DNA from: Rikenellaceae bacterium
GTDB lineage: Bacteria; Bacteroidota; Bacteroidia; Bacteroidales; Rikenellaceae
DNA length: 64,000 bases
Assembly (NCBI GenBank): GCA_015060045.1
Contig: SUZH01000008.1
Coordinates: 36,092-100,091 of the forward strand
Direction of reading: 5' to 3'
Shown here: positions 1 through 64,000 of the stretch, in pieces
Position numbering within the stretch: the stretch's first letter is position 1
How the letters are laid out: every line of letters begins with the position of its first letter
Notes under the pieces: generated by a model
Database searches by the model: none
What the model saw: the letters and a program-made list of their open reading frames with translations, nothing else
What the model was told of the DNA's origin: nothing
Position numbers and translations under genes: made by a program

Positions 1-2747
1 GCGTAAATCTCGATCGGGTAGCTACGCATGCGCCAACCCGTGAGCTTCATGCACACCTCATCCACGCGGGCCCGACGATCCAGCTGGTAGGTGATCCAGG
101 CGGTGCTCGGTCGGCCGTCGTTCTTCCACTCGCTCAACTCGTTGTCGTCGAAACTCTTCGTTGCCTCCTCCTGATGAACACCTGCCGTAGCCGAGACGAT
201 GTTGACATCGACCTTCGTCGTCGTAAAGGAGGGGGTGAGCGGTGTCTCGCCACGGGTTAAGCGCCCCTCCAACTCATCGCCTGCGATGTAGTCGCTCAGG
301 CCATCTTTGACCTCAATCGGCAGGGTCGAAAGCTCAATCTCTGCCCCCTGCAGCCCCTCGGCACTTGCCGTGATGCGCACCTTGCCCGCCTCGGTGAGCG
401 AACGCACCAGGGCGCGGTTGATACCACACTCGACGGGAAGATCGTGCTTGAGGATGTAGTTATCCTCGCCCTGCGCAATTCCGCCACGCCACTCGGCAGG
501 ACCCTCCACCTCGAAGTGAATCAGGTGGTTGGCGAGCGGACAGCGGCGACCGACTTGATCCACCACCTCAAACTCCAGAAGCACCATATCGGCGCCGTCA
601 GCCTTCCAACCCTTCGGGCTTTGAATCGCTTTCAGGGTGATACGTTGCGGTTTATCAGCTGTTTGCAATGTGGTGCGGCAACACTCCTGGCCGTTTGTGT
701 CATAACCTACGGCCACCAACTCGCCCTTCTCGAAGCGCACATCGGGGAAGGTGAAGAGGAAGCGGTAGCTCTGCTCGCCGCGCCCGAGCGACTTGCCGTT
801 GAGCCACAGCTCGACCTCCTCGGCCGAGGAGACGACATAAATCGGTTTCACGACATCCGCCTTGTAGTTCCAGTGGCCGACGATGTGGATGCGCGGCTGC
901 TCGATATCGACCCAACCGTCCCACATCACCTGATGGGCAAAGAAGGGGTCCTTCGGGATGCGCATCGGGTCGGTGACACCACTGCGGCGGTAGTTTTCGT
1001 CGCCGCGGAAGTGGGTGTTTGTGTCCGAGAAAATGATCTTCACACCACCCGAGCTGACGCGGTCGCCCGTGCCGGGGCGCTCGAGCCAATAGTCGTACCA
1101 ACGGATGACATTCTCGATCGTGAATGCATCCTGGTTGTGGTTGTAGGCGCTCATGTCGTTGCGCTGCTGACCGCGGTAGAGCATGCCCTGGTGGGATACC
1201 TTGTTGGCCTCGTTGCCAACGTGGTAAGGGTAGGAATATTCGTCCCAATATTTACGCAGACCCTCGTCGCGGCAATACTCCATGGCCCACATCGGGTGGT
1301 GCTTACTCTTGTTGATGTAGAGCATCTCGCCGCCATACTCCGCCTCGCGGATGTCGAGCATCTCGCGCGAACCGATGGCACGACCACCGTGCGGATCGAA
1401 CGCGTCGCGGATTGCCTTCATTTCGACCATGTGTTCGCGCGAAATCGACTCGTTGCCACACTCATAGAAGATGATGCTCGGGTTGTTGCGGTTGTAGATG
1501 ATGGCATCGCGCATCAGCTCCTTGCGCTGTTCCCATTGGCGCCCCTCGCGATCCTTTTCGGCATCTCCTGCGGGCATCGCCTGCATCAGACCCACGCGGT
1601 CACACGACTCGATATCCTGCTTCCAGGGGGTGATGTGCATCCAACGCACCAGATTGGCATTGCCCTCCACCATGAGGCCGTTGCTGTAGTCGCTCAACCA
1701 AGCCGGGATGCTCATGCCCACGGCCGGCCACTCGTTGCTCGTGCGTTGAGCGAAGCCCTTGATCTGGATCACGCGGTCGTTAAGCCAAATCATGCCGCGG
1801 CCGAAGCGGGTTTTGCGGAATCCGGTGCGGGTTGCGACCTCATCCACCTTGCGACCATCGACCAGGAGGGCGGTCTTGACCGTATACAAATAGCCATAAC
1901 CCCAGCTCCAGAAGTGCAGCCCCTCGACCTCGGCGGAGGCCTTCAACGTGGTTGTTTCGCCCGCTTGAATCAGCGTGGGTTCACCCTCGAATTGGCGCAC
2001 GATCGCTCCGTCGGGATCGACGACCTGCACCCTGTAAGTGACCTCCTGGGTACGTTTCGTCTCGTTTCTGATCTCCGACTCGGCATGGATCACAGCCGTA
2101 CGCGACTGGATGCGCATCTCGTCGGCGTAGATGTAGACACCCGTCGTCTTGAGGTTGCTATAGAGCGGCAGGGTTTGGTAGAGTTTGTCGGTGACATGCA
2201 GCCAGACATTTTTGGGAATACCGCCATAGTTGGCGTTGAAGTTGCGATCGCTCCACTGGTATTTCGTTTGGGTGGCTCGCTCCTGGTAAGCCCAGTTGTT
2301 GTCGATACGCAGGGCGATGACATTCTCCCCACCGTAGTTGATGTGCGGCGTGAGATCGAAACCGACGGCCATCGCGCCGTTCTCGTGTAGTCCGATGTGG
2401 TGGCCATTGATATAAAAATCGGCACCTTGACGAACGCCCTCAAACTCCACGAAGATCTTCTTGTTTTTGTGCTCCTTCTTCAGGCGGAAATGTTTGCGAT
2501 ACCAAACGATCGTATCCGTCAGGTCGTGAATATTGAGGCGGAAGGCCTCATCCTCGTTGAAGGGGCGGGGTAGGGTCACCTCTTTCCAATCCCCATCCTC
2601 GAAACGCACCTCCTTGGCCGCCGGATCATCCCCGACACGGAGCAACCATTCGGCATTGAAATTATATTTCTTGCGACCATCCGAGGCGGTTGCTACTTGG
2701 CCAATGCCGAGCAAGGCCACGACAAGCAGGAAAATACGCGCTTTCAT
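1..2747 (-). CDS. Glycoside hydrolase family 2 (beta-galactosidase-like) with C-terminal discoidin-like region; partial, runs off the left edge
   Basis: Open reverse frame from ATG at 2747 (MKARIFLLVVALLGIGQ signal peptide) to base 1 with no stop; GH2-like motifs (IFVEFEGVRQGADFYINGHHIGLHENG, NNPSIIFYECGNES). Not in the ORF track because it has no stop inside the window. Confidence 0.9.
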   Translation of the reverse strand, partial: MKARIFLLVVALLGIGQVATASDGRKKYNFNAEWLLRVGDDPAAKEVRFEDGDWKEVTLPRPFNEDEAFRLNIHDLTDTIVWYRKHFRLKKEHKNKKIFVEFEGVRQGADFYINGHHIGLHENGAMAVGFDLTPHINYGGENVIALRIDNNWAYQERATQTKYQWSDRNFNANYGGIPKNVWLHVTDKLYQTLPLYSNLKTTGVYIYADEMRIQSRTAVIHAESEIRNETKRTQEVTYRVQVVDPDGAIVRQFEGEPTLIQAGETTTLKASAEVEGLHFWSWGYGYLYTVKTALLVDGRKVDEVATRTGFRKTRFGRGMIWLNDRVIQIKGFAQRTSNEWPAVGMSIPAWLSDYSNGLMVEGNANLVRWMHITPWKQDIESCDRVGLMQAMPAGDAEKDREGRQWEQRKELMRDAIIYNRNNPSIIFYECGNESISREHMVEMKAIRDAFDPHGGRAIGSREMLDIREAEYGGEMLYINKSKHHPMWAMEYCRDEGLRKYWDEYSYPYHVGNEANKVSHQGMLYRGQQRNDMSAYNHNQDAFTIENVIRWYDYWLERPGTGDRVSSGGVKIIFSDTNTHFRGDENYRRSGVTDPMRIPKDPFFAHQVMWDGWVDIEQPRIHIVGHWNYKADVVKPIYVVSSAEEVELWLNGKSLGRGEQSYRFLFTFPDVRFEKGELVAVGYDTNGQECCRTTLQTADKPQRITLKAIQSPKGWKADGADMVLLEFEVVDQVGRRCPLANHLIHFEVEGPAEWRGGIAQGEDNYILKHDLPVECGINRALVRSLTEAGKVRITASAEGLQGAEIELSTLPIEVKDGLSDYIAGDELEGRLTRGETPLTPSFTTTKVDVNIVSATAGVHQEEATKSFDDNELSEWKNDGRPSTAWITYQLDRRARVDEVCMKLTGWRMRSYPIEIY

Positions 2748-2797
2748 AACGGGCAGTTGGGTTCGTAGTGGTTAGGTGTAAAGGAGCAAAAACGGTT

Positions 2798-4123
2798 TTA
2801 TTCGAGGTCCGAAATATCGACCATCATCAGCGTCAGGCGCTTGCCGTCGGTGAAGTGACCCGATTGGAAGAGCACCTTCGTGCCGTCGGGGCTGAAGCTC
2901 GGGTGGGCATGGTCGGGGCGCATCTTGGTATCCGAAACGAGCCAATGACGCTCGCCCGTAGCTACATTGATCACCCATACGTTGCCGCCAAAGGTGTCGC
3001 CGGCAGCCCATTTGTTGTCGCGCGAGGCGTTGCAGTGCCAGAAGCCGCGACCACGCAGCTGACCCTCCATACCTTGGAGATCATCCTGAAGCTCGACCTG
3101 TCCGATGCACTCCACATCGTCGTTGCGGAGGTTGATGCGGATGATACCGCTCACCTGCTTGCGCAGACGAGGCTGGAAGCCTAAGATGTTGAAGTAGACA
3201 TAATCCTTCGTGGCAAAGGTCTCGTGCGTTACCCAGTCGAGCGGCGTCTCCTTGTAGAGGGGCTTGAAGACCGAACCATCGGCCGTGCAGAACCACATGC
3301 GCTGGTGAGCATCGCCACCCGTCTCGTTGCAGAAGACGATCTCGCCCGGCGTGAAGCGGCTGGCCTGGATGTGTCCCACCTTGAACTCCGTATCGATTAC
3401 TTTGGTTACTTCGCCCGTCGTGAGGTTCATCTTGCGAATGCCGCACAAGGTCGGCTTGATCTTAATCGGCTGGTTCGTCAAGGGAAGGAAGGCGGCCTTC
3501 TCCATGCGCTCACGCTCCTCGGCTGTACCCTCACGCTCGACGGTGATGTAGGCGTAGTCGTCGTTGCAATCTACGGCGTAACCTCCCGGACGACCCATCT
3601 CGGTCGGGAAGGTGGCGATGAACTTCTCGTAGGCGGCCGATTTCTTCACCTTGCCGCGCTTGACGTCAGCAAAGAATTTGTCCAGATCCATGACATACAT
3701 GTTCCATGCACCCTCCTCGCGGCGGCTGATGAACATGCGGTTCGACTTGTTGGCCAGGTAGGCGTTGCCCAGGTTCGGACCCTCGGTGGCCTGGATGATC
3801 TTGCCGGTGGCCATTTCGATGAAGTAGATCTGCGTGGGTCGCCACTTGCGCGTCTGACCGTTGGGCATGGTGCTCTCGATCTCCTCATCGTTGCCGCGGC
3901 TCGAGGAGCGGAACAACAGATACTTGCCGTCGGCTGTCCACATCGGGTCAGTCTGATAGAGGAAACGGTCGTGTTTGAGCGTGTCGGTCAGCATCGTAAT
4001 CGTGTGGCCGGTTGCCTCGTCTACGTAGGTCTGCATCTCCGAAGGGGTGCAGTTGCCAAACTGTGCCAAAGCGGTCGAATAAGCCACCGTGGCGAGTACC
4101 AGAGTCAGGAAAAGTTTTTTCAT
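2798..4123 (-). CDS. Oligogalacturonate lyase-like (PL22-type beta-propeller) secreted protein
   Basis: 441 aa, signal peptide, propeller motifs (DPMWTADGKYLLFRSS, DHAHPSFSPDGTKVLFQSGHF) typical of oligogalacturonate lyases. Confidence 0.75.
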   Translation of the reverse strand: MKKLFLTLVLATVAYSTALAQFGNCTPSEMQTYVDEATGHTITMLTDTLKHDRFLYQTDPMWTADGKYLLFRSSSRGNDEEIESTMPNGQTRKWRPTQIYFIEMATGKIIQATEGPNLGNAYLANKSNRMFISRREEGAWNMYVMDLDKFFADVKRGKVKKSAAYEKFIATFPTEMGRPGGYAVDCNDDYAYITVEREGTAEERERMEKAAFLPLTNQPIKIKPTLCGIRKMNLTTGEVTKVIDTEFKVGHIQASRFTPGEIVFCNETGGDAHQRMWFCTADGSVFKPLYKETPLDWVTHETFATKDYVYFNILGFQPRLRKQVSGIIRINLRNDDVECIGQVELQDDLQGMEGQLRGRGFWHCNASRDNKWAAGDTFGGNVWVINVATGERHWLVSDTKMRPDHAHPSFSPDGTKVLFQSGHFTDGKRLTLMMVDISDLE

Positions 4124-4310
4124 GGTCGGAGAATTAATACATTATGTTACAAATTTACACACGAAATGGATCAAATAAAATAGAATATTATCCATTTCAA
4201 TGTCAATTTGTCCATGTTATCCCCATTTTTTAGTCAACTTTTTGCTGATTGGAGCGATCTGATGGGTGAAATGTGGATTTTTTTTGATGAGGAGCGGTAG
4301 GAAGTAAAAA

Positions 4311-4351
4311 AAGGTGTTTGATCGGCGCATGGGCTTACGATCAAACACCTT
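4311..4351 (-). terminator. Rho-independent terminator downstream of the DUF3127 gene
   Basis: AAGGTGTTTGATCG-13 nt-CGATCAAACACCTT, 14-bp perfect stem, T-run on minus strand. Confidence 0.8.
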
Positions 4352-4399
4352 GTGTGATGGGAGAGGTAATTGAGTGTACCCCCTCCCTTGTGTGTCGGA

Positions 4400-4780
4400 T
4401 TAGAACGGCAGGTCGTCCACCTCCTGTGTAGGAGCGGTGGCGTAGGTCGGCTCGGCCGTCAAGGGCGGCAGGTCGGGCATCGCGGGAGCGGCTGCCGGAG
4501 CAACAGCCTCCTCAACGGGCTGCAGGCGCCATGCGCGGATGTCGGTAAACCAACGGCCGTTGTACTCGCGAGCGTCGATATTCACCGACACCTGGTAGCG
4601 GCTGCCCTCGCGGAGCTTGGCGACATCGTCGGGACGGTTGAAGAACGTAACGCACATTTTGCGCGTGAAGTTGCCACCATCCGAGTAGTCGAAGATTACA
4701 TCCTGACGCTGCCAATCACCACGCGCCGAGGTACCCTTCGTGACGGGCATGATTCTGTATACGGTTCCTTCGAATTCCAT
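4400..4780 (-). CDS. DUF3127 domain protein with SSB-like acidic C-terminal tip (VDDLPF)
   Basis: 126 aa; MEFEGTVYRIMPVTKGTSARGDWQRQDVIFDY resembles DUF3127. Confidence 0.75.
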   Translation of the reverse strand: MEFEGTVYRIMPVTKGTSARGDWQRQDVIFDYSDGGNFTRKMCVTFFNRPDDVAKLREGSRYQVSVNIDAREYNGRWFTDIRAWRLQPVEEAVAPAAAPAMPDLPPLTAEPTYATAPTQEVDDLPF

Positions 4781-4834
4781 AGTGTTGTAAATGCTTTTTA
4801 TTGGTATGAATGATTTGCTACAAAGATAACGCTT

Positions 4835-5659
4835 TTATTCGGTTTGTTCAACTTTTTGTGGTGCGATTCCCATAAAATCGAGCAACGCCTCGGCCGTGCG
4901 TTCGGGCTCCTCGATAAAGCCCATGTGGCCCGAATTTTCGAGGCGAACGACAGCGGCCTGCGGGTGATTTTGGATCATCGCATCGGCCACCTCGGGGGTG
5001 ATGTACTCATCCTGGCAGCCCAGAATAAAGAGCTGACGGACACTGCTTTGGCGCAACATCTCGTTTTGATCCTTACGCTCGATCATGCCGTTGAGAAGTG
5101 CCACGATGCCTTCGTCCTCGGTGACATGTACCTGCTCGGTGAGGTCCTCGATGTAATCCTTCAGGCGCGTGCGGTTCGTGGCCGCAAAGCCGGCTGCGGG
5201 GGCCACGCGGGCCAACAACTCCTTCTTGCCGCTCTTGACGAGCGCAATTTCGCGGCGACGATTCTCCTTTTTAAGCTCCGTATCGGGGTTGGGGGTCGAG
5301 CTGAGCAGCACCAGCCCCTCCAACCGCTCGGGATGGCGCTCGGCCAGCGCCAAGGCGACGTAACCGCCCATCGAGTGACCCACCACCGTGAAACGCGCAA
5401 CGCCGAGCGAGGTCAGTGTCTCGGCCACCGTGTCGGCCAGGAAATCCATCGAGTGGCACTCTCCTTGCACGACCGAGATGCCATGGCCCGGCAGGTCGAG
5501 CGTCACTACACGCGCGCGTTTATAAAGCAGAGGTATGAAATCCTCCCAAACGAGCATCGACTCCAGGTAGCCGTGCAGCAAAACGACACATTTTTCACCC
5601 TGCTCCGAGTCGCAGAGATGAAGGGGTGTTGCCCCCGCCATGATGAATTTTTCGGTCAT
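4835..5659 (-). CDS. Alpha/beta hydrolase
   Basis: [28 protein letters not shown] nucleophile elbow, terminal [10 protein letters not shown]. Confidence 0.85.
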
Positions 5660-5778
5660 AAAAGGGATCTATTTTCTGCAATTTTACGCAAATTTTCCCG
5701 AAAATAGTCGATTTTTGTGGAGTTTTTCGTAATTTTGAAACTTAAAGCACCCTTCGTGGAGGGGATGATGCGAGAAAA

Positions 5779-6744
5779 ATGTTGACAACGAACTATATAC
5801 TTTGTCATGGATCGGGCAACCGATTTCTGATGCTCGATGCTGTCCGTGAGCCGCAGTTGGAGCGGTTGGCCGACCATCCTGCGCTGGTGGCACGGCTATG
5901 CCGCGAAGTGGGAAAGACCGACGGCCTGCTGCTGACCGTGCGGGTGGAGGATACCTTTGGTATGCGCATGCTGAATACCGACGGTTCGGAGGCCGAGATG
6001 TGTGGTAACGGCATTCGTTGCGTGGCTCGCCAGGCGCAAGCCTACGTGGGCGAAAAGGATACGTTTGACCTCTTTTCGGGTGGTAAACGCCATGCAATCC
6101 GCCGTGAGGAGCCGATCTTCGGGGCGATTCCGACCTACTGTGTGGCGATCGGGATTCGTCGCTCGACGCCCGATTTCGTGCCGTCAATGGGACGTGCGAA
6201 GGGTTTCGTGGGGGAGGTGATCGAGCAGCTCGATCCGACGCTGAAGTTTACCTACCTCAATCTGGGCAATCCTCATCTGGTGGCCGCTGTGGAGCAGATC
6301 GACCTCGATCGACTCTCGATGTTGGGCGAAAAGGTAAAGTCTTTGCAGGAGATGCTGCCGCATGGGACAAATGTCAGCCTCTATCGTCCGCTGGGCGATC
6401 AGACGATCTACACGGCCACCTTTGAGCGTGGGGTAGGGCTCACGGCCTCGTGCGGAACGGCCATGACTGCCTGCTCGACGGCCGCTTGCCTGTTGGGCTA
6501 TTGCCGTCACGGCGAACCGATTACGGTCCGCAACAGCGGCGGCATGGTGCGTTGCTGTTCGATGCTCTCTGACGAGGGGCTGGTAACCACTTTGTCGGGC
6601 AATGCCACCTACGAGGGTGAGGGGGAGATGACGCTCGACCTGGAGAAAGAGACCTTTGCTCTGCAGGGGGCTTTCCGTCCGAGCGAGGAGGAGCGCGCAG
6701 CCTATGACCAATTTTTGAAAACTATTCAAGCAGAAAAACTATGA
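5779..6744 (+). CDS. dapF: Diaminopimelate epimerase
   Basis: GSEAEMCGNGIRCVAR and ASCGTAMTA catalytic Cys motifs; 321 aa. Confidence 0.9.
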   Translation: MLTTNYILCHGSGNRFLMLDAVREPQLERLADHPALVARLCREVGKTDGLLLTVRVEDTFGMRMLNTDGSEAEMCGNGIRCVARQAQAYVGEKDTFDLFSGGKRHAIRREEPIFGAIPTYCVAIGIRRSTPDFVPSMGRAKGFVGEVIEQLDPTLKFTYLNLGNPHLVAAVEQIDLDRLSMLGEKVKSLQEMLPHGTNVSLYRPLGDQTIYTATFERGVGLTASCGTAMTACSTAACLLGYCRHGEPITVRNSGGMVRCCSMLSDEGLVTTLSGNATYEGEGEMTLDLEKETFALQGAFRPSEEERAAYDQFLKTIQAEKL

Positions 6745-7487
6745 TCAATACGTTACTCAAACATCGTTCGATTCGTAAGTTTAAGTCCACGCCGATTCCC
6801 GAGGAGGAGCTGCGCGAGATGCTGGAGGCGGCTTCGCGTGCCTCGACGTGTGGCAATATGCAGCTCTATTCGCTCATCGTGACCCGTGATAAGGCGATGC
6901 GCGAAAAGTTGCTGCCTTGCCACTTCGGTCAGCAGATGGTTGTGGAGGCTCCTTGTGTGGTGACGGTGTGTGCCGATGTGCATCGCTTCTCGATGTGGTG
7001 TGAACAGCGCGATGCCGAACCGGCTTATGATAACTTCGCCTGGTTCCTGACAGCCACGATCGATGCCCTCTTGGCGGCTCAAAACCTGGTGGTGGCTGCC
7101 GAGGCACGCGGGCTGGGTATCTGCTACCTCGGTACGACGATCTATACGGCCGGTGAAATTGTCAAGACGCTCAACCTCCCGAAGGGTGTGCTGCCCGTGA
7201 CGACCATCGTGTTGGGTTATCCCGACGAGAAACCGGAACTGACGGATCGCCTGCCGCAGGATGCCGTAGTCCACTTTGAGCAGTATAACGACTACACGGC
7301 GGCCGAGATCGATGAGCTGTGGGCCGAACGAGAGGAGTCGGAGCTGACCAAGCAGCTCTTGGCCGAGAACGGACTGCCGAATTTGGCGCGCATCTTTACC
7401 GAGCGTCGCTACGTGAAGGAGGATAATGTGGCTATTTCGCGCAGTTATTTGGAGCTGCTGAAAGAGCGCGGATTTATGAATCAATAA
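6741..7487 (+). CDS. NADPH-dependent nitroreductase family oxidoreductase
   Basis: LLKHRSIRKFKSTPIPEEELREMLEAASRASTCGNMQLYS; ATGA overlap with dapF. Confidence 0.85.
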   Translation: MINTLLKHRSIRKFKSTPIPEEELREMLEAASRASTCGNMQLYSLIVTRDKAMREKLLPCHFGQQMVVEAPCVVTVCADVHRFSMWCEQRDAEPAYDNFAWFLTATIDALLAAQNLVVAAEARGLGICYLGTTIYTAGEIVKTLNLPKGVLPVTTIVLGYPDEKPELTDRLPQDAVVHFEQYNDYTAAEIDELWAEREESELTKQLLAENGLPNLARIFTERRYVKEDNVAISRSYLELLKERGFMNQ

Positions 7488-7504
7488 CCTTCGTTGGTTG
7501 CAGG

Positions 7505-9889
7505 ATGAATCGTTGGGTTAGAAACAGCGTTGCGTTGGTCGTGTTGCTCTTGCTGGGCACGGCCTGCTCGGTGACGCGTTATATTCCCGAGGGTGAATAC
7601 CTGCTGGATAAGGTGCGTATCGAGACCGACCGAGAGGTGCCGCGTCGTGAGCGCATCCCGAAAGAGGAGTTTTCGAAGTTTATTCGTCAGACGCCCAATC
7701 GCCGCATCTTGGGAGTGAATGCCTATGTCTGGCTCTACGAACAGGCCGACTCGGCCAAGCACAACGGGTGGAACAACTGGAAGCGCCGCATGGGCGAGGA
7801 GCCGGTATTGCTCGACGCCAATTACACCCGTCGCAGCGCACAAAATCTGAAGGTCTACATGGACTCGAAGGGTTTCTTCCGCTCCGAGTCTGCGTTTGAG
7901 GTGGATACCGTATCGAAGCCCAAACGGGCTACGGTGACCTACCGGGTGCGTCAATACGAACCCTATCGCATCCGCACGATCGACTACGAATTCCGCGATC
8001 GCCAGCTCGAGCCGATCATCCTGGCTGATACGATTCATACGTTGCTCAAATCGGGCGATCGATTCGATATTACGGTGTTGGATGCCGAGCGTGAGCGTTT
8101 GGCGATCTATCTCAAAGAACTTGGTTATTATAACTTTACGGTAGGTAACGTAGAGTATGTGGCCGATACGTTGCGCTCGGATCGTACGGTCGATTTGAAG
8201 ATTGTAATCAAGCAGCATCTGGTCGGCTACAATGAGCGTGGTGAGGCGCTTCGGGAGGATAATTTGGCCTATCAGTTGGGTCAGATCCACCTCTTACCTG
8301 ACTACGATCCCGCCACGATGGCCAATACAGAGGCTGATCCGACAGCACCCAATACGCTCGACACGGCCTCCTACCGAGGACTGAAAATTGTCTATGATAA
8401 GCGGTCGCCGTTGCGCCGTTCTGTATTGCGTCAGGCCGTTTCGCTCAACGAGGGGGCACGTTATGCCACCTCCGAGGTGGAGCGAACCTATTCGGACCTG
8501 ATGGCGTTGGGCTACTTCCGTAGTGCGAAGATCTCGTTCCGCGAGCTGCCTGAACGTGTGGAGCGGGTCGATACGATTCGTGTCTATGACTTCGAGGGAG
8601 AGCAAACCACCCTGCATCGTACGCAGGAGGGTGTGTTGGCCTGCGATATTTTGTGTTCGCCCACGCTGAGGCAGAGTGCTACCGTGGAGGTGGAGGGCTC
8701 TACGACCTCGAGCTTCTACGGACTGAAGGCCACGGTCGGTTATCAGAACCGCAATATCTTCCGAGGTGCGGAGGCGCTCGATATCTCCTTTACGGGTGGT
8801 TATGAGTTTATGAAGGCAAAAGATGCTGCGATGCGTCGTGCTACCGAGGTGGGTGTGACGGCCGGCCTCACCTTCCCTCGCTTCCTCCTCCCCGGCGATG
8901 GCTACTATCGTTCGATCGTACAGCCCAAAACCAAGCTCGAAGCCTCGATCAATTTTCAGGATCGACCCTATTATCGCCGTACCCTCTCCTCGATCGGATT
9001 GGGCTACCAGTGGAGTAATCGTCATTACTCGAATTTTACGTTGCGCCCGATTGATATCAATGTGGTCGATGTGGCACGTCTGGATTCGACCTTCTTGGCA
9101 TCGACGCAGAATAAGTATCTGATTAATAGTTATAAAACGCAACTTATTGCAGGCCTTTCGTTCAGCTACGCCTACAACAACCAGCGTAAGAATCTGGGCG
9201 GTAATGCAACGGTTTTGCGCTTTAATTTCGAGAGCTCGGGCAACCTGATCGACCTCATGGAGCACGCCTTTGCCAAACGCCCTAAAGCACGTGATTACTA
9301 CACCCTCTTCGGTATCCGTTATTCGCAGTACGTGCGTGCCGATTTGAGTGTAAGTCGCAAGATTATGCTGGGCGAAAAGACCGCGCTGGCGGGACGTCTG
9401 TATGGCGGCTTTGCCAAGGCTTACGGAAACTCCGATGCCGTGCCGTTTGATCGCCTCTTCTATGCCGGTGGCTCGAACAGCATGCGCGGCTGGGCGGCTC
9501 GTACACTCGGTCCGGGTTCGGTGCCCGACCCCGATTCGGCCTATCCGACCCAGCTCGGTGACATGAAACTCGAGGCCAACCTGGAGTTCCGCTTCCCGAT
9601 TTGGGGTATTGTGCACGGTGCCACCTTCTTTGACCTGGGAAATATCTGGTATATGAAGTCCAATCCGGCCGAGTATGCCGAGGAGGCGGTCTTCCACTTC
9701 GATGATTTCTACAAGCAGCTCGGTTTTAATACCGGTTTGGGTATCCGTCTCGATATCAAATTTGCCGTGCTACGTCTCGACTGGGGTATTCAGCTCCATA
9801 ACCCCAACCGTCCTGCCGGTGAGCGATGGATTCACAACCTGCGATGGGCCAATACGGCGCTTAATTTTGGCGTGGGTTACCCCTTCTAA
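7505..9889 (+). CDS. BamA/TamA-family outer membrane lipoprotein (TamL-like)
   Basis: Lipobox LLGTACS, POTRA-like N-terminus, C-terminal barrel with FYAGGSNSMRGWAARTLGPG and terminal F. Confidence 0.85.
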   Translation: MNRWVRNSVALVVLLLLGTACSVTRYIPEGEYLLDKVRIETDREVPRRERIPKEEFSKFIRQTPNRRILGVNAYVWLYEQADSAKHNGWNNWKRRMGEEPVLLDANYTRRSAQNLKVYMDSKGFFRSESAFEVDTVSKPKRATVTYRVRQYEPYRIRTIDYEFRDRQLEPIILADTIHTLLKSGDRFDITVLDAERERLAIYLKELGYYNFTVGNVEYVADTLRSDRTVDLKIVIKQHLVGYNERGEALREDNLAYQLGQIHLLPDYDPATMANTEADPTAPNTLDTASYRGLKIVYDKRSPLRRSVLRQAVSLNEGARYATSEVERTYSDLMALGYFRSAKISFRELPERVERVDTIRVYDFEGEQTTLHRTQEGVLACDILCSPTLRQSATVEVEGSTTSSFYGLKATVGYQNRNIFRGAEALDISFTGGYEFMKAKDAAMRRATEVGVTAGLTFPRFLLPGDGYYRSIVQPKTKLEASINFQDRPYYRRTLSSIGLGYQWSNRHYSNFTLRPIDINVVDVARLDSTFLASTQNKYLINSYKTQLIAGLSFSYAYNNQRKNLGGNATVLRFNFESSGNLIDLMEHAFAKRPKARDYYTLFGIRYSQYVRADLSVSRKIMLGEKTALAGRLYGGFAKAYGNSDAVPFDRLFYAGGSNSMRGWAARTLGPGSVPDPDSAYPTQLGDMKLEANLEFRFPIWGIVHGATFFDLGNIWYMKSNPAEYAEEAVFHFDDFYKQLGFNTGLGIRLDIKFAVLRLDWGIQLHNPNRPAGERWIHNLRWANTALNFGVGYPF

Positions 9890-9927
9890 CATCACAAAAA
9901 CGGTTGTGGAGCTTTTGATAAATGATA

Positions 9928-9961
9928 GAGGGAGATTAAAGAACATGCTTTAATCTCCCTC
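9928..9961. terminator. Bidirectional terminator between convergent tamL-like and lptD-like genes
   Basis: GAGGGAGATTAAAG-AACATG-CTTTAATCTCCCTC, 14-bp stem. Confidence 0.75.
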
Positions 9962-9984
9962 ATATTATTTCCGCCTCCCCCCCC

Positions 9985-12786
9985 TTAATACAGGTTGTCG
10001 TACATCGACTGCGACTTGTCGTACTTCAGGTCCTGCAACGAGGAGGCCTTTACACCGATATTAAAACTCCAACTGCGGTGGAAGCCAAACGGAATCCATG
10101 AGAAGGACATCTGCCAACAGTGCAGGTCGCGCGTGATGGAGATCGACGATGTGGTCAGTTTGTTGGCCTTGATATCGTAACCTCCCTGGAACGTGAGACC
10201 CATCTTGGGGGTAATGTTGACCGAACCATTGAATCCAATGGTCTGCGTGATGTTCTTGCGGTAGCCCGTTGTGCCGTTATTGACGTACGAAATCGAGTAG
10301 TTGACTGCGTAGTTGAAACCAAAATTCCACGGCAACGAGAAGTCGTAATAACTCTGCGCCATGTATTGACGGCGTAGTACGGGGTCCATGTGGCCATAGG
10401 GGTCGTGGAAGGGATTCTGGTACTCGGGCGGCAGGGTCGTGATGTCGTTCATACTTTGCTGCGTGCGATCCTGGCTCGACTTAAAGGTATAACCGAACGA
10501 CCAGCCGAGCGACGTAAGACGTCCCGGGAAGAAGAGTTTGTCGATTCGACGACCCTCGGGCGTGACGCGATAGGGGTCGAGCGTGGTCGAGAAGTTGATA
10601 CCGAAGTTCTTGAAGATCGTCGTACGGAACGAAACAGGGATGGTCGACAGACGCATCGAGTCGGCGAGGAAGTTGTACGACGCGCTGAGGCGGAATTCGT
10701 CGATGAGCTTGATCTTCTTCACACCCGACGTGTCACGCTTCGAAAGAACCTTCATCTCCAGGTTCTGCGACAACGAGGCGTTCATCGACATCGAGCGACC
10801 CGACGAGGGTACACCGTAGGCGTTGATCGCGTAGGGCGAATAGGTGGTAAAGCGACCCGTTGAGTCGGTCTGACGTACGCGGTAGTAGCCGTACTTCGGA
10901 TCCGAGAAGTCGGGGGCATACGAGAAGCCGATCGAGGGCGAGATGGTGTGACGAATCGCCTGAATCTTGCGGTCGCGCTTCTTCTTCGTGAAGTCGAACA
11001 TACCGTAGATGGTCGTCGAGGCCGAAGCCGAGAGCGAGTAGTTGTAGAGACGATAGAAGCCATACTCGGGCGGCAGCGTGTCGGTCTGATTCGTGATGGG
11101 GTTCCACTCGTACTCCTGGCGCTTGAAATACCACTTCTCGTTGTAGTTGAACGAAGGCGAGAAGTTGATGTAATTCAGGATGTTGAATGATGCCGATACG
11201 GGGATCGAGTGCTCCACGCCGTTTTTCATGTTGTCGAACGTCTCGCGCGAGAGAATCTTGTCCTCGGTCGTCGTGACGGAGTTGGTCAACTTACCCGTAT
11301 ACTGCATCGAGATCTTCTCATACCAACGATCCTTGCCCACCTTCTCCTTGCGCTTGAAGGGGTAGATGCGCGACATGTTGAATACGACGGTCGGCAGCGT
11401 TACCGAGATGGTCTGGTTCTGCGAGTTCTGCGAGATAGCCATGTTGGCCGAGAGCGAGAAGGGCGTTCCGGCCCAATTCTTCGAGTAGGAGATCGACGAG
11501 TTGGTCTGCGTGGCCAAAATGTCGTTCAGATTCGTAGCCGAGTATTTGTTGTAACCGCTCGTGGCAAAGTTTACCGAGGCCGAGAAGGTCGATCCCGGAT
11601 TGGCCTTGGGATCCTGTTGGTGTGACCACTGGATGCGGAAGTTCTTCTGCTTGATGTAGTCGGGCTCACCCTTCTCACCGGTCTTGATACTCGAATACTG
11701 CATGTTGAAACTACCGCTGTACTTATAGCGCTTGATGTAGCGCGAAGCGGCCGAGGCCTCCCACGATCCGAGCGTGTAGAAACCACCGCGAATGGCTAAA
11801 TCGGCGTGCTCGCCGAGGGTGAAATAGTAACCCAGGTCGCGCAGGAAGAAACCTTTCGAGTACTCCTCACCAAAGGTAGGCATCAGAAGGCCCGATTTCG
11901 GGCCCGAACTGATCGGGAAGAAGCCCTCGGGGATACCGAGGAAGTAGATCGGCACATCCTCCATCACCAGGTAGGCCGGGCCGGTGATTACCTTCTTGCC
12001 CGGCAACACCTTCGCCTTGGTCATCGCCAAGTAGAAGTGGGGATGATCCGTATGGTCGCAGGTGGTGTATTTACCGTTCTCGATGTTGATCGTGTTGTCG
12101 GCCATCTTCTTCACCGAACCGCCGACCAGCCAGCCGTCGCCCTGCTGCGTCGCTACACCCTTAATCTTCGCCTTGCCCGAGTCGAGGTGGTAGGTGATCG
12201 TATCCATCGAGTAGCTGGTGCCGCCCTCGCTGTATTCAGGCTTTGTCGAGGTCCACTTGCCATCCACCGAGTCGGGCTTTCCGTAGGCATAGACGAGCTT
12301 CGACTGCAGGTTGATCTCCATGTAGTCGGCCTTTAGGTTGCTCTCCTGGTAGGTGACATCACCCTGGTTGTAGATGTAAACCAACTTGTTGCGGACGTCA
12401 TAAACCAGCGAGTCAGTGTTCTGACCCGTGATCATGTCGTCGATGAATTTACCGGCAGGGCGGTACTTCGTGGCGGTGTCGGGGGCGATGGAATCCACGG
12501 CGAGGGTATCCACCGCAGTGGAATCGGCGGGCGTCTGCTGTGTGGCAGAATCGGCCAACGCACGGGCAGCCGCACGCTGACGACGCGCCTCACGGCGGTT
12601 GATGCGTCGTGTAGTCTCGTCGGGCTCCTCTTCGTTTTGGTCGGCCGCTGCAGCAAGGGCCATGCGTACACTATCCTCGGCGCGCACCTCCTCCAACAAG
12701 CGGGGCGTACTGAATCCGAAGACGAGTTGCGCGGCTACGAGCAACGAGACCAACGAAAAGAGATATTTTGTGGTTCTTTTCTCCAA
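9985..12786 (-). CDS. lptD: LptD/OstA-like LPS-assembly outer membrane protein
   Basis: 933 aa; OstA-like N-terminal domain (YNQGDVTYQESNLKADYMEINLQSKLVYAYG) and long beta-barrel. Confidence 0.8.
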   Translation of the reverse strand: MEKRTTKYLFSLVSLLVAAQLVFGFSTPRLLEEVRAEDSVRMALAAAADQNEEEPDETTRRINRREARRQRAAARALADSATQQTPADSTAVDTLAVDSIAPDTATKYRPAGKFIDDMITGQNTDSLVYDVRNKLVYIYNQGDVTYQESNLKADYMEINLQSKLVYAYGKPDSVDGKWTSTKPEYSEGGTSYSMDTITYHLDSGKAKIKGVATQQGDGWLVGGSVKKMADNTINIENGKYTTCDHTDHPHFYLAMTKAKVLPGKKVITGPAYLVMEDVPIYFLGIPEGFFPISSGPKSGLLMPTFGEEYSKGFFLRDLGYYFTLGEHADLAIRGGFYTLGSWEASAASRYIKRYKYSGSFNMQYSSIKTGEKGEPDYIKQKNFRIQWSHQQDPKANPGSTFSASVNFATSGYNKYSATNLNDILATQTNSSISYSKNWAGTPFSLSANMAISQNSQNQTISVTLPTVVFNMSRIYPFKRKEKVGKDRWYEKISMQYTGKLTNSVTTTEDKILSRETFDNMKNGVEHSIPVSASFNILNYINFSPSFNYNEKWYFKRQEYEWNPITNQTDTLPPEYGFYRLYNYSLSASASTTIYGMFDFTKKKRDRKIQAIRHTISPSIGFSYAPDFSDPKYGYYRVRQTDSTGRFTTYSPYAINAYGVPSSGRSMSMNASLSQNLEMKVLSKRDTSGVKKIKLIDEFRLSASYNFLADSMRLSTIPVSFRTTIFKNFGINFSTTLDPYRVTPEGRRIDKLFFPGRLTSLGWSFGYTFKSSQDRTQQSMNDITTLPPEYQNPFHDPYGHMDPVLRRQYMAQSYYDFSLPWNFGFNYAVNYSISYVNNGTTGYRKNITQTIGFNGSVNITPKMGLTFQGGYDIKANKLTTSSISITRDLHCWQMSFSWIPFGFHRSWSFNIGVKASSLQDLKYDKSQSMYDNLY

Positions 12787-12938
12787 AATCTTCTGTAATG
12801 TCCGAAATTTTCGTTACTTTTGCCGACAAAGTCGGCAAACCGATCCGAAAGGGCCTTCCGGAGGCTTTTCGGCACGGTGATTCAACCGACAAAGATAGAA
12901 AAAAAATACGAGATAGCCATATAAACTACCCCTTAAAA

Positions 12939-14291
12939 ATGCGCGCGCGAAACATTCTGACTTTTTTTGTGCTCTTCCTGACGCTCTGCTATAGTGCCCA
13001 TGCCGAACAGCAGAACCGCCACGGCGTTCGTGTGGTGGTGCTCGATGCCGGCCATGGCGGCAATGATCCGGGAGCGGTCTACGGCGGCGTAAAGGAGAAG
13101 GATCTGACACTCAAAGTGGTACTTCGCTTGGGTAAAAAGATCGAGGAGGGAATGCCGGGTGTGAAGGTGGTCTATACGCGCAAGACGGACAAAGCGTTGG
13201 CACCGACCAAGATCGAAGATCTGCAGAAACGAGCCGACATTGCTAACCAGGCGGAGGGTGATCTCTTTATCTCGGTGCATGTCAATGCGGCCAAATCGAC
13301 CTCGGCCAAAGGTGTCGAGACCCTCATTATGGGTGAAACGCCCAAGGAGCAGCGCTACAATACCAATGCCCTCTTCGAGTCGAACCGCGACGACCTGCTC
13401 GATATGTCGAACGAACGTGAGGCAGCAATCATTCGTGCTTATATCCAGAATCTGCAATTCACCTATGGCGAGTTTAGCCAGACCATGGCGCGTTGTATTC
13501 AGCAGAATTACATGAAGGCGGGTCGCCATTCGCGTGGCGTGAAGCCGCAACCGTTGCGCGTGCTCTATTCGACCAACATGCCGGGCGTACTGACCGAGAT
13601 TGGTTTCTTGTCGAACAAGGAGGAGGCCGCCTTTTTGAAGTCGGATAAGGGTATTTCGACGATCGTCAACGCCCTCTATCAGGCCCTGCAGGAGTACTCG
13701 AACTATTTGTTGCGTACCCGTGGCGCGGAAGAGCCGATGCTGAAGGAGCAGCCTGCGGTCAAGGAGGAGCCGAAACCTGCTCCCCAGCCAAAGCCCGAGA
13801 CGCCGAAGGCGACGACTCCTACGCCGAAACCGACGGCGGATAAGAAATTATACGATGCTCGCCTGTATGAGGATAGCACCGCTACCAAGCCCTCAAAGCC
13901 GATCGCTGAGCAGCCGAAGAGCGAGCAGCCCAAGCCGAAAGCAGAGTCCTCGAGGCCCGTTGCAGATACGGCCAAGAAACAGGTTGCCAAGCCGACGAGC
14001 AAACCGAAGGAGTCGGTAGCGCAACAGCCTGCGGCAAAGCCCAAGCGCTACTATACGGTGCAGGTGCTCGCCTCGAAACGGTCGCTCCCCCTCTCCTCGC
14101 AGGAGTTTAAGAGCTACCGTAATCGCGTGCATCAATACCAGAGTGAGGGAACCTATCGTTATAAGTACGGCGTAGGTGAGTATGCATCGCGTACCGAAGC
14201 CTTGAAGGCGGCCGAAGCGGTCCGCAGAACCTTCCCGCAGGCCTTTGTGGTGGCTGTTGAGGCGGGGCATGCTGTCGTTCCCAAGCAGTAA
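12939..14291 (+). CDS. N-acetylmuramoyl-L-alanine amidase with C-terminal SPOR-like domain
   Basis: VVVLDAGHGGNDPGA, LFISVHVNAA, LTEIGFLSN (Amidase_3); Lys/Pro linker then YYTVQVLAS...AVEAG. Start moved from track 12768 to signal-peptide ATG 12939. Confidence 0.88.
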   Translation: MRARNILTFFVLFLTLCYSAHAEQQNRHGVRVVVLDAGHGGNDPGAVYGGVKEKDLTLKVVLRLGKKIEEGMPGVKVVYTRKTDKALAPTKIEDLQKRADIANQAEGDLFISVHVNAAKSTSAKGVETLIMGETPKEQRYNTNALFESNRDDLLDMSNEREAAIIRAYIQNLQFTYGEFSQTMARCIQQNYMKAGRHSRGVKPQPLRVLYSTNMPGVLTEIGFLSNKEEAAFLKSDKGISTIVNALYQALQEYSNYLLRTRGAEEPMLKEQPAVKEEPKPAPQPKPETPKATTPTPKPTADKKLYDARLYEDSTATKPSKPIAEQPKSEQPKPKAESSRPVADTAKKQVAKPTSKPKESVAQQPAAKPKRYYTVQVLASKRSLPLSSQEFKSYRNRVHQYQSEGTYRYKYGVGEYASRTEALKAAEAVRRTFPQAFVVAVEAGHAVVPKQ

Positions 14292-14318
14292 AATGAAAAG
14301 TAAACAAGCGATAAAAGG

Positions 14319-15329
14319 ATGAAAAGAGAAGTTAAAATCGGAATTTTTGGTGTAGCCATGATCTTATTGGCCTGGGGTGGTATCCGCTTTTTGAGCGGCC
14401 TTGATCTCTTGGCGCGCAATATCGAATATGTAGCCGTTTACGATCAGGTGAGCGGTGTGCAGGAGGCCTCGGCCGTGATGATCAAGGGCGTGAAGGTCGG
14501 TACGGTATCGGCCATTGAGTTGAATCCTGCGCAGACGAATCAGGTAAAACTGCACCTCTTGATCAAACGCGCCTATCAAATTCCGACCGATTCGGAGGCT
14601 CGCCTCTTCAGTGACGGATTGATGGGTGGCAAGGCGGTCGAGATTATCATGGGCCAGGCTACCACCTACCTTGAGGCGGGTGATACAATCCCTTCGAGCC
14701 AGGGGCAGGATCTGATGGCCATGGCCGGCTCGGAGTTGGAGTTTTTTAAACAGAAATTCACGGTGATTGCCGATGAGTTGACCCGCACGCTGACCAACCT
14801 GAATGGCATTCTGGAGGCCAACGCCTCGCACATGAACCATACGATGGCCCACCTGGATCAGCTTTCGGGTGATGTGGCCGATCTGCTGGGCGATGAAAAG
14901 GCACAGCTGGCCGAGGCCCTGGAGGGTATTGCCGCCTTCTCGACCATGCTGGGTAACAGCGCCCCGAAGGTAGATAGCCTGCTGGGCGGTGTGAATAACC
15001 TGATCACGACGCTCGACGAAGAGCAGTTTGCTGCGAAGGTGAGTGAGACGGTGGAGCATCTTTCGACCGTGTTGGCTCACCTGGAGCAGGGTGAGGGTAC
15101 GCTGGGGCAGCTCTTGAACGACAAGCAGATGTACGCCAACCTGACGGCGGCAAGTGCCAATCTCTCCGCGCTGTTGGAGGATTTGAAGGCCAATCCGGCT
15201 CGTTATGTGCACCTTTCGGTCTTTGGTAAGGATGTCGAGAAGGCGAAGGAGAAGGCCGAGAAGCGTGCCGAGAAACGTGTTAAAAAGGAGGCCAAGAAGG
15301 CCGCCAAAGCAGCTAAAAAAGCGGAGTAA
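14319..15329 (+). CDS. MlaD/MCE family protein
   Basis: MKREVKIGIFGVAMILLAWGGIRFLSGLDLLARNIEYVAVYDQVSGVQEASAVMIKGVKVGTV; Lys-rich tail. Confidence 0.88.
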   Translation: MKREVKIGIFGVAMILLAWGGIRFLSGLDLLARNIEYVAVYDQVSGVQEASAVMIKGVKVGTVSAIELNPAQTNQVKLHLLIKRAYQIPTDSEARLFSDGLMGGKAVEIIMGQATTYLEAGDTIPSSQGQDLMAMAGSELEFFKQKFTVIADELTRTLTNLNGILEANASHMNHTMAHLDQLSGDVADLLGDEKAQLAEALEGIAAFSTMLGNSAPKVDSLLGGVNNLITTLDEEQFAAKVSETVEHLSTVLAHLEQGEGTLGQLLNDKQMYANLTAASANLSALLEDLKANPARYVHLSVFGKDVEKAKEKAEKRAEKRVKKEAKKAAKAAKKAE

Positions 15330-15331
15330 CG

Positions 15332-17821
15332 ATGATCTATCCCTCGTCCTTCGAACAGAAGATCGGTTTCGACCGTCTGCGTGAGCAGGTGGCCGCTCTC
15401 ACCACGATGCCCTCGGCGCGCCGACGCATCGAGGAGGAGGCCTTTTCGACCGTGGCGAAGGAGATTGAGCGCCGGTTGACGCTGGCCGACGAGATGCGCC
15501 AACTCCTGATGATGGAGTACGACTTCCCGGGTGGGGAGTATCCCGATCTGATGGAGGTGGTCGGCAAATTGAAGGTGGAGGGTACGTTCCTCGATGTGGA
15601 GGAGGTGGTGATGCTCGGTGCGGCCCTGCGTACGGTGGGTGAGGTAGTACGTTTTATCCGCAACCGCGAGACCCAATACAAGGCGCTGTTCGCCCTGACG
15701 CGGGGTGTGGAGTGCTTCCCGCATCTGTTGGCACAGATCGACCGCGTGGTCGATACCGATGCCACGGTGCGTGATACGGCCTCCGAGGAGTTGTATGCGA
15801 TTCGTCGCTCGATCCGTGAACGTGAAGGACAGGCGGCCAAACGGCTGCAACAGGTGCTGCAAGCCGCCAAGCGGGCCGGTATCGTAGAGGCAGACGCGCA
15901 ACTTTCGGTGCGTGACGGTAAGAGTGTGATCCCCGTCTCGGCGGCCAATAAACGCAAGCTGGCAGGCTTTATCCATGATGAGTCGGCTACGGGTAGAACC
16001 TTCTACGTCGAGCCGGTGGAGGTGGTGGAGCTGAACAACGAGCTGCGCGAATTGGAGTATGCCGAACGCCGTGAGATTGTGCGTATTTTGACGGAATTGA
16101 CCGATGCGTTGCGTCCCGAGGCGGCCTTGATCGAAGATTCGGGTCGCTACCTGACCGAGATCGATGTGCTGCGAGCCAAGGCGCGCTGGGCCATCGAAAA
16201 CCGCTGTACGCGTCCAATCTTGTCGCTCGACGACCGCTTGGTGTTGCGCGAGGCGCGCCACCCGATTTTGGAGCAGAGTTTACGATCACAGGGACGTGAA
16301 ATTGTCCCTTTGTCGTTGGAGTTGGATCGTACGAAGCACCTGCTGGTGATCTCGGGACCCAATGCAGGCGGTAAGTCGGTCTGCCTGAAGACGACCGGCA
16401 TCGTGCAATATATGTGTCAGTGCGGTTTTCTGGTCCCCGTGGCCGAGAACTCGGAGCTGCCCGTTTTTCGCTCGCTGATGATCGACATCGGCGATGAACA
16501 GTCGATGGATAACGACCTGTCGACCTACTCGTCCCACCTGCACAACATGAAACAGATGGTGGCTGCCGCTTCGCCCGAGACGCTGGTGTTGATCGACGAG
16601 TTCGGTTCGGGTACCGAGCCGGTGATCGGCGGCGCAATTGCAGAGGCAATTCTGGAGCGTCTGCTTGAGAAGGGTTGCTACGGCGTGATCACGACCCACT
16701 ACGCCAATATTAAATATTACGCCTCGCAGAGCGAGGGCATCTCGAATGGCGCCATGGCCTTCGATGTACAGCATATTCGTCCCTTGTTCCGGCTCGAGCA
16801 GGGCAAGCCGGGCAGCTCGTTTGCCGTGGAGATCGCCCGCAAGATCGGCCTCCCCGAGGAGTTGATTCGTCGCGCCAGCGAGAAGGCCGGCTCGGACCAT
16901 ATCAACCTCGAAAAACAGCTGCGCGAAATTGCCCGCGATAAGCACTATTGGTCGCAGAAGCGTGACCGCATCCGCCAGACCGACCGCAAGGTGGAGGAGT
17001 TGGAGCAGAACTACTCGGAGCAGTTGCAGAAGATTCGCCAGGAGCGTCAGGAGATCCTACGCCAGGCGAAAGAGGAGGCGCGTGAGCTGATTGCCGGTGC
17101 CAATCGCCAGATTGAGAATACGATCCGCACGATCCGCGAGGCACAGGCCGAGAAGGAACTGACACGCCTGGCCCGTAAGGAACTGGACGACTATCGTGCC
17201 GAGGTCGAGAAGGCTGAAAAAGCGGCCCGCGAGGAGGAGGTGCAGCGCGAAATCGAGCGCATCGAGCATCGCCGTCAGCGTCGCGAGGAGCGTAAATCGA
17301 AAGCGGGTAAGACGCCTGCAACGGAGGCTGCACAACCTGCAGCGAAGCCCCGCGAGGTGGAGGTCGGCTCGAAGGTGAAGATGGTCGGCCAGGCCGTGGT
17401 GGGTGTCGTGCAGGCCGTGCAGGGCAAACGTGCCCAGGTGGCCTTCGGGCAGATGCTGACGACGGTCAATAAGTCGCTGCTGACCGTCGTATCGAACAAC
17501 GAATATCGTGAAGCAACGCGCCCCGTAACGGCTCGTACGGTCTATTCGTCCGAGATTTCGGAGCGCAAACTCAATTTCCGCGACCATATCGACGTGCGCG
17601 GCATGCGTGCCGCCGAGGCGTTGGATGAGGTGCGCGACTTTATCGACGATGCCGTGATGGTCGGCATCGGCTCGGTGACGATTCTCCACGGCAAGGGTAC
17701 GGGTGCCCTCAAGGAGGAGATTCGTCGCTACCTGCGATCGGTTCGAGAGGTGGCCTCGGCTACCGATGAACACGCCGATCGCGGAGGTGCAGGTATTACC
17801 ATCGTAACATTCCACCCCTAA
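15332..17821 (+). CDS. mutS2: Endonuclease MutS2
   Basis: Walker A GPNAGGKSV, Smr domain (IDVRGMR, LHGKGTGAL). Confidence 0.93.
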   Translation: MIYPSSFEQKIGFDRLREQVAALTTMPSARRRIEEEAFSTVAKEIERRLTLADEMRQLLMMEYDFPGGEYPDLMEVVGKLKVEGTFLDVEEVVMLGAALRTVGEVVRFIRNRETQYKALFALTRGVECFPHLLAQIDRVVDTDATVRDTASEELYAIRRSIREREGQAAKRLQQVLQAAKRAGIVEADAQLSVRDGKSVIPVSAANKRKLAGFIHDESATGRTFYVEPVEVVELNNELRELEYAERREIVRILTELTDALRPEAALIEDSGRYLTEIDVLRAKARWAIENRCTRPILSLDDRLVLREARHPILEQSLRSQGREIVPLSLELDRTKHLLVISGPNAGGKSVCLKTTGIVQYMCQCGFLVPVAENSELPVFRSLMIDIGDEQSMDNDLSTYSSHLHNMKQMVAAASPETLVLIDEFGSGTEPVIGGAIAEAILERLLEKGCYGVITTHYANIKYYASQSEGISNGAMAFDVQHIRPLFRLEQGKPGSSFAVEIARKIGLPEELIRRASEKAGSDHINLEKQLREIARDKHYWSQKRDRIRQTDRKVEELEQNYSEQLQKIRQERQEILRQAKEEARELIAGANRQIENTIRTIREAQAEKELTRLARKELDDYRAEVEKAEKAAREEEVQREIERIEHRRQRREERKSKAGKTPATEAAQPAAKPREVEVGSKVKMVGQAVVGVVQAVQGKRAQVAFGQMLTTVNKSLLTVVSNNEYREATRPVTARTVYSSEISERKLNFRDHIDVRGMRAAEALDEVRDFIDDAVMVGIGSVTILHGKGTGALKEEIRRYLRSVREVASATDEHADRGGAGITIVTFHP

Positions 17822-17833
17822 AAGGCAGAGAAG

Positions 17834-20203
17834 ATGAAATATCGTTTGTCACAGATTGCCGCCATCACGGGCGGGCGCCTGCTGGGCGAAGACCTGGAGT
17901 GCCGATCCATTGCCACCGATAGCCGTTCGCTCGGTTGCGAGTTGGGTACGGCGCCCCTATTTGTGGCGATGCATGGCCAGCACCACGATTCGCACGACTA
18001 TGTGGCCGATGTGGCGCAGCGTGGTGTGAAGGCCTTTATGGTCGAGCGCGAAGTGGCGCTTGCGGAGGGGCAGGGTGCCGTGGTGGTACGCAGTGCGATT
18101 GAGGCGCTGCAACAGCTGGCTGCCTATCACCGTGCACTGTTTCATGGTACGGTGGTCGGTATTACCGGTTCGAACGGCAAGACCGTGATCAAGGAGTGGA
18201 TTGCCGAGGAGTTACCCTCGGAGGTGAAGTTTTACCGTTCGCCTAAGAGCTATAACTCGCAGCTCGGTGTGCCCCTGTCGGTCTTGATGCTCGAGGGGAA
18301 TGAGGAGTTGGCGATCTTCGAGGCCGGTATTTCGGAGATGGGCGAAATGGAGCGTTTGGAGCGCATTATTCGTCCCGACGTGGTGGTCTTCACCTCGCTG
18401 GGCGACGCGCATCAGGAGCATTTCGCCGATCTGGAGCAGAAGGCTCGCGAAAAGTTGATCTTGGCTCGTTCGGCCCGTCAAATCATCTATCACGGCTATT
18501 ATGCTCCGTTGGCCGAGTTGATCAAGAGTCGTTATCGGGATCGTACGTTGGTCGATGCTGCGACGTTTGAGGCACCGGCCTTGTCGTTGGTGGGTGGTGA
18601 GGCAGCTCAGCGTAATGCTCAGATCGTGGAGGCCTTTTTGGGCACGATGGGGTATCCCCACTCCTCCTTCTCGACCACGCCCGCCGTGGCGATGCGCCTC
18701 GAGGTGAAGGAGGGCATCCATCGCTCGATTTTGGTCAACGATGCCTACAACCTGGACCTGAACTCACTGACACTGGCGCTGGACTACCTGCATACGATGG
18801 CGGGTGAGCGTCGACGCGTGTTGATTCTTTCCGATATACAGCAGAGTAATTTGAGCGATGAGGTGCTCTATAAGCGGGTGGCTACGATGATTCAGCGTGC
18901 CGGTGTCGATCGTCTGATCGGTATCGGTAGCCGTATCTCCTCGGCGGCCGATTGCTTTAGCTGCGAAAAGGAGTTTTACCCCACGACCGATGCCTGCTTG
19001 GCGGGCTTGAGCCGTCTGTCGCTGGCCGATTCGGTTGTCTTGCTGAAGGGTGGCCGCGCCTTTCGTTTCGAAAAGTTGGCGCACGGGCTCTCGGAGAAGA
19101 GCCATACGACCGTGCTGGAGGTCAATCTCGATGCCATGATGCGCAACCTGAACCGCTTCCGTAGTCAGATCGGCGAGGGGGTACGCATGATCGCCATGGT
19201 CAAGGCGTCGAGCTACGGCGCTGGCGATTTTGAGGTGGCACAGCTGCTTCAACACCAGGGCGTGGCGATGTTGGCCGTGGCCTTTACCGATGAGGGTGTG
19301 TTGCTGCGCGAACGTGGCATTCGCATGCCGATCGTGGTGCTCAATGCCGATTCGGACAGCTTTGAGCAGATGATTGCCTATCGTCTCGAGCCGGAGATCT
19401 ACAGCCTGCACTCGTTGGAGAGTTTTGCTGCCGCGGTCAGCCATGCAGGCGAGGAGCACTATCCGATTCACCTGAAGTTGGATACGGGCATGCACCGCTT
19501 AGGTTTTGAGGAGCAGGATTTGGAGCGTTTGATCGAACGCCTGCCTGCTATGCAGGAGGTGGCCGTTGCATCCCTCTTTACCCACCTCTGTTGTGCCGAT
19601 GAGCCGGCGGAGGATCGTTTTACGGAGGAGCAACTTGCCCGCTTCGGGCAGCTCTCCGATCAGATTCAGAATGCGCTGGAGTACCCCGTCATGCGTCACG
19701 CGGCTGCTTCGGCGGCGATGATCCGCTTCCCCGAGGCACGTTTTGATGCCTGCCGTCTGGGAATTGGCCTGTATGGCTTTGGCGAGTCGGGAAAAGAGCA
19801 ACTGGAGCCCGTTTCGACCCTTAAGACGCGCATCGTGCAGTTGAAATCGCATCGCGCCGGTACGACGATCGGCTATGGTCGTCAGGGAGTTTTGACGCGC
19901 GATTCGGTGGTGGCCACCGTGCCGATCGGCTATGCCGACGGATTGGATCGCAAACTCGGTTGCGGCAATTGGTCGATGCTGGTCGGGGGTGTGCCTTGCC
20001 CGATTGTGGGACGCGTCTGCATGGACAGCTGCATGATCGACGTTACGGACGTGGCAGGCGTGAAGGAGGGCGACGAGGCCGTTGTCTTCTCGCCCGTGAA
20101 GGGAAACGATGCTGCCGCGATGGCCGCCAAGCTGGGGACGATCCCCTATGAGGTATTAACGAGCGTCTCGGCGCGCGTAAAACGTGTTTACATTCGTGAA
20201 TAA
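17834..20203 (+). CDS. Bifunctional MurF ligase / alanine racemase
   Basis: GITGSNGKTVIKEW (Mur ligase) fused to VLEVNLDAMMRNLNRFRSQIGEGVRMIAMVKASSYGAG (Alr PLP site). Confidence 0.92.
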   Translation: MKYRLSQIAAITGGRLLGEDLECRSIATDSRSLGCELGTAPLFVAMHGQHHDSHDYVADVAQRGVKAFMVEREVALAEGQGAVVVRSAIEALQQLAAYHRALFHGTVVGITGSNGKTVIKEWIAEELPSEVKFYRSPKSYNSQLGVPLSVLMLEGNEELAIFEAGISEMGEMERLERIIRPDVVVFTSLGDAHQEHFADLEQKAREKLILARSARQIIYHGYYAPLAELIKSRYRDRTLVDAATFEAPALSLVGGEAAQRNAQIVEAFLGTMGYPHSSFSTTPAVAMRLEVKEGIHRSILVNDAYNLDLNSLTLALDYLHTMAGERRRVLILSDIQQSNLSDEVLYKRVATMIQRAGVDRLIGIGSRISSAADCFSCEKEFYPTTDACLAGLSRLSLADSVVLLKGGRAFRFEKLAHGLSEKSHTTVLEVNLDAMMRNLNRFRSQIGEGVRMIAMVKASSYGAGDFEVAQLLQHQGVAMLAVAFTDEGVLLRERGIRMPIVVLNADSDSFEQMIAYRLEPEIYSLHSLESFAAAVSHAGEEHYPIHLKLDTGMHRLGFEEQDLERLIERLPAMQEVAVASLFTHLCCADEPAEDRFTEEQLARFGQLSDQIQNALEYPVMRHAAASAAMIRFPEARFDACRLGIGLYGFGESGKEQLEPVSTLKTRIVQLKSHRAGTTIGYGRQGVLTRDSVVATVPIGYADGLDRKLGCGNWSMLVGGVPCPIVGRVCMDSCMIDVTDVAGVKEGDEAVVFSPVKGNDAAAMAAKLGTIPYEVLTSVSARVKRVYIRE

Positions 20204-20216
20204 AGGTACATTATAT

Positions 20217-20909
20217 ATGATCCCTTGTCCGATCTCGGACGAGACAACCCCGTGGGAGGTGCTTCCCGAAGGAAATCGACGCATCATGCAGTCGCTCGAC
20301 TACTTCATCGTCGAGCAGGTGCGTACGGCGCGCCGCTTTCTCTCGAAGGCTGCCTTGGGTTTGAAGATCGACGAGCTGGAGTTTGTCGAGCTGAACGAGC
20401 ATACCGTAGCGGGCGAGGCCGTTGAGCGGATGATTGCTCCGCTCTTGGAGGGGCGTTCGGCAGGTGTGATCTCCGAGGCGGGCGTGCCGGGTGTTGCCGA
20501 TCCCGGGGCGTTGGTCGTGGAGGCGGCCCATCGCAAGGGTATCCGCGTAGTGCCACTCGTGGGTCCTTCATCGATTATCCTGGCGGTGATGGCCTCGGGG
20601 CTGAATGGGCAATCCTTCGCCTTCAACGGCTACCTGCCCGTCAAGGGGCCTGAGCGCCAGAAGGCGATCCGCTTCTATGAGCGACGTGCCCTGCAGGAGC
20701 ATCAGTCGCAACTCTTTATCGAGGCGCCTTACCGCAACCAGAAGCTTGTGGAGGAGTTACTGCAGACCCTGCAGGCCGAGACACGCCTGACGATTGCGAT
20801 GGATTTGACGGCCCCCACGGAGTGGATTGTGACGAAACGCGTCAAGGAGTGGCGTGCAACGCGACTCCCCGAATTGAATAAACGACCGGCCATCCTGATT
20901 ATCGGGTAG
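20217..20909 (+). CDS. SAM-dependent methyltransferase, RsmI-like (tetrapyrrole methylase fold)
   Basis: SEAGVPGVADPGALVVEAAHRKGIRVVPLVGPSSIILAVMASGLNGQSFAFNGYLP. Confidence 0.85.
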   Translation: MIPCPISDETTPWEVLPEGNRRIMQSLDYFIVEQVRTARRFLSKAALGLKIDELEFVELNEHTVAGEAVERMIAPLLEGRSAGVISEAGVPGVADPGALVVEAAHRKGIRVVPLVGPSSIILAVMASGLNGQSFAFNGYLPVKGPERQKAIRFYERRALQEHQSQLFIEAPYRNQKLVEELLQTLQAETRLTIAMDLTAPTEWIVTKRVKEWRATRLPELNKRPAILIIG

Positions 20910-20962
20910 TTGGTATATAATTTGCGCGTACTATGTTGTGGAAACGAAGAAAAAATAAAGAT

Positions 20963-21565
20963 ATGAAGAAAGAAAAGGTTTATAATGAGGAGGTTGCGGA
21001 GGAGACCGCAGCTGCCGAGGGCGAAGGTTGCCCTGCAGGTGAGGCTGAACCCTGTGCCAATGTGGCAGATGAGGAGCAGCCCCAGACTGACACAATGGCA
21101 GACGCTCCGGCTGCCGAGGATGAGTTGACGAAGCTCGCTGAGGAGGTAGCCGAGTGGAAAGATAAATATGTACGTCTGCAGGCCGAGTTTGATAACTACC
21201 GCAAGCGTACGCTGCGCGAGAAGATGGAGCTTGTGGAGACGGGCGGAAAGGATGTCCTGCTCGCCATGCTGCCCGTCAAGGATGACGTGGAACGTGCTGT
21301 AGCGGCGATGATGAAGACCGAGGATGTGGAGTCGGTGCGCCAGGGAGTGCAGCTCATCGCGCAGAAGTTTACCGAGGCCCTCAAGCAGCGCGGTGTGACC
21401 CAGATCGAGGTCGTAGGCCAACCCTTCGATGAGGAGGTGGCTGAGGCTGTGGCTCGTTTTGCGGCCGGTGAGGAGCAGAAGGGGCTGGTCATTGATTGCG
21501 TGCAGACGGGTTATCGCCTGGGTGAGCGCGTGTTGCGCTTTGCAAAAGTGGTTGTAGGAGAGTAA
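20963..21565 (+). CDS. grpE: GrpE nucleotide exchange factor (an upstream in-frame ATG exists at 20933)
   Basis: [23 protein letters not shown]; directly upstream of dnaJ. Confidence 0.93.
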
Positions 21566-21569
21566 GACG

Positions 21570-22727
21570 ATGGCAGACAAGAGAGACTACTACGAGGTGT
21601 TGGGCGTCGAGAAGAACGCCAATGCCGACGAAATAAAGAAGGCCTACCGCAAGGCGGCTATCAAGTATCACCCCGATAAGAATCCGGGTGATAAGGAGGC
21701 CGAGGAGAAGTTTAAGGAGGCTGCCGAGGCCTACGACGTGCTGTCGAACCCCGATAAGCGTGCCCGCTACGACCAGTTCGGCCATGCCGGCATGAGCGGT
21801 GCGGCCGGTGGTGCAGGTGGCTTCGGTGGTGGTTTCGGTGGCTTCTCGATGGAGGATATCTTCTCGCAGTTTGGCGATATCTTCGGGGGCCACTTCGGTG
21901 GCGGCTTCCGCTCGTCGGGTGGTGGCCGTACGGTTAACCGCGGATCGGACCTGCGCATCAAGGTGCGCCTGACGCTGCAGGAGATTGCCGAAGGCGTGAC
22001 CAAGAAACTCAAGATCAACAAGACCCTCGCCTGCGAGCAGTGCGGGGGTACGGGTGCCAAGGATAGCTCCTCGTACTCGACCTGCTCGACCTGTAACGGT
22101 TCGGGCTACGTGGTGACGATGCAGAACTCCTTCTTCGGTCGCATGCAGATGCAGTCGGTCTGCCCCACCTGCGGTGGTGAGGGTAAGGTGATCACCGCCA
22201 AGTGCGATAAGTGCGGTGGCGAAGGTACGACGCGTGGTCAGGAGGTGGTCGAGATTAAGATTCCCGCCGGTGTGGGCGAGGGTATGGTGCTCACCGTCTC
22301 GGGCAAGGGTAATGCAGCCCGCCACGGTGGTGTGAACGGCGACCTGCAGGTCCTCATCGAGGAGGAGCCGCATCCCGAGCTGCTGCGCGACGGCAATGAC
22401 CTGATCCACAACCTCAATATCACCGTAACGACTGCCCTCTTGGGTGGTACGGTGGAGGTGCCGACCGTCGATGGCCGTGCCAAGATCAAGATCGCTCCGG
22501 GTACGCATGCCGGTAAGGTGCTTCGCCTCGGCGGTAAGGGTCTGCCCGATGTGAACGGCTATGGCCGTGGCGATGAGCTGGTGGTGGTCGATATCACCAT
22601 CCCCGATCGCCTGACCAAGGAGGAGCGCAAACTCGTCGAGCAACTCGCCGAGCAACCCTCTTTCCAGAAGGCAGAGTCGGTGAAGAACCAGAATATATTT
22701 GAGCGCATGAAGAACTTCTTCCGTTGA
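21570..22727 (+). CDS. dnaJ: Chaperone DnaJ
   Basis: J-domain [10 protein letters not shown] region, CxxCxGxG zinc repeats. Confidence 0.96.
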
Positions 22728-22850
22728 TTTCGATTTTATGCGGCACCTTTTGCACTTTCTTGCCGTGCGAAGTTGGTCACATACCTTTGAGTATGCTCCC
22801 AATTCGCCCGACCTCGAAAGCCCAAAATCTGCTCGCCTAAAATCAAAATC
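22726..22850 (+). repeat. Long imperfect palindrome, element A (3' of dnaJ)
   Basis: Left arm GATTTCGATTTTATGCGGCACC...GTTGGTCACATAC pairs imperfectly with GTATGCTCCCAATTC...CTCGCCTAAAATCAAAATC over nearly 60 nt per arm; apex CATAC-CTTTGA-GTATG. Confidence 0.8.
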
Positions 22851-22949
22851 GGAGGAGGGGCTGGTGAATAGGGGTGCTCACTGAGTCCACTGAGCCTGGA
22901 ACGCTCCACTTTAATTTTGAATTCTAAATTCTAAATTTTGAATTAGACG

Positions 22950-23390
22950 ATGGGTCTTTTTTCGCCTTATAAGCGGCACGCGAACCGCTTCAACTACATC
23001 CCGCGCTACTTCGACCCCGCGAAGGAGCAGCGCGAGCAGCGTCGTGCCGAGTTGCGCGGTGAGCGTTCGGACGACCAGAGTGAGTACACGCCGGGTAAGT
23101 ATATCCGCACCCAGCGTGAGGCACGTGCCGCCAAACGGGAGGGCGATAGCAGTCGTCAGGGAGGCTCGATTTGGAAGCCGATCCTGGGTGCGGCACTCAT
23201 CCTGTTGTTTGTCGGAATGCTCTATCCGCGTCTGGTGGCAGCTTTCCAGAAGGCAAAAGAGTCGCACGCGACCGAGCAATTGGAGTACAAGCCCCGCGAG
23301 GCGACCTCTGCGCTCGATCAGTCGGGCATCAGCGATGTCGAGTGGCAGGCGCAACCCATTACGGTCGTACCGAACGATTATACCGAATAA
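22950..23390 (+). CDS. Hypothetical single-TM protein
   Basis: 146 aa, basic N-terminus, TM IWKPILGAALILLFVGMLYPRLVAAF; between dnaJ and mutL. Confidence 0.75.
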   Translation: MGLFSPYKRHANRFNYIPRYFDPAKEQREQRRAELRGERSDDQSEYTPGKYIRTQREARAAKREGDSSRQGGSIWKPILGAALILLFVGMLYPRLVAAFQKAKESHATEQLEYKPREATSALDQSGISDVEWQAQPITVVPNDYTE

Positions 23391-23403
23391 CCGATAAAAA
23401 ACA

Positions 23404-25380
23404 ATGGCCGATAGAATCCAACTACTACCCGAGGTTGTGGCCAACCAGATCGCCGCCGGTGAGGTGGTGAATCGCCCTGCATCGGTCGTCAAGGAGATGA
23501 TGGAGAACGCGATCGATGCGGGTGCATCGTGCGTGAAGGTCAATTTCCGTGACGGCGGCAAGGAGCTCATCCAGATTGTGGATGACGGGTGCGGTATGTC
23601 GGCCCTCGATGCCCGCATGGCCTTCGATCGGCATGCCACCTCGAAGATCCGCTCCGTGGAGGATATCTATCGCCTCCATACGTTTGGTTTCCGCGGTGAG
23701 GCTTTGGCCTCGATTGCGGCCGTCTCGCAGGTGGAGTTGCGTACGCGCCAGGCGGAGGATGAGTTGGGTACGGTGACCGAGATTCACGGCGGAGCCTTCC
23801 TTTCGCAGCAGCCTGTGGTTTGCCCCGTGGGTTCGCAATTCTTTGTGCGTAACCTCTTTTATAACGTGCCGGCGCGTCGTCGTTTCCTGGAGAAGAGTAC
23901 CACGTCGGCCAAGCAGATTCGCTGTGAATTTCAGCGTGTGGCGATGTGCCATCCCGACGTAAGTTTTGAACTCTACGCCAACGATGCACCGCTCTACCAA
24001 CTTCCTGTCGGTTCGCTCGCTACACGCATTGTCGATCTGATGGGACGTTCGCTCAAGCAGAATCTGTTGGAGGTGGATGCCTCGACTTCGATTGCCTCGG
24101 TGAAGGGCTACGTCGGACGTCCCGCAGCCGCCAAGCAACGCAACCAGGAGCAGTTCCTCTTCGTCAACGGCCGCTACTTCAAGTCCCCCTACCTGGTGAG
24201 TGCCTTGATGCGTGCCTATGAAAAGCTGATTCCACAGACGGCGCAACCCTCCTATTTCTTGTTCCTCGAGATTGATCCCTCGCGCATCGATGTCAATATT
24301 CATCCCCAGAAGACGGAGGTGAAGTTTGCTGACGAGGAGGCTGTTTGGCAGATTGTCCACGCAGCTGTACGCGAGACGCTGGCCAAATCGGGCTCGGTGC
24401 CGATGATGGATTTCGACGCGGAACAGAATGTAGAGATTCCCGTGATGGGTCGCGGTGTGATTTACAACGAGCCCAGCGCGGTGCAAAACAACGAGTACAA
24501 CCCCTTTAGCGATAGTTATATCGACCCTTCGGCACCCGATCCGAATAAGAATTATCGCGGGTTCGATGTTCCCTACGAAGGAACGACACCGACACTGTCG
24601 GATCACGCCTTTACACCCTCCACGCCGCGTAGTAGCTACGGGCGGTCGCCCCTGCCCTTTGCCGGTGGCGAGGAGGAGTTTGACGACTTCAGTTCGGGCG
24701 GTCTCGCGGGTGGCTTTACGCTGCCGACCGAACCGCAGGATGAGGAGGAGTTCGTGGAGTTTGCCTCTGGTGGTGCGCAGGAGGAGGTGCAGTTGGCCAT
24801 GCCGCTGGCCAAGCCGCAATTCCATCACCCGATAGCGATCGGGAGTGCGCTGGCGCTTGCCCAACTGGAGGGGCAGACGGTGGTCGTGGATCTGCGTCGT
24901 GCCGAGGAACGAGTCCTTTTTGAGGATTATCTGAAGCTCAGCCGCACGTCGCATGGTGTGAGTCAGCAACTGCTCTTCCCCGAGGAGGTAATCCTCGCGC
25001 GCGAGGAGTATGAACACCTACAGGAGCACGAAGTGGAGTTGGCAGCGCTGGGTTTTGACCTGGAGTTTGGCTCCGAGGAGCGGGTCGGTGTACGCGGATT
25101 GCCCGCCGATATGGCGACCGAAGAACTGGAGACAGTCCTCTATGAATTGATCGGACTCTTTGCGGAGCCTTGCCTGACGGCCGAGCGGTGTCGGGAGCGT
25201 ACGGCGGCTGTTCTGGCTGCCAGCGGCGCCCGTCGTCTGCCGAAGGTGTTGGGTGAGGAGCAACTCGTAGCCCTCCTGGAGCGATTGGCCGAGGCGGAGA
25301 ACTTCAGCTTCTCGCCCTCCGGCAAGCCGATCTTCTCGATCCTTTCGATCGAGGAGTTGCGCGCCAAGTTGGAGGCTTAA
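23404..25380 (+). CDS. mutL: DNA mismatch repair protein MutL
   Basis: IAAGEVVNRPASVVKEMMENAIDAGA, DDGCGM, FGFRGEALASIA. Confidence 0.95.
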   Translation: MADRIQLLPEVVANQIAAGEVVNRPASVVKEMMENAIDAGASCVKVNFRDGGKELIQIVDDGCGMSALDARMAFDRHATSKIRSVEDIYRLHTFGFRGEALASIAAVSQVELRTRQAEDELGTVTEIHGGAFLSQQPVVCPVGSQFFVRNLFYNVPARRRFLEKSTTSAKQIRCEFQRVAMCHPDVSFELYANDAPLYQLPVGSLATRIVDLMGRSLKQNLLEVDASTSIASVKGYVGRPAAAKQRNQEQFLFVNGRYFKSPYLVSALMRAYEKLIPQTAQPSYFLFLEIDPSRIDVNIHPQKTEVKFADEEAVWQIVHAAVRETLAKSGSVPMMDFDAEQNVEIPVMGRGVIYNEPSAVQNNEYNPFSDSYIDPSAPDPNKNYRGFDVPYEGTTPTLSDHAFTPSTPRSSYGRSPLPFAGGEEEFDDFSSGGLAGGFTLPTEPQDEEEFVEFASGGAQEEVQLAMPLAKPQFHHPIAIGSALALAQLEGQTVVVDLRRAEERVLFEDYLKLSRTSHGVSQQLLFPEEVILAREEYEHLQEHEVELAALGFDLEFGSEERVGVRGLPADMATEELETVLYELIGLFAEPCLTAERCRERTAAVLAASGARRLPKVLGEEQLVALLERLAEAENFSFSPSGKPIFSILSIEELRAKLEA

Positions 25381-25416
25381 CCTTGAACAAAGTTTGAAAA
25401 CAGAAAATATAGAACG

Positions 25417-26019
25417 ATGAATCCCTATTCGAAGATGCCGCCGGTGGTGAAAAACCTGCTCATTATCAATGTGCTGGTCTTTATGGCTATGAAGATGTTG
25501 CCCGTTGGAGACCAGATTACCCAGTGGGCAGCCCTTTCACTCGGTACACCGTGGTTCCATACCTATCAGTATATTACCTACATGTTCCTGCATGCCAATC
25601 TGGAGCACCTGTTTTTTAATATGTTTGCCCTTTGGATGTTCGGCCGTACGCTTGAATATGAGTTGGGCTCGCAACGCTTCTTGATCTATTACCTCGCTTG
25701 CGGTATCGGAGCCGCATTGGTACAGTATGGCGTGGCATGGCTGATGGGTGAGTTGCCGCTCTTCCTGGTCGGTGCGTCGGGTGCTGTGATGGGCCTCTTG
25801 CTGGCCTTCGGTGTGATGCATCCCAATGCGACGATCATGCTCCTGATCCCCCCGATTCCGATGAAGGCCAAGTGGTTTGTGATCATCTATGCCGTTATCG
25901 AGCTCTTCCTCGGTTGGCGTGGCGTCGGACAGGTGGCGCACTTTGCCCACGTGGGCGGTATGTTGTGGGGTTGGGCGCTGCTCTACTACTGGAAAAAACG
26001 CGGTGAAATCTACTATTAA
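25417..26019 (+). CDS. Rhomboid family intramembrane serine protease
   Basis: LVGASGAVMG (catalytic Ser), HFAHVGGMLWGW (catalytic His). Confidence 0.9.
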   Translation: MNPYSKMPPVVKNLLIINVLVFMAMKMLPVGDQITQWAALSLGTPWFHTYQYITYMFLHANLEHLFFNMFALWMFGRTLEYELGSQRFLIYYLACGIGAALVQYGVAWLMGELPLFLVGASGAVMGLLLAFGVMHPNATIMLLIPPIPMKAKWFVIIYAVIELFLGWRGVGQVAHFAHVGGMLWGWALLYYWKKRGEIYY

Positions 26020-26038
26020 TCCCCTTTGACGTTGCATC

Positions 26039-27193
26039 ATGGCCAAGCACGAAACCTACTATACCGATTACGGCGGACGGAAGGTCGGCAAGCGACCGAG
26101 CCTCTTGATGCTCTTGGTGGATCTGATCCTAACGCTGCTCTCCGGAGCGGTGTTTGTGATGCTCCTCACGGCACTTGTCGTCTCGCGCATCGATCCGCTC
26201 TATACGTGGGCCCTCCCGATGCTGGGGTTGGTGGCACCGTGGCTCTACCTGCTGACGATGATCTTGGCCCTGTATTGGATCGTTCGTTGGCGCCTGAAAC
26301 GAGCCGCAGTGATGAGTTTGGCGCTTGTGATCGGCTTCTTTTCCGTATCGCTCTATTGGCGCCCCGAGGCACATCGTACCGAGCTCCAACGCAAGTACGA
26401 CAAGAACTTCTCCTACGATCGCTCGGCCCTCAAGGTGCTCTCCTACAACGTGCGCTTTTTGTACAACGATGCGGGTGAATCTTCGGCCGATAGCGTGGCT
26501 GCCTTTATCGAGCGTGTCAATCCCGATATCGTCTGCCTGCAGGAGTATTACCCCGGATTGGCCTCGCGCTCGGAGCGTCTGATGCGTCTGGTCAACGAGT
26601 ATAACCTCGTGCAGTTCGATACCGATTCCGAAAGCTGGCATCGCCAGGCGATCCTTTCGCGTTACCGCGTGCTGAAGTCGGGCTATATCATGCGCCCCAC
26701 GACCGCCATTTGGGCCGATCTGCTGATCCGTGAGGATACGGTGCGTGTGGTCAATAACCACCTGCAATCGACCGGTATCACGGCTTTCGATAATCAGTAC
26801 CTGACCGGCTATGAGTACCTGCTGGATACGGCTCGCGAGGAGAAATTCCGCAGCATCGTGAGCCGCTTCCACGACAATAGTGTGGTGCGTGCCGATCAGG
26901 CCGATACGATTCGCGGCCACCTCGATTCGTTGGCTCCGCGGATGCAGATCCTGTGCGGTGATTTTAATGACACACCGCTCTCGTACACCTATCGTCGTTT
27001 GGCACGCGGTTTGAATGATGCTTTCTCCGAGGCGGGCGAGGGTTACTCGCACACCTTCCGAGGCTTTTTCGATGCCCTGCGTATCGATTACGTCTTCTCG
27101 TCCGATGCCTTTGAGACCCTCTCGTACGAAACGGTCGATGTACCCCACTCGGACCACCTGCCGGTGCTCGTGCGGCTGAAACGGATAGACTAA
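26039..27193 (+). CDS. Endonuclease/exonuclease/phosphatase family membrane protein
   Basis: N-terminal TMs; LSYNVRFL, CLQEYY, LCGDFNDTPLSYTY, HSDHLPVLV. Confidence 0.87.
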   Translation: MAKHETYYTDYGGRKVGKRPSLLMLLVDLILTLLSGAVFVMLLTALVVSRIDPLYTWALPMLGLVAPWLYLLTMILALYWIVRWRLKRAAVMSLALVIGFFSVSLYWRPEAHRTELQRKYDKNFSYDRSALKVLSYNVRFLYNDAGESSADSVAAFIERVNPDIVCLQEYYPGLASRSERLMRLVNEYNLVQFDTDSESWHRQAILSRYRVLKSGYIMRPTTAIWADLLIREDTVRVVNNHLQSTGITAFDNQYLTGYEYLLDTAREEKFRSIVSRFHDNSVVRADQADTIRGHLDSLAPRMQILCGDFNDTPLSYTYRRLARGLNDAFSEAGEGYSHTFRGFFDALRIDYVFSSDAFETLSYETVDVPHSDHLPVLVRLKRID

Positions 27194-27220
27194 ACTTACT
27201 AACCTAAACAATAAAAAGTT

Positions 27221-27670
27221 ATGATTTTAGATTCGATGAAAAATTGCGCGGCTTACTATGCACTCTCGCCGCGTATCGAGAAGGCGTTTAAGCTCTTCGC
27301 AGAGGTAGATTGGACGAAGGCCGAGGCCGGCAAGATGGAGCTCGACGGCAAGGAGATCTTTGCCAACGTGCAGGAGCGTGGTCTGAAGACCAAGGAGGAG
27401 GCTAAGCTGGAGGTACACGACAAGTATATCGACATCCAGATCCTTATCTCGGGTTCGGAGGAGGCATTCGGCTGGGCCGATCGCTCGACCTTGACGCAGC
27501 CCAAGGAGGCCTTCAATGCCGAGAAGGATATCCAGTTCTTCGAGGATGAGCCGCAGACCTACTACACGATGCGTCCGGGTCAGTTTACGATTCTTCTGCC
27601 CGAGGATGCACACGCACCGCTGGTGGGCGAAGGAACGATTCGTAAGGTGATCCTCAAGGTGCTCAAATAG
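27221..27670 (+). CDS. YhcH/YjgK/YiaL family protein (DUF386)
   Basis: 149 aa; KYIDIQILISGSEEAFGWA, FTILLPEDAHAPLVGEG, IRKVILKVLK. Confidence 0.85.
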   Translation: MILDSMKNCAAYYALSPRIEKAFKLFAEVDWTKAEAGKMELDGKEIFANVQERGLKTKEEAKLEVHDKYIDIQILISGSEEAFGWADRSTLTQPKEAFNAEKDIQFFEDEPQTYYTMRPGQFTILLPEDAHAPLVGEGTIRKVILKVLK

Positions 27671-27727
27671 TGTCGAAACGGATTGAACAGCAAACGGTAA
27701 GATTTTCCTAAAAAAATTTAATTTTTA

Positions 27728-27759
27728 TTTGCGTATCCCGCGGAAAGTCTCTATTTTTG
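27728..27759 (+). promoter_or_regulatory. Bacteroidetes-type promoter of gapA
   Basis: TTTG (27728-27731) - 20 nt - TATTTTTG (27752-27759), matching TTTG/TANNTTTG consensus. Confidence 0.6.
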
Positions 27760-27776
27760 CGCTGTGAAAAAAATAA

Positions 27777-28832
<1,056 letters not shown>

Positions 28833-28840
28833 TCTTTCTA

Positions 28841-28965
28841 GCGAAGCCACATAGCGCGCCTCTTTTGGCGTTATGCTTACCCCGCAGTTGCTCACATACG
28901 TCAAGTATGCTCCGCACTGCGGGGTTTCGCATGCCTAAAAATAGGCACACTCTGCGGCTTCGTGA
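28841..28965 (+). repeat. Long imperfect palindrome, element B (3' of gapA)
   Basis: GCGAAGCC...TTTTGGCGTTATGC...CCCCGCAGTTGCTCACATAC-GTCAA-GTATGCTCCGCACTGCGGGG...GCATGCCTAAAAATAGGC...GGCTTCGTGA. Confidence 0.88.
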
Positions 28966-29089
28966 GGCCTTTATCTTAAAAGGGTGCTCTTAGCACCCCT
29001 CCGCACTGCGGGGTTTCGCATGTCTAAAAATAGGCGCACTCTGCGGCTTCGTGATGTCGTTGGGAAATAAAAGGGTGTTCTTAGCACCC
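28910..29089 (+). repeat. Partial tandem duplication of element B right arm plus trailing hairpin (offset about 89-91 bp)
   Basis: CTCCGCACTGCGGGGTTTCGCATGyCTAAAAATAGGCrCACTCTGCGGCTTCGTGA at 28910-28965 and 28999-29054, each followed by AAAAGGGTGyTCTTAGCACCC (28978-28998 and 29069-29089). Confidence 0.9.
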
Positions 29090-29103
29090 CATCTTTTGAA
29101 AGT

Positions 29104-29136
29104 AAAGAGTTCTCGGAAACGGGAACTCTTTTTTTT
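29104..29136 (+). terminator. Rho-independent terminator downstream of the gapA/repeat region
   Basis: AAAGAGTTC-TCGGAAACGG-GAACTCTTTTTTTT. Confidence 0.8.
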
Positions 29137-29202
29137 AGGGGATGAGTTCTGCCACTTTGTGTTAATTTTGTTACCTTTGCTTGCATGATAAAGTAGGGGC
29201 TT

Positions 29203-31136
29203 ATGAAACGATTTTTCTCTTTGTTGGCCGCGCTGTTGGCTATGGTGGCTTGTTCGGGGGACGATGAGCAGGAGCTGCAACCCGATTTAGGTCTGGGTAG
29301 GGTGGTAATCAATGAGGTAAATACCTCGGCCAAATACATCGAACTTTATAACCCTACCGAGTATGATTGTGATCTCTCGGGCTTCCGTATCTATAAAAAC
29401 AACGAAGGCTACCTAAAAAATGCCGATAAGTCGGCGGATTTTGTGATTGCTGCAGGGACCAACCTTCCGGCGGGCGGCTTTGCTGTGATTGGTTGCAAGG
29501 GGCAGGATCCCGTTTCGTTGGGCATGAAGCTGGGTGTCAGTGCTACGGGTATCTCGGGGTCTAAATCGTTACTCCTGGAGCTTCATGATGCGACGGGTAA
29601 TCGCCTCGACTATTTTGTGAACTCCTCGTTCGAGATGCCGCGTGCCGTGGACGCCTGGGACGATCAGGTGGAGCACTCGTTCGACATTGCAGCCCGCATG
29701 GGCGATGGCGAGGCGTGGCAGGTGGTAAACAACCCCACACCGGGGCGCAGTAATACGATTGCTACCATGAAAGCACCCTTCCTCCATACGGAGGTCGATT
29801 TTACGGCTACAGAGCCGAACGAGCATCCGAAAAATCCTGATATAGTGGAGGATGGCCGTACCTATATCTTCGATATGGAGGCCCTGCCCGAAATTCATGT
29901 CAAGGTGTCGCTCTCTGAGTGGAATCGACTACTCGCGCTCTATGATCAAAACCACGATACGGATGAGTATATCCACTGCGATGCCACTTTTACGAAGGAC
30001 GATAAGACCCACGCCTTTACGGATGCGGGTCTGCGTCTCAGGGGCAATACCTCACGTCGTCGCCCCGAGGGTAACGGTGGAGAGCAGCACAAGGTCGATG
30101 CAGCCGATTGGCACCATTGCCATTTCATGCTCAACCTGCGTAAATTTGTCAAGGACGATGCCCATGAGTTGGGTGGTGTGCGCAAGATCCACCTCAAGTG
30201 GTGCAAAGACGATGCGACTTATGTGCGCGAGATGTACTGCTACAACCTCTTCCGTCGCTACGGCATTGAGACGGGTATCATGACCTCCTACGGTCGCCTT
30301 TGGATCCATGTCGAGGGGGACAAGCAGGAGGCCTACTTCGGTGTCTATGAGATGCTGGAGGCGATTGATGAGACCTACCTCAAAAACCGCACAGAACTCT
30401 TTGGTTCGGCCGATCACAATCTTTGGAAATGCGGCTACGGGGCGGGCTTGAACTCGACCAACGACGGCGATTTTAAGTCGGACGAGGATGCCGGCACAAC
30501 AAATTATCCCTATATCCTGAAGACCAATACGGATAACTTTGCGGCGGCCAAGGAGCAGCTGAAGGATTTTATCCTCAAGCTCAATGGTAAGACGGGCGAG
30601 AGCTTCAAAACCTGGATTCAGCAGGTGACCGATGTGGAACTGCTGCTGAAAACCTATGCGGTGAATGTGGCTGTGGGTATGTGGGACGACTATTGGTGTA
30701 ATCAGAATAACTACTACATCTACTTCAACTCGTCGGATAAGTACGACTATAAGTTCTTCTTTATCCCCTACGACTACGATAATACACTCGGAACCTCACT
30801 CATGATCGATGCCGGTCGTCACGACCCGCTCAACTGGGGTGACAACAGCCGCAAGCTGATCCGTAAATTGTTGGATTATCCCGAGTGGCGGGCGATCTAT
30901 GTTAAGGCGCTTAATGAGCTATGTGCGAGCGATGAACTCTTCAAGATGGAGGGAAGCGTGGCCGCGTGAAGGGATGGCAGAAGATGATTTCGCCTTACAT
31001 AGCGAACGATACGGGGGAGGATATGTCCATTCAGGATACACCCGCCTCATGGGGCAACCATGCGGAGTATCGCGTGATGGATACAGGCGCGAATAACTTC
31101 TTCAAAGTCAAGGCGTCCAGCATTCCGAAGGAGTAA
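29203..31136 (+). pseudogene. CotH kinase family lipoprotein with lamin-tail domain; apparent frameshift near 30960-30967
   Basis: 588-aa ORF (29203-30969) with lipobox MVACSGDD, LTD-like GRVVINEVNTSAKYIELYNP and CotH-like core; coherent C-terminus KGWQKMISPYIANDTGEDMSIQDTPASWGNHAEYRVMDTGANNFFKVKASSIPKE* continues in another frame to 31136. Confidence 0.7.
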
Positions 31137-31174
31137 CAGCTAAAAGGCGATGGGCAACCCCCTTCGTGCTTGAT

Positions 31175-31573
31175 TTATGCGAGATTTAATTCGAGCGATA
31201 TACCGCTCCATGGATTGACTATGTGTTGCTCGGTGCGCAATTCCCGACCGTCGCTCAAGATGCGGAGCTTCAGCTCGAAGGGCGGCACCTCATCCAGACG
31301 ATTCTCTACGGGGAGCGAGTGGGGGAGTACGTAGATCAGAAAACGAGCTCGATGACAAGGCGAGCTTTGGAGTACCAGCTTTTGCTTGGCGTCAAAATCG
31401 GCGGGAGCCTCCTTTAAGTTGGCTCCTACCTCGGCCACAATACGCCCTTCGGAGCTGAACCCTATCTGTTCGCCCGTTGCGTTGTAACTCCCGCATTGCA
31501 GTTGCACGTTGTAGCGCCACCACTCCTTGTACGAGCATCGCAGCTCGACCTGATAGATCTTCTCGCTTGTCAT
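31175..31573 (-). CDS. Hypothetical protein, 132 aa
   Basis: Intact ORF in an otherwise unassigned interval; no recognised family. Confidence 0.55.
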   Translation of the reverse strand: MTSEKIYQVELRCSYKEWWRYNVQLQCGSYNATGEQIGFSSEGRIVAEVGANLKEAPADFDAKQKLVLQSSPCHRARFLIYVLPHSLPVENRLDEVPPFELKLRILSDGRELRTEQHIVNPWSGISLELNLA

Positions 31574-31714
31574 GTTTTTGTCTTCGTGAGTGGTACAAAG
31601 TTAACACAAAATCCTTGTTATCATCACCCTTGTGACGAAAACTCCGAATAAAAGTTTGCAATTATTCGATTTTTTCGTAAATTTGCGGACTAATTGTGTG
31701 CACTTGTGCATTGT

Positions 31715-32269
31715 ATGGAGCAGTTGAACGACTATAAAATCGCCTTCCGAGGCCTGAAAAACGGGGATCACGACTTCCAATTCGCGATCTCGGATCGGCT
31801 GTTTGAGGCCTACGAGAACCCCGAAGTGAAGGGCGGCAAGGGCGAAGCACAGGTTCGACTGAACCGTAGCGAAACGCAGCTCGTGTGCGATGTGAAGATC
31901 GAGGCCGAGGTGGTGGTTCCTTGCGATCGTTGTCTGGAGGATTGCCCCATCGCGATCGATTACGAAGGCCGTCTGATTGTCAAGTTCTCGGAGGAGGAGT
32001 TGGAGTATGACGGTGAGGTGATGTGGCTCTACCCGGGTGAGTCGGAGGTGGATCTCTCGCACTACATCTACGAGAGCATCATCCTTTCGCTTCCCTACCA
32101 GCGTGTACACGCCGAAGGGGAGTGCGATCCGCAGATGATGGCCCGCTTGACGATTGGCACCGAGGAGGAGCTTAACGCCATCGAGCAGCGTGCCGCACAG
32201 AGCGAAGAGCCTTCGGGTGCTTGGGATAAGTTGGCTGCCCTCAAGGCACAAATGGAAAAAGAAGATTAG
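31715..32269 (+). CDS. DUF177/YceD family protein
   Basis: CDVKIEAEVVVPCDRCLEDCPIAIDYEGRLIVKF; upstream of rpmF. Confidence 0.85.
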   Translation: MEQLNDYKIAFRGLKNGDHDFQFAISDRLFEAYENPEVKGGKGEAQVRLNRSETQLVCDVKIEAEVVVPCDRCLEDCPIAIDYEGRLIVKFSEEELEYDGEVMWLYPGESEVDLSHYIYESIILSLPYQRVHAEGECDPQMMARLTIGTEEELNAIEQRAAQSEEPSGAWDKLAALKAQMEKED

Positions 32270-32335
32270 CTGGGTATCTCCAACCCAAAAGTGATAGAAC
32301 AAAATACGTTAAACTAATAAAAGTAACATTGTAAA

Positions 32336-32518
32336 ATGGCACATCCTAAACACAAAGTCTCGTCGACTCGCCGAGACAAGAGAAGAACGAACTACAAGGC
32401 TGTCGTTCCGACGGTTGTAACCTGCTCGAACTGCGGTAGCGCAGTTCTCTACCACCGTGTATGCCCCGAGTGCGGCTTCTACCGTGGTAAGCTGGCGATC
32501 GAGAAGAAGGCCGAGTAA
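32336..32518 (+). CDS. rpmF: 50S ribosomal protein L32
   Basis: MAHPKHKVSSTRRDKRR, CxxC zinc pairs, 60 aa. Confidence 0.96.
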   Translation: MAHPKHKVSSTRRDKRRTNYKAVVPTVVTCSNCGSAVLYHRVCPECGFYRGKLAIEKKAE

Positions 32519-32526
32519 ATTTCTCG

Positions 32527-32648
32527 GCGAAGAAGCCTGATGGCCGATTTTGGCGTTACGCACAACTTCGTTATTGCTCACATACGGCAGTATGCTCCGC
32601 ATAACGAAGCCGTGCAAGCCTAAAAATCGTCACATCATCCTCCTTCGC
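32527..32648 (+). repeat. Long imperfect palindrome, element C (3' of rpmF)
   Basis: GCGAAGAAGCC..CGATTTTGGCGTTACGC..CTTCGTTATTGCTCACATAC-GGCA-GTATGCTCCGCATAACGAAG..GCAAGCCTAAAAATCG..CTCCTTCGC. Confidence 0.88.
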
Positions 32649-32770
32649 AACACTTTTTCGGGTAAATTTCTCGAGTATGAGGAGATAGCTCCTCACAAAA
32701 CTAAGAGCTGTCAGTGCCACGACGAGCACGGCGGCTCTTTTTTCTTTTTTTGAAACGAATACCAAACGCT

Positions 32771-33799
32771 ATGATAAAAATCGGTATTGATGCAATGGGT
32801 GGCGATTTCGCTCCCGAGGTAGCGATCGAGGGTGCGGTAATGGCCCTCGCGAAGATCGACAAGGAGAGCCGCATCGTCCTCTTTGGTGACGAGAAGCGCA
32901 TTCGTGAGCTGCTGGCCAAGCACAATTGTGCGGCCGAGAATTTCGACATCGTCCCGACGACGGAGGTTATTGAGATGGGTGATCATCCCGCCAAGGCCTT
33001 TGTCTCGAAGGCCGATTCGAGCATCACGGTGGGCTTCAACTACCTGGCCGAGGGTAAGATCGACGGCTTTGCCAGTGCCGGATCGACGGGCGCGATGCTC
33101 GTAGGCTCGACGATGGTCATCAAGCCCGTGGAGGGTGTGATTCGCCCCGTGATTTCGTCGCTCATCCCGAAGCTCATCAACCGTCGCGGTCTGATCCTCG
33201 ACGTGGGTCTGAATGTGGATGCCAAGCCCGAGGTGCTGGCACAGTACGCCCTGCTCGGCTCGATCTATGCGCAGTCGGTAATGGGTATCGAGAACCCGCG
33301 TGTCGCGCTGCTCAACATCGGCGAGGAGGAGGGCAAGGGCAACGCCCAGGCCAAGGCTACGTTCGACCTGCTGAAGGCCGACAAGCGCATCAACTTCGTG
33401 GGTAATGTTGAGTCGTCGTACATCTTCACGGGTACCTATGGCGGTCCCGATCCTGATGTGGTGGTGGCTGACGGTTTCGTGGGTAATACGGTGCTGAAGA
33501 TGGCCGAGGCCCTTTACCGCATCAACTTCAAGCTCAGCGGCGGCAAGCCCCGCGTGATGAACTTCCTGCGCCCCGTGCTGGGTCGCCTGATCCCGAAGCT
33601 CTACTACCAGCAGGATTTCTGGGAGCAGATGAACTACGAGTCGATCGGTGGTACGCCCGTGATCGGTATCAATGCCCCCGTAATGATTGGTCATGGTGGC
33701 TCGACGGCACGTGCCATCTCGTCGATGATTCTCTCGATGGAGCGTGAGATTAAGGGTAAGTTCCCCGAGAAATTACGCGCTGCATTGGCCGAAAAATAG
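32771..33799 (+). CDS. plsX: Phosphate acyltransferase PlsX
   Basis: IKIGIDAMGGDFAPEVAIEGAV; GSTGAMLVGS; start at 32771 preferred over track 32714. Confidence 0.94.
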   Translation: MIKIGIDAMGGDFAPEVAIEGAVMALAKIDKESRIVLFGDEKRIRELLAKHNCAAENFDIVPTTEVIEMGDHPAKAFVSKADSSITVGFNYLAEGKIDGFASAGSTGAMLVGSTMVIKPVEGVIRPVISSLIPKLINRRGLILDVGLNVDAKPEVLAQYALLGSIYAQSVMGIENPRVALLNIGEEEGKGNAQAKATFDLLKADKRINFVGNVESSYIFTGTYGGPDPDVVVADGFVGNTVLKMAEALYRINFKLSGGKPRVMNFLRPVLGRLIPKLYYQQDFWEQMNYESIGGTPVIGINAPVMIGHGGSTARAISSMILSMEREIKGKFPEKLRAALAEK

Positions 33800-33822
33800 A
33801 AGAAAGCGTTTAACGCAATGAT

Positions 33823-33859
33823 AAAAGGCCGATAACCCAAAAGGTTGTCGGCCTTTTTT
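33823..33859 (+). terminator. Rho-independent terminator of plsX
   Basis: AAAAGGCCGATAACC-loop-GGTTGTCGGCCTTTTTT. Confidence 0.85.
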
Positions 33860-33894
33860 ATTATCTTTGTCTTACGACCAACCTTTTTTCGAAG

Positions 33895-35478
33895 ATGAAA
33901 CGATTCGTTTTAGCCCTCTTTTTTCTCCTCGTGTCGGCTTCGGCCACGGCGCAGTGGATTCCCGATCAGGGGGACGGTACCTACCGCAACCCGATTCTCT
34001 TTGCCGACTACTCGGACCCCGATGTGATCCGCGTGGGGGAGGATTATTGGATGGTGGCTTCGAGCTTTACCTGCCTGCCGGGTATTCCGCTCCTGCACTC
34101 GAAGGATTTGGTTAATTGGCGCATCGTAAACCACATCTACGACCGTCTGCCGCACGATAAGTACAACCATCCCGCTCACGGCGAGGGATCGTGGGCCCCT
34201 TCGATCCGCTACCACAAGGGGATGTTCTATGTCTATTTCTGCACCCCGAACGATGGCCTGTTTGTGGCGCGTGCGAAGAATCCGCTGGGGAGGTGGCAGT
34301 TGCACCAGGTGCTCGATGTTGTGAAGTGGGAGGACCCCTGCCCCTTGTGGGACGAGGATGGGAACGCCTACCTGGTTCACAGCATCCACCGTGGCGGTCC
34401 GGCTATCGTACACCGCATGTCGGAGGATGGACTGCGTCTGTTGGATAATGGCGTGACGGTCTATCACGATACGGAGGAGAACCCGATCCTGGAGGGAATG
34501 AAATTCCAAAAGCGCAACGGCTACTACTACATCTTCGCGCCGGCAGGTGGTGTCGAGACAGGGTGGCAGACGGTGTTGCGTGCCAAGGATATCTACGGCC
34601 CCTACGAGGCGCGTCGCGTGATGCAGGCGGGTGATAACGGCATCAACGGTCCGCATCAGGGCGGTCTGGTCGAAACGCAGCGTGGCGAGTGGTGGTTCAT
34701 CCACTTTCAGTCGCGCGGCATCTATGGCCGTGTCTGCCACCTGCAACCGGCGCGGTGGACCGAGGAGGATTGGATTGTGATTGGTGAAGACCCCGACGGT
34801 GACGGCATCGGAACCCCCTTGCCGGGTGGTCGGAAACCCGATGTGGGGCGCGCGTGGCCGATCGAGATTCCGCAGACCTCGGATGAGTTTGCCCGGAAAA
34901 CGCTCGGCCTGCAGTGGCAGTGGCACGCCCACGAGCAGCGGGATTGGTACTCGCTCACAGCGCGACGGGGGTGGTTAAGACTCTATGCCGAGCCCTGCCC
35001 CTCGGAGGAGGGCAACCTGTACTATGCGGGCAATCTCTTGTTGCAGAAGGTGGCCGAGGAGGAACCGATGATAACGACCTGCCTCGAGGCAGCGTTTGAG
35101 GCGGTGGGGGAGCGTGCCGGCCTGGTGATGCACGGCAACCCCTACACCTTTATCGCCCTGGAGCGCTGCGCGGAGGGCAATCGCGTGCGTGTGTATAGCG
35201 GTAAGGGCGATAAATACCCCAACCGTCCGCAGGTCGAGGCCGAACAGGCGGTCGATACGAATCGCATATTCCTGCGTGTCGTGCTCCATGCCGATGCGAC
35301 GTGTAGCTATTCGTACGGCCTCGATGGCGCGCGTTTTGTGCCGCTGGGCGAACGCTATACCGTGGCGCCCGGTGTCTGGATTGGTGCCAAGGTGGGCATC
35401 TTCTGCCTTTCGCCCAATGTGGCGCGTGGCGCGGGCTATGCCGATTTCGACTACGTGCGGATCGAAAGCCAGCCATAG
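33895..35478 (+). CDS. Glycoside hydrolase family 43 protein (beta-xylosidase/arabinofuranosidase-like)
   Basis: GDGTYRNPILFADYSDPDVIRVGEDYWMVASSFTCLPGIPLLHSKDLVNWRIVNH; WEDPCPLWDEDG. Confidence 0.9.
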   Translation: MKRFVLALFFLLVSASATAQWIPDQGDGTYRNPILFADYSDPDVIRVGEDYWMVASSFTCLPGIPLLHSKDLVNWRIVNHIYDRLPHDKYNHPAHGEGSWAPSIRYHKGMFYVYFCTPNDGLFVARAKNPLGRWQLHQVLDVVKWEDPCPLWDEDGNAYLVHSIHRGGPAIVHRMSEDGLRLLDNGVTVYHDTEENPILEGMKFQKRNGYYYIFAPAGGVETGWQTVLRAKDIYGPYEARRVMQAGDNGINGPHQGGLVETQRGEWWFIHFQSRGIYGRVCHLQPARWTEEDWIVIGEDPDGDGIGTPLPGGRKPDVGRAWPIEIPQTSDEFARKTLGLQWQWHAHEQRDWYSLTARRGWLRLYAEPCPSEEGNLYYAGNLLLQKVAEEEPMITTCLEAAFEAVGERAGLVMHGNPYTFIALERCAEGNRVRVYSGKGDKYPNRPQVEAEQAVDTNRIFLRVVLHADATCSYSYGLDGARFVPLGERYTVAPGVWIGAKVGIFCLSPNVARGAGYADFDYVRIESQP

Positions 35479-35481
35479 AAC

Positions 35482-35516
35482 AAAACGCTTGGAGTGTTGC
35501 TCCAAGCGTTTTTTCT
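35482..35516 (+). terminator. Terminator of the GH43 gene
   Basis: AAAACGCTTGGAG-TGTTG-CTCCAAGCGTTTTTTCT. Confidence 0.85.
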
Positions 35517-35518
35517 AT

Positions 35519-35612
35519 AAGGGGCTCGAAGTGCGAAGCACTCGCCGAAATACCATTGAAAATAAGATAGAGATATTGTTTCATGAAGGGGCTCGAAGTG
35601 CGAAGCACTCGC
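35519..35612. repeat. Two direct repeats (67-bp spacing) containing a tRNA-His T-arm-like segment
   Basis: AAGGGGCTCGAAGTGCGAAGCACTCGC at 35519-35545 and 35586-35612; GAAGGGGCTCGAA recurs in tRNA-His (35810-35822). Confidence 0.85.
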
Positions 35613-35649
35613 GAGGACACCACTGAAAATATAATATAAGTGTCCTCGC
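35611..35649. repeat. Inverted repeat with AT-rich loop
   Basis: GCGAGGACAC-19 nt AT-rich-GTGTCCTCGC, 10-bp perfect stem. Confidence 0.85.
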
Positions 35650-35687
35650 AATCCTATCTAAATGCCCTCTTCCGCTTTGAGCAGAAA

Positions 35688-35716
35688 ACCTGCCGCAAGC
35701 GGCAGGTGGTTTTTTT
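35688..35716 (+). terminator. Strong plus-strand hairpin with T-run
   Basis: ACCTGCCGC-AA-GCGGCAGGT then GGTTTTTTT. Confidence 0.75.
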
Positions 35717-35755
35717 GTGGCGAGTGGGCAGGCTTGCATGCAAGCACATCGCCAC
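35717..35755. repeat. Nested palindrome
   Basis: GTGGCGA...TCGCCAC enclosing GCTTGCATGCAAGC. Confidence 0.75.
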
Positions 35756-35788
35756 AAAAAAACGCTTGGAGACAACTCCAAGCGTTTT
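35753..35788 (-). terminator. Terminator of tRNA-His
   Basis: Minus strand AAAACGCTTGGAG-TTGT-CTCCAAGCGTTTTTTTGTGG; same 13-bp stem as the GH43 terminator. Confidence 0.8.
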
Positions 35789-35802
35789 CTGCGAATAAAG
35801 AG

Positions 35803-35877
<75 letters not shown>

Positions 35878-35977
35878 ATGTGATTGACTTCTGATCGTCA
35901 ATCGGAGTGCAAATATAGATGTTTTTTTGTTTCGGTGCAAATAATTCGGCAAAAAAGTGCGAAAACGCGCCGCAGCT

Positions 35978-36313
35978 TTAGTGCGAGATCGATTTCGAGA
36001 AGAGGTTAATGATCAACACACCGGCCAAAATCAGCACCAGGCCAATCACGGCGGGCAGATCCAGCTGCTCCTTATGAAGCGCCACACCCAGCAGGGCGAT
36101 GAGCACCATACCCGTTCCGGCCCAAAGAGCATAGGCAACACCTACGGGCATCGTGCGAACCGTCAGCGTGAGAAAATAGAGCGCTCCGAGGTAGGTCACC
36201 AGCGTAAAGATCGTAGCCACGGGGCGGGTAAAATGCTCGGTATATTTCAGCAGGACGGCCCAGGCAACTTCGCAAACAATCGCGATGGCCAGGTATAGAT
36301 AACTTCTCCACAT
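35978..36313 (-). CDS. SMR family multidrug/quaternary ammonium efflux protein
   Basis: 111 aa, four TMs, YLYLAIAIVCEVAWAVLLKYTEHFTRP, GVAYALWAGTGMV. Confidence 0.9.
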   Translation of the reverse strand: MWRSYLYLAIAIVCEVAWAVLLKYTEHFTRPVATIFTLVTYLGALYFLTLTVRTMPVGVAYALWAGTGMVLIALLGVALHKEQLDLPAVIGLVLILAGVLIINLFSKSISH

Positions 36314-36316
36314 AGG

Positions 36317-37957
36317 CTATCGACCTAAAAGAATGCGTGCCTGTGCGCGGGCGGCCTCCGTGATTTCGGCACCCGACAACATCTTGGCGATCTCCGTTTC
36401 GCGCTCCTCGTCCGTTAGGCGACGTAGGTAGGTGCGCCCCTCCTCCTTGTAGACCACAAAGTGCGTGTTGCCCTTCGAGGCGACCTGCGGCAGGTGGGTG
36501 ATATCGACCACCTGCATCGTGGTCGAGAGGCGGGCGATGATCTCACCCATGGCATCGGCAATGCGACCCGAAACACCCGTGTCGATCTCGTCGAAGAGGA
36601 TCGTGGGGAGCTGCATGCGACGCGCCAGGAGCGCTTTGAGGGCCAGCATCACGCGCGAGAGTTCACCGCCTGAGGCGATCTTCTCGATTGGTTGCGGACG
36701 GGTCGTGCGGTTGGCCGTGAAGAGGAACTGCACGCTGTCGCTACCCGTGCGGCTTAGCTCGCGGGGCGAAAGCTCCACCTCGAAGCGTGTCTCGGCCATG
36801 CCGAGCAGCGTGAGGGTGGCGAGAATCTCCTCCGTAAAGGGGGCTGCAGCTGCCTGTCGGGCCTGATGCAGCTCATCGGCCAGGGCGCGGGTCTGCTGCT
36901 CCTGCTCACGGAGCGCCTCCTCGGCGCGGGTGATCTCCTCGTCGGAGTGGGTAATCGCATCGAGCTTGCGGCGGCACTCATCGCGCAGGGCGATCAGCTC
37001 CGCCTCATCTTGTGTGCGGTGTTTCTGTTGCAGGGCAATGAGGGCATCGAGGCGGGCGGTCTTCTTCTGCAATCGCTCGGGATCGCTGTCGAGATGCTCC
37101 GTGTCGGAGGCCATGCTGCGGTTCAGATCCTTCAGCTCCTCCAGGACCGAGCGCAGTCGCTCGGCATACTCGGCAGCCGGTGCAAACTGATTGCCGATCT
37201 GGCGCATCCCCTGCTCGCCCTCCTTCAGACGGCTCAGGATGCCCGTCTCGTCGGCATCGAGGTCGTTGCGCAGGGTAGTGAAGAGCTCCCCGATGCGGTC
37301 GGCATTCTCCAGCACCACGAGTTCGGCCTCCAGCTCGGCCTGCTCGCCCAAGCGCAGCTTGGCCGCCTCCAGCTCCTCGCATTGGAAGCGCAGCCACTCC
37401 TCGTCGCGTCGTCCTGCCTCGGCGGCCGTGCGCAACGCTTGCAGGCGCTGACGAGCCTCCTGCAGGGTGGTGTAGGCTGTGGTGTAGCGCTCCAACAGAG
37501 CCCCGTTGCCGGCCATCGTGTCGAGGGCTGAGGTGCGGAACTCCTCCGAGGAGAGAATCAGATTTTGGTGCTGTGAATGGATATCCACCAGGCGCGATCC
37601 CAGCTCACGCATCGTCGTGAGGGGTACGGGCATGTCATTGACAAACGAACGGCTCTTGCCCGCGGGGGTGATAAGGCGCGTGAGGGTGGTCTGTGTGTCG
37701 TAGTCTAACTCCTGCTCCTCGAAGAAGGGCTCCAGATTCAGTCCCGTGAGGTCGAACGTACCCTCCACCTTGCAGTTACGCGTGTTATCCTTGATCGCCG
37801 TTCCCTCGTTCTTGGCGCCCAGCAGGAGCGAGAGCGCACCCAGCAGGATCGACTTTCCGGCACCCGTTTCACCCGTGAGGATGTTCAGGTGCTCGTCCAA
37901 TTCCAACTCGAGGTGGTCGATCAGGGCATAGTTCTCAACCGTAAGGCGACGTAACAT
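36317..37957 (-). CDS. recN: DNA repair protein RecN
   Basis: MLRRLTVENYALIDHLELELDEHLNILTGETGAGKSILLGAL; SGGELSRVMLALKALL. Confidence 0.95.
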   Translation of the reverse strand: MLRRLTVENYALIDHLELELDEHLNILTGETGAGKSILLGALSLLLGAKNEGTAIKDNTRNCKVEGTFDLTGLNLEPFFEEQELDYDTQTTLTRLITPAGKSRSFVNDMPVPLTTMRELGSRLVDIHSQHQNLILSSEEFRTSALDTMAGNGALLERYTTAYTTLQEARQRLQALRTAAEAGRRDEEWLRFQCEELEAAKLRLGEQAELEAELVVLENADRIGELFTTLRNDLDADETGILSRLKEGEQGMRQIGNQFAPAAEYAERLRSVLEELKDLNRSMASDTEHLDSDPERLQKKTARLDALIALQQKHRTQDEAELIALRDECRRKLDAITHSDEEITRAEEALREQEQQTRALADELHQARQAAAAPFTEEILATLTLLGMAETRFEVELSPRELSRTGSDSVQFLFTANRTTRPQPIEKIASGGELSRVMLALKALLARRMQLPTILFDEIDTGVSGRIADAMGEIIARLSTTMQVVDITHLPQVASKGNTHFVVYKEEGRTYLRRLTDEERETEIAKMLSGAEITEAARAQARILLGR

Positions 37958-37973
37958 GGCGGCAGGGGGGGGG

Positions 37974-39188
37974 TTAGTGAAGTAGCTGTTCGATTTTCTG
38001 TACGATGCGCTCGGCTACCTCGCGCTTCGTAAGGAGCGGCAGCTCCTCCTGGGAGGTGGGGTCGATGAGCGTGACGCGGTTCGTGTCACCACGGAAACCG
38101 GCACCCGCTTCGCGCAGGGAGTTCAGTACGATGAAGTCGAAATTCTTTTTCGTGAGTTTTTGGGTGGCGTTTGCCTCCTCGTTTTGGGTCTCCATGGCAA
38201 AGCCTACGAGAATCTTCTGCCCCTTCGTGCTACCCAGCTCGGCGGCGATGTCGCGCGTGCGCTTGAGCGGAATCTGCAGGTCGGCATCCGACTTCTTGAG
38301 CTTCTCGGTAGCCACCTCGGCGGGGGTGTAGTCCGCTACGGCGGCACACATCACGGCTCCATCGGCCTCCTCGAAGGCTGCAACCGTCGCCCGGTACATC
38401 TCCTCGGCCGTCAGGACATCGACACGCTCCACACCTGCAGGCGTCGCGAGTGCCGTGCGGCCGCTTACGAGCGTAACACGCGCCCCCTTGTCGGCCAATG
38501 TTTCGGCGATGGCGTAGCCCATCTTGCCCGACGAGTGGTTCGAGATGAAGCGCACGGGATCGATCGGCTCGATCGTAGGACCGGCCGTTACGACAAAGTG
38601 CTTACCCGTTAAAGGCTTTTTTTTTTCGGCGAAGTGGGCTTTGAGCTGTGCTATGATCTCCTCGGGCTCGGCCATACGGCCCTTGCCCTCCAAACCGCTG
38701 GCCAGCTCACCCGACCCGGGCTCGATGATCCCCACACCATGCTCCTTGAGCTCCTTGAGGTTGCGCTGCGTGGTGTAGTGGGCGTACATGTCGAGATCCA
38801 TGGCAGGAGCGACCATCACGGGGCAACGTGCCGAGAGGTAGGTCGTCAGCAGCAGGTTATCTGCTACGCCGGCCGTCATCTTGGCAAGCGTGTTGGCCGT
38901 GGCGGGGGCGATGAGCATCAGATCCGCCCACTCGCCCAGCGATACGTGCGAATTCCACTGCCCGTTCTCGGGGTCGAAGAACTCGACCAGAATCGGACGG
39001 CGCGAAAGGGTGGCCATCGTCAGGGGGGTGATGAATTGCTTGGCGAGGGCGGTCATGACAACCTGCACCTCGGCCCCCTCCCGTTTCAATAAACGGCAGA
39101 GCGCAGCGGCCTTGTAGGCAGCGATGCTGCCCGTTATACCCAACAAGATGTGTCGTCCTTCCAGCGGGCGGCTTGTGACGGTTGCCAT
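37974..39188 (-). CDS. coaBC: Bifunctional phosphopantothenoylcysteine decarboxylase/phosphopantothenate-cysteine ligase
   Basis: GITGSIAAYKAA; VVTAGPTIEPIDPVRFISNHSSGKMGYAIAE. Confidence 0.95.
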   Translation of the reverse strand: MATVTSRPLEGRHILLGITGSIAAYKAAALCRLLKREGAEVQVVMTALAKQFITPLTMATLSRRPILVEFFDPENGQWNSHVSLGEWADLMLIAPATANTLAKMTAGVADNLLLTTYLSARCPVMVAPAMDLDMYAHYTTQRNLKELKEHGVGIIEPGSGELASGLEGKGRMAEPEEIIAQLKAHFAEKKKPLTGKHFVVTAGPTIEPIDPVRFISNHSSGKMGYAIAETLADKGARVTLVSGRTALATPAGVERVDVLTAEEMYRATVAAFEEADGAVMCAAVADYTPAEVATEKLKKSDADLQIPLKRTRDIAAELGSTKGQKILVGFAMETQNEEANATQKLTKKNFDFIVLNSLREAGAGFRGDTNRVTLIDPTSQEELPLLTKREVAERIVQKIEQLLH

Positions 39189-39225
39189 GGCGGGATCGGT
39201 TTAAGGTGTGGCGGAAAAATGAGGA

Positions 39226-39537
39226 TTACTTACCCTCCTTGTAGAAGAGCTCGTCGTCGAGGAACTCCTCCGTAGCGATGATCGTCGGCTTCGGCAGACG
39301 CTCGTAGTAGCGCGAGATCTCGATCTGCTCACGGTTCTCGAAGGTCTCCTCCATCGTGTCCGTGGGCGACGAGAAGTCGGCCAGCTTACGCGTCAGCTCG
39401 GTCTTCAGCTCGCTCGAAATCTGGTTGGCACGACGTGCAATGATGTTGATCGACTCGTAGATGTTGCCGGTCTCCTGATCCAAATCCACCAGCTTGCGGG
39501 TTACGGTGTTGTTCGGAATGTTCTTTTTGATCTCCAT
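39226..39537 (-). CDS. rpoZ: RNA polymerase omega/Rpb6-like subunit
   Basis: TGNIYESINIIARRANQISSELKTELTRKL; 103 aa, adjacent to coaBC and bamD. Confidence 0.8.
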   Translation of the reverse strand: MEIKKNIPNNTVTRKLVDLDQETGNIYESINIIARRANQISSELKTELTRKLADFSSPTDTMEETFENREQIEISRYYERLPKPTIIATEEFLDDELFYKEGK

Positions 39538-39619
39538 AGTGGGTCTATTTTTGATTTTTATCTTATTTGCTTTTCATGGGGCGGCGGTGAGTTGCCCCTC
39601 TTCCGCCTCGATGTCGGTG

Positions 39620-40441
39620 CTACTCCTCGGGCTTTTCAGCCTCGGTGCGAGCCAGGTATTTACGGGCATTCTCAGCCCATTTGTCCACCTGCTTGCGGTG
39701 TTTCGACTCGGGGAACTCCTCGCAGAACGAGAGGTAGGAGTCGAGCATCGAGAGGTAGCGGTCGGTCTGCTTCGAGGCCACCGAGTTCTCTGCCAAGCGG
39801 TAGCTCGAATCGACGATCAGGTACATGATCTCCTCGCGGTGTGTACTCTCGGGATGAGCGCGCAGGGCATTCTTCAAGGCGACGATGGCCGACTTGTAAC
39901 GCCCGATCTTATAATAGGTGTAGGCGTTGAGGTAGCTCTTGTCGTGCAGACGCTGCGTCAGTTCCTCGTGCAGTTTGTAGAACTCATCCACCTTGTCGCT
40001 CTCGGGGTAGCGCGAGATAAACTCGTTGATGGCGATGATGGCCTTCGTGGTCATCGTCTGGTCGCGCGACGGACCCGGTGACATGCGGTAAAAGCACTCG
40101 GCGTACATACCCTCGGCTTTCTCGATGAAAACGCTGCGGCCAAAGCGGCGGCGGAACTCATCCAGCAGTTGCGAAGCGGTATCGTAGTCCGTATTCTTGT
40201 ATTTGCAGTAGGCGTTGAAGAAAGCGATCGAATCCTCGCGCGGTGTGCCCATGTAGACCGGTGCAACGCTCTCGAAGAGGGTCGATGCACGATTCCACTT
40301 CTTGAGCTCGTAAAGTTCGAGCGCCTTGGCATAGATATCGTTCGGGTCGCCCTCCTTGAGCAATGCATGGATACCGCTACACTGGCTCAGGGTGAGAAGG
40401 ATCACTCCGGCGGCTAAAAAACGTAAAAAAGTCTGCTTCAT
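39620..40441 (-). CDS. bamD: Outer membrane assembly lipoprotein BamD
   Basis: Start ATG 40441 (MKQTFLRFLAAGVILLTLSQCSG lipobox), TPR repeats; track start 40783 rejected. Confidence 0.88.
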   Translation of the reverse strand: MKQTFLRFLAAGVILLTLSQCSGIHALLKEGDPNDIYAKALELYELKKWNRASTLFESVAPVYMGTPREDSIAFFNAYCKYKNTDYDTASQLLDEFRRRFGRSVFIEKAEGMYAECFYRMSPGPSRDQTMTTKAIIAINEFISRYPESDKVDEFYKLHEELTQRLHDKSYLNAYTYYKIGRYKSAIVALKNALRAHPESTHREEIMYLIVDSSYRLAENSVASKQTDRYLSMLDSYLSFCEEFPESKHRKQVDKWAENARKYLARTEAEKPEE

Positions 40442-40575
40442 CTGCTTGTTTGATTCTTGATAACGCGCATTATCGCGCAAAGTTACGCAAAAAGTAACGA
40501 AAAGCCAAATAAATTTCGTGCCCCGAGGGGTAAGTTTTTTAGGCTTTTTTGCCTCGCTCGCTCGCGCGCATGAGA

Positions 40576-40601
40576 AAACCGCACCTTTCCGGGTGCGGTT
40601 T
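40576..40601 (-). terminator. Terminator of the ECF sigma operon
   Basis: Minus strand AAACCGCACC-CGGAAA-GGTGCGGTTTTCT. Confidence 0.65.
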
Positions 40602-40619
40602 GCGTTGATTTTCTGTCGC

Positions 40620-41144
40620 TTATCGGTTTCTTGGCGGACGATTAAAGCTGCCTCGTTGCTCGCCCGGACGACCCATTGGACGGGCCGTGGAGGAACGCTC
40701 GTGGTGGCGTTGCTGGATGCGCTCACCCTGGCGTTGCTCCAGGCGGTAGAGCTGCTCGATCTGACGGGGTGTAAGCACCTCACGGAAACGAGGGTAGTAC
40801 TGCTCTCGAATATCGAGAATGGCGCGACTCATAGCGAAACGGTTGAGGATGTTTTTCTCGATCTGCTCATCGCTCAGCATGGGGCGCTCCTCGCCCTCCT
40901 TTTTTTCACCGCGCGTGGGTTGCTCGAAACGGTATTGCGCACGCACTTGGCGCATCGCCTCGTGGTACTCGGCGTAGATTTTCGTGAACTGCTCGGCGGT
41001 AGCCTTATCGAGCTTCAGCGCCTCGACCAGCTGTTCGTTGCGGTTCGTGTTGTTGGCCGGATGCGGCTTGCGTTGCGGCGCCTGGGCCATGCCTTGCACG
41101 GTCATTGTGAGCGTGACAAGAATTACTGCAAAAAATCGTATCAT
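40620..41144 (-). CDS. Spy/CpxP-like periplasmic protein
   Basis: Signal peptide, helical, LTPRQIEQLYRLEQRQ motif. Confidence 0.6.
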   Translation of the reverse strand: MIRFFAVILVTLTMTVQGMAQAPQRKPHPANNTNRNEQLVEALKLDKATAEQFTKIYAEYHEAMRQVRAQYRFEQPTRGEKKEGEERPMLSDEQIEKNILNRFAMSRAILDIREQYYPRFREVLTPRQIEQLYRLEQRQGERIQQRHHERSSTARPMGRPGEQRGSFNRPPRNR

Positions 41145-41458
41145 TGATTGTAAGTATTAAATGTTGCATCCGAAAGGAAGAGGTCGGCTTCGTAGAACTC
41201 GCTCCAGCTCGAAAGCTCCTCTTCGCTCATCTGTTCCGTATATTCGTAAAGGGCCAGGGTTGGTTCGTCGGCGGAGTGCAGGCCGACAAGCCCCACCACC
41301 AGACATGCTGCGGCCGCAGCTCCACCGATCCACCACCTTGTGTGGCGGGTATTCGTCCCGACAGTCTGCCGTATGAGCTCCGCTTGCTGCTGCTCGAAGA
41401 ACCCCTCGGGTACGCTGTAGGGCATTCGTTTACCCACTTTATTCCAACTATTCTCCAT
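41141..41458 (-). CDS. Putative anti-sigma-like single-TM protein
   Basis: PYSVPEGFFEQQQ, TM WWIGGAAAAACLVVGLVGL; overlaps neighbour by 4 nt, follows ECF sigma gene. Confidence 0.6.
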   Translation of the reverse strand: MENSWNKVGKRMPYSVPEGFFEQQQAELIRQTVGTNTRHTRWWIGGAAAAACLVVGLVGLHSADEPTLALYEYTEQMSEEELSSWSEFYEADLFLSDATFNTYNQ

Positions 41459-41462
41459 CTCG

Positions 41463-41951
41463 TTACTCCTCTAAATAGGTTTGTATGCGTTTCGTGGCGT
41501 TGTGATAGGCCACGCGACAACTCTGCGGGGTGGAGTCGACCACGCGGGCGATCTCCTCGTAGCTCATCTCGTCGTAGTAGCGCAGCGTAAAGACCGTGCG
41601 TTGCTGCTCCGAAAGGGTGAGGATGGCTTGCTGGAAGCGTAGAAGCCCCTCATCTTCATAATCGACATAACTGCTCCCCTGCAGTCGCTCCAGCAACATG
41701 TCTGACAGCTCCTCGGTCGAGAGCGGATGAATGCGGTGGCGCTGCAGGTGACGATAGGCTGCGTGCGTGGCGATCCTGTAGAGCCAACTTCGTACGGCTC
41801 CCTCATCGCGCAGCGTATCGAGTTTCTGCCACGCCTGCAACAGCGACTCCTGCAACAGATCACGCGCATCCTCGTGGTTCACCACCAGGCGGCGCAGGTG
41901 CCAATAGAGCGGCTCCTGATACTTTTTGATTAGTTGCGTGAAGTCCAACAT
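41463..41951 (-). CDS. ECF-type RNA polymerase sigma factor
   Basis: NHEDARDLLQESLLQAWQKLDTLRDEGAVRSWLYRIATHAAYRHLQR; YDEMSYEEIARVVDSTPQSCRVAYHNATKRIQ. Confidence 0.93.
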   Translation of the reverse strand: MLDFTQLIKKYQEPLYWHLRRLVVNHEDARDLLQESLLQAWQKLDTLRDEGAVRSWLYRIATHAAYRHLQRHRIHPLSTEELSDMLLERLQGSSYVDYEDEGLLRFQQAILTLSEQQRTVFTLRYYDEMSYEEIARVVDSTPQSCRVAYHNATKRIQTYLEE

Positions 41952-42049
41952 CCTTTTTGTCGATTTGCTGTGGATTAAGATACAAATTTTCGCCCAATGT
42001 TAATGATCTGACAGTAAAAAAAATCTTTTTTGATCTCGTTGGCCGAAAA

Positions 42050-42081
42050 TTTGGAGAAGCCGATAATTCGTTGTACCTTTG
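42050..42081 (+). promoter_or_regulatory. Bacteroidetes-type promoter of greA
   Basis: TTTG (42050-42053) - 20 nt - TACCTTTG (42074-42081). Confidence 0.6.
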
Positions 42082-42170
42082 TGGTGTAATACATGAGGGT
42101 TCTGACCTGTCGCAGGGTCAGGATTCTTCTTTTTGTTGTGTGTAAGAAAACTAAAAAACTAAATACAACT

Positions 42171-42647
42171 ATGGCAAAAGAGATTATCTACCTGACCGCC
42201 GAGGGCTACAAGAAGCTCAAGGATGAGTTGGATCACATGCGTTCGGTTGAGCGTCCTGCAGCATCGGCTGCGATTGCCGAGGCACGCGACAAGGGTGACC
42301 TTTCCGAGAACGCCGAGTATGATGCTGCCCGCGAGGCCCAGGGCCTGCTGGAGATGCGCATCGCTAAGCTGGAGGATACGCTGGCCAACGCCCGCGTGAT
42401 CGACGAGACGAAGATCGACCGATCGAAGGTGCAGATCCTCAGCAAAGTAACCCTGCTGAACAAGAACAATAACAAGCAGGTGACCTACACCATCGTAGCC
42501 GAGCATGAGGCTAACCTCCGCGAGGGTAAGCTCGCTATCGGCACCCCCATTGCCAAGGCCCTCCTGGGTCACAAGAAGGGTGAGTCGGTTGAGGTAACCG
42601 TCCCTGCAGGGGTGATTACCTTTGAGATTCTGGACATCTCAATCTAG
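42171..42647 (+). CDS. greA: Transcription elongation factor GreA
   Basis: MAKEIIYLTAEGYKKLKDELDHMRS; ARDKGDLSENAEYDAAREAQ; start 42171 preferred over 42093. Confidence 0.96.
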   Translation: MAKEIIYLTAEGYKKLKDELDHMRSVERPAASAAIAEARDKGDLSENAEYDAAREAQGLLEMRIAKLEDTLANARVIDETKIDRSKVQILSKVTLLNKNNNKQVTYTIVAEHEANLREGKLAIGTPIAKALLGHKKGESVEVTVPAGVITFEILDISI

Positions 42648-42776
42648 GTTTTCCCATTTTATGCGGAACCTTCCGCACTTTATTTGCAAGCCCCGAATGG
42701 GACGTACGCCAAGTACTACCCATCCGGGGCTTACTGCGTAAATCGCGAAATCTTCTCGCCTAACATGAGAAAACGG
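42648..42776 (+). repeat. Long imperfect palindrome, element D (3' of greA), diverged apex
   Basis: AAGCCCCGAATGGGACGTAC-GCCAA-GTACTACCCATCCGGGGCTT core; outer arms TTTTATGCGGAACCTTCCGCACTTT / CTCGCCTAACATGAG resemble element A. Confidence 0.78.
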
Positions 42777-42843
42777 ACTTTGCTCAATCTGCTCCTCTAA
42801 AATCAAAAACGTTGTGGTGCTGATGCCCCATGGCTGTCTTTTT

Positions 42844-42873
42844 TTTGTTTTTTCGAAATTTGTACTATCTTTG
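42844..42873 (+). promoter_or_regulatory. Candidate promoter upstream of rho
   Basis: TTTG (42844-42847) - 18 nt - TATCTTTG (42866-42873). Confidence 0.45.
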
Positions 42874-42950
42874 CATGTGATTCCGTGTGCGACAACCGTT
42901 CTATTGTCGTCGATTTATCCCTGACTAAACTTATTTTGAAATAACGCTTT

Positions 42951-44591
42951 ATGCATGAATTAGAAGCTCTTGAGGCAAAAAGTCTGCCCGAGTTGAAGCA
43001 AATAGCCAAAGCACTGGGTATCGATGCCCGTCTGCGACGCAGTGAGTTGATTCGCCAAATTAGTGGCGGCCAGGCTGACGCGCCGGCCCAGACGGCAGAT
43101 ACCTCGCTCGAACCTGCATCCGCAACAGCTGCCGAGGAACAGAAACGTCGAGGTCGTCGTCCGCGTCTGCAAAAGGTGGAGGTGCCGACTCCGCAACCGC
43201 AATCGGAGGAGCCGACCGTGGTGGTGGAAAATCAGGCTGAACAGGCGAAAACGACATCTGAAGAGCAGCATCCTGCTGAACATGAGGCTGTAAAGCCCGA
43301 ACCGAAACGTCGTGGCCGCAAGCCCAAGCAGCGTCCCGAAACCGTAGAATCGCACCCCGAGATTGCCGCGACAGAGCCGACGGCCAAAGCGGAAACACCT
43401 GCTACACAACCTTTGCGTTCGCAGCCGATTCATCGTTCGGCCCTCGATGAGGAGGTGATCACGAAGGATGATTTTGTGGGTGAGATTGAGGGTGAAGGCG
43501 TGCTCGAGATCATGCAGGATGGCTACGGATTCCTCCGCTCGGCCGACTACAACTACCTCAATTCGCCCGACGATGTTTATGTTTCGCCCTCGCAGATCAA
43601 ACTCTTTGGCCTGAAGGCGGGTGATACGGTGAGCGGTTCGATCCGTCCGCCGAAGGAGGGCGAGAAGTACTTCCCGCTTGTGCGTGTGAATGAAATCAAC
43701 GGTCTGAAGCCCGAATTTGTGCGCGATCGCGTGCAGTTCGAGTACCTGACGCCGCTCTTCCCGAGCGAGAAATTCTGCCTCACGGGCAACGGACACAATA
43801 CCTTGTCAAACCGCGTGGTCGATCTCTTCTCGCCCATCGGTAAGGGACAGCGCGCGCTGATCGTAGCCCAGCCCAAAACGGGTAAGACGATGCTCCTGCA
43901 ATCCATCGCCAATGCCATCGCCGATAACCATCCCGAGGTCTATATGATTGTGTTGCTGATCGATGAGCGTCCCGAGGAGGTAACCGAAATGGCCCGCAAC
44001 GTCAAGGCCGAGGTGGTTGCTTCGACCTTCGATGAGCAGGCTTCGCGCCACGTCAAGGTTGCCGAGATGGTGCTCGAAAAGGCGAAGCGCATGGTCGAGT
44101 GCGGCCACGATGTGGTGATCTTCCTCGACTCGATTACCCGCCTGGCACGTGCCTACAACTCCGTGCAGCCCGCTTCGGGTAAGGTGCTTTCGGGTGGTGT
44201 GGATGCCAATGCGTTGCATAAGCCGAAGCGATTCTTCGGTGCGGCGCGTAATACCGAGGAGCGAGGTTCGCTGACGATCATCGCCACGGCCCTGATCGAT
44301 ACCGGCTCGAAGATGGATGAGGTGATCTTCGAGGAGTTCAAGGGTACGGGTAACATGGAGCTCCAGCTCGATCGCCGCCTGGCCAACAAACGCATCTACC
44401 CGGCTGTCGATCCCATTGCGTCAAGTACGCGTCGTGAGGATCTGCTCCTTTCGCGCGAGGTGATGAACCGTACGTGGGTGTTGCGTAAGTACCTCTCGGA
44501 TATGACCCCCGTGGAGGCGATGGAGTTCCTGCAGAAGCAGATGAGTCTGTCGGATACGAACGAGGAGTTCCTCGTGACGATGAATCAATAA
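42951..44591 (+). CDS. rho: Transcription termination factor Rho with long disordered N-terminal insertion
   Basis: [46 protein letters not shown]; basic/acidic/Gln-rich insertion. Confidence 0.96.
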
Positions 44592-44613
44592 AAACAACTA
44601 AAGCTATACTAAG

Positions 44614-45384
44614 ATGAAGAGACTTTTGTTATTGATGCTGGGTGTTGCAGCTTCGCTGAACGCCTTTGCATGGGGCCAGAAGGGCCACGATGTAGTTGCC
44701 TATATCGCCGAGTGTCACTTGACGCCGACGGCTGCCGAGAAGGTGGGAGCCGTGCTGGGTGGCCGCTCGTTGGTCTATTACGCGAATTGGATGGATAACG
44801 CCAGCAATACGCCGGCTTATGCCCATACCAAGACGTGGCACTACATGAATATCGATGAGGGCGAAACACTCGAGACGCAGCCTCGCCACCCGAAGGGTGA
44901 TCTCTTGACGGCCATCGAGTCGATCACGAAGGAGATCGAGAAGGGCAAGTGGAGCGAGCAGGAGCATTTCGACGGTCTGCGTATGCTGATTCACCTGGTG
45001 GGTGATCTGCATTGCCCGATGCATGCCGGTCGTTCGACCGACCGCGGTGGCAACAATGTGCCGGTACTCTTCTTTAAGCGCGAGACCAACCTGCACTCGA
45101 TTTGGGACTCGTCACTCGTTGAGTCGGCCCACAATTGGAGCTACTCGGAGTGGCAATGGAACCTGGATCGCGTGACGGAGGAGTTCGCCGCCCAGGTGCA
45201 GGCCGGTACGCCCGAGGAGTGGTTTGAGCAGACCGTGGCGCTCGCCAAGCGCATCTACGAGGTAACGCCCGAGGGTACGACCGTTTCGTACGATTACGTG
45301 AATGCCATGACGCCCGTCATCGAGCAACAGCTCCTCTTTGGTGGCCTGCGCTTGGCCGCCTTGCTGAACGCCTTGTATCAGTAG
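44614..45384 (+). CDS. S1/P1-type nuclease
   Basis: WGQKGHDVVAYIAECHLTP; LVGDLHCPMHAGRSTDRGGNNVPV; NLHSIWDSSL. Confidence 0.92.
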   Translation: MKRLLLLMLGVAASLNAFAWGQKGHDVVAYIAECHLTPTAAEKVGAVLGGRSLVYYANWMDNASNTPAYAHTKTWHYMNIDEGETLETQPRHPKGDLLTAIESITKEIEKGKWSEQEHFDGLRMLIHLVGDLHCPMHAGRSTDRGGNNVPVLFFKRETNLHSIWDSSLVESAHNWSYSEWQWNLDRVTEEFAAQVQAGTPEEWFEQTVALAKRIYEVTPEGTTVSYDYVNAMTPVIEQQLLFGGLRLAALLNALYQ

Positions 45385-45403
45385 GAGTGCTGTTCAAAAA
45401 TAG

Positions 45404-45440
45404 GGAGCCGGATAAGTGATGCTTATCCGGCTCCTTCATT
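45404..45440. terminator. Bidirectional terminator
   Basis: GGAGCCGGATAAG-TGATG-CTTATCCGGCTCC followed by T-rich tract. Confidence 0.85.
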
Positions 45441-45454
45441 TTTTTTGTGACGGC

Positions 45455-46300
45455 TTACTTCATCTTTTGGCGGAAACGAGTGGGAGAAAGGCCCGTTTGT
45501 TTGCGGAAGAAACGCCCCAAATAGCTTTGGTCGGGGAAGTTGAGGCGGTAGGCGATCTCCTGCACCGAGAGGTCGGTGGTCTGCAATAGGCTCTTTATCT
45601 CCAGCAGGACCGTGTGGTCGATGATCTCCTTGGCGGTATGATTTGTCACACTGCGCACGATGGACGAGAGATAGCGGGTCGATATACAGAGCTGTTCAGC
45701 GTAGTAGCTAACCTCGCGCTCCTCGGCGTAGTGGCGACCGACCAGATCCATGAAGCGGGCAAAGATCTCCTGCTGGCGCGAGGTGTTTTCGGTCTGACGG
45801 AGCTGCTCACCTGCTCGGCGCAACACGAGGTCGTAGGCCTCCAGCAGGGCATTTTGCAGGCGGTTTTTGGTGATGATGTTGCGAAAACGATTCTCCTTAT
45901 CACGGTAGCTGTATTCGATGATGAGCATCCACATATCCAGCTTTTTGTACCCCTCGCTGTCCAACATCTGAATGGGGTTGGCCTTCATGAGGCGTATGAA
46001 TTCGATCGGAATACGGTAGGCGGCCTCCAAAAAGAGTTCGGAGGAGAAGGCAAAGTAGCACACCTCGAAGTCGGCCGAACGGTTGCGACAATGTAGAATC
46101 GTATTGGGTAGCACGACCAACGATTGGTAACGTTTCAGGGTGATCGGATGATCGTCAAGCAGGAGCGAAGCGCGTCCCTTGCGGCAAAGAATGACGGCAC
46201 CCGATTCGAGACGACCCTGAAAATCCTCCAAGCAGGCAAAATTGCTTTCGCCCACCGAGAATTGCTCGTCGGTCGCCAAGAGAAATGGATTGTGCATCAT
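45455..46300 (-). CDS. AraC family transcriptional regulator
   Basis: C-terminal HTH: LSVQEIAYRLNFPDQSYLGRFFRKQTGLSPTRFRQKMK. Confidence 0.92.
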   Translation of the reverse strand: MMHNPFLLATDEQFSVGESNFACLEDFQGRLESGAVILCRKGRASLLLDDHPITLKRYQSLVVLPNTILHCRNRSADFEVCYFAFSSELFLEAAYRIPIEFIRLMKANPIQMLDSEGYKKLDMWMLIIEYSYRDKENRFRNIITKNRLQNALLEAYDLVLRRAGEQLRQTENTSRQQEIFARFMDLVGRHYAEEREVSYYAEQLCISTRYLSSIVRSVTNHTAKEIIDHTVLLEIKSLLQTTDLSVQEIAYRLNFPDQSYLGRFFRKQTGLSPTRFRQKMK

Positions 46301-46519
46301 GATTCTGTGTTAAACGATGAGGCAAAGATAGCAATAATTTCAAATCGGACGAAAAGATGTTCCGAAAAATCCCAATATGCAGGTCAGTTCGTCCGATTTC
46401 TATGACGATAAGGGGAAGAAATTGGGCGAAACAGCGCAGATTTTTCATTTTTCTTGCTATTTTTGTCCTCGATCCCTCTTTAGAGGGAGGCTGAACCTGA
46501 AACCCAAATACACGATGCT

Positions 46520-49500
46520 ATGAAACACATCTTTTTGTCTCTCTTTGCCCTGGTGTCGATCTGCTCGGCCCATGCCTTTACGCCCCAGTGGCTGCGTTAT
46601 CCCGTGATTTCACCCGATGGTGCAACGGTAGTCTTCTCCTACAAGGGAAATCTGTGGGCTGTCCCGACCGCAGGAGGTGAAGCGCGCCAGCTCACCTCGA
46701 ATACGGCCTATGACTATGCCCCCGTCTTCTCCCCCGATGGGTGTGAGATCGCCTTTGCCTCGGATCGTCGTGGTAATTTCGATCTCTATACGATGCCCCT
46801 TGCAGGCGGTGAGCCGCGTCGCGTGACGACCCACTCCTCGAAGGAGACCCCGTGGTGCTATACGCCCGACGGTAAGGAGATCCTCTTCACGGCTGCTCAG
46901 CAGGATCCGGCTGCGAGTGTGCTCTTTCCGAAGAGCGTGATGACGGAGCTTTATGCCGTGAGTCGTCAGGGTGGTCGCCCGCGTCAGGTGTTGGCTACGC
47001 CGGCCGAGGAGGTCCATTTCGTCGGTACAACCGGCAGCTTCGTGTACCAGGATTGCAAGGGTGGCGAGAATATTTGGCGTAAGCACCACACCTCCTCCAT
47101 TACGCGCGATTTGTGGCTCTATGCCGATGGCAAGCATACGAAACTCACCTCGTTCGAGGGGGAGGATCGTCAGCCCCGCCTCTCGGCCGATGGTAAGACG
47201 GTCTACTACCTCAGCGAACAGGGTGGTTCGTTCAACGTCTACTCCTTCCCGCTGGCAGATCCCACGGCCGTGAAGCGTCTGACAAACCATAAAACGCACC
47301 CCGTACGCTTCCTCTCGGTGGCTGCGGATGGTACGCTCTGTTATACCTATGACGGTGATATCTACCTCAAGAAGGGGAGTACAGCACCGCGCAAGTTGGC
47401 CGTTACGATGACCTCTGATGATGTCTCGGCCGATCGCCAGTTGCTGCCCGTCAGAATGGGTAGCGATGCCGCCCTGTCGCCCGATGGCAAGCAGCTCGCT
47501 TTTGTCTTCCGTGGCGAAATCTTTGTCACCTCGACCGATTATGCCACGACGAAACAGATTACCCATACGGCCGCCTCGGAGGCCGATGTCTGCTTCTCGC
47601 CCGATGGTCGCAAGTTGGCCTACGCCTCGGAGCGTGACGGCAAGTGGCAGATCTTTACGGCCGAACTGAGCCGCAAGGAGGATGTCAATTTTGCCTACGC
47701 TACGACCGTTGTGGAGAAGCCCGTCTTCAAGGATAATAAACTCGATCGTCGTGCACCGCTCTTCTCGCCCGACGGCAAGGAGCTCTCCTACATCGAGAAC
47801 CGCGATCGCCTGATGGTGCTCACGCTGGCTTCGGGCAAGACGCGTCAGATTACCGACGGCGAGCAGTGTTACTCGACGGCCGGTGGATTTAACTACACGT
47901 GGTCGCCCGATGGTAAGTGGTTCGCCATGAGCTACACGGGTAACGGCCATGAGCCTTATACCGATATCGGCATTGTCTCGACGGCGGGTGGTGAACCGAT
48001 CCACAACCTGACGAATAGCGGTTATACCGACTCCTCGCCGCAGTGGGTGCTGGGCGGTGATGCCATCCTCTTCACGTCGGAGCGCTACGGCATGCGTAAC
48101 CACGCCTCGTGGGGTACGTTGCGCGATGTGATGATCGTCTTCCTCAACCGCGAGGCGTACGACCGTTTCCGCCTGACGAAGGAGGATCGCGAGTTGGAGA
48201 AGGAGCTCGAAAAGATTGCCAAGGAGGGCGAAAAGAAGGAGGCTGCGGGTGCCGATAAGGAGACCAAGAAGCCTGCGAAACCCGCTGCAAAAGCTGCCAA
48301 GGAGATTGTCGTGGAGTTGCGCGACATCGAGGATCGCATCATGCGCCTGACGCCCACCTCGTCGCAGTTGGGAGCCGCCACGCTCAACAAGGAGGGTACG
48401 ATCCTCTACTACCAGGCCGCTTATGAAGGGCCGATGAGTCTGTGGCAGCTGGATCTCGAGAAGCACATGCCGACCAAGATCGGTGCCGCCTCGGGACGTA
48501 TGGTGTGGGACGACAAGCAGACGACCCTCTACCTGCTTGGCGCGCGTGCCATGAAGATGAAGCCCGCCACGAAAAAGCTGGAGCCGATTACGGCAACGGC
48601 CGAGCTGATGCTGGATCGCGCAGCCGAGCGTGCCTATATGTTCGATCGCGTCTATCGCCAGGAGAAGGCGCGTTTCTACAACGTGAAGATGCACGGTGTG
48701 GATTGGGAGATGTTGCGGGATGCCTATGCCAAATTCCTGCCCCACATCGGCAATAATTACGACTTTGCCGAGCTGCTCAGCGAGTGGCTGGGCGAGCTGA
48801 ACGTTTCACATACGGGTAGCGGCTACCGCGCCCCTGCCGTGCCGACGGCCGACGTGACGGCCGACCTGGGTCTCTTCTTCGAGCAGGGTTATACGGGTGA
48901 CGGCCTGCAGGTGGCAGAGGTGATTGCCGGTGGTCCGTTCGACCGCGCCTCGTCGAAGCTCGCAGCCGGTGACCTCATCACGGCCATCGACGGTATGCCG
49001 ATCCAGGCGGGTGCGGATTACTTCCCGATGCTCAATCGCAAGGCGGGTAAGCGTACGCTGATTACGATTCGCAAATCCTCGGGTGAGGAGATCCAGGAGG
49101 TGGTGAAACCCATCACGCAGGCTGCACGCGCCACGCTGCTCTACAAGCGCTGGGTGAAGCATGCTGCTGCCGAGGTGGAGCGCCTGTCGGGTGGTCGCCT
49201 GGGGTATGTGCACATCGAGTCGATGGCCGATCCGAGCTTCCGCACGATCTACTCCGACATTCTGGGTCGCTACAACAAGATGGAGGGTATCGTAATCGAT
49301 ACGCGCTTCAACGGTGGCGGTCGCATGCACGAGGATATCGAGGTGCTGTTCAGCGGTGAGAAGTACCTCACGCAGGAGGTGCGTGGTAAGGATGCCTGCG
49401 ATATGCCTTCGCGCCGTTGGAACAAGGCCTCGATCATGATCATGGGCGAGGCGAACTACTCGAATGCGCATGGTACGCCGTGGGTCTATAAATATAAGAA

Positions 49501-49756
49501 GATCGGCTCGCTGGTCGGTATGCCCGTGCCGGGAACGATGACGAGCGTGAATTGGGAGACGTTGCAGGATCCGACCCTCTACTTCGGTATTCCGGTGGTG
49601 GGTTATCGTACGGCCGACGGTTCGTACCTGGAGAATAAGCAGCTGGAGCCCGATGTGAAGGTCGAGAACAGCAAGGAGTTGGTTGTAACGGGCCGTGACG
49701 AGCAGCTTGAGGCTGCCGTGACGCAGTTGCTGAAAGAGATTGACGCTGCGAAATAA
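46520..49756 (+). CDS. Tricorn-like S41 family peptidase
   Basis: 1078 aa, signal peptide, propeller, PDZ (GDLITAIDGMPIQAG), S41 core EANYSNAHGTPWVYKYKKIGSLVG. Confidence 0.9.
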   Translation: MKHIFLSLFALVSICSAHAFTPQWLRYPVISPDGATVVFSYKGNLWAVPTAGGEARQLTSNTAYDYAPVFSPDGCEIAFASDRRGNFDLYTMPLAGGEPRRVTTHSSKETPWCYTPDGKEILFTAAQQDPAASVLFPKSVMTELYAVSRQGGRPRQVLATPAEEVHFVGTTGSFVYQDCKGGENIWRKHHTSSITRDLWLYADGKHTKLTSFEGEDRQPRLSADGKTVYYLSEQGGSFNVYSFPLADPTAVKRLTNHKTHPVRFLSVAADGTLCYTYDGDIYLKKGSTAPRKLAVTMTSDDVSADRQLLPVRMGSDAALSPDGKQLAFVFRGEIFVTSTDYATTKQITHTAASEADVCFSPDGRKLAYASERDGKWQIFTAELSRKEDVNFAYATTVVEKPVFKDNKLDRRAPLFSPDGKELSYIENRDRLMVLTLASGKTRQITDGEQCYSTAGGFNYTWSPDGKWFAMSYTGNGHEPYTDIGIVSTAGGEPIHNLTNSGYTDSSPQWVLGGDAILFTSERYGMRNHASWGTLRDVMIVFLNREAYDRFRLTKEDRELEKELEKIAKEGEKKEAAGADKETKKPAKPAAKAAKEIVVELRDIEDRIMRLTPTSSQLGAATLNKEGTILYYQAAYEGPMSLWQLDLEKHMPTKIGAASGRMVWDDKQTTLYLLGARAMKMKPATKKLEPITATAELMLDRAAERAYMFDRVYRQEKARFYNVKMHGVDWEMLRDAYAKFLPHIGNNYDFAELLSEWLGELNVSHTGSGYRAPAVPTADVTADLGLFFEQGYTGDGLQVAEVIAGGPFDRASSKLAAGDLITAIDGMPIQAGADYFPMLNRKAGKRTLITIRKSSGEEIQEVVKPITQAARATLLYKRWVKHAAAEVERLSGGRLGYVHIESMADPSFRTIYSDILGRYNKMEGIVIDTRFNGGGRMHEDIEVLFSGEKYLTQEVRGKDACDMPSRRWNKASIMIMGEANYSNAHGTPWVYKYKKIGSLVGMPVPGTMTSVNWETLQDPTLYFGIPVVGYRTADGSYLENKQLEPDVKVENSKELVVTGRDEQLEAAVTQLLKEIDAAK

Positions 49757-49785
49757 GCCCTACCGTATTGCTAAAATTCAATAAG

Positions 49786-52700
49786 ATGCGTCTGCGATCC
49801 CTGTTGATATCGTTTGTGGCGATGAGTGTAGCCCTATGCGGCTATGCTCAGTCGCCCCATTGCCAGGTGGAGCACTTCTCGCGCGAGTTGGCATCGCGTT
49901 ATGTGGAGGCGATCGCGCAGGATCAGTCTGGTTTTATTTATCTCGGTACACGTAACGGCCTTTGTCGTTACGACGGCCATGAGTTCCGCTTCTTCAAGAG
50001 CTACCCGGGAGATGCCTGCCGCTTGTCGCACAACCGAATCAATACGATCAGCGTCAGTTCGTCGAATTACCTCTGGTGTCTGGCGCACGATTTAAAATGT
50101 TATCTGTTCGATCCCGAAACGGAGCGCTTTTACGATCCGTTGTCGGTGGCGGAGGATAGGGATACCAATTCCCCCCCCCTGCTGATTCAGCAGATATACA
50201 CACTTCCTCAAGGTATTACGTGGCTTGTAGGGGAAGAGTGGGCCGTCCGAGTCGATGAGAAGATCCTCCGATTGGATGCCCTCTCTGCCGAGGCGTTGAC
50301 CTGCTACCGCATCGGCAGCCCGCAGTTGGCCGGTACACACGTGGTGTCAATCTGCATGGATAGCGTCGGGAACGAGTGGCTATTGACCGATGAGAGCGTG
50401 CGGGTCTTTGGTGAGGAGAAGCGTATCGAGCAACCGGGTGCAGTTGCGATGTGTGTGGCCGAGGAGGCGGCCTGGTCGGTTGGCAAGGACGACACGATAT
50501 CGCGCTATGCGAATGGAGCAGTCTCGATGTGTGTGAACGAAGATGCTGTCTGGCTGATTGGTAAGAACGGCACGATGTTGCGCTATGCGAATGGTGCGGT
50601 CGAGCCGCGTCATATCCGCATGCCGAAGGCACAAGGTGCGGTACGTAATATTCAGGCCATAGCGAAGGATAAAATCGGCATATCGACCGACTTGGGTATC
50701 TCGATTTATGATGCGACCTACAATCGCTTCGACTTTGTCCCTATTGAGGGGGGATGCGTGAATCGGATCTATAGCGATTCGCAGGGCGTGTTGTGGATTT
50801 TTACCGATCGTGAGGGATTGTTTCGCTACAATCCGGCGAGTGGCGAACTTGCCTATCTGAACAACCGCGCAGAGGATGCTTTGCCCGAGAATGAGAACGA
50901 AATCTTCTGGCACGAGGATAGCGAGGGGCGTATCTATGTCGTTCCGACACGAGGCGTGTTGTCGTATTTCAACGCCCGCACGAATGCGCTCGAGCTGCTT
51001 ACACCCGAGGACCAGGAGGTGCCGTACAAGGGGCATACACGTCGCTACCTGGTCGATCAGCAGCGTAATATCTGGTGTGTGGAGGTGGAGGGTGTGACGC
51101 GTATTTCCATTCAACCCGGTGCATTCCATCACCATGTACTCAATACGCAATCCGATACGCGGGCGATCCACTTTGATCGCCACGAACGCATCTGGTTCAG
51201 TTCGCGTGACCGTACGATTCATATCTACGACAATCGCTTGAATGCTGTGGGCTATCTGCGTGCGGATGGGCGGATTCAATCTTCGCCTTGCCGGTTCGGC
51301 TCGCCCATTTACTGTTTCCATGAGGATGAGAATGGCGTCATCTGGATGGGTGCCCGTTTTGAGGGACTCTATCGACTGACGCCGATCGATGAAAAGAGCT
51401 ATCGGGTCGACCATTTCCGCCACGATCCGCAGGATGCCTACTCGCTGAGCAACGATAGCATCTACGATCTGCACCGCGATCGCTACGGTCGTCTGTGGGT
51501 GGCTACCTACGGCGGTGGCTTGAATCTGGTGGATGAAGGTGGAACGACACCCCGTTTCCTGCATGCCGGTAACGAAATTCCCTTCCCGGTGGAGGAGTAT
51601 AGTCAGTTGCGTGTGATCGAGGAGACACCGAATTTCCTGTTGGTCGGAACTACGAACGGCTTGGTGCTCTTTCAGCATGCGCCTAAGACCTTCTCGTCGA
51701 GTTCGTTTAGTTGCTATTCCGTGCAGGAAAATGCCGATGGACTGCTCTCGAATGATGTGCGTGATATTCACTATACGTCGGACAGCGAGGTCTATCTGCT
51801 TTCGTTTGCAGGTGGTTTGAGTCGCCTGCATCTGGAGAAAGATGGCACGGTCAGCTTCGAAAATTTCACCCAAAAAGAGGGCCTTCCGTCGGAGCAGGTG
51901 TTGGCTATGATTGAGGATGCTGGTGGTGATCAGTGGATTTTGTCGGAGACGATGGCCTTTCGTTTCGATCCCGAGACGGCCTACTTCGAGCATTACGGCG
52001 AGCGTTATAGCAGCGAAAACTACTACTTCAGTGAGGCCAAACCGTTGCTGCATGGCGATCGTCTGCTGGCGGGTACCACGGATGGTTTTTGTGTCGTGCC
52101 CACGAATGAGCCCTTGAGCTATTTTGAGCCCCCGCTGGTGCTGACCGAACTCACGATTGGCAATCATACCGAGCGTCGCGGTATCAGCCGCATCGGCGAG
52201 TTGAAGTTGAAACCCGACGAACGTGATGTGCAACTTTCGTTTGCAGCGTTGGATTATGTCAATCCGGCTACGATCCGTTATGCTTATCGCCTGGAGGGGG
52301 TACACAAAGCGTGGCAACACCTGGGCAAGCAGCGCAACATCCACTTCGTGGATCTGGATCCGGGTGAGTACACGTTGGTCATTCGCTCGACCAACAGCAA
52401 TGGCCGCTGGATCGAGAATGATTACCGCCTGAAGTTGGTCGCAACACCCACGTTCTGGGAGACAAATTGGGCATGGGGACTCTATTTGATCGGTATTTTC
52501 CTGGTGATTTATCTCTGGATGCGCATGTCCCAATTGCGCTCGAGGGTGCAGATGGAGCAGCAACTGAGTGACATTAAATTGCGCTTCTTTACCGATATTT
52601 CGCACGAGCTGCGTACGCCGCTCACGTTGATCTCGACCCCGATCGAGATGTTGCTCAGCCGCGAGAAACTCACCGATGAGGGGCGCGACCAGATGCTCGT

Positions 52701-54126
52701 TGTGCGCAACAATACGCAACGTCTCATTACGCTGGTCAATCAGATTCTCGACTTCCGCAAGATCGAGAACAAGAAGATGCGCCTGGTCTTGGAGTATACC
52801 GATGCCTTGGCTGTGGTGCGTCGTGCGATGGCGCATTTCAATTTGTTGAGCGACGAACACAACATCGATTACCAACTCGATTGTCCGGAGGGACCGATTG
52901 AGGGGTGGGTCGATCGCGATAAATTGGAGAAGATCCTCTTCAATCTGTTGTCGAATGCCTTCAAATATACGCCCGACGGCAAGTGCATTACGGTGCGTGT
53001 AGCATCGACCGAACAAGGATTGCAACTGGCTGTGATAGATGAAGGTATCGGCATCGATCCGAGTATGCAGACGCGTCTTTTCCAGCGTTTTGAGAGCCTT
53101 TCGCAAGCGAACCTTTTTAAGCCTTCGTCGGGCTTGGGTTTGTCGCTTGTCTCGGAGTTGGTGCAACTGCTCGGCGGAAAGATTCAGGTGGAGAGTACAC
53201 CCGGTGTGGGAAGTCGTTTTACGGTCCAAATGCCTCTCGCGAAGGAGGCCTTTGCCTCGCTCCCGAATGTCGATTTCTTGCTCGGCGAAGAGCAGCCCAA
53301 GGGTCGTTCCCTGGCTTCGTTGGAGGCAGCCGAGTCGCATGTCGGCGGTCATGATAAGGCCGGTCGCCGAACGACGATTTTGGTGGTGGAGGATAACGAC
53401 GAACTACGCACGATGTTACGCACGATCCTCGCGGATGAGTATCAGGTGTTGGAGGCTACGCAGGGCGAGGAGGGTCTGCGGTTGGCGCGTGAGCAGCAAC
53501 CCGATCTGGTGATCAGCGATGTGCTGATGCCCGTGATGGATGGCTTGGAGATGGTGCGCCGCATGAAGGAGGATCCGCAGACGGCGCATCAGCTGGTGAT
53601 CCTGCTCTCGGCCAAGGCTTCGCCCGATGACCGTATTCAGGGCCTGGAGACGGGTGTGGATGATTATCTGCCAAAACCTTTCCCTGCGAGCTACTTGTTG
53701 GCGCGTGTAAGGTCGCTGCTGGAGCGTCGTCGCGAGTTGCAACAACGCTTGTTGGCGCAGCTGACCTCGCCCGAAATGGCAGTTGATGAGGATAACTACG
53801 TGTCGCCGGAGGTGCTCTTCCTACAGCAGGCGACGGCCGCCGTAGAGCGACATCTGGACGATTGTGAATGGACGATCGAGGACTTCGCGGCCGAGATGTG
53901 CCTGTCGCATACGGCACTCTTCCAGAAACTCAAGTCCACGGTGGGGCTCTCGCTCGTGGAGTTTATCCGCGAAATTCGCCTTAAAAAGGCGTGTCAGCTG
54001 ATTGAATCGGGACACCATAACATTGCCACGGTCAGCTACATGGTGGGCTTCTCGGATCCGAAATACTTTACGCGTGTCTTTAAGAAACGCTTTGGTATTC
54101 CGCCCTCGCAATGGGGTGAAAAGTAA
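49786..54126 (+). CDS. Hybrid two-component system regulator (HTCS): periplasmic propeller/Y_Y_Y sensor, His kinase, receiver, AraC HTH
   Basis: DISHELRTPLTLISTPIEMLL, VDRDKLEKILFNLLSNAFKYTPDG, DLVISDVLMPVMDGLEM, C-terminal SYMVGFSDPKYFTRVFKKRFGIPPSQW; alternate start 49768. Confidence 0.95.
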   Translation: MRLRSLLISFVAMSVALCGYAQSPHCQVEHFSRELASRYVEAIAQDQSGFIYLGTRNGLCRYDGHEFRFFKSYPGDACRLSHNRINTISVSSSNYLWCLAHDLKCYLFDPETERFYDPLSVAEDRDTNSPPLLIQQIYTLPQGITWLVGEEWAVRVDEKILRLDALSAEALTCYRIGSPQLAGTHVVSICMDSVGNEWLLTDESVRVFGEEKRIEQPGAVAMCVAEEAAWSVGKDDTISRYANGAVSMCVNEDAVWLIGKNGTMLRYANGAVEPRHIRMPKAQGAVRNIQAIAKDKIGISTDLGISIYDATYNRFDFVPIEGGCVNRIYSDSQGVLWIFTDREGLFRYNPASGELAYLNNRAEDALPENENEIFWHEDSEGRIYVVPTRGVLSYFNARTNALELLTPEDQEVPYKGHTRRYLVDQQRNIWCVEVEGVTRISIQPGAFHHHVLNTQSDTRAIHFDRHERIWFSSRDRTIHIYDNRLNAVGYLRADGRIQSSPCRFGSPIYCFHEDENGVIWMGARFEGLYRLTPIDEKSYRVDHFRHDPQDAYSLSNDSIYDLHRDRYGRLWVATYGGGLNLVDEGGTTPRFLHAGNEIPFPVEEYSQLRVIEETPNFLLVGTTNGLVLFQHAPKTFSSSSFSCYSVQENADGLLSNDVRDIHYTSDSEVYLLSFAGGLSRLHLEKDGTVSFENFTQKEGLPSEQVLAMIEDAGGDQWILSETMAFRFDPETAYFEHYGERYSSENYYFSEAKPLLHGDRLLAGTTDGFCVVPTNEPLSYFEPPLVLTELTIGNHTERRGISRIGELKLKPDERDVQLSFAALDYVNPATIRYAYRLEGVHKAWQHLGKQRNIHFVDLDPGEYTLVIRSTNSNGRWIENDYRLKLVATPTFWETNWAWGLYLIGIFLVIYLWMRMSQLRSRVQMEQQLSDIKLRFFTDISHELRTPLTLISTPIEMLLSREKLTDEGRDQMLVVRNNTQRLITLVNQILDFRKIENKKMRLVLEYTDALAVVRRAMAHFNLLSDEHNIDYQLDCPEGPIEGWVDRDKLEKILFNLLSNAFKYTPDGKCITVRVASTEQGLQLAVIDEGIGIDPSMQTRLFQRFESLSQANLFKPSSGLGLSLVSELVQLLGGKIQVESTPGVGSRFTVQMPLAKEAFASLPNVDFLLGEEQPKGRSLASLEAAESHVGGHDKAGRRTTILVVEDNDELRTMLRTILADEYQVLEATQGEEGLRLAREQQPDLVISDVLMPVMDGLEMVRRMKEDPQTAHQLVILLSAKASPDDRIQGLETGVDDYLPKPFPASYLLARVRSLLERRRELQQRLLAQLTSPEMAVDEDNYVSPEVLFLQQATAAVERHLDDCEWTIEDFAAEMCLSHTALFQKLKSTVGLSLVEFIREIRLKKACQLIESGHHNIATVSYMVGFSDPKYFTRVFKKRFGIPPSQWGEK
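50443..50598 (+). repeat. 78-bp in-frame tandem duplication within the HTCS sensor
   Basis: VAMCVAEEAAWSVGKDDTISRYANGA / VSMCVNEDAVWLIGKNGTMLRYANGA; about 60 of 78 nt identical by hand count. Confidence 0.9.
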
Positions 54127-54142
54127 GCATCGGCCGATGCAG

Positions 54143-54173
54143 AAAAAGGGGGCTTGCGAGCCTCCTTTTTTTG
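54143..54173 (+). terminator. Terminator of the HTCS gene
   Basis: AAAAAGGGGGCT-TGCG-AGCCTCCTTTTTTTG. Confidence 0.8.
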
Positions 54174-54201
54174 TGCCGGTGATCGTTACCCTGCAAAATA
54201 A

Positions 54202-54236
54202 AGGGAAACATCCTCGCAAACGGAGGATGTTTCCCT
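54202..54236 (-). terminator. Candidate terminator of the pectate lyase operon
   Basis: AGGGAAACATCCTC-loop-GAGGATGTTTCCCT; T-rich 3' flank only on minus strand. Confidence 0.6.
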
Positions 54237-54415
54237 ACTAACTAACTTCAGCCTGATGATGAGACCTATATCGGGGCTCAACTTCAAAGGCAAAGATCAC
54301 GACTTTTTAGGATAAAAAGGTGTACATTTTTACCGAAAAGGTGGACATGCGCTCAATTTTTGTGTTTTTTTTGAATGGGTTTGACCTAATCGCTTGTGCA
54401 AACGGCCAAAGCACA

Positions 54416-55900
54416 CTAGGGACGCGTCATCGCCTCGAGGTAGACCTCCAGGTTGGTGTAGCCTTTATCGCTTAATGTGAAGGCGTTACCGTCGGTTGCC
54501 GATTTCGGATTCAACCCCTGCTCGCGCTCCCACCAGTCGGGCATACCGTCGCCATCCGAGTCGCGCAACGCTTTGCGCGAGATATCCCCGTCGTGGAGTT
54601 TGCACCAGGGCGAATCTTCGCCTGCGGGGATTACGTCCTCCGGCAGATCGATCAAGCCCGGATGTTGGGCTGCATCGGCCGAAATCGAGCCCATGTAGGT
54701 AGCCGTACCGGTGCGAGTCTCGTCGATGATGCGGCGATCAATCGCATCGCGGTGCTTCGAGCAGCCGGCCCCATCGAGTACCAAGCCATAGGCCTCCTCG
54801 GCCGTGTGGGTCGTGATGTGATCGGCCTCGAGCGGTTCGCTGAGCCGGATCTGTCGTTTTACCTCCTCGGTGTAGGTGCCATCGGTCTGGTCGGGGTTGA
54901 TCTGGGCGTAGACGCCCTTCGTCCAATTATCGCGACTCACCTCTTGGTAGCCCTCCATGATGTTGCCGTCGATGAAGAAACGTCCCCAGATGTGCTCCAT
55001 CGGTTTCCAGCCGTTGAACGAACCATCACGACGGGTAACGTACTGCGTGGTACGAATGCCGATTGCGCAGATGCGGTAGCCGACGGGCGAATCCTTCGGG
55101 GTGGCCGGACCGGGTTTGTAGTAGTTGTTGATGAGGTTGGCCTTCATGCCTTCGCCGCCGTAGCAACCTGCTCCGGCCCAATTGTAGATGACGTTGTTGC
55201 GGATGTCGATCCACTCGCGCGTCTGGGTCGATTGGTGCGGCCCGAGGCGTGGCGTGCGGCTGTCGTGGTGTGCCAGAAGGTTGTGGTGGAACGAAGCTTT
55301 CGCACCGCCCCAAATGGCGCCATAGCCGTGGCTGCCCTTCTTGTGGCCGGCGTTGCGCAGGCTCTCCGAAATCAGACACCACTGCACCGTGAGGCGCTCG
55401 CCGCCATAGACCGAGCAACACTCATCGACCGACCAGCTGATCGAGCAGTGGTCGATGATCAGGTCCTCACTCTCCGAACTGCCCAGCCCATCGGGATCAC
55501 GGCGGCTGTAGTTGCCGACACGGAAGCGCAGGTAGCGCATGATGACATTACGGGCGCGAATCGTCACCGGGAAGCGGGCAATGCAGATGCCCTCACCCGG
55601 GGCAGTTTGTCCCGCTACGGTGAGATCACCCTCGGTGATGCGCAGCGGCGCGTTGAGGAAGATCGTGCCCGCAACGTCGAAGACCACCGTGCGAGGTCCC
55701 TGCTGCTCGAGGGCGTAGCGTAACGTTCCCTCCTGCATGCCGTCCTCGAGGGTCGTGACATGGTAGACCTTACCGCCGCGTCCGCCCGAAGCGTAGCGGC
55801 CAAATCCCTCGGCGCCCGGGAAGGCGGGCAGGCGCTCACCTGCGGCAAAGGCCGTCAGCGGCAGTAAGAGCCATAACAGGCTATAGATGTATCGCTTCAT
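54416..55900 (-). CDS. Pectate lyase (PL1-like), secreted
   Basis: LPAFPGAEGFGRYASGGRGGKVYHVTTLEDG, DHCSISWSVDECCSVYGGERLTVQWCLISESL; start 55900 (signal peptide) preferred over 55963. Confidence 0.92.
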   Translation of the reverse strand: MKRYIYSLLWLLLPLTAFAAGERLPAFPGAEGFGRYASGGRGGKVYHVTTLEDGMQEGTLRYALEQQGPRTVVFDVAGTIFLNAPLRITEGDLTVAGQTAPGEGICIARFPVTIRARNVIMRYLRFRVGNYSRRDPDGLGSSESEDLIIDHCSISWSVDECCSVYGGERLTVQWCLISESLRNAGHKKGSHGYGAIWGGAKASFHHNLLAHHDSRTPRLGPHQSTQTREWIDIRNNVIYNWAGAGCYGGEGMKANLINNYYKPGPATPKDSPVGYRICAIGIRTTQYVTRRDGSFNGWKPMEHIWGRFFIDGNIMEGYQEVSRDNWTKGVYAQINPDQTDGTYTEEVKRQIRLSEPLEADHITTHTAEEAYGLVLDGAGCSKHRDAIDRRIIDETRTGTATYMGSISADAAQHPGLIDLPEDVIPAGEDSPWCKLHDGDISRKALRDSDGDGMPDWWEREQGLNPKSATDGNAFTLSDKGYTNLEVYLEAMTRP

Positions 55901-55911
55901 GTAGTTCGCGT

Positions 55912-58050
55912 TTAGTATGCCAATACGTGCCACAGCTCGCGGATCTTGCGCTCGGGATCCCACTTGCCGTCAAAGGTCCAGCGCGCGTTGAGGTTGTAGT
56001 AGGCGGGCTTCTCCTCCGACTCCTGCAGGTTGTCGTTCATCCAGCCGCTATGACCTCCCTCGCGCGTGCAATCGTTGTAATAGACGCGTAAGCCCCACGG
56101 GCAGGGATCGAGTACCTTGTCCGAATAGGCGTAGTGGATGTTGCCGTCGAGCACGTTTTTCGAGAAGTGGCAATTTTGCAGGAAGAACTGCGAATCGTGG
56201 TGGTAACGACCCAGGAGCGTCGGCGAGGCGGCGTCAAACTCCGAATCGGTAATGACGAGCTTCTTCGACTTATCGCCACGGCCGTCATGCCAGATCATGG
56301 CGCGACTATCGCCGTAGAAGCGGGTACGGGTGACGAAGCACCAACCGCGTGGACAGAGGAAATCGACACCCGGACAGCGCAGGTAGAGGTCGGCGTGGTA
56401 GTACATGCCACCTGCATCGCGGGCCCAGAGCGAGAGGGCATCGTTGCCGTCGGCCCATACATTCGAGTTGATGACGATCGTGCGTGTGGCGCGGCCGAAG
56501 ATGGACATCTGGTGGCGCGTGGTCTTCTCGACCGTGGTGCCGTAGTTGTTGTAGACCGTTAGGCCGCTGATTATGCAGTCGTCGGCCCCCTCCTGAATGA
56601 CGATGACGCCATTCCCCACGGGCTTGCCTTTGTACTCCTTGATGCGGCGGTTGTCCGATACCTCGGCGTAGATGATCTGCGTGGCCTCGCGATCCTCGCC
56701 AACCAGTACGATGTTGGGCTTGTCGATAATTACCTTCTCGTTGTAGGTGCCCTTCTCGATCAGAATCTTGAAGGGTTCGGTCGGCTGATCAGGAGCCTTT
56801 TCGATGGCTGCCTGGATGCTTTCGCCCGCCTTGACGATGACATCAAAGGCGGCGCGATCGACCTTCGGAAGGCGATTGAGCTGGATCGTGCCGTTCTCGT
56901 TGCCGCCCTTGGAGTGGAGGTCAATCTGCACCTTATGTTTCGGATCGAATCGCTCGGCCCACTCCTCATAGAGGGGGTAAAGCTCGGCGGCACGGCTGCC
57001 GTACCAGCTGTAACCCGTGCGGCGCTCCAGACCGATCTGGTCGAGGCGACGACGCAGAATACCATCGCGGTCGCACACATAAGGCTCGCAGTACTCAAAA
57101 TCGTAGAAACGACCCCACAAGGGAAGATTGGCCGAGGCATCCTCTACGAGTTTCGCATCGCGACGCTCACCCGGACGCCAACCCGTGCGCACGTAGCGCA
57201 CGCCGGTCAGCTTATAGGTGTCGAACCACTTCATGGCGCCATGGATGGCGGCCTTTACGCGCTTCGAGGGCTTGGGGAGCGACATCAGCAGCTTGACAAT
57301 CGCGGCACTCTCCTGCGTGCAGTACGAGGCCAACTCGAAAGCGCGTGCGGGTGCGGGTGCGAACGTATCTTTGTAGTGCTGCTGACACCATACCGTCGGC
57401 TCTCCGTCCACGAAGATTTGGCACTTGAGGATGCAGTCGATGCCCTTGTCGAAGGCTGTGGCAACCTGCTTGCGGGTGGCCTTGTCGATCAAATCACCCT
57501 CATAGGGGCTCTGCTCGTTGCGGATGTCGTCGAAAATCTCCAGGATGTTGACGATTGCATCGTCGTTGAAGGTGATGTGGGCATGATAACCCTCGGTCTT
57601 CGGCCAGATTTGAGGCCAACCGCCATTTTCGTATTGGCCGTCGAGGAGGTACTTCAGACCTGCTGTGAAGGCTGTGCGGTAGCGCTCCTCGCCTGTGGCT
57701 TGGTACAGACGGGCCAGGAAGATCATTTGCGACGTCGTGGCGCCGTTGTCGATCGTCGAATCATCGACACGCGTCTTTGCGGCGATGACTGCCTCACGCT
57801 CGGCGTCGGTCAGGCGGCGAGCCATATCGGTGTTTTTGGGCCATGCACCCGATACACGCTGGTAGAGCAGGATTTGATCACCGATGCGACGAGCTTCGTC
57901 CGATTGGAAGAACTCCTTGCGCGTCTCGCGCATGACATTGCGTTGCGGACGCAGGCGTTGCGCCAAAGCCGTTGAGGGCAGCAGCAGGGCTACCAAAAGC
58001 GTAAGTGCCCCTGCGCGGAGGGTGCACCCGATGCGGGAAAAGGTCTTCAT
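55912..58050 (-). CDS. PL10 pectate lyase - CE8-like pectin methylesterase fusion
   Basis: N-terminus DDSTIDNGATTSQMIFLARLYQATGEERYRTAFTAGLKYLLDGQYENGGWPQIWP; C-terminal beta-helix FKILIEKGTYNEKVIIDKPNIVLVGEDREATQIIY. Confidence 0.88.
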   Translation of the reverse strand: MKTFSRIGCTLRAGALTLLVALLLPSTALAQRLRPQRNVMRETRKEFFQSDEARRIGDQILLYQRVSGAWPKNTDMARRLTDAEREAVIAAKTRVDDSTIDNGATTSQMIFLARLYQATGEERYRTAFTAGLKYLLDGQYENGGWPQIWPKTEGYHAHITFNDDAIVNILEIFDDIRNEQSPYEGDLIDKATRKQVATAFDKGIDCILKCQIFVDGEPTVWCQQHYKDTFAPAPARAFELASYCTQESAAIVKLLMSLPKPSKRVKAAIHGAMKWFDTYKLTGVRYVRTGWRPGERRDAKLVEDASANLPLWGRFYDFEYCEPYVCDRDGILRRRLDQIGLERRTGYSWYGSRAAELYPLYEEWAERFDPKHKVQIDLHSKGGNENGTIQLNRLPKVDRAAFDVIVKAGESIQAAIEKAPDQPTEPFKILIEKGTYNEKVIIDKPNIVLVGEDREATQIIYAEVSDNRRIKEYKGKPVGNGVIVIQEGADDCIISGLTVYNNYGTTVEKTTRHQMSIFGRATRTIVINSNVWADGNDALSLWARDAGGMYYHADLYLRCPGVDFLCPRGWCFVTRTRFYGDSRAMIWHDGRGDKSKKLVITDSEFDAASPTLLGRYHHDSQFFLQNCHFSKNVLDGNIHYAYSDKVLDPCPWGLRVYYNDCTREGGHSGWMNDNLQESEEKPAYYNLNARWTFDGKWDPERKIRELWHVLAY

Positions 58051-58226
58051 GATGTTGGTTCAGATTGGTTAATTTGCAACAAGATACGAAAAAAATCTTA
58101 AAAGATCGCCTCATGCTCTTCGGATTTGGGTCAAACGCCCAAAATGGGGGGCGAAAAGGGTATGAAACGCGAAGCATTGAAATGAACCAACAAAAAAAGC
58201 GACCCACTCAAAGTAGGTCGCTCTTG

Positions 58227-58300
58227 TGACACCGACAGGACTCAAACCTGTAACCTTCTGATCCGTAGTCAGATGCTCTATTCAATTAAGCTACGGTGCC
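58227..58300 (-). tRNA. tRNA-Arg (ACG)
   Basis: Cloverleaf GGCACCGTAGCTTAATTGAATAGAGCATCTGACTACGGATCAGAAGGTTACAGGTTTGAGTCCTGTCGGTGTCA, anticodon ACG. Confidence 0.93.
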
Positions 58301-58414
58301 GAATTGCGATTGCAAATGTAGGGCGAAAAAAGGGATTGTGCAAACTTTTTGATGAAAAAAATTTAAAAAATTCTCGCCGAAGTGATTCGGAATCGCTTTA
58401 ATCCTCTGAAAATC

Positions 58415-59560
58415 TTAACAATATAGCTTTACGTCCTGCTCGGTAATTTTTTCGCCCGAAAGAATGATCAACCGCTCCACGGCGTTGCGAAGCTCGCGGA
58501 TATTGCCACTCCACCCCTTTGTCTGCAAGGCGGCGAGTGCTGCCGAGTCGATCTTTTTGGGCTCGATGTGGTACTCCTCGGCGATGCGGTGGATGAAATG
58601 GTCGGTCAGGAGAGGAATGTCCGAGGCGTGTTCACGCAAGGCCGGAACGCGGATCACGATCACCCCGATGCGGTGGTAGAGGTCCTCGCGGAAGTTGCCC
58701 CGTCGAATCTCCTCGCGCAGGTCTTTGTTCGTGGCTGCGATGACGCGCACGTTGACCTCGATATCGCGGTCGCTGCCCACGCGGCAGATCTTACGCTCCT
58801 GCAGGGCGCGCAACACCTTGGCTTGGGCAGCGAGCGACATATCGCCGATCTCGTCCATGAAGAGTGTACCGCCGTCGGCCAGCTCGAATTTTCCTTTTCG
58901 TTGCTTGATGGCCGAGGTGAAGGCGCCGCGCTCATGGCCGAAGAGTTCGCTTTCGATCAGTTCGGAGGGGATGGCGGCGCAGTTTACCTCGACAAAGGGG
59001 GCTGTGGCGCGTGGGCTCGAAAAGTGCAGATGGCGTGCCACCAACTCCTTGCCTGTGCCGTTTTCGCCCGTGATCAACACGCGCGCTTCGCAGGGAGCCA
59101 CCTTCTCAATTAACGCGCGCACGTGTGCCATCTCGGGTGAATCGCCAATGATTGCTTCGACCGAGGTGGCGGCCGGAGCACGGCGTACGCGTCGCGTGGG
59201 GGTGCGGGACGTGGGGGAGGGGTGCTCCTCTTCGGGCGTATCGAGCGTGCGGTGGATGGATTGCAACAGGCGATTCATGTCGATCGGCTTGGTGAGGTAG
59301 TCTTCGGCGCCATGCCGTACCGCCTCGATGGCCGATTCGATCGAACGCTCGGAGGAGAGGACGATGAAGGGGGTGAGTTGCTCTGCATCGAGGGGCGTCG
59401 CTTCGTCGGTCAGGACGAGGTCGAAGTTCAGCCGTTGCAGCAGCGTACGCGCCGTCTCTTCGTTTTCGGCCGTCTCGATCGTGTACCCTTCATATTCGAG
59501 GCGCTCGCGGAGGGTGTTTCGCACACTTTTTGAATGGTCGAGGATTAAAACTTTTCTCAT
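58415..59560 (-). CDS. Sigma-54-dependent response regulator (NtrC family) lacking a Fis-type HTH
   Basis: REC-like N-terminus, AAA+ GENGTGKELVARHLH, LFGHERGAFTSAIKQRKGKFELADGGTLFMDEIGDMS; ends just after the AAA+ domain. Confidence 0.9.
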   Translation of the reverse strand: MRKVLILDHSKSVRNTLRERLEYEGYTIETAENEETARTLLQRLNFDLVLTDEATPLDAEQLTPFIVLSSERSIESAIEAVRHGAEDYLTKPIDMNRLLQSIHRTLDTPEEEHPSPTSRTPTRRVRRAPAATSVEAIIGDSPEMAHVRALIEKVAPCEARVLITGENGTGKELVARHLHFSSPRATAPFVEVNCAAIPSELIESELFGHERGAFTSAIKQRKGKFELADGGTLFMDEIGDMSLAAQAKVLRALQERKICRVGSDRDIEVNVRVIAATNKDLREEIRRGNFREDLYHRIGVIVIRVPALREHASDIPLLTDHFIHRIAEEYHIEPKKIDSAALAALQTKGWSGNIRELRNAVERLIILSGEKITEQDVKLYC

Positions 59561-59749
59561 GGCTTGTCAATTCTGAAAAAATTGCTAAATTTGCCCTCAA
59601 AAGTACAAAATCCCAGCGCCGAAACCCAATGAGGGTACGGCGGTTAAGGGGGCAAGAAGGGAGGGCGTTGTGCGCGATCTGAAGGTGCCGTTTGATGCCT
59701 CTCCGAGCCGAAAAGGCACTCTGAACACCCCGTTTTGAACCACTAAACG

Positions 59750-60433
59750 ATGAAAAAGAATTATAACTACACACGACGTAAGCTGTACCTGCCCGAGTAT
59801 GGACGTCACATTCATGAGATGATCGATTCGCTGCTCTTGATTGAGGATCGGCACGAACGCAATCGCCAGGCACGCGCTGTGATTGCCGTGATGGGCAACC
59901 TCTTTCCCTTGTTGCGCGACACGGCAGATTTTACCCATAAGTTGTGGGATCATCTCTTTATTATGTCTGATTTTCAGCTGGATGTAGATTCTCCCTATCC
60001 GCGTCCTTCGCGCGAGGATCTGACGATTCAGCCCCGCCGATTGCAGTATTCTCAGTCGCCGATTGCCTATAAACATTACGGCAAACATGTCCAGCGCATG
60101 GTCAAGGCGTTGGCCGAAGAGGATCCGTCGCGTATTGGCGAATCGATCGATTGTCTGGCGCGCTACATGCGGACGAAGAGCTTTGAGTACAATCAGGAGC
60201 ACCCGAACAACGAGGTGATCGTAAAAGATATCCGTCGCATGTCCGACGGTGCTATCGAACTGGATGAATCGGCCTTGCAAAATATCCGAAGCGATTACAA
60301 GCAAAACCAATCGGCCCATCCTTCGCGTGGTCAAGGGGCCCGCAATGTCCGTCCGATGGGTAAAATGCGCCCCGGTCAGCATAGCCGTAACCACCCAAAA
60401 AACAATTTTCAGCACCGCAACCCCTCGAAATAG
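59750..60433 (+). CDS. DUF4290 domain protein
   Basis: NYTRRKLYLPEYGRHIHEMIDSLLLIEDRHERNRQARAVIAVMGNLFP. Confidence 0.8.
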   Translation: MKKNYNYTRRKLYLPEYGRHIHEMIDSLLLIEDRHERNRQARAVIAVMGNLFPLLRDTADFTHKLWDHLFIMSDFQLDVDSPYPRPSREDLTIQPRRLQYSQSPIAYKHYGKHVQRMVKALAEEDPSRIGESIDCLARYMRTKSFEYNQEHPNNEVIVKDIRRMSDGAIELDESALQNIRSDYKQNQSAHPSRGQGARNVRPMGKMRPGQHSRNHPKNNFQHRNPSK

Positions 60434-60497
60434 GGCGGCGATTTGGTGAAAATGGGAATTTTGGTTATCTTTGTTATTTGAATAAGACACAAACTCA

Positions 60498-61640
60498 ATG
60501 AATAAGCAATCTCTTATCTTCGCGTTGGCGGCTTTCGCTCTGTGCTGCAGCTGCCAACAGACACAAGTCAGCATCGAGGGCCGTTTGGTGGCCGGTGAAT
60601 CGAAAACGGTCTACCTGGAGCAGGTATCCTCGTTGCGTCAACAGGTAATCGACACGACGGAGCTCGACGAGCAGGGCAACTATCGCTTTGCGTTGGAGGA
60701 GGCCTCCCAAACGCCGTCGCTCTACAACATCCTCTACGACGGGGAGCGCATTCCGCTCTTCGTGAAGGCCGGTGATAAGTTGCAGGTCAGCTCGGTGGGC
60801 AACATCGTTCGCAACTACACGGTCGCCGGATCGGAGGAGTCGGAGCTGCTCCGTGAGTTCTACCAGGCCTTCATCGCCGGTGCACAGCACCTGGAGCAGC
60901 TGGCCAAGCAATTTGCCGATCAGTCGCTTTCGGATGCCGATCGTGCTGCGCTGCTGAAGTCTTACACCGATGAGTATTACGCCATTCGTCGTGAGCAGAT
61001 CAGCTTCATCGCCGAGCACAAGGCCTCGTTGGCTGCCGTCTATGCAATCTACCAGCGTCTGCCGGGTGATCAGCACCTCGCCGATGGCGTGAACGATGTG
61101 TTGCACTACCGTACCGTGGCCGATGCCTTGGAGGAGACCTATCCCGAGTCGCCCTATCTGGTGATGTTGCGTGGCGATATTGCCCGCATGGAGGCAACGC
61201 AGCGCCTGGCCGAGGGAATCACCGAGTCGATGTTCCCCGAGTTGGAGCTGCCCGATATGTATGGCAAGTCAGTAAGCCTCTCGTCGCTCTTAGGTAAGGT
61301 GATCTACCTCGATTTCTGGTCGGCCCAGCTGGGTAACAGCAATGTGCTGAATGCCGAGCTCAAGGAACTTTACGCCAAGTATCACGATGCCGCCACCCCC
61401 TTTGAGGTGTATCAGGTGGCGATCGATACCTCGAAGCCGCTTTGGATCAACACCGTGCAGGAGCAGCAGCTGCCGTGGATCTCGGTGAGCGATCTGCGTG
61501 GTGAGGCTTCCACGGCGCTGGGTACTTACAACGTAACGAAGCTCCCCACCTCGTTCCTGATCGACAAGGAGGGCGTGATCGTGGGTCGTGACCTGCGTGG
61601 CGAGGCGTTGGAGCGCAAACTCCAAGAGCTGACCCGCTAA
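60498..61640 (+). CDS. DUF4369/thioredoxin-fold (TlpA/AhpC-like) lipoprotein without CXXC
   Basis: Lipobox FALCCSC; C-terminal LLGKVIYLDFWSAQLGNSNVLNAELKELYAKY...LGTYNVTKLPTSFLIDKEG. Confidence 0.85.
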   Translation: MNKQSLIFALAAFALCCSCQQTQVSIEGRLVAGESKTVYLEQVSSLRQQVIDTTELDEQGNYRFALEEASQTPSLYNILYDGERIPLFVKAGDKLQVSSVGNIVRNYTVAGSEESELLREFYQAFIAGAQHLEQLAKQFADQSLSDADRAALLKSYTDEYYAIRREQISFIAEHKASLAAVYAIYQRLPGDQHLADGVNDVLHYRTVADALEETYPESPYLVMLRGDIARMEATQRLAEGITESMFPELELPDMYGKSVSLSSLLGKVIYLDFWSAQLGNSNVLNAELKELYAKYHDAATPFEVYQVAIDTSKPLWINTVQEQQLPWISVSDLRGEASTALGTYNVTKLPTSFLIDKEGVIVGRDLRGEALERKLQELTR

Positions 61641-62386
61641 TGCACTATTTCGTCTCCGACATTCATCTGGGTGCCGGCTCCGAGGCCGAGGCACGCGCTA
61701 CCGAGCAACGCTTTGTCGCTTGGCTGGATCGTGTGGCCGAGGATGCCGAGACGATCGTGTTGGCAGGCGATATCTTTGACTTTTGGTTCGAATACCGCGA
61801 GGTCGTTCCGAAGGGTTTTGTCCGCACGTTGGGCAAGATCGCCGAACTGACCGATCGCGGGATTCGCGTTTTATTCTTTACCGGCAACCACGACATGTGG
61901 GTAGGGGACTACCTGCAGCAGGAGTGTGGTGTGGAGCTCTTTACCACGCCGCAAATCCTGACCTTGGGCACGCGTCGCATCTTCGTGGCGCATGGCGACA
62001 ATATGAACATCGACGGGCAGTGGCTTCTGAAGGCGATGAACACGATGTTCCGTTCGCGTGCTTTGCGTTGGTTCTTTTCGTGGTTCGTGCATCCCGATTG
62101 GGCGCTGCGTTTCGGCCATTGGTGGAGTGGCAGTTCGCGTAAACGGCACGCGCAATATGATGCCTTGACCGAGGCACTCACCGAACCTTTGATTGATTAC
62201 GCGCGCACCTATGAGCAGGTGCATCCGCACGAGGTGGATCACTACCTCTTCGGCCATATGCACTATGCGCGCGATTATCGTGCGGAGGGGCTGCACGTGG
62301 TGTTGCTCGGTGCGTGGGATTGCTACCCCTCCTATGCCGTGTTGGATGCGGAGGGTAGTTTACAACTGAAAAAACTCGATCTATGA
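61640..62386 (+). CDS. lpxH: UDP-2,3-diacylglucosamine diphosphatase-like metallophosphoesterase
   Basis: [34 protein letters not shown] motifs. Confidence 0.88.
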
Positions 62387-63276
62387 AACAATACCTCGAT
62401 TTGCTGCGCCGCATCAAGGAGGAGGGCGTTGTGCGTGGTGACCGTACGGGCACGGGCACGAAGAGCGTCTTTGGCCACCAGATGCGCTTTAACCTCCGGG
62501 AGGGATTCCCGCTTCTGACGACCAAGAAGGTCTTTCTGAAGGGTGTGATTCATGAGTTGCTCTGGTTTCTGCAGGGCGATACGAATATCCGCTACCTGGT
62601 GGAGAATGGGGTGCATATCTGGGATAACGATGCCTATCGCTACTACAATGAGTTGTGCGTGAAGCATGCCGTGCTGCCCGTAGATCGCGATACGTTCCTT
62701 GCGTCGGCCGGTATGGAGTCGCCGATCGAGGGGTATCGTTTTGGTGATTTGAACCATGTCTATGGCTACCAGTGGCGTTCGTGGCCCAAGGCTGACGACG
62801 GTGTGATCGACCAGATCCAGGCTGCCGTGGAGCTGATCAAGCACAACCCCGAGTCGCGTCGTATCCTGGTCTCGGCCTGGAATGTAGCCGAGGTGGAGGA
62901 GATGGCTCTGCCGCCCTGCCATGTGATGTTCCAATTCTATGTGGCCGATGGCCGCCTTTCCTGCCAACTCTATCAGCGTAGTGCCGATACCTTCCTCGGT
63001 GTGCCGTTCAACATCGCTTCGTATGCCTTGTTGACGATGATGATGGCTCAGGTGTGCGGCCTCGAGCCGGGTGATTTTGTCCACACGCTGGGCGATACGC
63101 ACCTCTACCTGAACCACATGGAGCAGGTTGATGAGCAGCTCGCGCGCGAACCGCGTCCGCTGCCCCGCATGTTGTTGAACCCCGACCGTCAGTCGCTCTT
63201 CGATTTCCGATACGAGGACTTTACGCTCGAGGGATATGATCCGTGGCCGACGATTAAGGCCCCGATGTCGTTCTAA
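62383..63276 (+). CDS. thyA: Thymidylate synthase
   Basis: [61 protein letters not shown]. Confidence 0.97.
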
Positions 63277-63288
63277 AGTGAAAAACGA

Positions 63289-63768
63289 ATGATTTCTGTC
63301 ATTGTAGCGGTGGCCGAGAATGGCACCATTGGTGATAATAATACGCTTCTGTGGCATATCACGGAGGATATGAAGCGTTTCCGTCAACTCACAACGGGAC
63401 ACCCCGTGGTGATGGGGCGTAAGACCTACGATTCGTTGGGACGTCCCCTGCCGAATCGCCGTAATGTAGTGATTTCGCGCCAGGATCTGGCGATCGAGGG
63501 GTGCGAGGTGGCCCATTCGTTGGAGGAGGCGCTTGCGCTCTTTAAGGCAGAGGAGGAGGTCTTTATTATCGGTGGGGCGCAGATCTATGCCGAGGCGATG
63601 CCCGTGGCCGATCGCTTCTATTTGACCGTTGTGGAGCATCCCTACGGGGGCGATACGGTCTTTCCTGCATGGGATCCGTCGGATTGGCAACTCGTCGAGC
63701 TGGAGCGATTTGAGCAGGGCTCGGCCTATCCCTACCCGTTCCGTTTCGAGACCTACGAACGAAAATAA
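63289..63768 (+). CDS. folA: Dihydrofolate reductase
   Basis: ISVIVAVAENGTIGDNNTLLWHITEDMKRFRQLTTGHPVVMGRKTYDSLGRPLPNRRNVVISR. Confidence 0.96.
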   Translation: MISVIVAVAENGTIGDNNTLLWHITEDMKRFRQLTTGHPVVMGRKTYDSLGRPLPNRRNVVISRQDLAIEGCEVAHSLEEALALFKAEEEVFIIGGAQIYAEAMPVADRFYLTVVEHPYGGDTVFPAWDPSDWQLVELERFEQGSAYPYPFRFETYERK

Positions 63769-63841
63769 AATTTGTTTATAAAATTATTCGGCTGATTTTC
63801 AGCGCATAAAGGTGCAAGGGGAGATTTTCTCCCCTTTTTCT

Positions 63842-63873
63842 TTTGGTTTTGAATCTTTTTTGCCTTATCTTTG
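63842..63873 (+). promoter_or_regulatory. Bacteroidetes-type promoter of tRNA-fMet
   Basis: TTTG (63842-63845) - 20 nt - TATCTTTG (63866-63873). Confidence 0.6.
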
Positions 63874-63891
63874 CAACGCAAAACGATACAT

Positions 63892-63964
63892 CGCGGGGTA
63901 GAGCAGTTGGTAGCTCGTCGGGCTCATAACCCGGAGGCCGGAGGTTCGAGTCCTCCCCCCGCTA
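63892..63964 (+). tRNA. Initiator tRNA-fMet (CAT)
   Basis: CGCGGGGTAGAGCAGTTGGTAGCTCGTCGGGCTCATAACCCGGAGGCCGGAGGTTCGAGTCCTCCCCCCGCTA; GGG/CCC anticodon stem and unpaired C1 typical of initiators. Confidence 0.95.
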
Positions 63965-63966
63965 CT

Positions 63967-64000
63967 AAAGAGGACAAATCGCAAGATTTGTTCTTTTTTT
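63967..64000 (+). terminator. Terminator of tRNA-fMet
   Basis: AGAGGACAAATC-GCAA-GATTTGTTCTTTTTTT. Confidence 0.8.

Follow-up and report, generated by a model that had tools for sequence, protein, structure and literature searches.

A covarying hairpin family behind stop codons in Alistipes, with evidence of mobility

Dispersed palindromes are known from many phyla as REP elements and BIMEs, which lie mostly downstream of genes and whose stems vary while their tag motifs stay (PMC3733652). REPs are 20-40 bp long and carry GTAG or CGTC as an unpaired tag at one end, the GTAG type being tied to Y1 RAYT transposases (PMC3733652). The intergenic YPAL or RU-2 elements, of about 168 bp, have variable-length target-site duplications and targets with dyad symmetry, are co-expressed with upstream genes, and have been reported from Yersinia and Erwinia only (PMC2759123, PMC2229807). 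The ERIC elements, also called IRU or RU-1, are 127 bp long, with TA termini and terminal inverted repeats (PMC2229807). Finally, hairpins maintained by template switching display matched double changes in their stems without visible half-steps (PMC8794818).

The element described here, element C, lies in a window of 64,000 nucleotides (the whole stretch of DNA that was analysed) from a Rikenellaceae bacterium; all features of the window given below are on the plus strand. It follows rpmF, the gene for ribosomal protein L32 (32336-32518; Pfam Ribosomal_L32p, E 6.8e-23), whose stop codon occupies 32516-32518. The initial annotation had placed a long imperfect hairpin 9 nt past this stop codon, at 32527-32648, and we found it as written, the span being exactly that of the hairpin when measured from its outermost GCGAAG/CTTCGC pair. 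Together with a tail (32649-32661), the hairpin makes up a mobile palindromic element (32527-32661) set between two exact copies of the 12-mer GTAAATTTCTCG. The left copy (32515-32526) shares bases with the rpmF stop codon, and the right one lies at 32662-32673. A repeat of this length was reached in none of 2000 shuffles, and it is also present in locus L252 and in the orthologs of genomes G034 and G041. The pair is a probable target-site duplication.

The outer left arm of the hairpin, GCGAAG...ATTTTGGC (32527-32554), is assigned by sequence and covariation to a partner at 32618-32648. There follow the invariant GTT of an internal loop (32555-32557), the inner left arm CTTCGTTAT (32566-32574), and the conserved apical core TGCTCACATAC-GGCA-GTATGCTCCGC (32575-32600), which comprises a bulged T, a TCA/CTCC internal loop and the CATAC/GTATG stem. 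The descending strand contains the inner right arm ATAACGAAG (32601-32609), which pairs with the inner left arm, the conserved right internal-loop motif GCCTAAAAAT (32618-32627), whose GCCT usually stands at +16/17 across phyla, and the outer right arm (32622-32648), with CTTCGC at its end. The string CTTCGTTAT-t-GC-TCA-CATAC-GGCA-GTATG-CTCC-GC-ATAACGAAG, as read earlier, is exact, and so are TTTTGGCGTTACGC to its left and GCCTAAAAAT to its right. A second element of the window, B, indeed has the core in common with C and carries it on a different stem, CCCCGCAGT/ACTGCGGGG. The predicted fold of the hairpin is stable.

To score such hairpins we used a covariance model of 118 positions, built from 11 copies of the element's own genome. 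The model identified three copies in the window, all in sense orientation and 2 to 13 nt 3' of a stop codon. Element C itself scored 98.6 bits (32530-32647; E 1.5e-24). Element B (28845-28961; 106.3 bits, E 1.2e-26) lies 13 nt past the stop of a 337-aa ORF ending at 28832, which we take to be gap from its GAPDH C-terminus. The third copy (22729-22849; 44.8 bits, E 8.2e-10) begins 2 nt past the stop of a 385-aa ORF ending at 22727; it is a divergent subtype, GGTCACATAC...GTATGCTCCC, with the right arm CTGCTCGCCTAAAATC. No match to the exact core pattern is expected in shuffled window sequence, and GCYTAAAAAT sites number two in the window against 0.15 expected. The right half of B, with the small hairpin after it, has been duplicated in tandem (28910-29061), the local duplicate at 28999-29061 being 92% identical over 63 nt to 28910-28972. 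Two more remnants resembling the right arm occur at 42749-42811.

We then asked how the arms change between copies. In the 11 own-genome copies, a structure of 40 pairs had 88.4% of its cells paired, compared with 68.6% after shuffling, and 25 of the pairs had changed on both sides. The covariation score was 0.518 versus 0.159 in shuffled alignments (sd 0.020), and about 0.1 when the partners were slid against each other. Since the apical CATAC/GTATG stem is invariant across these copies, it provides no covariation evidence; the inner and outer arms supply all of it. A genome-copy alignment of this kind had been named by the initial annotation as the test of its idea, and the outer arms do covary in it. 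The unpaired landmarks, on the other side, are fixed: TCA versus CTSC at the tip, the bulged T, and GTT versus GCCT(A/T), as well as, by inspection, a C-T mismatch close to the outer end. The GTT is kept in 25 of 25 rows of the alignment of orthologous loci, and it usually stands 19 nt 5' of the core, other phyla included. Among 23 deduplicated copies from outside Alistipes, pairing was 67.1% versus 50.0% shuffled and the covariation score 0.459 versus 0.189 (sd 0.016). Paired change around an invariant core, as first proposed from B and C, is thus strongly supported by own-genome copies, orthologs and non-Alistipes copies.

The own genome (G000) holds about 25 copies among the best 150 scored candidates at first look, and 71 of the 101 genomes of the same genus, which we take to be Alistipes, have matches of near-constant length (best 36 candidates per genome). 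Entries of Alistipes sp. in a collection of 85,488 species include sequences matching own-genome copies, for instance L230. In the same collection, the exact core with a loop of 3-5 nucleotides occurred in at least 118 stretches, where our own estimate predicts about one. The listed matches include Legionella, Yersinia, Vibrio, Providencia, Morganella and Nitrosomonas, along with Desulfobacterales, Myxococcales and others; matches on single contigs, such as a 604-base Streptomyces contig, look like contamination. Examples from other phyla fold into the same long hairpin and score up to 74 bits with the Alistipes-trained model, part of these scores being due to the core itself because most of the loci were picked by it. 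In Providencia and Proteus, the rRNA spacer that separates the tRNA from 23S contains the hairpin, oriented antisense to the rRNA (L237, 3076-3193, and L312, 1482-1595), and the hairpin scores 33.7-48.9 bits with this model. In E. coli, a variant-core copy between pyrH and frr (23.6 bits, E 0.0013) is antisense to the transcript; it is the one we read among the places, five per E. coli genome at the median, that a 63-nt query returned at E up to 0.1.

Within Bacteroidota, the exact core matched none of 397 other genomes sampled, in a search blind to variant cores, so that with the own genome as sole match among 398 the core is patchy. Because of this patchiness across phyla, we infer that the family may have spread horizontally. 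Only one in 2.9 million viral contigs contained the exact core, three records of a phage collection matched a Proteus copy, and element C itself had no match among plasmids. At the gathering score, Rfam returned only tRNAs in the window, and no convincing match appeared when E was relaxed to 5. The family was matched neither there nor in the open-access papers searched, where the core sequence led to unrelated papers only and a search by theme to none.

Copies are placed in a consistent way next to genes. With ORFs called mechanically, 70 of 77 Alistipes loci have their upstream gene in sense orientation (p 3.5e-14), as do 86 of 112 loci in a scan of named genomes covering Alistipes and other genera. 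Where the copy lies within a tandem gene pair, sense outnumbers antisense by 27 to 3 in Alistipes and by 42 to 15 in the named-genome scan, in which many cores stand 35-70 nt past a stop codon. The neighbouring genes on both sides fall into 198 Pfam families, mostly differing housekeeping families; the 25 commonest include none of transposases. DNA gyrase B accounts for four of 126 neighbour proteins (loci L162-L269), the joint largest family count; these are possibly orthologous Vibrio loci.

That the hairpin family is mobile is well supported. In genome G056, eight places carry one 162-nt unit, in which the hairpin is joined by a terminator-like one; the eight are 96-100% identical along the whole unit and have differing flanks. 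Near-identical copies at several loci of one genome indicate that the family moves. The rpmF-plsX site is filled in G000, G034 and G041, and element C is not found in the rpmF-plsX spacers of the close relatives G028, G096, G046 and G008, which differ in sequence. The family thus has the attributes of a bacterial MITE: short, non-coding, dispersed copies, polymorphism for presence and absence, and near-identical new copies. Flanking direct repeats measure 12 bp at rpmF and 9-13 bp at some other copies; over 202 copies their excess is slight once tandem arrays are set aside, a handful being above chance. An autonomous partner transposon was not seen in the neighbourhoods read, and matches to defence genes were scattered and single. 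We rejected an association with the Y1 tyrosine transposase (PF01797), which is present in one of the 101 genus genomes and not in the own genome.

Several further observations concern the surroundings of the copies. In the rpmF-plsX spacer (L281-L287), the element-free relatives G028 and G008 hold other long inverted repeats. Tandem arrays of two or three hairpin copies stand behind one gene at L219, L202, L267 and L020, and some G056 copies are 5'-truncated. The genus also contains a second dispersed family of structured repeats (GAGAGCA-stem-TGCCGA...AAAAGCC...TTAA type), with copies at L112, L113, L123 and L125 in G056, at L133, L142 and L151 in G037, and at L140 and L148 in G000. In G056, it sits inside the hairpin element at a fixed point, GCAAG|CCTTG; elsewhere it adjoins TTCTTAATT-like repeats, and the G037 copies are related to those of G056.

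We give roughly even credence to a reading in which element C is a mobile, non-autonomous DNA palindrome, MITE-like or REP-like, which is read as a DNA hairpin and kept by template switching and selection. The working form would be a DNA hairpin, made when a strand folds during replication or transcription, or else a cruciform. A putative trans-acting nuclease or recombinase would read the unpaired modules and insert the element next to stop codons. Once the element is in place, its arms may be held complementary by template-switch correction between them together with selection against broken pairs, and resident copies may be retained since they would be mildly useful at the 3' end of a transcription unit, or at least their loss there would be costly. 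Several findings weigh against this mobile palindrome. No mobilising enzyme was matched, with Y1 so rare in the genus and reverse transcriptase unassociated, and flanking repeats beat chance for only that handful of copies. The strong conservation of old copies is unexpected for a purely selfish element, the sense bias in tandem pairs could equally mean a role in RNA, and the comparison of orthologs draws on few loci, where copies were matched up by their best model score, a criterion biased towards well-paired ones.

The initial annotation had allowed that the copies might be decayed mobile-element ends with target-site duplications. Mobility and a probable duplication at element C agree with part of this; the copies, however, are not decayed. 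When 18 ortholog comparisons are added up, the proportion of differing sites is 0.051 in the elements and 0.271 at 4-fold sites in the gene upstream, although these pairs are not independent and one row (L026/L054) sets unrelated upstream ORFs side by side. The rate of change in inserted copies is thus about a fifth of that at synonymous sites, and they are therefore not simply decaying. At a locus that we take to be RNase Y-like from the C-terminus of its gene, the element differs at 0-1 of 118 sites versus about 0.31 at 4-fold sites; one gap ortholog pair lacks the slowdown (0.129 versus 0.138).

Constraint and sense bias together make an RNA-level element of the 3'UTR the strongest rival, even though we consider it unlikely. 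A protein or RNase would bind the hairpin in the mRNA, or the hairpin would itself block 3'-5' decay, and transcript stability would be set in this way. Copies do lie mostly in sense directly past stop codons, are conserved between species and have a stable predicted fold, and some host genes look highly expressed: rpmF, whose name alone has Pfam support, and genes we presume from their C-termini to be gap, eno-like and L34-like. Sense RNA helices accept G.U but not A.C, and the hairpins show no excess of the former. The inner stem has 13 G.U and 10 A.C in Alistipes and 28 and 18 at other loci, 76 copies have 58 G.U versus 80 A.C cells, and the 23 diverse non-Alistipes copies have 40 versus 45. 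The A.C totals are not pure noise, since one inner position has a recurrent C-A. The tRNAs of the same DNA, as found by ARAGORN, gave 30 G.U and no A.C, a control that is partly circular because ARAGORN looks for pairs.

The changes between orthologs point the same way. At orthologous loci, 51 changed pairs included 29 double Watson-Crick swaps, four one-sided G.U and four one-sided A.C, in few loci and with copies paired by top model score. This pattern fits arm-to-arm template switching or strong selection at the DNA level better than RNA evolution by way of G.U. The RNA reading is further opposed by the antisense copies in Proteus and Providencia rRNA spacers and at E. coli pyrH-frr, by the lack of an Rfam match, and by the roughly 30% of genus genomes without the element. 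The earlier proposal of selection on structure therefore stands as far as paired change and conservation between species go, but RNA, in the form of the 3'UTR hairpin, is not favoured as the selected object.

It is less probable still that the palindrome is a topological or nucleoid-protein site which, placed where transcription units end, would extrude or else bind a nucleoid protein or gyrase, its DNA role being conserved; E. coli PU-BIME elements have been reported as such sites. The DNA-level signature of the pairing and the position at gene 3' ends are in line with this, as is the spacing of the landmarks, fixed across phyla as it would be for a widely conserved recognising protein. A patchy distribution would nevertheless be odd for the site of a universal protein, and the site alone leaves the new copies in G056 unexplained.

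There is very little to commend a SINE-like retroelement, copied from RNA by a resident reverse transcriptase. The sense bias 3' of genes, the 5'-truncated G056 copies and the flanking repeats of 9-13 bp would suit it. However, RVT_1 was not found in G000, G001, G034, G041, G056 or G096, all rich in copies, and is present in some copy-free genomes; we thus rejected the association, and the reading is largely refuted for known reverse transcriptase families. Equally implausible is an ordinary intrinsic terminator: the hairpin does stand past stop codons, but AACACTTTTTCGG follows it with no T-run at its base, conserved unpaired modules such as it has are foreign to terminators, and a separate terminator-like hairpin with a T-run, read from the sequence (AAGAGCTG...CGGCTCTTTTTT, 32703-32751), lies outside element C and 5' of plsX, its AGAGCTGTC..GGCTCTTT segment being present also in the element-free G028 spacer.

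More tentatively, and as a claim we hold rather doubtful, the mobile palindrome may belong to one ancient hairpin-DNA family of Bacteroidota, Proteobacteria, desulfobacteria and probably Firmicutes, moved by a landmark-reading enzyme that is neither Y1 nor a reverse transcriptase and put directly behind stop codons. If so, one landmark-bearing DNA hairpin would have reached bacteria of unrelated groups, among them E. coli, as well as rRNA spacers, uncatalogued as one family. It would offer a route toward the mobilising enzyme and a natural in vivo test of template-switch upkeep of palindromes. It would also call for caution, as covarying hairpins 3' of genes may act in a form other than RNA; the count of G.U versus A.C is a cheap discriminator.

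How, then, does the hairpin compare with known systems? Integron attC sites have outer RYYYAAC and then GTTRRRY boxes, and we rejected this candidate, since in the hairpin the motifs are internal and their order is reversed, with GTT in the left half and GCCT in the right. E. coli BoxC was set aside as a triplex motif. The stem-loop of the tRNA-23S spacer in Proteus and Providencia matches the hairpin family, yet is antisense to the rRNA; for the E. coli rRNA spacer block known as rsl, six MG1655 spacers were read and had no recognisable core. Template switching (PMC8794818) shares the matched double changes; as a mutational process, it leaves the invariant unpaired modules and the mobility unexplained. 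ERIC is by description similar, an imperfect palindrome near 127 bp that is intergenic and MITE-like. YPAL is of the same size class and likewise intergenic, but neither its published sequence, compared by eye, nor the accompanying text contains the TCACATAC/GTATGCTSCG core. From REPs and BIMEs the hairpin differs in its length of about 120 nt, in having its unpaired motifs inside and no recognised terminal tag, and, relative to REPtrons, in the near absence of Y1 (PF01797) from the genus, one of 101 genomes, and its absence from the own genome. Like them, the Alistipes hairpin is found mainly downstream of coding regions.
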